A stretch of 34,370 nt of DNA from Candidatus Bathyarchaeota archaeon (lineage in GTDB: Archaea > Thermoproteota > Bathyarchaeia > TCS64). The DNA lies in NCBI GenBank assembly GCA_026014875.1, contig JAOZHO010000023.1:1-34370 (forward strand). Direction: 5' to 3'. The position numbers and the translations under genes are program-made. Position 1 is the stretch's first letter, and every line of letters begins with the position of its first letter. The notes under the pieces are model-generated. The model saw only the letters and a program-made list of their open reading frames with translations, searched no databases and had not been told where the DNA came from. Positions 1 to 34,370 of this stretch are shown here, one piece after another.

Positions 1-799
1 CCCAGACCCCCCAACCCCCCCGGGTCGCCATCCAAGCCCTCCACATCTGCCCCCCATCCAAAGGATACACAGGCAACATATTCACCAACGCCAGATTCGT
101 CGAGATGAAATACAACCAGTTCAAGAACACCCCCAAAGCAGGAGGCAACCCACCCCGCCACAGACTGAAGAACAGGATCAAAGAGACCCCCATCACCAGG
201 TTCACGAAGCTCCCGAAAGCGAAGATCCGCAGCCGCGACATCAGCGAAGCAGCCTCCATATCCTCCTCCTCCGGCTCCACCGCCCCCCCGAAAGTCACCA
301 CAGCCAACAGCAGCGCAGCAGACTTCACCCGCACCCCCGCCACCACACACTGGACACCATGCGCCAACTCATGAAACAGAATCACCACACCCGCCGCAGC
401 CAAGAACCACGGCAAACTCGAGAAACGGATAGTCACACCCGGGATCAAAGGCATCACCGGAGAAGCCTGCGTGGGAACAAACACGAACTTGTACAGATTC
501 TGGACCAAAAGCAAAGTCATGAACGCCACCTGCCCCGGGAAAGACGCAACGCCCACATTCCCCAACACCCTCCAGAACCCCGGACGCCAACCCCCCACCC
601 TCAGCAGAAACGAGTTCAACCTCGTCGACTTTACCAAAGCATAAAGCGGATGCAGCTCCACCCCATACCTCTCAAGCCTCAAGACCCTCGCGACGCCGTA
701 GAACACGAACCACGCCGCGACTATAAGCCCCAGACTCTGAATGCTACCGAGCTCCACCGCCTCACCGCCAAGACCAACTAATAAACCCCTCACCCTCAT
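1..799 (-). CDS. M50-family site-2 protease-like membrane metalloprotease (3' end beyond the window)
   Basis: This is an intramembrane zinc protease of the site-2 protease (M50) family. Reading the minus strand from the ATG at 797-799 gives an open frame of 266 codons that runs off the left edge. The HEXXH zinc motif is HELAHG (His143, Glu144, His147), directly preceded by a hydrophobic helix. The second family motif, N-x-L-P-x-x-P-L-D-G-G, follows with Asp248 as the third ligand. Other hydrophobic stretches lie near residues 18-36 and 100-107 and between the two motifs, so it is a multi-pass membrane protein. Only 9 bases separate its ATG from a TTG of the divergent nucleotidyltransferase gene, so the true start could lie slightly further in. 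Family assignment is firm; the substrate is unknown. Confidence 0.88.
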   Translation of the reverse strand, partial: MRVRGLLVGLGGEAVELGSIQSLGLIVAAWFVFYGVARVLRLERYGVELHPLYALVKSTRLNSFLLRVGGWRPGFWRVLGNVGVASFPGQVAFMTLLLVQNLYKFVFVPTQASPVMPLIPGVTIRFSSLPWFLAAAGVVILFHELAHGVQCVVAGVRVKSAALLLAVVTFGGAVEPEEEDMEAASLMSRLRIFAFGSFVNLVMGVSLILFFSLWRGGLPPALGVFLNWLYFISTNLALVNMLPVYPLDGGQMWRAWMATRGGWGVW

Positions 800-814
800 A
801 AATATAGCTTGAAA

Positions 815-1495
815 ATGGCCGAAGCCACAGAGATCCACTACACACCCAACCACTGGAGCCTCCTCCAGCGCCTCAGAGACGAGGCCCTAGAGATGATACG
901 CCCCCTCTACCGACGCCACATCCAGGCCCTCGCCTACGGCAGCATCGCCCGGGGCGACGTCAAACCCACCAGCGACATCGACATCATCCTCCCCACCCCC
1001 CCAGCACCCTCCATCATCGAGACCCTCATCGAAGCCGAGACCACCATCACCCACAGGGAGATCATCCAAGCCACCCCCAACTACGCCGCCAAAGCATACA
1101 TCCACACCGCCGAAGACCGAAGCTACAGCTTCCCCCTCGTACCCCTACGCAGCCACGAAAGGGACTTTTACAGCTTCGCAGGCTCCGTGGACCACCCCCA
1201 GCTCGCTGAGGGCATCCGGGTCCCCGGAGTCACCAAAAACCTCACCCTCGTCACCCCCACACCCCAAGGCCACACAGAAACCCCCGTCACAGGCCACGAG
1301 GGAACCACCGCCAAAGCCCTCGGCATCGGAGTCACCGCCGTCCTCGACCGAGTCCGCACCCTCCGACGCCGCAAGAAGATCGGCCGCACAGGCGTCTACA
1401 TCCAACGCACACTCCACCCCCACGAGAGCTTCGGAGGCGTCTACCAACAACTATCTAGGAGACGCCCACCCCTCCGCAGACGACAGAGAGAATAA
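815..1495 (+). CDS. Nucleotidyltransferase-domain protein (pol beta / MNT superfamily)
   Basis: This is an archaeal protein with a minimal nucleotidyltransferase fold. Near the N-terminus it has the signature G-S-I-A-R-G-D, followed nine residues later by the Asp-x-Asp pair (S-D-I-D) that binds the catalytic metals. Proteins with this fold transfer NMP groups to proteins, RNA or small molecules; the acceptor here is unknown. The C-terminal third is rich in Arg and Lys, which would suit nucleic-acid binding. I prefer the ATG at 815; a TTG at 809 adds two residues. A TAATAAA-like box A at about 777-784 is about 34 bases before the ATG and lies inside the divergent M50 gene. The coding strand is unusually C-rich, like the surrounding + strand. 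Confidence 0.8.
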   Translation: MAEATEIHYTPNHWSLLQRLRDEALEMIRPLYRRHIQALAYGSIARGDVKPTSDIDIILPTPPAPSIIETLIEAETTITHREIIQATPNYAAKAYIHTAEDRSYSFPLVPLRSHERDFYSFAGSVDHPQLAEGIRVPGVTKNLTLVTPTPQGHTETPVTGHEGTTAKALGIGVTAVLDRVRTLRRRKKIGRTGVYIQRTLHPHESFGGVYQQLSRRRPPLRRRQRE

Positions 1496-1549
1496 ACCTA
1501 GCACCCACTGGAAGAGGCTAAAAAACCAAAGAAAAAAGGAAAAACCGGG

Positions 1550-2773
1550 CTAGAGGTCCTTAAACAGCCGGACCGTCAGCTTACGGGGAACCCGGACGCC
1601 GTCCCCCAGCCGCTCACCCACCAAGATCCCGACGCCCCTCTCCGCCGCGGCGTCCACGAGGCGCCCCGTAACGATCCCGTCGAAGACCACGGTCCCGACG
1701 CCCTCCCGCTTCCGGAGCTCCTCCACGAGATCGCCCACAGGCACACGCCCCAACTCATCCCAACCGGAACCCAGCAGAACCGCCTCCAATGTACCCTCCA
1801 GCTCGCTCGCGATCCCGCCAACCGGACCAAGATCCACAGGCGGAGCCACGGGAGCCCGCTTCGCAGGAGCACGCCTAGCCGGAGCCCGCTTAGTTGGAGG
1901 CCGCCTCGCAGGAGCCCGCTTTGCTGGGGCCCGCCTCGCAGCCTCGGACGGTTTCTCCACCTCAGAGATCGGCACCCGAGCCGCCAAAGCGGCCTCGATC
2001 TCCTCCGGCTCCAGCTCCTCCACCTCCTTACCCCAAGGCGCCCGAGCCACATAAGCCGGCTTAGCCACCTGCAGCAGCTCCTTCAGGATCAGATCCCCAC
2101 CTCGGTCACCATCCAAGAACGCAGTGATCTCCTTACGCTTCACCAGATTGATGATCGTCCGGGGAATCTTCACACCCTCCAGGGCGATCACCCCGGTCCG
2201 ACCAGCCTTCAACAGGTTAATCACGTCGGCCCGACCCTCCACCACGATGATCTCCTTCAGCTTCGAGATGTCAGGCGTCGCCGTCAGCCTCTCCCGCCCG
2301 TAATGCACGGGATGGATCTTCTTATCCGCCCTAGAGACCTCGCTCAGCAGCTTCTCGATGTCCTGACTCTCCGTAACGACCCAGCCCCGCATCAGCTCCT
2401 TCGCCCGCTTCATGATCTGCTCCCGTTTGTCCACCCGGACATCCGAGATCTTAACGACACTCACCTTCGCAGCGCAAGGACCCACCCTGTCCACGGACTC
2501 CATCGCAGCCGCGATGATCGCCGTCTCCGCCCGATCCAGACTCGACGGAGCGGCTATCGTCCCATCCGTCCTGTCCTTCTCAGATTTCAGTGTGATATCG
2601 ATGCGCCCGATCTTACCGGACTTTTGGAGCTCCCGGAGCTCAAACTCTTTAGGGAACAAACCCTCAGTCTGACCGAAAATAGCGCCTATGACGTCGTGGC
2701 GTTCCACGACGCCCTCGATGACGAAAGTGGCCTCGATGAGGTACTTCGGACTTGACTTTTCCTTCGAACCCAT
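1550..2773 (-). CDS. dnaG: Archaeal DnaG primase-like protein
   Basis: Archaeal DnaG contains a TOPRIM domain. In archaea it is reported as a component of the RNA exosome that helps bind poly(A)-rich RNA, and it can also make short primers. The 407-residue product has the conserved archaeal N-terminal region (about 1-165), a TOPRIM core with E179 in V-V-E-G-R-A-D and the D-G-D-R-G-G motif at 221-226, and a C-terminal domain from about 320. Between them, residues 280-310 form a basic Ala-Pro-Arg-Lys repeat linker that is low-complexity and probably disordered. The start codon is ATG, with AT-rich promoter-like sequence just upstream. The gene diverges from gap across a structured spacer. Confidence 0.93.
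   Translation of the reverse strand: MGSKEKSSPKYLIEATFVIEGVVERHDVIGAIFGQTEGLFPKEFELRELQKSGKIGRIDITLKSEKDRTDGTIAAPSSLDRAETAIIAAAMESVDRVGPCAAKVSVVKISDVRVDKREQIMKRAKELMRGWVVTESQDIEKLLSEVSRADKKIHPVHYGRERLTATPDISKLKEIIVVEGRADVINLLKAGRTGVIALEGVKIPRTIINLVKRKEITAFLDGDRGGDLILKELLQVAKPAYVARAPWGKEVEELEPEEIEAALAARVPISEVEKPSEAARRAPAKRAPARRPPTKRAPARRAPAKRAPVAPPVDLGPVGGIASELEGTLEAVLLGSGWDELGRVPVGDLVEELRKREGVGTVVFDGIVTGRLVDAAAERGVGILVGERLGDGVRVPRKLTVRLFKDL
1847..1936 (-). repeat. Imperfect 15-base repeats coding an Ala-Pro-Arg/Lys linker in dnaG
   Basis: About six diverged copies of a 15-base unit encode K-R-A-P-A or R-R-A-P-A pentapeptides between the TOPRIM and C-terminal domains of DnaG. The linker is strongly basic and proline-rich, so a flexible RNA-binding tether is likely. 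Copy number may vary between strains. Confidence 0.75.
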
Positions 2774-2810
2774 ATATTCTCACTTTTATTCATTATTTCA
2801 CCCCTACTGC

Positions 2811-2999
2811 AGGTGACCCTCGTCCTCGTGTAAAGTTCACCTGGGTTTGATCGCATCAGACCCTTCGTGTATGCGTGAGGGCTCGACGCTCCGTTTTCGG
2901 AGCATGCCGATGGCCCTGCGGTGAGAGTGACGGGTGTGTTTTCCACACCCTGTGACTTAGCATCGCCTCCCCAATAAAAACCTTCCCGAATTGGGAGGC
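2811..2999. other. Structured dnaG-gap spacer with serial inverted repeats; candidate ncRNA or replication-origin element
   Basis: The 274-base spacer between the divergent dnaG and gap genes holds five inverted repeats in a row: 2811-2816/2837-2842 (6 bp); 2843-2863 (4+4 bp around one mismatch, loop GCG); 2888-2893/2898-2903 (6 bp, loop TTTT); 2932-2938/2944-2950 (7 bp, loop TTTTC); and 2965-2975/2990-2999 (10 bp with one bulge). The fourth contains GTGTGGAAAAC on the minus strand, which loosely resembles the GTGGAAAC core of archaeal origin recognition boxes; I rate that resemblance weak. A T-rich run at 3005-3011 may be the box A of gap. Short ORFs overlapping this stretch show no protein-like signal. 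The compositional strand switch of the left end falls here. Confidence 0.5.
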
Positions 3000-3047
3000 A
3001 GGACATTTTTTATTCGGTTCTGGGGTTAGAGTCATCGAAGATTCGTC

Positions 3048-4052
3048 ATGGGAGTGAAAGTGGGTATAAACGGGTTCGGTAGGATGGGGCGGTTGGCCTT
3101 CAGGGCGGCCTTGGAGTTGGGTCTGGATCTCGATTTCGTTGCGGTGAATCGGGGGGACGCCGAGGCGCTGGCTCATCTCCTGAGGCATGATAGTGTCCAT
3201 GGCGCTCTGCCTTTCACGGTGGAGGTGGAGGGGAACTGCATCGTGGTGGATGGGAGGGAGCTCCGGGTGCTGTATGAATCGGATCCCGGGAGGCTCCCCT
3301 GGGGGGACCTGGGGGTCGGGCTGGTCATCGAGGCCTCGGGGAGGTTCAGGGACAGGGCGGGGGCGTCGAAGCATTTGGAGGCGGGGGCTGAGAAGGTCTT
3401 GATCTCGTCTCCGGCGGGGGATCCGGATCTTACGGTGGTGATCGGTGTGAATGATCATCTCTACGATCCTGAGAGGCACGTGATTGTCTCTAATGCCTCC
3501 TGTACCACTAATTGTGTCGCTCCCATGGTGAAGGTGCTCCATGATGGTTTCGGGGTGGAGTCGGGGTTCATGAGCACCATCCATGCCTACACTAATAACC
3601 AGACATTGTTGGATAGGGCTCAGGCGGATCTCAGGACGGCTCGGAATGCGGCGACGAATATCATTCCCACCTCGACGGGTGCTGCGAGGGCTATTGGTCT
3701 GGTTATCCCGGAGCTGGAGGGTAGGATCGGTGGTATGGCGTTTAGGGTTCCTGTTCCTGCGGTCTCGGTGATGGATTTCGCCGGTGTGCTCCGGGAGGCG
3801 GTCTCTGTGGATGAGTTGAATGGTGCTTACAGGGAGGCGTCGGAGGGGGCGCTGGAGGGTGTGCTGGGTTACACGGAGGAGCCTCTCGTCTCCTGTGACT
3901 ATGTTCATAATACGTTCAGTGCCGTGGTGGATGGTCCTCTGACGTGGGTGAGGGATCGTCTGGTGAGGGTGGTGGCGTGGTATGATAATGAGTGGGGTTA
4001 CGCCTGTCGTCTCGCTGAGATGGCGGAGAGGATGGCTGGGTCGATGGGTTAG
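3048..4052 (+). CDS. gap: Glyceraldehyde-3-phosphate dehydrogenase, bacterial (class I) type
   Basis: This enzyme interconverts glyceraldehyde 3-phosphate and 1,3-bisphosphoglycerate in glycolysis or gluconeogenesis. The 334-residue protein has the Rossmann motif G-I-N-G-F-G-R-M-G-R at 6-15, the catalytic S-N-A-S-C-T-T-N-C with Cys152, the following H-A-Y-T histidine, S-T-G-A-A-R, and the C-terminal W-Y-D-N-E-W-G-Y. These are signatures of the bacterial/eukaryotic enzyme, not of the class II GAPDH of most archaea. The residue after beta-strand 2, normally the Asp that selects NAD (as in I-N-D), is Arg35 in V-N-R, which suggests NADP use or dual specificity. The stop overlaps that of convergent tyrS by four bases. 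Confidence 0.94.
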   Translation: MGVKVGINGFGRMGRLAFRAALELGLDLDFVAVNRGDAEALAHLLRHDSVHGALPFTVEVEGNCIVVDGRELRVLYESDPGRLPWGDLGVGLVIEASGRFRDRAGASKHLEAGAEKVLISSPAGDPDLTVVIGVNDHLYDPERHVIVSNASCTTNCVAPMVKVLHDGFGVESGFMSTIHAYTNNQTLLDRAQADLRTARNAATNIIPTSTGAARAIGLVIPELEGRIGGMAFRVPVPAVSVMDFAGVLREAVSVDELNGAYREASEGALEGVLGYTEEPLVSCDYVHNTFSAVVDGPLTWVRDRLVRVVAWYDNEWGYACRLAEMAERMAGSMG

Positions 4053-5131
4053 CGGGTGACCTGGAGTCGGCGCATGGCTTCCAGGTTCTCGGGTTTCTTC
4101 TCAAAGTACTCTGCGACGGGTTGGAGGAGTTCTGTGACTGCGGCTGAGACGCCGTTCTTGAGGTCGAGGGGGTGGAGGTCTCCCTTGCCGTAGGCTTGGG
4201 CGAGTTCCTCGAAGCTGTGGTATGTGATGTCTCCGCCGTACTTGGCGGGTCGTTGGATGTGGAGTTTGTCGTGGTGGGGGAATACGAGCATCCTAGCGTG
4301 GTCGAGGACGGGGTTGCCTTCGACGAGTTTCGGGGGGCAGTAGGCTTCCCGGTATTTGGCTTGGATGTCTTGGGGTGTGTCGTTGATCCATAGTGCTCCT
4401 TTGCCGACGCTCTTGCTCATCTTGTGTTTGATGTTTTTGTCGATGTTGGCGTCGTCGTCGAAGCTGCCTTGGGCTGTGGTGAGTTGGAGGCCGGGTAGGA
4501 GGGGGTTGTGTAGGCATACGGGGGGTGCGAAGCCTAGTTTGGGTGCGGCTTCCCGGGCGAGCATGTGGACTTTGCGTTGGTCCATGCCTGCGCAGGCGCA
4601 GTCTAGTTTCATCTGGAATATGTCGCTGGTCTGCATGGCGGGGTAGAGAGCCCAGCTGGTTTCGACGTCGATGGAGTCGGCGGTTCTGCCCATGATGGGC
4701 ATGGCTCTGAGGGTGCGGCGGAGGGTGGTGGATTTCATGACTCTGATGACTGTCTCCCAGTAGTCTTTGGTGTCGACGATGTCGGAGGCCCAGAGGTATT
4801 CGACTTTGCCGGGGGGTAGGCCTAGGGCGGTGAAGCAGTCTTTGAAGTATTCTGCGGCGGTGGCGAGGTTCTCTAGTATGCCTCCCATCTTGTTGTTGAT
4901 CCAGCCGTGCCATTCGGCGAGGTAGATGATGAAGTGGAATCCGGCGTCTGCGTAGTCTTTCATCTTTTGGCCTACGATGAGGCCTGTGCCGGCGTGCATG
5001 AGTCCGCTGGGTTCGAATCCGACGTATCCTCGGGGGTGGTCGTTGGTTTGAAGGAGGTTGTGGAGCTCGTTTTCGGTGATGATCTCTTGGAGGTTGCGGC
5101 TGACTAGTTGGATTCGGGTCTCTGTGTCCAT
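4049..5131 (-). CDS. tyrS: Tyrosyl-tRNA synthetase, archaeal/eukaryotic type
   Basis: This enzyme charges tRNA-Tyr with tyrosine in the cytoplasm. The 360-residue protein has Tyr36 and G-F-E-P-S-G, then the HIGH-like motif H-A-G-T at 46-49, the tyrosine-pocket stretch M-Q-T-S-D with Gln167 and Asp170, M-D-Q-R-K-V-H-M-L-A-R-E, and a complete K-M-S-K-S at 237-241. This is the compact archaeal form without the bacterial S4 domain. The start is ATG. The sense strand is C/A-rich while the opposite strand is G/T-rich, the reverse of what genes further right show. It is convergent with gap, with a four-base overlap. Confidence 0.93.
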   Translation of the reverse strand: MDTETRIQLVSRNLQEIITENELHNLLQTNDHPRGYVGFEPSGLMHAGTGLIVGQKMKDYADAGFHFIIYLAEWHGWINNKMGGILENLATAAEYFKDCFTALGLPPGKVEYLWASDIVDTKDYWETVIRVMKSTTLRRTLRAMPIMGRTADSIDVETSWALYPAMQTSDIFQMKLDCACAGMDQRKVHMLAREAAPKLGFAPPVCLHNPLLPGLQLTTAQGSFDDDANIDKNIKHKMSKSVGKGALWINDTPQDIQAKYREAYCPPKLVEGNPVLDHARMLVFPHHDKLHIQRPAKYGGDITYHSFEELAQAYGKGDLHPLDLKNGVSAAVTELLQPVAEYFEKKPENLEAMRRLQVTR

Positions 5132-5184
5132 GTAATCGCCTCGGAATCGGTATTTGTTGGTGTTGGCGGCGATTTAAGGGTTGA

Positions 5185-5359
5185 GGGCAGGCGCCCCTGT
5201 CCCTCGCAGCAAACTCACGGCGTCACAGTCGGGGCTGCGCCCCTCTCGGTCGAGCTCTCTCATCTGTGAGGTTTCCGGCGCCTGCCCGGGCCCGCCTGTA
5301 CCATGTCTGGGTAACCTCGGTTCACTGGGTTGTCCCTTGGCGAGGTCCGTCTGCATGGT
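5185..5359. ncRNA. Highly folded RNA candidate upstream of tyrS, family not recognised
   Basis: Two nested hairpin domains are visible. Domain A is closed by a perfect 11-bp GC-rich stem (5185-5195 with 5277-5287). Inside it are a 6-bp stem (5223-5228 with 5264-5269) and a 5-bp stem with a three-base loop (5231-5235 with 5239-5243). Domain B has ACCATG/CATGGT (5300-5305 with 5354-5359), inside which are ACCTCG/CGAGGT (5314-5319 with 5341-5346) and a GGG/CCC tip. This much ordered pairing is unlikely by chance in the spacer. TATA-like AT-rich stretches near 5410-5450 would suit minus-strand transcription. I could not match SRP RNA or RNase P consensus motifs, so the family and strand stay open. 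Confidence 0.45.
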
Positions 5360-5791
5360 GCGTCGTGTGGCGGGTATGTTAGTCTCGGGGTGTCGGTGTT
5401 TTAATGTTTCCAATTGGGGGTGTGGGGTTATAATGGTAGCATATTATAGCGGGTTTTCGGGCGTGTTTTTCGTGGTTTAATTGGGTGGGGCGCTTTTTCG
5501 GTTGTTTTCGGTGTTCGGCGGGGTTTTCTGGTTTGTTTGGGTGTTGTTTTGGTACTGAATTGCTACTGAATAGCTACTGTTTTGCATGAAGAGTTGGCGG
5601 GGACGGTTTCCGGGTGTTTTTCGGGTTCCTTCCGGTGTTTGGCGGTGTTTTCACGGGTGGATGCGGGACCTCCTGTCGTTCCGAGGAACCGTTTTTTCGT
5701 GGAGGGGGCAACGGAGGGGCTTAACTGGGGATTTATTTCTTGGGGTTTTTTGACTATGTTGAACGTGAAGTCGATGACCTGGTGGTTTCGG
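5360..5791. other. GT-rich non-coding stretch with a short tandem repeat
   Basis: No convincing gene is visible on either strand, and ORFs here are short with no protein-like character. The + strand is extremely G/T-rich (5461-5520 has 23 G and 8 C), although nothing is coded. An 11-base tandem repeat, TACTGAAT(T/A)GC, occurs two and a half times at 5553-5579. AT-rich TATA-like sequences lie around 5430-5450. Confidence 0.5.
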
Positions 5792-5844
5792 CACCAGCGC
5801 CCAGGTCGGCTGGGGAGCGTGGGTTCAAATCCCGCTCCCGGCAC
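5563..5844 (-). pseudogene. Possible integrase N-terminal remnant reading out of the tRNA 3' end
   Basis: The minus strand is open for 93 codons from a GTG inside the tRNA-like 3' end, beginning with residues P-G-A-G-F-E-P-T. Archaeal tyrosine integrases whose gene overlaps their tRNA attachment site often begin with this kind of peptide, because it is simply the complement of the T arm. No catalytic R...HxxR...Y region follows, and the frame closes at the tandem repeat near 5563. The rest is low-complexity Pro/Thr/Lys sequence. It may be an integrase stump or only a chance frame. Confidence 0.2.
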
Positions 5845-5846
5845 TT
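5792..5846 (+). pseudogene. Class II tRNA (Leu/Ser-like) 3'-half remnant, direct repeat copy 1
   Basis: This copy keeps a variable arm (CCCAG, loop GTCGG, CTGGG), a T arm (GTGGG, loop TTCAAAT, CCCGC), and the acceptor 3' strand TCCCGGC with discriminator A and no encoded CCA. A matching 5' acceptor strand and a D arm are absent upstream, so it is not a complete tRNA gene. A CTGGTG/CACCAG hairpin with a seven-base loop lies just 5', but its loop gives no Leu or Ser anticodon. It pairs with the copy at 6377-6431: 55 bases without gaps, 43 identical by my count, including an 18-base perfect core. Confidence 0.6.
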
Positions 5847-5861
5847 ATCGCGTATTTATTT

Positions 5862-6119
5862 TTACCTGTACGCCCCTTTCCGGTGACTAATGCTGTAAAG
5901 AATGACTGAATTCTCTTTCTCGTCTATTATGTAGATCAACCTGTAGTTACCGGCTCTCAAGCTCCATTTACCTGTAAGAGCTCCGCGGAGTGGTTTTCCC
6001 AGTCGTGGATTTGACTCCAAGCTCATTATAAGTGGGTCGAATCTTCGCTTTACTTCTATTTCGAGGCCGCGGAACTCCCTCTCAAAGGTTCGAGTGGTCT
6101 TGAGGCTATATTTCGCCAG
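5862..6119 (-). CDS. RelE/ParE-superfamily toxin without a standard start codon
   Basis: This is an 85-residue toxin of the RelE/ParE type, typically an mRNA interferase or gyrase poison. Its C-terminal half carries the family pattern: G-K-P-L-R-G, then G-K-W-S-L-R-A-G-N-Y-R-L-I-Y, a charged turn, and a closing hydrophobic strand followed by S-H-R-K. The reading frame opens after a TGA only four codons before the conserved start of the protein, and no ATG, GTG or TTG lies between them. The best candidate start is CTG at 6117-6119, giving the frame L-A-K-Y-S. It overlaps the antitoxin stop by 14 bases, so translational coupling is likely. It is more AT-rich than its neighbours, which fits a mobile cassette. 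Confidence 0.82.
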   Translation of the reverse strand: MAKYSLKTTRTFEREFRGLEIEVKRRFDPLIMSLESNPRLGKPLRGALTGKWSLRAGNYRLIYIIDEKENSVILYSISHRKGAYR

Positions 6120-6318
6120 AGCGATTCAGCTCTCCCTTGAATTCGTCGTAATCTCTTACCTTTCCTGCCTTGACGTCCTCATCGGCCTCAGATATGGATT
6201 TTAAGGCTTCTTCGTCCTCGACGATTTCGAGGGTCTCAGTGATCTCCTCCAAGATGTCTCTCATCCTTAGAAGTAGTATCCGGTCATCGTCGGTAAGAAG
6301 AGTGCTCTTATCAATCAC
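6106..6318 (-). CDS. RelB-like antitoxin partner of the RelE-type toxin
   Basis: This 70-residue acidic protein lies directly upstream of the RelE-like toxin gene and overlaps it by 14 bases. Residues 18-40 are a heptad-like helix rich in Leu, Ile and Glu, suitable for dimerisation. The C-terminal D-V-K-A-G-K-V-R-D-Y-D-E-F resembles the toxin-binding tail of RelB/Phd-type antitoxins. The start is GTG at 6316-6318, supported by a strong box A centred about 33 bases upstream, which implies a nearly leaderless message. The pair is probably autoregulated, as is usual for such modules, though no operator is obvious. Confidence 0.75.
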   Translation of the reverse strand: MIDKSTLLTDDDRILLLRMRDILEEITETLEIVEDEEALKSISEADEDVKAGKVRDYDEFKGELNRSGEI

Positions 6319-6345
6319 GTTAAGTCAATCTGTACTGGGAAAAGT

Positions 6346-6356
6346 GGATATTTAAA
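6346..6356 (-). promoter_or_regulatory. Box A of the toxin-antitoxin cassette
   Basis: On the minus strand the sequence GTTTAAATATC lies about 28-38 bases before the antitoxin GTG at 6318. That matches the spacing of an archaeal TATA box for a leaderless transcript. It sits between the gene and repeat copy 2, so the cassette carries its own promoter. Confidence 0.6.
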
Positions 6357-6376
6357 CATCGCTTCAACAGGATTTA

Positions 6377-6431
6377 CACCAAACGTTAGGTCGGATAGAG
6401 AACGTGGGTTCAAATCCCGCCCCCAGCACTT
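6377..6431 (+). pseudogene. tRNA 3'-end remnant, direct repeat copy 2
   Basis: This copy ends the toxin-antitoxin cassette on the right. The T arm (GTGGG, TTCAAAT, CCCGC) and a 3' acceptor strand ending in CAGCA are intact, but the variable arm no longer pairs. Seven of the twelve differences from copy 1 are G-to-A or C-to-T changes, as expected for decay. No 5' tRNA half lies upstream. A T-rich run follows at once. Confidence 0.6.
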
Positions 6432-6837
6432 TTTCTTCCTTTTGAGTGATGGCGTTGGATAGCGGCTCAGGGTGTGTCGATTAAGTGGAGGTGTTAGAAT
6501 CGATGGTTGGGGCGCATCATCTGTTCTGTCGTGTCAACATCGGGCTTGCGGAGCGTTTATGATGAAAATCGGGGGTTCGAGGGGGTGAGGGCTGCGGCGT
6601 GGACGCGTTCGGGTCGACGGGGGCTGCTCCTTTGCCGGGAGGCGGGGAGGGGCTCGGTCCATCGTCTACGTCGGAGTCCCCGCGGGATGATTCCCCCTCG
6701 ATAGAGGAGTCTAGCCTCCCCTTGTTCTGGACGGGCATTCTTCATGTTCTCATGTTTATCCAAGTGTCCGTGGGCTCCAAGCCACAGGAGCTCGCTCCGT
6801 CGAATGGGGGTCTCATCCTTCAAGCATTCTGAAGGGA
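6432..6837. other. Gene-free spacer between the repeat and the S9 peptidase
   Basis: I see no convincing gene in these 406 bases. Several short frames exist on both strands, but their products are low-complexity Pro/Ser/Arg sequence. The + strand is strongly G-rich up to about 6660 (6541-6600 has 29 G and 9 C) and then becomes balanced. An ATGATGA string near 6559 resembles a box C of C/D sRNAs, but no matching D box is close. Confidence 0.4.
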
Positions 6838-8808
6838 CTATCCCCCGGTCTCCTTCAGGTATTTGTTGAACCATCTCACCGTGTGCTGGAGCCTTTCCTC
6901 CCTGTGCTTTGGCTTTCCGCTGCGGCTCAGCTCGTGGGTCTCGTCGGGGAACCGTATGAGCTCCGTGGGGACCCCGTTGAGCTTGAGGGAGACGAACCAC
7001 TGCTCCCCCTGCTCCATGGGGCAGCGGAGGTCGTCCTCGCTGTGGATGACGAGGCAGGGGGTCTTCACGTTCTTGACGTAGCGTATCGGCGACCTGTCCA
7101 GGTGCATGAGGATGTCGTCCCAGTAATCCTTGGTGCCCGAGATGGCCTCGGGCTGCACGTACCCGATATCGGAGACGCCGAACTTGCTGACCCAGTTGCT
7201 GACGCACCGGAAAGTGACAGCGGCGGCGAACCTGTGGGTGTGGCCGATGATCCAGTTGGCCATGTAGCCCCCATAGCTCCCGCCTAGAACCCCCAGCCGC
7301 TCCACGTCTATGGAGTCGAATCGCTTCAGTGCCTCGTCGGTGAAGAGCATCAGGTCCTCGTAGTCGCACTCCCCGTAGTGGCGCATCACCGCCTCCGCAA
7401 AGTCCTCCCCGTATCCGGCGCTGCCCCGGGGGTTGGTGTAGAACACGGCGTATCCCTCCGCGGCGAGGATCTGGAACTCGTGGAACATCCCGTCCCCGTA
7501 TACGCCCCTCGGTCCGCCGTGGATCTCCAGCAACGCCGGATACCTGTCCCCTTTCTTGCCGCCCGGAGGCTTCATGATCCAGCCGTCGACCTCATCCCCC
7601 AGGCCGTTCCTGAATGTGAAGTGCTCGGGGACGCTCAGCTCCAGCCCCCTCAGGAACCTGTCGTTGAACCCCGTGAGCCTCCTCTCCCCGGCCCCGTCCT
7701 TCACCCAGATCTCCGCTGGATGGGTCGCGTCGAGGGCGTTATAAGCGAACACCGAGCCGTCCCCCGAGAGGCTGAAGCTGTCCACGGTCTTCCCCGCAAC
7801 GATCTCCTCCACGGGGCCTCCCTGAGCCCCCACCCCGTAGATGTTGGCGTGGGGGGTGCTCGCGGTCACGAAGTAGAGCTCCCCGCCATCCGGGCTCCAG
7901 ACCGCGCCCGGATTGGGGGCGGAGACCCTCACGTCGCAGCCGATGCCGACGCCGAGGCTCCTGTCAAACTCCTCGGTGAGGTTCCTTTTCTCGCCTCCAT
8001 CGGCGGCCATGACCCAGAGATCGTTGTTAATGGAGAAGCCCTCGGGCTTGTCGTGGCCGATGAACGCGATTCTCTCACCATCCGGAGACCACGAGAGATC
8101 AGAGATCACGTGCTTGCTCTCAGTCAGCTTAGCCAGCTCTCCTCCCCTAGAGGGGACGAGGAAAATGTCTCTGACCTTACTGGTGTCCGCATCCTCCTCC
8201 ATGTTTGTAACGAGGGCGATCCTCTTCCCGTCCGGAGCCCACCTCGCCGACTCGACATCGAACTCCCCCTCCGTGAGCTGCCTGGGCTTCCGGCCCGGCC
8301 TAGCGGTGAACAGGTGAGTCCTCCGCCCCTCGAAGGTCCCGACGCCGTTGAGTTTGTACTTGATCCTCTTGACGACCTTGACGTCGGACTCCGGCTTGCC
8401 ATGGGTCCACACCTTGGATAGAAACAGCAGCGCCTTGGAATCGGGAGCCCACGCGGGCTTCGAGACCCCCTCATCCGTCTTGGCAGCCATCGAGGCCTCC
8501 CCCCCTGCACGCGGGATCACCCAGAGCTGGGCCTTCTTCTCATCGGGGTCCCTGCCCGAGGATAGGAAAAGGAGTGATCGTCCGTCGGGGGACCAGCGGG
8601 GATAGGTGTCCCTCCCGATGCCATGAGTGAACTGGGAGGCTTTTCCGCTCCCGGTGTCCACCAGCCAGATATGCCTCTCATACCTGTCCAACTTGTGGTT
8701 TATCGTCGAGAGGACGAAGGCGACCTTCGCCCCATCCGGGGAGATCTGGGGATCGGACACGAATTTGAATCTGCGAAGATCCTTGATGGTGATTTTACGC
8801 TTCGCCAT
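6838..8808 (-). CDS. S9 prolyl oligopeptidase-family acylaminoacyl peptidase
   Basis: This cytosolic serine peptidase removes N-acylated or unblocked residues from short peptides. The 656-residue protein has an N-terminal seven-bladed propeller (about 1-390) with repeated W-S-P-D-G or W-A-P-D motifs, which screens substrates by size. An alpha/beta hydrolase domain follows, with H-G-G-P (oxyanion region) and the nucleophile in G-G-S-Y-G-G (Ser511). The acid is the Asp in D-L-R-C-P and the base is the His of E-T-H-E-L. No signal peptide is seen. Length and motif order fit the dipeptidyl/acylaminoacyl peptidase group. It stands alone on the minus strand, divergent from the M14 peptidase gene. 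Confidence 0.92.
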   Translation of the reverse strand: MAKRKITIKDLRRFKFVSDPQISPDGAKVAFVLSTINHKLDRYERHIWLVDTGSGKASQFTHGIGRDTYPRWSPDGRSLLFLSSGRDPDEKKAQLWVIPRAGGEASMAAKTDEGVSKPAWAPDSKALLFLSKVWTHGKPESDVKVVKRIKYKLNGVGTFEGRRTHLFTARPGRKPRQLTEGEFDVESARWAPDGKRIALVTNMEEDADTSKVRDIFLVPSRGGELAKLTESKHVISDLSWSPDGERIAFIGHDKPEGFSINNDLWVMAADGGEKRNLTEEFDRSLGVGIGCDVRVSAPNPGAVWSPDGGELYFVTASTPHANIYGVGAQGGPVEEIVAGKTVDSFSLSGDGSVFAYNALDATHPAEIWVKDGAGERRLTGFNDRFLRGLELSVPEHFTFRNGLGDEVDGWIMKPPGGKKGDRYPALLEIHGGPRGVYGDGMFHEFQILAAEGYAVFYTNPRGSAGYGEDFAEAVMRHYGECDYEDLMLFTDEALKRFDSIDVERLGVLGGSYGGYMANWIIGHTHRFAAAVTFRCVSNWVSKFGVSDIGYVQPEAISGTKDYWDDILMHLDRSPIRYVKNVKTPCLVIHSEDDLRCPMEQGEQWFVSLKLNGVPTELIRFPDETHELSRSGKPKHREERLQHTVRWFNKYLKETGG

Positions 8809-9142
8809 GATGTAAATTTGTTTTATCGGGAGTTAAGACTTGTCAGGGATCTTGACGGAAACGCTTGGTCTTTCAGCGACAATTTCCAGACCTATACCGG
8901 ACAATCCCTCCTTCGTCGGGAGGCCCGTCTCCGGCCCCCAAGCTTCCCGATGCATTTTATCTGTTTAAAAATGATGGTTTTAACACGGTTTTACGCCATT
9001 TAGCCCGAGGACATGGATAAAGAATCATGTTTCACTCAGTTCGGAACATTGGAAGAGGCTATTCAGAGAAATACCCATGGATAACCCATTTTCCGTTCCA
9101 TTTCCATAGTTTTCAGGTGAAAAATATCCGATGTTTCGAAGG

Positions 9143-9153
9143 TTTTTTAAAAT
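9143..9153 (+). promoter_or_regulatory. Box A of the M14 peptidase gene
   Basis: TTTTTTAAAAT is centred about 26 bases before the ATG at 9174, as expected for an archaeal TATA box of a leaderless transcript. It supports the ATG at 9174 over the upstream in-frame ATG at 9027. The rest of the 8809-9173 spacer is AT-richer than the flanks and shows no gene. Confidence 0.65.
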
Positions 9154-9173
9154 TTCCATGTACTACAGTACCC

Positions 9174-11705
9174 ATGACTCCTCAGATTTCATCACCCACA
9201 GAGTTTTTCGGCCACGAGATGGGAGCCGACCGCAAACTGGAGCGCTGGGACAGGATCGTCGAGTACTTTTGGCACATCGACGCCTCTCCGTGCGTCAAAG
9301 TCGTGGACCTGGGCAAGTCCACGGAGGGGAACCCCTTCCTCCTGGCCATCATCACCTCGGAAGAGAACCATGCCAGGCTGGACGAGATCCGGGAGATGAG
9401 CTGGAAGATGGCCCACCCTGAGGGGCTCACCGAGGAGCAGGTGGAGGAGATCGCCGGGGAGGGCAAGGCCGTGGTCGCGATGACCATGAGCATCCACGCC
9501 ACCGAGGTGGGGGGCACCCAGATGGCCCCGGAGCTCGTCTACGAGGTCGCCACCGGCCCCGAGCATGAGGAGGTCCGCAGCAACACAGTGCTCCTGGTCT
9601 TCCCCTGCTTCAACCCCGACGGCCAGATCATGGTCACCGACTGGTACAACCAGCAGCTGGACACTGAGTACGAGGGCGTCTCCACCCCCTTCCTCTACCA
9701 CAAGTACACCGGCCACGACAACAACAGGGACGCCATCCACCTGAGCCAGGCCGAGTCCCGGATGGTCTCCAAGGTGATGTACCGGGAGTGGCACCCCCAG
9801 GCCTACATCGACCACCACCACATGGGAAGCTACGGAGCCCGATTCTACATCCCCCCCTTCGCGAACCCCGTCGACGAGGGAGTGGACCCACTGATCTGGA
9901 CTGAGCAGCAGCTCTACGGGGGAATGATGGCGACCATGCTCGAGGCCGCAGGGAAGACGGGTATCGAGTCCGCTGCCACCTACCCCGGGGAGTTCATGCC
10001 CACGTTCAACTACATCCCGTGCTGGCACAACATCTGCGGCATGCTCACAGAGTCCGCCTCCGCCAAACTAGCCACACCCCACTACGTCCACCACCACCAG
10101 CTCAAGCCCAGCCGCAGGGGCCGTCCCGAGTACAGAACCCAGATGGGCTTCCCCCACCCCTGGCCCGGGGGCTGGTGGAGGCTCAGGGACATCGTGGAGC
10201 AGCAGAAAGTCTCGGCCCTCGCGACCCTGAAGGTGGCGGCGAGGTTCCGGGAGATGATACTCCGTAACATGCACGTGAAGGCGTCGAGGAGCATCGAGGC
10301 CGGGAGGAGCGAGGCACCCTACGCGTTCATCGTGAAGCCGGAGCAGCACGACGAGCTCACCGCGCACAAGTTCATGAAGCTCCTCACCGAGATGGGGGTC
10401 ACAGTGAGCAGGAGCAAACGGGAGTTCAGGGCCGAGGGGGTCACATACCCCAGGGGCACATTCACGATCTTCGCCGCCCAGAGCTGCAGGCCCTACATAC
10501 TGAGCCTGCTCCGGCGCACATTTTACCGCGCGGGGCCCTTCAGCTTCAGGCCCGACGGGAGCCCCATATCCCCCTACGACCTCTGCACATACAACATCGC
10601 CGAGTTCATGGGAGTGAACCTCCACGAGGTGGGAAAACCCCTGAAGGGGGAGTTCGAGGAGCTCACGTCCATCAGATTCCCCCGGGGCAGGGTGCAGACG
10701 AGTGAAGCCGGCTACCTGCTGGACTGCAGCGCCAACGACAGCTTCGCGGCGGTGAACCGCCTCCTCCGGAGGGGGGTCAAAGTCCACAGGATCCGCGAGC
10801 CGGTCGAAGCTGAGGAGAGGGTCTTCCCCGTGGGCTCCTTCTATGTCCCCCCGGCGGAGGGGGTTGAGAGAGAGCTGGAGAAGCTGTCCAAAAGGCTCCA
10901 CGTTGAGTTCCTGGCCGCCCCCGAAGCCGAGTTCCCCCACGAGCCGGTGGGGATGCTCAGGATAGGGATGTACCAGAGGTACTGGGGCGGGAACACCGAC
11001 GAGGGGTGGACCCGGTGGCTCCTTGAACGTTACAGGTTCAGGTACAAGACCATCAGGGACGCCGACGTGAACAGGGGCAGGCTGAGCAGGAGGCACGACG
11101 TCATCATCCTCCCCAGCGACCACAAGAGCCTCATCCTGGGGGAGGGGATCGAGGAGCACCTCAAGAAACGGTGGGGAGGGGCCTTCATGCTCCCCGAGTT
11201 CCCGGAGGCGTACAGAAGCGGCATAGGAAAAGAGGGAGTCGAGCAGCTCAAAGAGTTCATCGAGGACGGCGGAACGCTGATCTGCCTCGGGGAGGCCTCG
11301 GGCTTCGCCATCGACGAGCTCAAGCTCCCCGTGGTCAACGCCCTCGCCGACCTCAAGCCCAAGGAGTTCCTCTGCCCCGGTTCAACCCTCCACGTGGACG
11401 TCGATGGGGAGAGCCCGCTTGCCTGGGGGGTCTCGGATGATCTCCTGGTGATATTCAGGAACAACGCGGCCTTCGAGGTGAAGCCGGGGCCCAGGAATGA
11501 GGAGATGGATGTGGTCCTCAGCTACCCGGATGAGAGGATCATGGAGAGCGGCTGGCTCATCGGGGAGAAGCACCTGAGCAGGAAGGCCGCCCTCATCGAC
11601 GCCAGGGTGGGGGAGGGGCGGGTGATCCTCTACGGGTTCAGCCCCCAGTTCAGGGCTCAGAGCGACGCCACGTTCAAGCTGTTCTTCAACGCCCTCCTGG
11701 GCTGA
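9174..11705 (+). CDS. Large M14-family zinc carboxypeptidase-like protein
   Basis: This is a zinc metallopeptidase of the M14 (carboxypeptidase A-like) clan. Counted from the ATG at 9174, the protein has 843 residues. The zinc motif is H108-x-x-E111 in S-I-H-A-T-E, followed by F-N-P-D-G (146-150), H-D-N-N-R-D (181-186, with the substrate-anchoring Asn-Arg) and a His cluster at 214-216 that should hold the third ligand. The C-terminal third (about 590-740) resembles a glutamine-amidotransferase-like fold, as found in other long M14 proteins, with no visible catalytic triad. An in-frame ATG at 9027 would add 49 residues, but box A favours 9174. No signal peptide is seen, so it probably acts on peptides inside the cell. 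Confidence 0.88.
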   Translation: MTPQISSPTEFFGHEMGADRKLERWDRIVEYFWHIDASPCVKVVDLGKSTEGNPFLLAIITSEENHARLDEIREMSWKMAHPEGLTEEQVEEIAGEGKAVVAMTMSIHATEVGGTQMAPELVYEVATGPEHEEVRSNTVLLVFPCFNPDGQIMVTDWYNQQLDTEYEGVSTPFLYHKYTGHDNNRDAIHLSQAESRMVSKVMYREWHPQAYIDHHHMGSYGARFYIPPFANPVDEGVDPLIWTEQQLYGGMMATMLEAAGKTGIESAATYPGEFMPTFNYIPCWHNICGMLTESASAKLATPHYVHHHQLKPSRRGRPEYRTQMGFPHPWPGGWWRLRDIVEQQKVSALATLKVAARFREMILRNMHVKASRSIEAGRSEAPYAFIVKPEQHDELTAHKFMKLLTEMGVTVSRSKREFRAEGVTYPRGTFTIFAAQSCRPYILSLLRRTFYRAGPFSFRPDGSPISPYDLCTYNIAEFMGVNLHEVGKPLKGEFEELTSIRFPRGRVQTSEAGYLLDCSANDSFAAVNRLLRRGVKVHRIREPVEAEERVFPVGSFYVPPAEGVERELEKLSKRLHVEFLAAPEAEFPHEPVGMLRIGMYQRYWGGNTDEGWTRWLLERYRFRYKTIRDADVNRGRLSRRHDVIILPSDHKSLILGEGIEEHLKKRWGGAFMLPEFPEAYRSGIGKEGVEQLKEFIEDGGTLICLGEASGFAIDELKLPVVNALADLKPKEFLCPGSTLHVDVDGESPLAWGVSDDLLVIFRNNAAFEVKPGPRNEEMDVVLSYPDERIMESGWLIGEKHLSRKAALIDARVGEGRVILYGFSPQFRAQSDATFKLFFNALLG

Positions 11706-11775
11706 CGCTCCCCCCTTTTTCCCCATCTTTTGGAAGAGTTTGAAGCATACCCAGGGGGAGAGAAGCCCAAACCGC

Positions 11776-11784
11776 TTTTATATT
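11776..11784 (+). promoter_or_regulatory. Box A of the aminotransferase gene
   Basis: TTTTATATT is centred about 28 bases before the GTG at 11808, the classical archaeal spacing. This supports the GTG as a leaderless start, although an ATG lies three codons later. A C-then-T run at 11709-11720 after the M14 stop may terminate the upstream gene. Confidence 0.65.
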
Positions 11785-11807
11785 GAATCGCCTAGCTAAA
11801 ACGATAC

Positions 11808-13004
11808 GTGATCAAGATGGACGTCATGAAATTCGCCAAGAAGGAGATAGCGGCCATGCAGAAGGGGGTGACCTCGAGGGTGAGGGTAGCCCCTACGCCT
11901 GGAATGATCAACCTGGGGGCGGGTGACCCCGACTTCAACCAGCCCGAGTTCATCAACAAGGCTGTCTACGAGGCCATGAAGGCGGGCCACACCCACTACG
12001 CCTTCGGGGGCGACCCCGAGTTCAAGGCCGCGATCGCCGAGTACTACCAAAAGTACGGCGTCACCGTGGACCCGGAGACCCAGGTCCTCATCGAGTCCGG
12101 TGGGAGCCAGGCCATCTTCAGGGCATTCGGGGCGATTCTGGACCCGGGGGACGAGATCGTCCTCCAGGACCCTGCGTACCAGGGATACAACCGGCCCGCG
12201 GCATACTTCGGGGCCTCGATTAAGACTGCGAACATGACCAAGGACGAGAATGGGACCTTCAGGCCCGACATGGATAACATCAGGGCCGCGATAACCGATA
12301 AGACTAAGGCCCTACTCATCTGCAACCCCGACAACCCGTGCGGGGCGGTCTACACCCAGAAGGAGCTTGAGGAGATCGCCGAGATCGCCGTCGAGAAGGA
12401 CATCATAGTCATCGCGGACGAGATCTACACTGAGTACGTCTGGGGCGGCAAGAAGCACCTGCCCATCATCAACCTCCCCGGGATGTCGGAGAGGACCATG
12501 GTGCTGATGAGCTTCTCCAAGACCTTCGCCTGGACGGGGTGCAGGGCGGGTTACATCATCGCGGGCCCGGAGCTCATGAGGGTCATCAACGGGGTCCCCA
12601 TCGGGATCTGCAGCATGCCAGTGCCCTTCCAGAAGGCGGGGACACTGGCCTTGAAGGAGGGATGGGGCTTCGTCGAGGAGATGAGGGTGGAGTTCAAGAA
12701 GCGGGTCAACTACTTCGTCCCCCGAGTCAACGAGATCGAGGGGATCAGCGCCCCCATGCCCGAGGGAGCCTTCTACGTCTTCGCGGACATCTCGGAGCTG
12801 AACGTCCCGTCGAAGGACTTTGCCCGGGAGTTCTTCCACCACGAGAAGGTCCGATGCGCCCCCGGGGTCCAGTACGGCCCCAACAGCGAGGGGCACATCA
12901 GGTTCGCCCTTGTGAAGCCCGTGGAGGAGCTGGAGGAGGTCGCGGTGAGGCTGGAGAGGTTCACGAAGGACCTCCCCCAGAAGGCCCCCAACGCCTTCCC
13001 CTAA
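11808..13004 (+). CDS. Class I pyridoxal-phosphate aminotransferase (aspartate/aromatic type)
   Basis: This enzyme moves the amino group of an amino acid to a 2-oxo acid, most likely 2-oxoglutarate. The 398-residue protein has the fold I family pattern: G-G-S-Q-A-I-F for phosphate binding, C-N-P-D-N-P-C-G, A-D-E-I-Y-T-E-Y, and the PLP lysine Lys238 in S-F-S-K-T-F-A-W-T-G-C-R-A-G-Y. A single R-F-A-L segment near the C-terminus should bind the substrate carboxylate. The family covers aspartate, aromatic and alanine aminotransferases, and I cannot tell which amino acid is preferred. It follows the M14 peptidase on the same strand but has its own promoter. Confidence 0.92.
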   Translation: MIKMDVMKFAKKEIAAMQKGVTSRVRVAPTPGMINLGAGDPDFNQPEFINKAVYEAMKAGHTHYAFGGDPEFKAAIAEYYQKYGVTVDPETQVLIESGGSQAIFRAFGAILDPGDEIVLQDPAYQGYNRPAAYFGASIKTANMTKDENGTFRPDMDNIRAAITDKTKALLICNPDNPCGAVYTQKELEEIAEIAVEKDIIVIADEIYTEYVWGGKKHLPIINLPGMSERTMVLMSFSKTFAWTGCRAGYIIAGPELMRVINGVPIGICSMPVPFQKAGTLALKEGWGFVEEMRVEFKKRVNYFVPRVNEIEGISAPMPEGAFYVFADISELNVPSKDFAREFFHHEKVRCAPGVQYGPNSEGHIRFALVKPVEELEEVAVRLERFTKDLPQKAPNAFP

Positions 13005-13037
13005 ACCCCCTTTTTAATTATCTCAGAATAAAATCAT

Positions 13038-13123
13038 GCATTCAATGTTATGACATGAATGCGTTCGCGCACAACTTGTATGATTGATAATTATGCACAT
13101 GTAAACATGTATTAGTAATACAT
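13038..13123 (+). promoter_or_regulatory. AT-rich regulatory region with two inverted repeats before the methyltransferase gene
   Basis: Two inverted repeats stand out: GCATTCA/TGAATGC (13038-13044 with 13056-13062), and a near-perfect palindrome with 8-base arms ATGTATTA/TAATACAT around one base (13107-13123). The palindrome is centred about 39 bases before the ATG at 13154 and abuts TATA-like sequence at 13122-13135, a good position for an operator. The first repeat, close after the aminotransferase stop and a T run, may instead be a terminator. Confidence 0.45.
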
Positions 13124-13153
13124 AATAGTAAATAATCATCTCAGCTCGAGCAT

Positions 13154-13858
13154 ATGCCAGATATGACTACAGATGAGGAACAATACTGGGATCAACGATA
13201 CATAGATGACGGCACAAGCGGAGCAGGTTCTATAGGCAACTATCGTGACTTCAAGTGGAGAATAATAGACAAACACGTGCCTTTTCTTCAGAGCGTTGTC
13301 GATGTGGGCTGCGGCGACATATCCTTTTGGGAGAGAAGGGATTGCATAAATTATACTGGAATTGACATTTCAAGGACCATAATCGATAGAAACAGGATAC
13401 TCCGTCCTGACTGGGAATTCATCTGGTCCAACGCCGAGACGAGAATAGAAGGATTGTTAAAAGACACAGTGTTTTGTTTCGACGTACTGTTTCACATAAT
13501 GAACGATAAGACATACCTCAAGATCCTAGAGAATCTCACAGATTATTCTAGAAATCATATCTTCATTTACACCTGGATCAACAGTCCTTTTCGAAAAACA
13601 AGATTGATGAAAAGACTCTACACAGCTACGACAAAATTCAGACCATTCAAGGCCATCGAATTGGTGAAAATGATTTTATCGAATAACGAGATCACGGATG
13701 GAAAGTATCAGTATTTTCGCCCGTTAGAGAGAGCCCTTTGGTTATTTGAAGAGAAAGGGTTTAAACTCGTTGAAATTGTGAGACATCCAAATAATATCGG
13801 AGCGATGTATGTTTTCGCGCGCACGATGGATAAAGAACTGCCGAAAAAGCATGAATAG
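13154..13858 (+). CDS. Class I SAM-dependent methyltransferase, AT-rich
   Basis: This 234-residue protein is a Rossmann-fold methyltransferase. Motif I is V-V-D-V-G-C-G-D (about 48-55), followed by an acidic strand end in Y-T-G-I-D-I-S that should hold the SAM ribose, and a motif IV-like C-F-D-V-L-F-H-I. The N-terminal Y-W-D-Q-R-Y resembles small-molecule or lipid/saccharide methyltransferases. The substrate is unknown. The gene is markedly more AT-rich and uses A/T-ending codons, unlike its GC-rich neighbours, which suggests recent acquisition. It is isolated, with its own AT-rich promoter region. Confidence 0.8.
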   Translation: MPDMTTDEEQYWDQRYIDDGTSGAGSIGNYRDFKWRIIDKHVPFLQSVVDVGCGDISFWERRDCINYTGIDISRTIIDRNRILRPDWEFIWSNAETRIEGLLKDTVFCFDVLFHIMNDKTYLKILENLTDYSRNHIFIYTWINSPFRKTRLMKRLYTATTKFRPFKAIELVKMILSNNEITDGKYQYFRPLERALWLFEEKGFKLVEIVRHPNNIGAMYVFARTMDKELPKKHE

Positions 13859-13908
13859 AATATACTAATGAAAGGAGAATCCTGCCCCATCGCATTCAAT
13901 GTGCCATT

Positions 13909-14103
13909 CTAGCTATCCTGGTGCAGAGGATCCAAGGACTCCTCATAGAATTGAGCCATGTCCAAAAGGAAGTCTATATCGTCCCTGTCGACATGGTCTC
14001 GCCTCTTGTCGAGCTTCAGAGCCCAAGGCTCGAGGCCCGAGGAGAAGAATAGGATGAGGATGAAGCCCATGCCCCTGACGATCTTTTTGAGAGCGTCTTT
14101 CAT
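13909..14103 (-). CDS. Small hypothetical protein with one membrane segment
   Basis: I do not recognise this 64-residue product. It begins with a short basic stretch (K-D-A-L-K-K-I-V-R-G), has a hydrophobic segment at about 12-22 (M-G-F-I-L-I-L-F-F), and continues with a charged acidic/basic tail. It could be a small membrane-anchored protein or a signal-peptide-bearing fragment. A box A-like AATAAAAG lies about 25-30 bases before the ATG on the minus strand, which supports transcription. It fills the gap between the AT-rich methyltransferase and the M20 gene. Confidence 0.4.
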   Translation of the reverse strand: MKDALKKIVRGMGFILILFFSSGLEPWALKLDKRRDHVDRDDIDFLLDMAQFYEESLDPLHQDS

Positions 14104-14189
14104 TATCAGGGGTTGAGATTTTTCTTTTATTAGGGTAATGGAGCCGTTAACCCAAGGCCTGAACGGGTTTTCACGTACTTTTCAGCGAC

Positions 14190-15641
14190 TTATTCTCCTC
14201 CCCCCAGCCTCTCGGCAGCCTCCCTAGCCACTTTGAGGGCGGGACCCAGTTCGTCGGGGATGGGACTCTTGTAGATCTGGCCTTTCAGCCTGCCCACTTG
14301 CTCCTCCTTGGCTTTCTCGATGAGCGAGGGATCTGCGATGAGGTCCAGGGCCGAGCCTGCCAGGGTCTTGGCGGCGAATATGAGGGATTTGTGGCTTATG
14401 CTCATGCCGCTGCAGGCAACGGTCTGCCAGGAGTGGCCGGGGGTCCCCAGGACGAAGGCGGCGGTGCTGAACTCCATGGTGGGGGTCTTCCAGCTGATGT
14501 CGGCGACGTCGGTGGAGCCTCCGCTTGTCTTCCCCTCGTTCCAGGGGTCGAGGATGTCGGTGACGAGGTCCACATCCACGTACTTCTCCCACTCGGGGAA
14601 CTCCCTCTTCCGGAGGGCGTCGATCTTCTGCTGCCTCGGGACGGTCTCACCGATCACCCGGGCGAACTCCAGCTCCTCCCCTGTGTAGGTCGGGGCCCCG
14701 ATCTCCCTCATGTTCGCGAGGACGACTTCGCTCAGGACCTTGTTGGGAACCTTGTTGTAGATGCCCCCGAGGAAATCCACCTCGAGGCGGGTGCCCGTCA
14801 TGAGGGATGCTCCCTCGGCGATCTTGAGGACCCACTCGTATATGTGGTCCACCTGGTCCCGTTCGGGCGCCCGGATGTAGTACCATGTGCGGGCGTAGTC
14901 GGGGACCACGTTGGGCTGGCCGCCGCCCTCCTCGATGACGTAGTGGATGCGGGCCTTCTCGATGACGTGCTCACGCATGAAGTTGACCCCGATGTTCATG
15001 AGTTCCACCGCGTCTAGTGAACTCCGCCCCTGCTCGGGGGAGCCGGCGGCGTGGGAGGTCTTCCCGTGGAAGTGAAACTTCACGGAGTTCATGGCATTGC
15101 TGCTGCCCAGCCCCGCGGTGTTCACAGAGCCAGGGTGGTGGCTGAGGCAGGCGTCGACGTCATCGAAGATGCCCGTCCTCGCCATGAAGACCTTGCCGTC
15201 GTAGTTCTCCTCAGCGGGGGTCCCGTAGAACTTGACGGCGGCCTGGGCGCCCTGCTCCTCGAGGGCGTATCTGAGGGCGATTGCTGCCGCGAGGCCGGAG
15301 GTCCCGTGGATGTTGTGGCCGCAGCCGTGTCCCGGGGCTCCCTCATTCAGGGGCTCTTTCCGGGGGACAGCTTTGTTGCTGATGCCGGGGAGGGCGTCGT
15401 ACTCCCCCATGATGCCTATCACGGGTTCGCCGCTGCCCCAGACGCCGTAGAAAGCCGTGGGCATGCCTCCCACGCCTCTCTTGACATTGAATCCGTGGCT
15501 CTCGAGCTCGTCCGCGAGGAGCTTGGCGGATTTCTCCTCGACGAGGCCCAGCTCGGCGTAGCCCCAGATCTCGTCGCTGATCTCGATTAGGCGTTCCTTG
15601 TTGTCCTCTATCCAGGTCCATGCTGCATCCTTTATGGGCAT
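14190..15641 (-). CDS. M20D amidohydrolase, AbgB-like aminoacyl/aminobenzoyl hydrolase
   Basis: This zinc amidohydrolase resembles p-aminobenzoyl-glutamate hydrolase subunit B and related N-acyl amino-acid hydrolases. Numbering from the GTG at 15644, it shows G-E-Y-D-A-L-P-G at 80-87, the metal motif G-H-G-C-G-H-N with Cys108 and His110, P-A-E-E-N at 143-147 with the general base Glu, S-H-H at 168-170, and a small dimerisation domain in the middle. I take the ATG at 15641; the adjacent GTG adds one residue. A box A-like TTTTTTTATCA sits about 30 bases upstream. It would deblock acylated amino acids or small peptides in the cytosol. Confidence 0.9.
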   Translation of the reverse strand: MPIKDAAWTWIEDNKERLIEISDEIWGYAELGLVEEKSAKLLADELESHGFNVKRGVGGMPTAFYGVWGSGEPVIGIMGEYDALPGISNKAVPRKEPLNEGAPGHGCGHNIHGTSGLAAAIALRYALEEQGAQAAVKFYGTPAEENYDGKVFMARTGIFDDVDACLSHHPGSVNTAGLGSSNAMNSVKFHFHGKTSHAAGSPEQGRSSLDAVELMNIGVNFMREHVIEKARIHYVIEEGGGQPNVVPDYARTWYYIRAPERDQVDHIYEWVLKIAEGASLMTGTRLEVDFLGGIYNKVPNKVLSEVVLANMREIGAPTYTGEELEFARVIGETVPRQQKIDALRKREFPEWEKYVDVDLVTDILDPWNEGKTSGGSTDVADISWKTPTMEFSTAAFVLGTPGHSWQTVACSGMSISHKSLIFAAKTLAGSALDLIADPSLIEKAKEEQVGRLKGQIYKSPIPDELGPALKVAREAAERLGGGE

Positions 15642-15696
15642 CACCGCTGGTTCCTACTGGGGTGATTTTGATAAAAAAAGGAGCGGCTGGAGGGAG

Positions 15697-16533
15697 CTAA
15701 GGGTTGAGTATCGCCTCTTCCAGCTTCATCCTCTGGGATTTGATGGGGGCCTCGTCGGACCAGCCCACTATGATGTGGTTCCTGCTCACCATCTCCTCGT
15801 GGAGCCCAAAGTGCTCCCTGAGGCGCTTCTGGGTCTCCTCGCCGTGGGTGAGCCAGCAGCCCCCGAGACCGAGAGCGTGGGCCATGAGGCAGATGTGGTC
15901 GGCGGCCGCGGCGGCGTCGTAGTAGAGGTTCTGGGGGACGTATTCGTCGAATCTCAGCGCCTTGTACATCCGCATGTCCTGGAGGACCACGATCATGACG
16001 CAGTTCTCGATGGGGATGTCGCTCCGCACCAGTTTCCACTCCTCGGGGTCCCTGAGGACCAGGTAGCGGGTGCAGCCCACGTTGCAGCCGTGGGGGGCGT
16101 AGAGCCCCGCCTTGAGGATCTTGTCGATCATCTCGTCGGGGACGGGCTCGTCCCTGAACTGGCGGATGCTCCTCCTCCCGTAGATGAGCTTGTCGACGGT
16201 CTCCATCTCGTCTTCCGTGAAGGGCTCCGGGAGTGTTGTTCCCAGGTCTAGGTCTCCCCCGGTCCTGAGCATCCGGGCGAAGCCGACGTAGTTGAGGCAC
16301 CACTGGATGTCGGGGGCGTCGGTGGGGAGCCCCCTCGCCTTCCAGATGTCGATGAGGCGCTCCGCGGTATCCCCGAAGCGCTTGGATATCCCCAGTTTCC
16401 CGGCCATGATCCGGTACATCATCACCTCGATGGTGTGGTGGGTCCTCTCGTGGAGGATCGCCCTGAGGACCACGGGGTCCACTTCCATGAGCTCCTCCTC
16501 GGTGAAGCCGTGGATCTTCGCGGGTTCACTCAA
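15697..16533 (-). CDS. Nitroreductase-family flavoprotein with a long N-terminal extension
   Basis: The C-terminal part (about 112-278) is an FMN-binding nitroreductase domain. It starts at the phosphate-binding R-R-S-I-R-Q-F (120-126) and includes a Y-Y-D-A-A-A-A-A-D-H-I helix and G-L-G-G-C-W-L. Such enzymes reduce nitro, quinone or enone groups, or act in cofactor chemistry. The first 110 residues are an extension not typical of the family; they are helical, with H-E-R-T-H-H-T at 28-34, and I do not recognise the domain. The start is TTG at 16533, with a box A-like TTTTATTA about 37 bases upstream. It lies between the M20D and SelA-like genes on the same strand. Confidence 0.82.
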   Translation of the reverse strand: MSEPAKIHGFTEEELMEVDPVVLRAILHERTHHTIEVMMYRIMAGKLGISKRFGDTAERLIDIWKARGLPTDAPDIQWCLNYVGFARMLRTGGDLDLGTTLPEPFTEDEMETVDKLIYGRRSIRQFRDEPVPDEMIDKILKAGLYAPHGCNVGCTRYLVLRDPEEWKLVRSDIPIENCVMIVVLQDMRMYKALRFDEYVPQNLYYDAAAAADHICLMAHALGLGGCWLTHGEETQKRLREHFGLHEEMVSRNHIIVGWSDEAPIKSQRMKLEEAILNP

Positions 16534-16596
16534 TCTGTTTTCACCAGTACTGGAAGGACGATCAGGCCTAATAAAACAGGGGATAAGAAACAGGGA

Positions 16597-17763
16597 CTAG
16601 GAGAAGATCTCGGTGAATCTCTCAACGAGGATCTTCTCCTCCCCGGGGAGGAGCGTGAGGCAGTTGAGACCGAAGGATTTGCCGAATCCCCCGTACCTGA
16701 CCCAGATCTCCGGGTCGTCCACCCTGAGGCTCTGGACGATGTCCTGGACCTCCTTCTCGGTGCGGTCCTTGAAGTCTAGGTTGAGCCCGATCTTATGGTA
16801 GTCGCAACCCTCGCCGCTCTCGGGAATGTAGCTCATCTCGACGCCCTTGAGTCCGGGGAGCTTCTTGATCCGCCTCTCGATGTATAGGGTCCTCTTCCAG
16901 GCCGGCTCGAAGCGCTCCTTCTCGTGGTCCATCACCAGCCATCTCTTGAAGGCGACCAGGAGGGCGACCACCTCCTGCCGGTCCAGCTTGTAGCCTCTCC
17001 CGATGCCCCTGTAGAATCCCCCCTGCTCCAGGGGTCCGGCCTCGTGCCCTATGAAGCTGTGGAGGGCGACCGTCTCGACGAGGTCCTTCCTGCCCACGAC
17101 GAAGCCCGTAGAGTTGGGCCCCCCGACGTACTTGCCACCGTAACACGCCAGATCCACACCCATCTCCGCGTACTTGGTGAGCTCGTCCAGGGGATACGTC
17201 ATCCCGGAGCAGTCCAGGATAACCGGGACATCATGCTTGTGGGCCACCTTCACCATCTCCTCGATATTGACGATCCGGGGCTTATCCGCCCCCATGATCA
17301 CGTGGTTGATGGCGGCCGTGTCCTCGGTGATAGCGGCCTCCATCAGCTCGGGGGTGCAGCCCCAGCGCTCGTCCCCGACTAAGACGAACTTGCCGCCGGG
17401 GACCTGCATAGCCCTGTCGTAGATGAGAATCCTGTTGGCCCTCTGGAGGATGAACTCGTTCTTCATCCCCGCGGTGTCGGGGAGCCGCCTGATCTTCTCG
17501 GGGTCCCTCCCGGCGATACAGGCGGCGGCGCTGAGAACCAGCGCGTTGAAGGCGCCGCTGGTTATCCAGCCCGCCTCGGCCCCGCAGCCCTCGGCTATGA
17601 TCTCCCCGCCCCTCTTCATCAGGTCCCAGAGGTAGACGTAGGACTCGTTCGCCTCCTCCATCGCCGCCAAGATCTCCTTGGTGAGGGAGGAACCCCCCAA
17701 CCTGGTCAGCGCGAAGGACGCGTTAACGACTCTCTTGACTCCCAGTTCCCCGTAAATGCTCAT
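16597..17763 (-). CDS. SelA-like PLP-dependent enzyme (SelA / DgaE-type fold)
   Basis: This 388-residue fold I PLP enzyme belongs to the selenocysteine synthase-like group, which includes SelA and D-glucosaminate-6-phosphate ammonia-lyase (DgaE). The N-terminus has R-V-V-N-A-S-F-A-L-T-R-L-G-G, the usual opening of the group. Lys211 in Y-G-G-K-Y-V-G-G-P should bind PLP, followed by T-G-F-V-V-G-R. The start is ATG at 17763, with a box A GTTTTATCC about 26 bases upstream. No selenium genes or tRNA-Sec are nearby, so a lyase or aminotransferase role on an amino acid is more likely than selenocysteine synthesis. Confidence 0.82.
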   Translation of the reverse strand: MSIYGELGVKRVVNASFALTRLGGSSLTKEILAAMEEANESYVYLWDLMKRGGEIIAEGCGAEAGWITSGAFNALVLSAAACIAGRDPEKIRRLPDTAGMKNEFILQRANRILIYDRAMQVPGGKFVLVGDERWGCTPELMEAAITEDTAAINHVIMGADKPRIVNIEEMVKVAHKHDVPVILDCSGMTYPLDELTKYAEMGVDLACYGGKYVGGPNSTGFVVGRKDLVETVALHSFIGHEAGPLEQGGFYRGIGRGYKLDRQEVVALLVAFKRWLVMDHEKERFEPAWKRTLYIERRIKKLPGLKGVEMSYIPESGEGCDYHKIGLNLDFKDRTEKEVQDIVQSLRVDDPEIWVRYGGFGKSFGLNCLTLLPGEEKILVERFTEIFS

Positions 17764-17847
17764 GGAACCCACTATCAAGGCAGCGGATAAAACATTTTTC
17801 AGACTCAACCCTTTTCCCGTCGAGCCGCCTCTTTCAGTAGAAGAGCA

Positions 17848-18909
17848 ATGGGTGCAAGGCCTAGAGCTAGAGCGTTCGGAGTACAACTCGGCGTAATGGA
17901 ACCGGGACGAATGAACTCCATCACCGACGTGGAGGGGGTCGGCGTGGGACACTCCACGCTTATCAAGGGGGATGACATCAGGACCGGGGTCACCGCCATC
18001 TTCCCCCATCAGGGGAACCCCTACGAGGAGAAGGCTACGGCAGCCGTGGACCTCTTCAACGCCTACGGCAAAGCCACGGGTCTCCCCCAGATAATGCTCG
18101 AGGGGGCCATCGAGACCCCCATCCTCCTCACGGAGACACTGAACACGTGGCGGGTGGCCGACTCGGTCCTCGACTACTATGAGGAGAGGTACGGCGGGGC
18201 GCCCCGCTCCCTGAACGTCGTGGTCGGGGAGACCAACGGCAGCTATCTGACACGTAACTTCGGCAGGCACATAGGAAAGGAGCAGGTCTTCGAGGCCATC
18301 GATCGAGCCCGGAGCCAAGAGGGGAGAGGCCCCACACCGGAGGGGAACGTGGGCGGGGGCACCCCCATGACAGGCTACGGATTCAAGGGGGGAGTCGGAT
18401 CCGCCTCCAGGGTCCACGACTGCTTCACCGTCGGCGTCCTGGTCCAGCTCAACTGCGGGAGAAAGGAGGACCTGACCATCGCCGGCGTGCCGGTGGGCAG
18501 GGAGGTGGAGCTGCCGAAGCCCCCTGAAGAGCCTCCGGGCAACTCCATCATGATGGTCGTGGCCACGGACCTCGACGCGAACAGCCGCCAGCTCTGGAAG
18601 GTGGCCAAGAGGGCTGCCCTGGGCCTCGCCCGGACCGGCTCCTACGGGGGCAACGGGAGCGGGGACTTCACCATCTCCTTCAGCACCGGGAAGAGGAGCC
18701 TCGACGAGCTAAAGGAGGCGGCCCCGAGCAGAGGCGACGGGTTCATGAGCCCCGTGTACAAGGCCACGGTCGAGGCGACGGAGGAGGCCATCGTGAACGC
18801 CCTGTTCGGGGCGGAGACTATGACCGGCAGAGACGGGAACACGAGGCACGCGCTGCCCCTGGACCAGGTGGAGAGAATCTTCGAGAAGTATGGTCGACCC
18901 CTGAAATGA
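17848..18909 (+). CDS. P1-family aminopeptidase (DmpA/BapA-like)
   Basis: This is an Ntn-hydrolase-like peptidase of family P1. Characterised members are L-aminopeptidase/D-amidase DmpA and beta-peptidyl aminopeptidase BapA, which free N-terminal D-amides or beta-amino acids. The 353-residue precursor begins with N-S-I-T-D-V-x-G-V-x-V-G-H (about 23-35) and has G-F-K-G-G-V-G-S-A-S-R and T-V-G-V-L-V-Q. Autocleavage should occur before Ser271 in N-G-S-G-D, making that serine the nucleophile. The ATG at 17848 keeps the conserved R-x-R-A-x-x-x-G opening. It diverges from the SelA-like gene (84 bases) and converges on the class III aminotransferase gene. Confidence 0.9.
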   Translation: MGARPRARAFGVQLGVMEPGRMNSITDVEGVGVGHSTLIKGDDIRTGVTAIFPHQGNPYEEKATAAVDLFNAYGKATGLPQIMLEGAIETPILLTETLNTWRVADSVLDYYEERYGGAPRSLNVVVGETNGSYLTRNFGRHIGKEQVFEAIDRARSQEGRGPTPEGNVGGGTPMTGYGFKGGVGSASRVHDCFTVGVLVQLNCGRKEDLTIAGVPVGREVELPKPPEEPPGNSIMMVVATDLDANSRQLWKVAKRAALGLARTGSYGGNGSGDFTISFSTGKRSLDELKEAAPSRGDGFMSPVYKATVEATEEAIVNALFGAETMTGRDGNTRHALPLDQVERIFEKYGRPLK

Positions 18910-18946
18910 CCATGAGAAATGAGGGAGAATCCCCCTCAGGAACCGT

Positions 18947-20245
18947 CTAACCCCTGTAGGTCTTGAAAAAGTCCTCAGTCGCAGCCAGGTACGCCTCGAT
19001 GTCCTCCTCGGTGTGAGGCTCGCTGATGAAGCTGTGGGGCAGCGTCGGGCTGACGTAGACGATGTTCCTGGAGAGCATGTGGGCGTAGTAGGCCTTCGCG
19101 GCCTTGGCATCGTTCCTCGTGACATCCCTGACGTTCTTGGGCGCCTCCTTCTGGAAGTGGATGCCGAAGGTAGAGCAGACACCCGTCAGGGCGGCGTCCA
19201 CATCGCTCCCCTCGATGATGTCAGCCAGGCCCTTCCGGACCTTCTCTCCTAGACCGTCGATGTGCTCGTAGACTTTCCCCTCCTTCAACAGGTCGAGGGT
19301 GGCTATCCCCGCGACCATGCTGACGGGGTTGCCGGTGAAGGTGCCCCCGTGGAAGGACCTCTCCCGCATATCCGGATACTTCCGGTGGTCCAGGCGCTCG
19401 AAGATGTCCCTCCGGCCGCAGAAGGCCCCGATGGGGAAGCCCCCGCCCATGATCTTGCCCAGGATAGTGACGTCGGGGGTCACCCCGAAGTAGCCCTGGC
19501 CCCCGCCGGGTCCGAGCCTGAAGCCGGAGATGACCTCGTCGAAGATGAGCAGTGTCCCGGTCTCGTCGCATATCTCCCTCAGACCCTCCAGGTATCCGGG
19601 CTCGGGGACTAGGAAGCCCCCCACACCCATCAGGGGCTCCACGACCAGGCTGGCGGCGTCCCCGCCTTTCAGCGCCTTCCTGGCCGCTTCGAGGTCGTTG
19701 AATGGGACCACCACGGTGTCCTCCACCGTCTTGGGGTTGAGGCCAGCTGACTCGGGGACGTCGAAGGGCTCATGCACACCCTTGTGGAGGCTGTCGTAGC
19801 CGCCGTGCCACCCCCCCTCCATCTTCACCAGCTTCATCCTCCCCGTGTACGCCCGGGCGAGGCGGCTGGAGTACATGTTGGCCTCGGTGCCGCTGCTGGT
19901 GTACCGTATCATCTCGGCACTGGGCACCATGTCGACGAGGCGCTCCGCGAGCTCGATCTCCAGCTCGTGGGAGAAGCCGATGTGGGTCCCCTTCCTGATC
20001 TGCGCCTCCACGGCGTCCATCACCCTGGGATGGGAATGGCCCAAGATCAGGGCTCCGTGGCCCGTCCAGAAGTCCGTGTAGACGTTGCCGTCCACGTCGG
20101 TGAGCTTGCACCCCTTGGCCTCGGCCACGTAGAACGGGTAGGGCGTTATGTCCCTGATGCCGTAGGAGACCCCCGCAGGGAGGACCTTCCCGGCCCTCGC
20201 GTACAGATCCCTGGATCGCTTGGTCTTCTCCTCGTAGCTTTTCAA
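18947..20245 (-). CDS. Class III PLP aminotransferase, HemL-like
   Basis: This 432-residue protein resembles glutamate-1-semialdehyde aminomutase and related class III aminotransferases. It has S-S-G-T-E-A-N (117-123), G-G-W-H-G-G-Y, the D-E-V-I-S-G-F-R stretch (236-243), and the PLP lysine Lys264 in L-G-K-I-M-G-G-G, the position seen in HemL. No other haem genes are nearby. Beta-amino-acid aminotransferases such as beta-phenylalanine aminotransferase belong to the same subgroup, so an amino-acid role is equally possible. The start is TTG at 20245. It follows PEPCK on the same strand after 62 bases, perhaps as one transcript. Confidence 0.85.
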   Translation of the reverse strand: MKSYEEKTKRSRDLYARAGKVLPAGVSYGIRDITPYPFYVAEAKGCKLTDVDGNVYTDFWTGHGALILGHSHPRVMDAVEAQIRKGTHIGFSHELEIELAERLVDMVPSAEMIRYTSSGTEANMYSSRLARAYTGRMKLVKMEGGWHGGYDSLHKGVHEPFDVPESAGLNPKTVEDTVVVPFNDLEAARKALKGGDAASLVVEPLMGVGGFLVPEPGYLEGLREICDETGTLLIFDEVISGFRLGPGGGQGYFGVTPDVTILGKIMGGGFPIGAFCGRRDIFERLDHRKYPDMRERSFHGGTFTGNPVSMVAGIATLDLLKEGKVYEHIDGLGEKVRKGLADIIEGSDVDAALTGVCSTFGIHFQKEAPKNVRDVTRNDAKAAKAYYAHMLSRNIVYVSPTLPHSFISEPHTEEDIEAYLAATEDFFKTYRG

Positions 20246-20307
20246 AAATGAATCCCCGTGAATAGGCTAATCATCCCGGGAAGTATATGGTTTACCGTGG
20301 ATGCGGG

Positions 20308-22170
20308 TCAGAGGAAGTACTCGGGGGCCAACGCCTCCTTCCCCGTCTCGGCCTTCAGGACCTCCAGCTCCGCCCTCAGCTGGCCGAGGATCTCCCAGAA
20401 CTCCTTGGGCATCCCGGGCTCGGGCTTGAATATCTCCTCCATCCGGGCGATCTTCTCCAGGTACTTGTCCAGCCTCACCGAGAACTGGGTGTGGTAGTCC
20501 TCGAGGGAGTAATCCTTGTCGAAGACGCTTTGGAACAGCTCCTTGAGGTCCCTGTACTTGGGGAGGAAGCCGATGGGAGTCTTGATGGCGTCGTAGTCCC
20601 CGTGGACCCGGCCCTCGGCCCAGAGGACCCAGATCTTCTTGTCGGGGATAGCGTTGGTGTACTTTCCCTCGTGCTTCAGGAAGTAGTTGGTCGCGAAGAC
20701 CTTGGGGCAGTTCCTGAGCTTCCGGCCGAACCTGAGGTGGTTCTCGAGGTAGGTCCCCAGGGGCACTACGATGAAGTCCATGTTCGCCATGGGGCTCGAC
20801 TTCCTCACCCCCTCCTGGCCCAGGGTCGCCGAGGTGGTCTCGGACTCGATGGTGGCCCCAAAGTAGACCCCGTGCTCCCAGCTCGCCGCCTCGCAGACCG
20901 GGACGTTGGTGTCCGAGTCCCGGCCCCCGTAGAAGACCCCCTGGACAATGACGCCTTCGGGGTCATGGGCCTTGGGGTCAGCGTTCTCCAGTTCGCTGAT
21001 CCTCATGGTGTACCTGGCGTTGCTGTGGGAGAAGATGATCTCCTTGCCGCTGTCGTCGGTCTTCCCTTTCCACCAGTCCCCCGAGTAGTTCACTCCGTTC
21101 CCCGGGGGGTCCCTGCCCATGCCCTGCCAGTAGGGGACTCCGTCCTCGATCAGGACGTTGCTGAATATGAGCTCCCGGGGGCTCGTGAGGGCTTGGTAGA
21201 TGAGGGGGTCGTCCCCGGGGTTGACGTCCTTGATGATCCCGAAGATGCCGGACTCGATGTTCACGGCCCTGGCGTTCCCCTTCCCGTCAGATCTGAGGTA
21301 GGCGATGTCGTCTCCGACGATGGTCTGCCCGGGGATCATCGCGGTGCTCGTCTTGCCGCAGGCGCTGGGGTAGGCCCCGGTGAAGTATGTGACCCGGTCC
21401 TTGCCTGGGGGGTGGACCCCCATCACGAGCATGTGCTCGGCGAGCCAGTCCTCGTGGTTCGCCTTGTAGACGGCGAGGCGGAGGGCGAGCTTCTTGAGGC
21501 CCAGACTGTTCCCTGCGTACTGGTTGTTCACCGAGTAGACCTTGCCGTCGAGGAAGTCGATGTAGATGCGCCTCTTCTCGATGTCGACGCTGCAGTTCCT
21601 CTCGTCGAGGGCCCCGGCGCTGTGGATGAATGTGAAGAACTCCCGGCCCCCCCCGAGGCGCTTGAACTCCTCGTAGCCGCTCCGGTAAAGGAGGTCCTCG
21701 CTGTGGGCCACGTAGGTGGAGTCGGTGAACTGGAGGGCGCAGAGGCTGAACCGGGAGCCCGTGGGCCCCAGACTGAAGAAACGCACCAGCATCTCCTTGC
21801 CCTTCATGGCCCCGTCGAGGAAACCCCTCACCTCCCGGAGCCCCTCCTCCCTCTCCAAGGAGACGATGCCCCGACTAAGGCTCTGGCCCGCGGGGAGGAG
21901 AACGGCGGTGTGGGGCTTGTCCCGGGCCTGGTCGTCGTACCCGTCGAAGTGGATGGTGTGGCCGTCCATCTTCAGAGGATGCTCCTCACCCAGATCGATG
22001 GCCAGCTGCCTTACGTATGCAATCTCCTCGGGGTCGTCGGTGATCACGGTGACCTTGGAGGGCTTGCATAGGTTGATGAACTCCCGCACCTGCTTGAGGA
22101 CGTGGGGATTCCTGAGATTGACGAGTTTCCTAAGGCTGTCCCCCCTGAGAAGGACGTCTGAGAGCGGCAT
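20308..22170 (-). CDS. pckG: Phosphoenolpyruvate carboxykinase, GTP type
   Basis: This enzyme converts oxaloacetate and GTP to phosphoenolpyruvate, CO2 and GDP, the entry step of gluconeogenesis from amino acids. The 620-residue length matches GTP-type enzymes. The P-loop is A-C-G-K-T-S (270-275), with the reactive Cys271 typical of this class. The V-G-D-D pair (287-288) follows, then G-M-G-R-D-P-P and P-K-V-F-A-T-N. The ATG at 22170 gives the full N-terminal domain. Next to peptidases and aminotransferases it would draw carbon from amino-acid breakdown toward sugars, together with gap at the left of the window. Confidence 0.95.
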   Translation of the reverse strand: MPLSDVLLRGDSLRKLVNLRNPHVLKQVREFINLCKPSKVTVITDDPEEIAYVRQLAIDLGEEHPLKMDGHTIHFDGYDDQARDKPHTAVLLPAGQSLSRGIVSLEREEGLREVRGFLDGAMKGKEMLVRFFSLGPTGSRFSLCALQFTDSTYVAHSEDLLYRSGYEEFKRLGGGREFFTFIHSAGALDERNCSVDIEKRRIYIDFLDGKVYSVNNQYAGNSLGLKKLALRLAVYKANHEDWLAEHMLVMGVHPPGKDRVTYFTGAYPSACGKTSTAMIPGQTIVGDDIAYLRSDGKGNARAVNIESGIFGIIKDVNPGDDPLIYQALTSPRELIFSNVLIEDGVPYWQGMGRDPPGNGVNYSGDWWKGKTDDSGKEIIFSHSNARYTMRISELENADPKAHDPEGVIVQGVFYGGRDSDTNVPVCEAASWEHGVYFGATIESETTSATLGQEGVRKSSPMANMDFIVVPLGTYLENHLRFGRKLRNCPKVFATNYFLKHEGKYTNAIPDKKIWVLWAEGRVHGDYDAIKTPIGFLPKYRDLKELFQSVFDKDYSLEDYHTQFSVRLDKYLEKIARMEEIFKPEPGMPKEFWEILGQLRAELEVLKAETGKEALAPEYFL

Positions 22171-22344
22171 AATCTTGCCTCAGAGACCTAGATTTGACCG
22201 GTTATTTAGCCCTTCTGATTTTCGATAAGCGTTTTTTAAGCCTGTTTTCATCGTAACCCTTAGGAAACGGCTCGAATATATAGATAGTAAATACTGAAAG
22301 GATTGACCAACCTGCGTGTGGAAAATTGTCGACTCGATGAATCT

Positions 22345-22369
22345 GGAATAAGGCGTAGATTTTTATTCC
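22345..22369 (-). terminator. Inverted repeat downstream of panB
   Basis: GGAATAA (22345-22351) and TTATTCC (22363-22369) form a perfect 7-bp stem about 35 bases after the panB stop. On the minus strand the loop side carries an A-rich run. It may end panB transcripts, or be part of the promoter region of the following PEPCK gene. Nothing else gene-like is seen in the 22171-22402 spacer. Confidence 0.35.
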
Positions 22370-22402
22370 GGCTCCAAAGGAACCTGCAACGGGCCCGAGT
22401 GT

Positions 22403-23254
22403 TCAAGCCCTATCAAGGAGCTTGTCCAGCTTGTTTTTCTCCCCCTGGTCCATGCGGAAAGTCTGTTCCTCCCCTGGGAAGCCCCCGGCCGTCACGTCCC
22501 CCTCGAAGCCCTTCAGAGCATCCAGCATGACGCCGCGGAGATCGGCGTACTTCCTGGCGAAGGGGGGCGCCTTCTCGTAGACACCGAAGACATCGTGGAC
22601 CACGAGTACCTGGCCGTCGCAGTGAGGGCCTGCCCCGATCCCGATGGTGGGGATGCCGAGCCTCTCGGTGATGGCTCCAGCCGCCTCGGCGGCGACGTAC
22701 TCCAGGACCACTGAGAATGCCCCCGCCTCCTCCAGGGCGAATGCGTCCTCCAGGATGCCGGCCGCGGACTCGGCGGTCGCCCCCTGAACGCTTATTCCTC
22801 CGAGGACTGTAGCCCTCTGAGGCATGAGACCGATGTGGCCCTGGACAGGAATCCCCACGTCGACGAGGGCCTTCACCTTCCCGGCGACCTCCTTCCCTCC
22901 CTCGAGCTTCACGGCGTCGGCGCCCCCCTCCTGGATTATCCTCCCCGAGTTCCTGATGGTGTCCTCAACGCTGACATGGTACGAAAGGAACGGGAGGTCC
23001 CCCACGATGAAGGCTTTCTTGGCGCCCCGGGCCACGGGCCGGGTGTGATAGATTATGTCGTCCACGGTGACGGGAATCGGATTCTCGTAGCCCAGGACCA
23101 CCATCCCCACCGAGTCCCCGACGAGGATCATGTCGATCCCGGCCTCGTCCACCAGCCGGGCGACGGGGTAGTCGTATGCGGTGACCTGGGTGATCTTCTC
23201 CCCCCTCCGCTTCTTGCCGAGGATGTCCGGGAGGGTCGTCTTCGCCACGCTCAT
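22403..23254 (-). CDS. panB: 3-methyl-2-oxobutanoate hydroxymethyltransferase
   Basis: PanB adds a hydroxymethyl group from methylene-tetrahydrofolate or its archaeal analogue to 2-oxoisovalerate, giving ketopantoate for CoA synthesis. From the ATG at 23254 the protein has 283 residues, close to the usual 265-280. It shows the metal-site motif V-G-D-S-V-G-M (45-51), V-K-L-E-G-G (115-120), G-H-I-G-L-M-P-Q and G-I-G-A-G-P-H-C-D-G-Q. The open frame extends another 93 codons upstream, but that part is antisense to panE. The divergent panE gene carries out the next step, and the two share one short promoter region. Confidence 0.95.
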   Translation of the reverse strand: MSVAKTTLPDILGKKRRGEKITQVTAYDYPVARLVDEAGIDMILVGDSVGMVVLGYENPIPVTVDDIIYHTRPVARGAKKAFIVGDLPFLSYHVSVEDTIRNSGRIIQEGGADAVKLEGGKEVAGKVKALVDVGIPVQGHIGLMPQRATVLGGISVQGATAESAAGILEDAFALEEAGAFSVVLEYVAAEAAGAITERLGIPTIGIGAGPHCDGQVLVVHDVFGVYEKAPPFARKYADLRGVMLDALKGFEGDVTAGGFPGEEQTFRMDQGEKNKLDKLLDRA

Positions 23255-23315
23255 CACTCCTATGGACGCGATTATGCCCCTGAAATTATTAATGACTTTA
23301 GTCAAACGTGACACG
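23255..23315. promoter_or_regulatory. Shared divergent promoter of panB and panE
   Basis: Only 61 bases separate the two start codons. One AT-rich block, AAATTATTAATG at 23283-23294, lies about 26 bases before the panE ATG and about 36 before the panB ATG. Being nearly symmetrical, it could serve as box A in both directions and tie expression of the two pantoate genes together. Confidence 0.5.
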
Positions 23316-24245
23316 ATGAAGACCGCCGTCGTGGGGGCCGGGGCGATGGGAAGCCTCTTCGGGGGGCTCCTCGCCGCCTCGGGGGAGGACGTGACCCTGG
23401 TCGACGTCTGGCGGGAGCACGTCGAGGCCATCAACGCCGGGGGGCTCAGGATCGGTGGCCACGAGGAGTACCGCACGGTCAACGTGAAGGCGACGACTGA
23501 TCCCTCATCCGTGGGACCCGTCGATCTCATCATCGTCTTCGTGAAATCCTACGACACCCTCGAGGCGACCAGGGACGCCCTCCCCATGGTCTCCGAGGAC
23601 ACCGTCTTCCTCTCCCTCCAGAACGGTCTCGGGAACATCGAGAAGATATCGGAGGCAGTTGGAGGAGATAGGGTCATACCTGGAACGACGGCCCACGGCT
23701 GCACCCTCATCGGGCCGGGCGAGATCGTTCACGCCGGGAGTGGGCCCACGGTCATAGGAGAGTTGGACGGTCGGGTCACCGAAAGGGTGAGGGGTATCAG
23801 GGACGCCCTCGAGGGAGCCGGATTCGAGACCATGATCAGCGAGGCCATCAGAGGCGCCCTCTGGTCGAAGGTCCTGGTGAACGTGGGGATCAATCCATTG
23901 ACAGCGCTCAACGGGCTCCGGAACGGGGAGCTCCTCGACCACCCGGATATCATGGAAGTCATGAGAGGAGCGGTGGAAGAGGCCATCCGCGTCGCGGAGG
24001 CGCTGGGCGTGAATATGGGGGAAGGAGACCATGTGGAGAAGGTATACGATGTCGCCAGGGCGACAGCGGTCAACAGGTCTTCGATGCTCCAGGACGTCGA
24101 GAGGGGGCGGAGAACCGAGATCGATGCCCTCAACGGGGCCATCGTCGATTCGGCGAGGCTTCTGGGATTGGACGTGCCCGTGAACGAGACCCTCACAGCC
24201 GCTGTGAGGGGTTTGGAGTTTGAGCGGGCGAGGCGAGAGGGTTAG
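23316..24245 (+). CDS. panE: 2-dehydropantoate 2-reductase (ketopantoate reductase)
   Basis: PanE reduces ketopantoate to pantoate with NADPH or NADH. From the ATG at 23316 the protein has 309 residues. It opens with the Rossmann motif V-V-G-A-G-A-M-G-S (about 5-13). It carries the catalytic lysine in W-S-K-V-L-V-N-V-G-I-N-P-L-T-A-L, and an S-S-M-L-Q-D-V-E-R-G-R-R-T-E-I-D stretch that includes the conserved substrate-binding Ser and the Glu near the end. The longer frame starting at 23181 is antisense to panB and has no promoter. Its neighbour panB supplies the substrate. The stop is convergent with the first M81 gene. Confidence 0.95.
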   Translation: MKTAVVGAGAMGSLFGGLLAASGEDVTLVDVWREHVEAINAGGLRIGGHEEYRTVNVKATTDPSSVGPVDLIIVFVKSYDTLEATRDALPMVSEDTVFLSLQNGLGNIEKISEAVGGDRVIPGTTAHGCTLIGPGEIVHAGSGPTVIGELDGRVTERVRGIRDALEGAGFETMISEAIRGALWSKVLVNVGINPLTALNGLRNGELLDHPDIMEVMRGAVEEAIRVAEALGVNMGEGDHVEKVYDVARATAVNRSSMLQDVERGRRTEIDALNGAIVDSARLLGLDVPVNETLTAAVRGLEFERARREG

Positions 24246-24269
24246 TCTCGTCCCATGGCCTCGTATGCG

Positions 24270-25742
24270 TCACTGTTTGGTGATGGGGTAGAGGTCGTCC
24301 GGGATGTTCTTGTAATCGAAGACGCTGGGGTCCGCGGGGCACTGGCCCGGGGCGTCGACGATGATGATCTCCTCCCCCACCTCCTCGTAGACGGCCCTGA
24401 AGTGGGTCTTCGACTTGGTGACCACGATGTCGAAATCCTGAGTCTTGTACCCGAACTGGGTGATGGGGTCCTCGTCGATGAGGCTCGTCTTATGGGAGAC
24501 GAATTGGAGCCAGATACCGTCGACATCCAGTATCGCGGTGGGGCCGTGGTCGATCTCCTGGTTCACCCTCATGGGGCCCGTGGCGACGTACTTGCCCTCC
24601 CCGGCGTAGATGACCTTCCCCTCCACCTCGATGGGCCCCCCGTCCCTCCACCCGGTGTGGCCCCCGACCTCGAGCTTCACGACGCTCCCCACACCCGCCT
24701 TTATCGCGGCTGCCGCCCCCTCGGGGCTATAGAAGACGGGATGGGCGACGTTCCGGGCGCCCCGGGCCATGAGCTCGGCGAGGACGAAAGTGGTGTCGTT
24801 GGTCCTGTCCGCGCAATCCAGGATGACGATAGGCTTCTCCGCGGTCTTCGCCTTCTCCATCGCCAAGGCCACGCCATCCTTGACGTTGTAGAGGGAGGAT
24901 TCCGCCCTGCCGGTGAGGTATTCCCGCTTATCCCAGGCCAGCTCGGCGAGGTCGTCCACGACCTCCTGGGCGAGCCCCGGGTCGTCGTCGGTGACTGCGA
25001 TCATGGACATCCCGAGCTGGTGGACGTCGGACCAGGAGAACCCCATGAGGGCTGTGACGTCCACGACCCCCTCCTTCGCCTCCCACTCCAGAACCCTGTC
25101 GATTATGTCCTTCCCAGGGGAGACCGTGGTGGCGCTGAAGACGCTGGGCACCACTATCCCGGGCTTGTTGATGGCCATCGTGGGCTTGATCTCCCCCGCC
25201 AGGGTGGCGAGCATCGCCCTCGCCGCCCTCCTCCCCGTCTCCCCTGAGTCGACGTGGGGGCTGCTGTGGTAGCCGAAGATGCCGGTGGCCTCCTTCAGGA
25301 TGGCCTCGTCCTTGTTCCCGTGGAGGTCGAAGGCGACCATGATGGGCAAATCGTAGCCCACGACCTCCCGAACCTCCCTCACCGCATCGGTCTCCGGGTC
25401 CTGCCTGCTCTCCGTGGCCATGGCCCCGTGGAGAGCCAGGAGTATACCGTCGAGTTCTCCGGCGACCTCCTCGAAGCCCCGCCTAATCAACGGGACATAG
25501 TGATCGTAAACCTCGTCGGCCACCGTCGCAGTGGCCCCGCCCCGGGCCGCGAGAACGGGGTGGAGCTCGACGCCCGCGGGCTCACAGATATCGAGGAAGC
25601 CCCCGAGGGACGTGTTGGTCCCCCTGCTCTTCGTTAGTACGTCCTCGCCGTAGAGGGCGGTCCGCTCGAAGGCCTTGAGATCCGTGACTCCGGGCCAGAA
25701 GGAGACGGTCTCATGGCTGAACCCAGCGATACCTAGTTTCAT
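24270..25742 (-). CDS. M81-family metallohydrolase (MlrC/microcystinase-like), paralogue 1
   Basis: M81 proteins include MlrC, which opens the linearised cyclic peptide microcystin and related products. This 490-residue copy starts with the family's M-K-L-G-I-A-G-F-S-H-E-T. It has the zinc-ligand pattern D-L-H (Asp139, His141) with a second His 22 residues later (His163 in S-S-P-H), L-H-G-A-M at 104-108, and a C-terminal Y-K-T-Q-D-F-D-I-V-V-T-K-S-K-T-H-F-R-A. It closely resembles paralogue 2 next door. The ATG at 25742 replaces a longer open frame that runs into the neighbour. A box A-like AAATTTTATC is about 40 bases upstream. Confidence 0.9.
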   Translation of the reverse strand: MKLGIAGFSHETVSFWPGVTDLKAFERTALYGEDVLTKSRGTNTSLGGFLDICEPAGVELHPVLAARGGATATVADEVYDHYVPLIRRGFEEVAGELDGILLALHGAMATESRQDPETDAVREVREVVGYDLPIMVAFDLHGNKDEAILKEATGIFGYHSSPHVDSGETGRRAARAMLATLAGEIKPTMAINKPGIVVPSVFSATTVSPGKDIIDRVLEWEAKEGVVDVTALMGFSWSDVHQLGMSMIAVTDDDPGLAQEVVDDLAELAWDKREYLTGRAESSLYNVKDGVALAMEKAKTAEKPIVILDCADRTNDTTFVLAELMARGARNVAHPVFYSPEGAAAAIKAGVGSVVKLEVGGHTGWRDGGPIEVEGKVIYAGEGKYVATGPMRVNQEIDHGPTAILDVDGIWLQFVSHKTSLIDEDPITQFGYKTQDFDIVVTKSKTHFRAVYEEVGEEIIIVDAPGQCPADPSVFDYKNIPDDLYPITKQ

Positions 25743-25816
25743 CTCTAAAACCTCGGATAAGAGTGAACAATATGAGCGGATAAAATTTGGTACGGCGCTA
25801 TTGAGAGGTGCTCGGT

Positions 25817-27292
25817 CTAGGTCAGTGTAATCGGGTACACGCCGGGAGGAACATTCCTGTACTCGAAAGCACTGAGATCGGCTGGGCACTGGCCCGGAGC
25901 GTCCACGACGATGATCTCCTCGCTTATCGGGGCGTAGACGGCCCTGAAGTGGGTCTTCGACTTGGTGACGATGATGTCGAAGTCCTGGGTCTTGTACCCG
26001 AACTGGGTGATGGGGTCCTCGTCCAGGAGGGCTCCGCCGGTGATGCCAATGCGCCGGGAGACGAGCTGGAGCCAGATGCCGTCGACGTCCAGGATGGCGG
26101 TGGTCCCCTGGTCCACCGGGAGCCCCTTGGTCATGGGCCCCGAGCCCAAGTATCGACCCTCCCCAGCCCACAGCACTCTTCCCCTGACCCTCACGGGTGC
26201 GCCGTCCCTCCATCCCGTGCTCCCGCCCACCTCGACATCGACGGTCGCCCCCACCCCGGCCTCGGCGCATGCTTCTGCGGCCTCCGGGTCCCAGAGGAGG
26301 GGGAAGGCGGCGTTCTCGGCTCCCTGGGCCATGAGCTCCCTAAGGACGTATGTGGTGTCGTTGGTCCTGTCCGCGTGATCCAGGATGACTACGGGTTTCC
26401 GGGCGTCTCTGGACCGCTTGATCGCCCTACGCACACCTTCGTCCAGGGCGTGGAGGCTCCCGCCCCCGTTGAGGGCCTCCCGCCTCTCCCAGGCGAAGCC
26501 GGAGAGGTCATCGACCACCTCTCGGGCGAGGTCGGGGTCGCCGTCGGTGAGGGCCACCGCGGCCATCCCCAGCTGGTGGACGTCGGCCCAGGCGAAGCTG
26601 AAGAACATCGAGGCGTCCAGGACCCCGGGGCGCTTCATCCACTCCTCGACCCGCCCGATGATCTCGCTGCTCGGGGGGGCCCCGGTGTAGCTGAAGACGC
26701 TGGGGACCACGACCCCTGGTTTCGCGATGGCTGTCGAGGGTTCGATCTCCCCCTTGGCGGTGGCGAGCATGGCCCTGGCGGCTCTGCGTCCTGTCTCGGC
26801 TCTGTCGAGGTGGGGGCTGCTGTGGTAGCCGAAGACCATGGTGGCCTCCTCGAGGATGGCGGGGGAGAGGTTCGCGTGGAGGTCCAGCGCGGCCATGATG
26901 GGTATGTCGTACCCCACGGCCTCCCGGATCCCCCTGACGATGTGGGTCTCAGTGTCCTGGAGGCTCTCGGTCACCATAGCCCCGTGGAGCTCCAGCAGGA
27001 TACCGTCGAGGCTCCCCCCTGCGAACCCCCGCTTCATCTCCCCGACGTAATAGTCAAAGACCTCGTCGGCCACCGTGGCGGTGACCCCCCCGAAGGCGGC
27101 GCAGACCGGGAGCATCTCGACGCCCTGGGATTCGCAGACATCGACGAAGCCCCCGATGGGCGTGTTGGTCCCCCGCCTCGTCTCGACGACGTCGCGGCCC
27201 CGGAGCTCGTCCCTCTTGAAGGCCTCGAGGCCCGTGGTTCCCGGCCAGAATGTGATGGTCTCGTGGCCCAGCCCCGCTATTCCCAGCTTCAA
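25817..27292 (-). CDS. M81-family metallohydrolase (MlrC-like), paralogue 2
   Basis: This 491-residue protein is the tandem neighbour of paralogue 1, and the two align along their whole length with long identical blocks, so they probably arose by local duplication. Metal-ligand candidates are Asp137 and His139 (D-L-H) and His161, again with the 22-residue spacing. The C-terminal V-T-K-S-K-T-H-F-R-A-V-Y and D-A-P-G-Q-C-P-A-D motifs are intact, so both copies look functional. The start is TTG at 27292, with CTTTTATC about 40 bases upstream. Substrate differences would sit in the variable middle region. Confidence 0.9.
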   Translation of the reverse strand: MKLGIAGLGHETITFWPGTTGLEAFKRDELRGRDVVETRRGTNTPIGGFVDVCESQGVEMLPVCAAFGGVTATVADEVFDYYVGEMKRGFAGGSLDGILLELHGAMVTESLQDTETHIVRGIREAVGYDIPIMAALDLHANLSPAILEEATMVFGYHSSPHLDRAETGRRAARAMLATAKGEIEPSTAIAKPGVVVPSVFSYTGAPPSSEIIGRVEEWMKRPGVLDASMFFSFAWADVHQLGMAAVALTDGDPDLAREVVDDLSGFAWERREALNGGGSLHALDEGVRRAIKRSRDARKPVVILDHADRTNDTTYVLRELMAQGAENAAFPLLWDPEAAEACAEAGVGATVDVEVGGSTGWRDGAPVRVRGRVLWAGEGRYLGSGPMTKGLPVDQGTTAILDVDGIWLQLVSRRIGITGGALLDEDPITQFGYKTQDFDIIVTKSKTHFRAVYAPISEEIIVVDAPGQCPADLSAFEYRNVPPGVYPITLT

Positions 27293-27513
27293 GGCGTCTT
27301 CCTCAGAGATGTGATGGGTTGTTCCCCTGATAAAAGCGAGGCCCGGAGGTCAGAGTTATGAGAAATGTTTGGGTTGTCCCTGATCTGGGGTCGGCGGGGG
27401 GGAGGCTCGCGTTCCCCACCACGAGGGGGAGATTCGACTACTTCGGGCCCACTCCACGGACGAGAAGACCCTCCGGATCCGTCAGGTCTCTCTCAGCCGC
27501 GCGCGGTTCCAGG

Positions 27514-27529
27514 GGGGCCTCGAGGCCCC
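27514..27529 (-). terminator. GC-rich palindrome at the end of the D-aminoacylase gene
   Basis: A perfect 16-base palindrome, GGGGCCTCGAGGCCCC, begins one base past the stop codon of the D-aminoacylase gene. It could stall transcription or protect the message, but no T run follows. The rest of the 27293-27530 spacer shows no supported gene. Confidence 0.35.
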
Positions 27530-27530
27530 G

Positions 27531-29117
27531 TCACTTGCCGCCCGGATGCCTCAGGGTTCTCCCCGCGAGGGCTCCGTTGTACTCGCCGCCCTCGATGGCC
27601 ACGGTCCCGTTGACGAGGACGTACTCGACTCCCTCGCTGTACTGGTGGGGGTCCTGGAAGGTGGCGGTGTCGATGAGGGTCTTGGGGTCCACGACGGTGA
27701 TGTCCGCGTAGTTCCCCTCCCTGAGGAGGCCCCTGCCCTCGAGGCCGAAGCGGAGCGCCGGGAAGGAGGTCATGCGCCTGACGCCGTCCTCGACGCTCAC
27801 AATCTTCTCCCTGAGGACGTATTTGCCGAGGAACCGGGTGAACGCCCCGTAGTTCCGGGGGTGGGGCTTCCCCTTCCCGAGGGGGCCGTAGGCTGCGAGG
27901 CTGGAGCCGTCGGAGCCCACCATCATGGCGTGGTGCTTCATGATCGCCTCGACGTCGGTGTCCCAACCGAAGAAGAGTATCAGGGGGACTAGGCCCCTGG
28001 CCTCGAGGAGGAGGTCACACATCGCGGCCTGCCTCGTGACGCCCCTAATCTCGGCGATCTCGGCTATGCTCTTCCCCTCGTAGCTGGGCTCGGGGTCGAA
28101 CTTGCAGACCAGGAGCTTGAGGCTCCCCGTCCAGTCCTCCTGCTCGGTGACCCCTTCCTCGATCTTCTTCCTCTCCTCGGGGTCCTTGAGGCGCTCCAAA
28201 AAGCTCTCGACTCCCCCCTCCCGAGACCACTTGGGGGTGATCGCGAAGGCCCCCGTCGAGGCGGCGATGTAGGGGTACTGGTCGAAGGTGACGTCGACCC
28301 CCTCGTCCCGAGCCTCATCGATGACCCTGAGCATGTTGAGGGACTTGCCCCAGTTAGTCCTGCCCTTCACCTTGAGGTGGGCGATCTGGACGGGGCACCC
28401 CGCCTCCCGGCCGATGACTATGGACTCGTCGATGGACTCGATGAGCTTGCCCCCCTGGTTCCTGATGTGGGTGGCGTAGAGGCCCCCGTGCTTCGCGACC
28501 ACCTTGCTGAGCTCCACGAGTTCACCGGTGTCGGCGTAGACCCCGGGGGCGTACTTGATCCCCGTGGAGAGCCCGAAGGCGCCATCCCTCATCCCCTGGT
28601 CCACGAGCCCCTTCATCTCCTCCAACTCGCTGGCCGAGGGGGCCCGGGCCTCGTAGCCCATCACAGATGAGCGTATCGTACCGTGGCCGATGAGGGTGCC
28701 CAGGTTCACGGGCATCCCCCCATTCTCGAGGCGCGCCAGATACTCGGCCACCGAATACCAGTCCCACTCGATGCCCAGCTCCTCGAGCCGCCTAGAGGCG
28801 AAGCTCTTCCCGAGGTCCGTCACGGGGGACATCGAAGCACCGCAGTTCCCCGCGATCTCCGTGGTGACCCCCTGGCGAATCTTGCTGTCAGCCTTGGGGT
28901 TGATGATGAACGAGGAGTCGCTGTGGGTGTGCACATCCACGAACCCGGGGGAGACCAGCAGCCCCTTGGCATCGATCACCTTCTCGGCCTCGTACTTCCC
29001 GAGCGCCCCCACCTTCGCTATCCGATCCCCGTCCACGGCGACGTCCCCTTGGAACCAGGGGTTCCCCGAGCCGTCGACGACCTTTCCTCCCTTGATGACG
29101 ATACTGTAAGAGTCCAT
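27531..29117 (-). CDS. N-acyl-D-amino-acid deacylase (D-aminoacylase) family amidohydrolase
   Basis: Members of this amidohydrolase group remove acyl groups from N-acyl-D-amino acids; related enzymes act on D-glutamate/aspartate derivatives or dihydropyrimidines. The 528-residue protein has the metal motif D-V-H-T-H-S-D (His63, His65). It also has the E-I-A-G-N-C-G stretch whose Cys92 matches the metal-binding Cys typical of D-aminoacylases, A-T-H-I-R and Q-I-A-H-L-K with further His ligands, and M-V-G-S-D-G-S with the catalytic Asp. The ATG at 29117 is preceded by a box A buried in a perfect inverted repeat. It sits between M81 and amidohydrolase genes on one strand. Confidence 0.9.
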   Translation of the reverse strand: MDSYSIVIKGGKVVDGSGNPWFQGDVAVDGDRIAKVGALGKYEAEKVIDAKGLLVSPGFVDVHTHSDSSFIINPKADSKIRQGVTTEIAGNCGASMSPVTDLGKSFASRRLEELGIEWDWYSVAEYLARLENGGMPVNLGTLIGHGTIRSSVMGYEARAPSASELEEMKGLVDQGMRDGAFGLSTGIKYAPGVYADTGELVELSKVVAKHGGLYATHIRNQGGKLIESIDESIVIGREAGCPVQIAHLKVKGRTNWGKSLNMLRVIDEARDEGVDVTFDQYPYIAASTGAFAITPKWSREGGVESFLERLKDPEERKKIEEGVTEQEDWTGSLKLLVCKFDPEPSYEGKSIAEIAEIRGVTRQAAMCDLLLEARGLVPLILFFGWDTDVEAIMKHHAMMVGSDGSSLAAYGPLGKGKPHPRNYGAFTRFLGKYVLREKIVSVEDGVRRMTSFPALRFGLEGRGLLREGNYADITVVDPKTLIDTATFQDPHQYSEGVEYVLVNGTVAIEGGEYNGALAGRTLRHPGGK

Positions 29118-29143
29118 TCTAGATCAATTGACTGTGTTTCAGT

Positions 29144-29160
29144 AGATTATAAAATAATCT
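29144..29160 (-). promoter_or_regulatory. Inverted repeat overlapping box A of the D-aminoacylase gene
   Basis: AGATTAT and ATAATCT form a perfect inverted repeat with 7-base arms around AAA. On the minus strand it contains the TATA-like TTTTATAATC, centred about 35 bases before the ATG. A repressor bound here would block TBP, so it is a good operator candidate. As a hairpin it might also act at the end of a transcript. Confidence 0.5.
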
Positions 29161-29186
29161 AGGTGAGAGGGGTAAACTCCTCCGCC

Positions 29187-30368
29187 TTACCTGACGAATC
29201 GTCCGTTGAGCATGACCCGCTCAAGGCTCGTCTGTACGGCGGTTATGTCCTCGGTGGGGTCCTCCCTGAGTACCAGGAGGTCCGCCAGTTTCCCCTCCTC
29301 GACGGTGCCGAGGCGGTCGTCAACGGCGATGCTCCTCGCCGCGTTGAGGGCCCCGGCGACGATGGCCTGCATAGGGGTCGCTCCCCAGCGGACCATGTAC
29401 ATCAGGTCCCGGGGGTTGTCCCCGAAGAAGTTGTCGGTCATGCCGCTGTCGGTGCCCATCGAGAAGGGTATCCCCGCCTCGAGGGCTCTCCTGAAGTTGG
29501 GCTCGGTGAGGTCCCAGATGCCGCTGGTCACGGTGCGCTCGGGGACGCCGGTCTCCAGCCATTTCTCGTAGTGGCACCAGTAGGTCTTCAGCGTGGGCAT
29601 CAGCATCATCCCCCGCTCCAGCATCGTTGCGATGTGCTCGTCGGTGAGGCTCTGGCCGTGGACGATGACATCCGCCCCGGCCTCGATAGCGTTGGATATG
29701 CCCCGCTCCCCGTAGCAGTGGGCGTGAACCATCTTGCCGCAGTTGTGGGCCTCCTCAACGCAGGCGGACATCTCCTCCACCGTGAGCTGCACATGGGTGG
29801 GACCCGTGTGAAGGCTCGAGATGGCCCCAGTGACCCCCAGCTTGATGAAATCAGCATTGTGATACATGAGGAGTCCCCGGGTGGCTTTCCGAGCCTCGTG
29901 GGGGCCGTTCACCTCGAGGCGGGCCCCGGGGACCCTGCTTCTTCCCCCGGCCATGGTGATCATCTCCCCCGAGACGAAGAGGCGGGGGCCCAGGGTGGCC
30001 CCGTTGTTGATGGCGTTCCGGGCGGCGAAGGAGACGTTCCTCACAGCCCCGGCGTCCGCGAGACTCGTGCACCCCACCATTAGGGCCCTCCTCGCGAGCT
30101 TCACGCCCCTGATGGCTAGGTACTCGTCGCTGTACTCGACGGGGTCGGGGACCCCTGTGTACTTGATGTGGACGTGGGCGTCGATGAGCCCAGGCATCAC
30201 GAAGCGGTCCCCCAGGTCGAGGATTTCGTCGTAGCTGGCCTCGAACCCGTCCCGGGAGACCTCTGCTATGACTCCATCGTCTAACCCGACGTAGGCGCCC
30301 TCGATGACCTCCCCGTCGCCGACGATGAGCTTGCCGATCTCGAGCCCAATGCTTCCCCCTGATTCCAT
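29187..30368 (-). CDS. Imidazolonepropionase/prolidase-like amidohydrolase
   Basis: This metal-dependent amidohydrolase resembles the group annotated as imidazolonepropionase-like or Xaa-Pro dipeptidase (M38-like). From the ATG at 30368 it has 393 residues. Ligand motifs are D-A-H-V-H (His65, His67), a lysine in F-I-K-L-G-V-T-G-A that may be carboxylated, H-A-H-C-Y-G-E-R-G, V-I-V-H-G-Q-S and M-G-T-D-S-G with the catalytic Asp. Some relatives hydrolyse N-acyl-proline or other N-acyl amino acids. The longer open frame to 30449 adds residues without family match. It lies 69 bases before the D-aminoacylase start on the same strand. Confidence 0.87.
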   Translation of the reverse strand: MESGGSIGLEIGKLIVGDGEVIEGAYVGLDDGVIAEVSRDGFEASYDEILDLGDRFVMPGLIDAHVHIKYTGVPDPVEYSDEYLAIRGVKLARRALMVGCTSLADAGAVRNVSFAARNAINNGATLGPRLFVSGEMITMAGGRSRVPGARLEVNGPHEARKATRGLLMYHNADFIKLGVTGAISSLHTGPTHVQLTVEEMSACVEEAHNCGKMVHAHCYGERGISNAIEAGADVIVHGQSLTDEHIATMLERGMMLMPTLKTYWCHYEKWLETGVPERTVTSGIWDLTEPNFRRALEAGIPFSMGTDSGMTDNFFGDNPRDLMYMVRWGATPMQAIVAGALNAARSIAVDDRLGTVEEGKLADLLVLREDPTEDITAVQTSLERVMLNGRFVR

Positions 30369-30436
30369 GATTATCGGAAAAAGATGGAGCCGATGAGGGT
30401 TTAACCCCTTCGACATCAAACAAAGAAAAAGGGGAG

Positions 30437-31924
30437 TTAATCCCGCCACTTGGGGTCGATGGGGTAGATGCCCTCAGGCTCGTTCAGGTAGTTGAACTGG
30501 TTCAGGTCCGCGGGGCCCAAGCCCGGGGCGTCCACCTCGATGATCTCCCGGGCGTATCCCTCGTAGAATGCCCTGAAGTGGACCCGGGATTTGATCACCA
30601 GGATGCTCAGGCTCTCGAAGGGTATGCCGTAGTGCTTGAACCCCTCGGAGTCCTGGACCTGGTGGAGGGTCGAAGTGACGACCACGTGCCTGTTTCCGCC
30701 CAGGTCTAGGGCGACGGTGGGGCCCACGTTGGTGAGGCGCCCCGTGTCCTTGGGGCCGGTGAGCTTGTAGTTGCCGTCCCCCAGGAACTTGATTTTACCC
30801 GTCACCGTGACGGGCTCCCCGGCGTTTCTGGTGGCGGTGAAGGCGCCGAAGGTCAGGGTGACCTCATCTCCCACCTTGTGACTCTCCATGAGCTCCTTCA
30901 CGGCGAAGGGATCCGCGATGGAGGAGAGCCCAAAGTTCTCGACCCCCTGGAGCAGGAGCTCCCGGAGGAGGTGGGTGCTGTCCCCGAGGCGGTCCGCGTG
31001 GTCGGCTAGGACGATGGGCGTCTGCCCCCTCCTCTGGTGCTGGAGGGCCTGGATGACCCCGTCCCGGGTCTTGGGTATCTTCCTGTTGGCGAGGGGCTCC
31101 CGGAGCTTCCAGACCAGTTCGGATACGTCCTGGGCGATCTCCTCGGCGAGGGCCGGATCGTCGTTGGTGACTGCGATGACAGAGGCTCCCCCATCGGGGA
31201 CGTCGGCGTAGGCGAATCCGAAGGCGACGGAGACGTAGCAGTCGTGTTTCGCCTCCCACTCCCGGCATCGTTCCATGATGGTCTCCCCGGGGTGTCGGCT
31301 CGTGCCCTGGAAGACGCTGGGGCTGATGACCCCGGGCTTCCTGATGGCCATGGTGGGCTTCTTCTCGCCTTTTATCGTGTCGATCATCCAACGGGCGGCG
31401 ACCATGCCGATCTCCTCTTTGTCGACGTGGGGGTAGGTCTTGATGATGAAGACGGCGTCCGTCACGTCGGTGAGCTCGTGGTCCTCGTTGGCGTGGAGGT
31501 CCAGGGTCACAATGATGGGGATGTCTCCCACGGCCTCCCGGGCCCTCCGAGCGACCTCGGCCTCGGGCTTGTGGTGCTCCCGGGCCGCCATCGCGCCGTG
31601 GAGGCTAAGGAACAGGCCATCCAGCTTCCCCGCGGCCTTGAGACCCTCGGCAATTCCATCGGCGTATTTGTCGAAGCACTCGGGCGTGAGCCAGCTCCCG
31701 GAGGAGCCCCCCCACGACCGGGAGGCGTCGAGGATGCCGACGAGCTCCACGCCCTCCTCCTCCGCGACATTCACGAAGCCTCGGACGTATCCCTTGATGC
31801 CTCGGGCCTTCTCTATAACCTCCTCTCCATGGAGCACCCCGCCCTTCTCAAAGTCCTGGCTAGAGGTGGGCCTCGGGCAGAAGGTGCAGGTCTCATGGGA
31901 GAATCTTGCTATTGCGATCCTCAT
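30437..31924 (-). CDS. M81-family metallohydrolase (MlrC-like), divergent paralogue 3
   Basis: This is a third, clearly more diverged MlrC-like protein of 495 residues. It retains R-F-S-H-E-T-C-T-F near the start, L-H-G-A-M (108-112), and the metal pattern Asp142, His144 (L-D-L-H) and His166 (Y-P-H) with the same 22-residue spacing. Its C-terminus replaces the T-K-S-K-T-H-F block of paralogues 1 and 2 with I-K-S-R-V-H-F-R-A-F-Y, still of family type. The region around residues 66-80 (S-R-S-W-G-G-S-S-G-S-W) is unique to it. The ATG at 31924 has a strong box A, so it is probably promoted apart from the MFS gene upstream. Confidence 0.9.
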   Translation of the reverse strand: MRIAIARFSHETCTFCPRPTSSQDFEKGGVLHGEEVIEKARGIKGYVRGFVNVAEEEGVELVGILDASRSWGGSSGSWLTPECFDKYADGIAEGLKAAGKLDGLFLSLHGAMAAREHHKPEAEVARRAREAVGDIPIIVTLDLHANEDHELTDVTDAVFIIKTYPHVDKEEIGMVAARWMIDTIKGEKKPTMAIRKPGVISPSVFQGTSRHPGETIMERCREWEAKHDCYVSVAFGFAYADVPDGGASVIAVTNDDPALAEEIAQDVSELVWKLREPLANRKIPKTRDGVIQALQHQRRGQTPIVLADHADRLGDSTHLLRELLLQGVENFGLSSIADPFAVKELMESHKVGDEVTLTFGAFTATRNAGEPVTVTGKIKFLGDGNYKLTGPKDTGRLTNVGPTVALDLGGNRHVVVTSTLHQVQDSEGFKHYGIPFESLSILVIKSRVHFRAFYEGYAREIIEVDAPGLGPADLNQFNYLNEPEGIYPIDPKWRD

Positions 31925-31947
31925 ATTGCATCAGAATACCTGCAAGA

Positions 31948-31956
31948 GTATATAAC
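31948..31956 (-). promoter_or_regulatory. Box A of the third M81 gene
   Basis: GTTATATAC on the minus strand is centred about 28 bases before the ATG at 31924, an excellent archaeal TATA box at leaderless spacing. It sits between the MFS gene's stop and the M81 start, so M81 can be expressed without the permease. Confidence 0.65.
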
Positions 31957-31973
31957 GGGTTGAACCCTGGGGC

Positions 31974-33239
31974 TCACTCCTCGAGGGTAGCGTTGGGGGC
32001 GTCCCTCTCCAGATTCATTATCGCGGGGATGAAGAAACCCAGAACCCCCATCAATGTAAGGGTGGTCCCCCCGATCACGAACCACGTCCTCGCCCCAATG
32101 AGATCAGCCACTGGCCCTGCTATCGCTAGGCCCAAGGGGGCCATCGCTGCGCTGAGGCTCATGAGGAGGGTGAACACCCGGCCCTGCATCTCGGGAGGAA
32201 TCGAGGCCTGCATCGCCGCGAAGAATGTGCCGTTGGCCATGGAGTTCGTGGTCGAGAACATGAAAAAGGCGGCGACGGCCAAGAGGAGCATCGACCCGGG
32301 GACGAAGCCGAAGAGTATGATGAAAAGCCCCCCGACGATGAGGGCAGAGAAAGCTGTCACCACCCTGTTCATGAATCCTCCCCAGACCCCGAGGAGAATG
32401 CCACCCAAGATCATCCCTATCCCCCCTGCGGACTGGAGGTAGGCGAGCTCGATGGCTCCACCCCCGAAGTGATCGGCCACCACGAGGGGGAGGAGAGAGA
32501 ACCCGGGGGTGATGACGAGGTTGATAACCATCGACATCCCCATGATGAACCTGAGCCCCTTCCAGTCCCAGACGAACCGCATCCCCTCCCGCATATCCTC
32601 CAGCACAGAGCGCCAACCCCCCTCAGCGTCCGGGGCCCGTGGGGGCTGGGGAATCGCGATGAGGAGGAGGGGACTTATCGCGAGGAAGGCTGTGGCCACA
32701 TCGATGGCCAAGATGTACTCTATGGGGAGCACCTCGAAGAGGAGGGCCCCCAGGGGGGGCGCGAGGATACTCACGAGGCCCTGGAGGCTCTGGTTGAACC
32801 CCGCGACCCGGGACAGTTGCTCCTTGGGGACCATGAGGGAGGTGGAGGCTTGGAAGGCGGGCCACTGGAACGCCCCCAAGAGAGCACGGATGAACATGAG
32901 CCCATAGATGTGCCATATCTCCACGACCCCCCAAGCGTACAGCAGGGCGAGGAAAACGATCGCCAGCGCTATCATCCCGTCGGAGACGATGAGCACCACC
33001 CTCCTGCTCCACCTGTCCACGAGGGAGCCCGCGAAGGGGCCCACGATGACCTGGGGGAGGAGGGCCATGATGGAGGCCAGGGCCAGGACGGAGGCGGAAC
33101 CCGACTCCTGGGTGAGCCACCAGACCAGGGTGAACTGGACGAGCCTGCTCCCGAAGAGGGAGAACGCCTGCCCGCCGAAGACCACCCAGAATCTCGCCAT
33201 GGACCGGGGCATCCCATCCTCGGTTACCGGCTCGGCCAT
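31974..33239 (-). CDS. MFS transporter (MFS_3 / EntS-like)
   Basis: This 421-residue major facilitator protein has about twelve hydrophobic helices. The loop between helices 2 and 3 carries the family's basic motif in G-S-L-V-D-R-W-S-R-R, and a second copy-like D-L-I-G-A-R lies late in the protein. The sequence resembles the exporter-like MFS_3 group (enterobactin exporter relatives), so export of a small molecule is as likely as uptake. The ATG at 33239 has a box A ACTTTAAAATG about 31 bases upstream. Lying at the head of the M81/amidohydrolase row, it is a candidate carrier for the substrate or product of that pathway. Confidence 0.9.
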   Translation of the reverse strand: MAEPVTEDGMPRSMARFWVVFGGQAFSLFGSRLVQFTLVWWLTQESGSASVLALASIMALLPQVIVGPFAGSLVDRWSRRVVLIVSDGMIALAIVFLALLYAWGVVEIWHIYGLMFIRALLGAFQWPAFQASTSLMVPKEQLSRVAGFNQSLQGLVSILAPPLGALLFEVLPIEYILAIDVATAFLAISPLLLIAIPQPPRAPDAEGGWRSVLEDMREGMRFVWDWKGLRFIMGMSMVINLVITPGFSLLPLVVADHFGGGAIELAYLQSAGGIGMILGGILLGVWGGFMNRVVTAFSALIVGGLFIILFGFVPGSMLLLAVAAFFMFSTTNSMANGTFFAAMQASIPPEMQGRVFTLLMSLSAAMAPLGLAIAGPVADLIGARTWFVIGGTTLTLMGVLGFFIPAIMNLERDAPNATLEE

Positions 33240-33396
33240 GATGAAAATGGTTCGATGTCGACTGCATTTTAAAGTTCCTAGTTTCGCCCATCCAAGGAAA
33301 AGAGGGAAAACCCAGTTTCACCCCCCTCTCCCTGGCCCCCATAGGTCGGTCGAGCTTATCAACCGCGGAAGCCGGGATCGCTCGCCGGTGAATCCG

Positions 33397-33579
33397 ATGG
33401 CCGAATTTAATCCCAGAATCCACGTCGTCGAGCTCGCGAACCCGGGTTTCCACTACTACAGGGGAACCTTCGGCACATTCGACGAGGTCCCCCCGAGGTA
33501 CACGTGGAGGAAGGTGGACTTCAGGGTTGACGACACGGTGGTCTACGTGGACCTGCAAGGGGCAAGCGTCGACGCCTAG
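33397..33579 (+). CDS. Hypothetical 60-residue protein
   Basis: I do not recognise this small protein. Codon use in this frame is strongly GC-ending, as in real genes of the region, and the product is a plausible soluble beta-rich domain, with stretches such as I-H-V-V-E-L, H-Y-Y-R-G-T-F and D-T-V-V-Y-V-D-L. A CTTATCAA element about 38 bases before the ATG may be box A. The same open frame runs back to 32908, but there it is antisense to the MFS gene and has no protein-like character. Confidence 0.5.
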   Translation: MAEFNPRIHVVELANPGFHYYRGTFGTFDEVPPRYTWRKVDFRVDDTVVYVDLQGASVDA

Positions 33580-33625
33580 CCTGACGTATTCATTCACACG
33601 CAAGATCATCGAGGCATCGGTGCGC

Positions 33626-34370
33626 TTATGTCCGGAGCCCCTCGGGTATACGCGACTCGCAGGCCACCCCGGTCTGGCAGAGCCCGCAGCCGTACCCCTT
33701 GAACTCGAACGTGTCCTCAACGTACCTCCGGGAGACCTGAAGATAGGCGCTGCACCTGTCCTTGTCGTGCCCCGCCTCCGAGATCGCGTTGACCGGGCAC
33801 CGGGGAACGCACTCCTTGCATGCCCCCTTGGCGTACCAGAGGCAGTAGGCGTGGTGATCCTCGTAGGGCCTCGGGGAAGCCGGGATGCTGATCCTCGCGA
33901 TGACGGAGCCAGATCGTATCGCCTTCCCCCTCGGGGTGATGAGCCCGTCACACAGGCCGAAGGTGCCTAGCCCAGCGGCGTAGGCGGCGTGGCGCTCGGA
34001 CCAATTGGAGGCGTTCTTGTACTTATCCGACGTGTGTCTCTCCCAGTCGAGGTGGATCATCGGGGAGACCGCCTGGATGCCCGCCTCCTTCAGGGTCTCC
34101 TCGACGTGCCTCCTCAGCTTTTCGTTGAACGCCTCGCCGAAGATCCTCGCCCTCGCCCACCTCTCCGTGGGCATCCTCCGGGGGAGGCGGTGCTCCGCCT
34201 TGGTCGCCTGGGTCTGGGGGAGGATCCAGCTGATCACCGTGAGTTCGCCGGGGTCCACGTCGATGTCCGGGTAGGCCGCTTTGAACCACTCGACGGGGGT
34301 CATGAAGAAGGAGCCTATGTCCTCCTTGTAGAACGTGTAGAGGGGGTCCGCGCCGCTGGAGAAGCCTACC
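33626..34370 (-). CDS. 4Fe-4S binding protein, QueG/reductive-dehalogenase-like C-terminal part (truncated at the window edge)
   Basis: The frame is open at the right edge. An ATG at 34303 is internal, because family-like sequence (G-A-D-P-L-Y-T-F-Y) continues upstream. The C-terminus holds an iron-sulfur region: C-x-W-Y-A-K-G-A-C-K-E-C-V-P-R-C-P-V-N-A-I, then D-R-C, then G-Y-G-C-G-L-C-Q-T-G-V-A-C-E-S-R-I-P. That gives enough cysteines for two clusters. The middle part (A-A-Y-A-A-G-L-G-T-F-G-L-C-D-G-L-I-T) matches the domain shared by epoxyqueuosine reductase and corrinoid reductive dehalogenases. Without the N-terminus the exact function cannot be fixed. Confidence 0.75.
   Translation of the reverse strand, partial: VGFSSGADPLYTFYKEDIGSFFMTPVEWFKAAYPDIDVDPGELTVISWILPQTQATKAEHRLPRRMPTERWARARIFGEAFNEKLRRHVEETLKEAGIQAVSPMIHLDWERHTSDKYKNASNWSERHAAYAAGLGTFGLCDGLITPRGKAIRSGSVIARISIPASPRPYEDHHAYCLWYAKGACKECVPRCPVNAISEAGHDKDRCSAYLQVSRRYVEDTFEFKGYGCGLCQTGVACESRIPEGLRT

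Follow-up and report, generated by a model that had tools for sequence, protein, structure and literature searches.

Positions 5782-6431 of the window (the 34,370-nt stretch of Candidatus Bathyarchaeota DNA analyzed here) probably constitute a minimal mobile relBE cassette that has its own promoter, is bounded by att sites formed from the 3' part of a tRNA-Met gene, lacks a recombinase, and would be served by an integrase acting in trans. The best reading of the sequence comparisons is that such cassettes entered tRNA 3' ends by site-specific insertion, with the window copy at a secondary site. Directly observed were the sites and their tRNA-Met origin, arrays whose gene units have such sites as boundaries, and the presence of one unit at different loci in two genera. 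The window's own genome (G000) comprises 2.5 Mb on 51 contigs, and the relatives with which it was compared were Candidatus Bathyarchaeota MAGs.

Att-like repeats and their tRNA-Met source

The original prediction described two 55-base repeats of a tRNA end with 43 identical positions and an 18-base perfect core. Alignment of positions 5792-5846 with 6377-6431 confirmed these values, and the match was far above the best 55-nt match obtained when the surrounding 2.8 kb was shuffled 20 times (35 identical positions). With 2 mismatches allowed, GTGGGTTCAAATCCC occurred exactly twice in the window, against a chance expectation of 0.09. The full sites were longer than the 55 nt described earlier, at 65 nt each. 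The left site (5782-5846, plus strand; 76.8 bits with the site model) comprises an intron-like hairpin remnant, the T arm, the acceptor 3' strand and CACT, and was 85% identical over 61 nt by BLAST to the intact tRNA-Met of the same genome. It is preceded by approximately 40 nt of non-tRNA sequence (5745-5783, plus strand) in common with a fragment at C28:97720 (81.6% over 103 nt, including the site). The right site (6367-6431, plus strand; 65.2 bits) is a variant form of the tRNA-Met 3' part, GGATTTACACC..ACGTTAGGTCGG, that is common to the window and to genome G016 and travels with the cassette. The spacing of 585 from start to start and the presence of one promoter and a relBE pair between the repeats were likewise borne out. 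Comparison of the window with Rfam returned no gathering-level match.

Contig C28 of the same genome contained the repeat in four places, two of which were complete genes, in agreement with the expectation of an intact tRNA elsewhere in the genome. The complete genes were identical to each other (GCCGGGG...CTCATGA...GTGGGTTCAAATCCCATCCCCGGCA; the acceptor 5' strand had been predicted as GCCGGGA) and correspond to tRNA-Met(CAU) with approximately 30 extra bases 3' of the anticodon stem. Since two other genes with a CAT anticodon were found, the C28 gene is most likely the elongator tRNA-Met. Across 15 distinct intact tRNA-Met genes of the order, the whole structure was 96.4% paired, and the extra bases formed a hairpin with compensatory changes at 2 lower-stem pairs and 1 upper-stem pair; some upper-stem pairs were broken in several genomes. 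By inspection, a bulge-helix-bulge motif is possible, with the ATCC before and GGAT after the hairpin pairing as its central helix. These extra variable-region bases therefore appear as an intron-like hairpin and a putative intron. Assignment of the repeats to a class II tRNA (Leu or Ser), as first proposed, was rejected on the basis of the CAU anticodon and of the hairpin in the 15 genes, the supposed variable arm being this covarying intron-like structure. In both tRNAs that received relBE units (Met, and Leu-TAA at 1107-1217 of locus L153), the att region contains an intron or intron-like insert, which agrees with a proposed link between integration and tRNA introns (PMC3293823).

Neither window repeat has a 5' tRNA half, as would be expected if the repeats were the 3' halves of a split (trans-spliced) tRNA, a possibility raised in the original prediction. 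However, two complete gene copies exist, and array fragments no longer match the acceptor strand (for example, ...CACCCAACTT and ...CTCTTATCTC), making this explanation scarcely credible. The objection that many scattered copies would mark these sequences as ordinary dispersed repeats does not apply to four tRNA-Met fragments (window included) and two intact genes in this genome, and approximately nine fragments in G016. Further, the fragments lie downstream of the tRNA in one direction and bound discrete gene units, supporting a history of insertion. As in elements of the SSV/pNOB8 type, the att site lies in the tRNA 3' part and a direct repeat is present at the far end. Collectively, these data support the view that the repeats are tRNA 3' ends acting as att-like boundaries.

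The relBE pair and its locus in the window

The proposal that a toxin-antitoxin (TA) pair is the sole cargo between the repeats was supported. The relE toxin gene (5862-6119, minus strand; 85 aa) matched PF05016 with 34.6 bits (cut-off, 23), and its predicted product is a member of the RelE/ParE superfamily. The relB gene (6106-6318, minus strand; 70 aa, GTG start) lies directly upstream of relE and overlaps it. relB had no protein family match of its own and is a putative antitoxin gene by its position, size and layout; the same relB/relE layout was found in G016 and in G021. Thus, a RelE/ParE-fold toxin of predicted toxicity is paired with a small overlapping upstream gene, assigned as the antitoxin by layout, as in RelBE type II systems. 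A TATA-like box read directly from the sequence, TTTAAATAT (about 6349-6357, minus strand), lies approximately 30 nt before the relB start and just inside the right repeat and would provide the promoter.

The relE reading frame contains no ATG, GTG or TTG start. A CTG codon within the relB end (6117-6119; CTGGCGAxxTATAG), taken as the relE start, was conserved in position in three genera (the window, G016 at locus L049, and G021 at L153), and translational coupling of relE to relB from this non-standard start is possible. Relatives of relE were present in 45 of the 257 Bathyarchaeia genomes, while none was detected in IMG/VR. In G016, relE was disrupted by a 10-nt deletion, indicating that not every copy of the cassette is a working TA system.

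The unit lies beside the TyrRS gene. In the empty-site comparison suggested by the original prediction, nine relatives, one of them of the same genus (G001), had no such site at the corresponding position beside TyrRS. Consistent with the further suggestion that the window holds a secondary site, no intact tRNA lies beside the unit, the intact tRNA-Met copies being on C28. The gene order TyrRS-DPP-M14 peptidase was the same in G011 as in the window, making an assembly chimera unlikely.

A T/G-rich repeat is present upstream of the left site, and a related stretch follows tRNA-Met on C28. Copies of this noncoding dispersed repeat (GGTACTGAATNGCTACTGAAT, GGSGGKKTTTTC; window 5400-5700) also flank at least eight tRNA genes of the genome on their 3' side and in the same orientation (L074, L075, L076, L083, L086, L087, L100 and L102). 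Interpretation of 5420-5784 as a noncoding cassette, and of GGSGGKKTTTTC as integrase arm sites, was dropped because of the recurrence of the same sequence beside these other tRNA genes. The repeat follows a conserved, structured RNA-like element beside TyrRS (5170-5420), for which RNAalifold gave 57 pairs, 11 of them with compensatory change among four genomes. This element matched no Rfam family, and in four other relatives only its first ~30 nt (TTTAAGG.TTGAGGGCAGG) are left.

Recurrence of the unit in tRNA arrays of related archaea

The same unit was found in G016, which belongs to another genus of the same family, at C16:11259-11858. The common extent (window 5809-6420, plus strand) spans 612 bp at 92.5% identity, compared with 77.9% identity for TyrRS DNA as a housekeeping comparison between the two genomes. 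The shared stretch begins inside one site and ends inside the other, and no similarity was found on either side outside the sites. On G016:C16, an intact tRNA-Met is followed by nine fragments in the same direction, spread over 12 kb and spaced 0.46-2.84 kb apart, and the relBE unit is one of approximately nine units in this array. The array cargo comprises an LTD/metallo-beta-lactamase protein, a ParE-type TA pair, relBE, a unit of SOUL, MsrA, PEMT and heliorhodopsin, a radical SAM protein, an MFS transporter, and a second radical SAM protein. The heliorhodopsin gene of this array unit (L049 13776-14600) matched PF18761 with 304.7 bits. Going by its isolate name, the G016 bathyarchaeote is of Black Sea origin (750 m).

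Several G016 blocks were also present in G002, partly in different order, and the heliorhodopsin unit of G002 terminates at a site, as does that of G016. The finding that some units common to arrays of different order terminate at a site supports a cassette organization. As in additive genomic islands, gene units downstream of a tRNA and each bounded by its direct repeat were found at G016:C16, at C28 and at the tRNA-Leu of G021; content differed among relatives, and cassettes were common across lineages. In a survey of 257 genomes of the class, only this order had strong repeats in addition to the intact gene; the count is a census and not a test, since the site model was trained on these same sites. 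Site scores were no lower with distance from the tRNA, and a simple order of insertion at the tRNA is therefore not supported.

An independent case was found in G021, another genus of the family, whose relE relative encodes a protein 53% identical to that of the window. Here, a 657-bp unit with relB and relE as its only cargo follows an intact, intron-containing tRNA-Leu(TAA) and is closed by a perfect 48-nt copy of the 3' end of that tRNA. The target tRNA differs from that of the window unit, while the architecture is identical. Among the sequence-based arguments for insertion of TA-only cassettes at tRNA 3' ends, this case carries the most weight.

Other repeats of related kind were observed. 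In G000, three fragments lie downstream of tRNA-Gln(TTG) (L114, G000:C26:8072-12210), with a RelA/SpoT-domain protein among the genes between them, and one fragment lies downstream of tRNA-Pro(GGG) (L115, G000:C50:128793-130867). In G197 (L167), a distant relBE pair is placed between direct repeats of 59 nt with 98% identity (1228-1286 and 2170-2228), ending ...AATCCCGGCYGGAGCACCA and ..GGAGCACCA, which are tRNA-like. This pair was not counted as a case, as its flanking repeats were not recognized as tRNA.

Candidate recombinase and relation to known systems

No PF00589 protein was found on the array contigs of the window and G016 (C16), and neither the window unit nor G016:C16 contains a tyrosine integrase. 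In G014, a tyrosine integrase gene (L058:4674-5768) lies directly upstream of tRNA-Met, with the R, HxxR, H, Y pattern recognizable by inspection, and relatives of it adjoin tRNA-Met in G009 and G010. No intact copy of this family was found in G000 or G016. IMG/VR gave a match to the candidate over 34 residues only, and no IMG/VR contig had the site core or the tRNA-Leu site. Identification of the candidate as the integron integrase IntI was rejected, as it scored 57.8 bits against TIGR02249 of NCBIfam, far below the cut-off of 265.

On C28 of G000, the intact tRNA-Met copies are accompanied by further 3' fragments and by a decayed relative of the candidate integrase, which has a fragment on one side and the second intact tRNA on the other. 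This relic is what would be expected if the units were leftovers of larger integrative elements that inserted serially at tRNA-Met and decayed, with TA pairs and useful genes kept between attR fragments, in the case of the TA pair owing to the toxicity of losing it. Archaeal integrated elements are also known to target tRNA sites repeatedly, in tandem (PMC6563490, PMC8371274). However, the 585-bp unit recurs with the same ends at different loci in two genera, a relBE-only unit of 657 bp lies between perfect 48-nt repeats, and deletion would need to end at the same minimal unit every time. An origin of the units as such remnants is therefore unlikely. Ordinary homologous recombination between tRNA-like repeats could also have moved the cassette in the absence of a site-specific recombinase, given similar sites of 44-65 nt and T/G-rich repeats near both loci that could recombine as well. 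The sites, however, are only ~86% identical with an 18-nt perfect core, which is short for such exchange, and one-directional arrays at tRNA targets fit known integrase att sites (PMC8371274); this route is very improbable.

For the preferred reading, site-specific insertion of cassettes, we infer a recombinase, a circular intermediate, retention by TA addiction and a route to the secondary site. A tyrosine integrase, which may be of the family found beside tRNA-Met in G014, G009 and G010, would be supplied in trans and act on the cassettes. The T-arm region of a circular cassette would recombine with the tRNA-Met gene or an earlier fragment, so that every insertion would add one cassette and one 3' fragment in a fixed direction. 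Since both flanks are sites with one consensus, the recombination point cannot be fixed. The cassette may have reached the window by insertion at a pre-existing fragment or, alternatively, by exchange via the T/G-rich repeats at both places, which would have moved a piece of the array from tRNA-Met. TA addiction would then keep the cassette in place.

Additive flexible genomic islands, in which direct repeats of the tRNA end delimit cassettes at tRNA genes, have been described in bacteria, namely Ca. Actinomarinales (PMC7771536), Ca. Methylopumilus (PMC10872708; down to ~330 bp with one gene) and Alteromonas (PMC5217437). The arrays described here resemble these islands in their variable content and exchange between genera, but differ in having an archaeal host, an intron-like tRNA insert as part of the site, a TA-only unit at two different tRNA genes, and one copy away from any intact tRNA. 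With SSV/pNOB8-type elements (PMC8371274, PMC3293823), they share att sites in the tRNA 3' part, a rebuilt tRNA with a tyrosine integrase gene next to it (G014 and G009), and scattered tRNA fragments, as produced by a recombinase-coding element in Caldiarchaeum (PMC3293823). Unlike those elements, the window unit and the G016 array contain no integrase, replication or conjugation genes, and the units measure 0.46-2.84 kb. Archaeal integrons exist and use attC and IntI (PMC9668308). Arrays of small cassettes with same-direction sites, TA cassettes, and the lack of an adjacent integrase, with presumed action in trans, are features in common with integrons and archaeal CALINs (PMC9668308), whereas the present sites are tRNA 3' parts rather than attC and the window unit brings a promoter-like box of its own. 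The open-licence literature yielded no description of archaeal cassettes that lack an integrase, hold only a TA pair and lie at intron-containing tRNAs. As far as we found, the new features are the host, which is archaeal, an att site that contains an intron, and a cassette with a TA pair as its only cargo, while the overall kind is known from bacteria.

A wider proposal is that Bathyarchaeia possess an integron-like, non-integron system in which a tyrosine integrase beside tRNA-Met gathers and shuffles integrase-free, mostly single-gene cassettes, the site consists of the T arm and intron, and TA cassettes adapted to different tRNA targets stabilize the array. We advance this proposal tentatively, as a possibility that is rather doubtful at present.

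Insertion of this kind would give uncultured archaea a route to acquire genes singly at tRNA genes, among them TA pairs, a heliorhodopsin/MsrA cluster, radical SAM enzymes and a transporter. As a clear-cut example of a mobile unit stripped down to a TA pair and two att sites, the window unit opens to direct testing the question of whether TA pairs are themselves mobile units. Should the integrase act in trans, archaea would possess an integron-like system based on tRNA genes.
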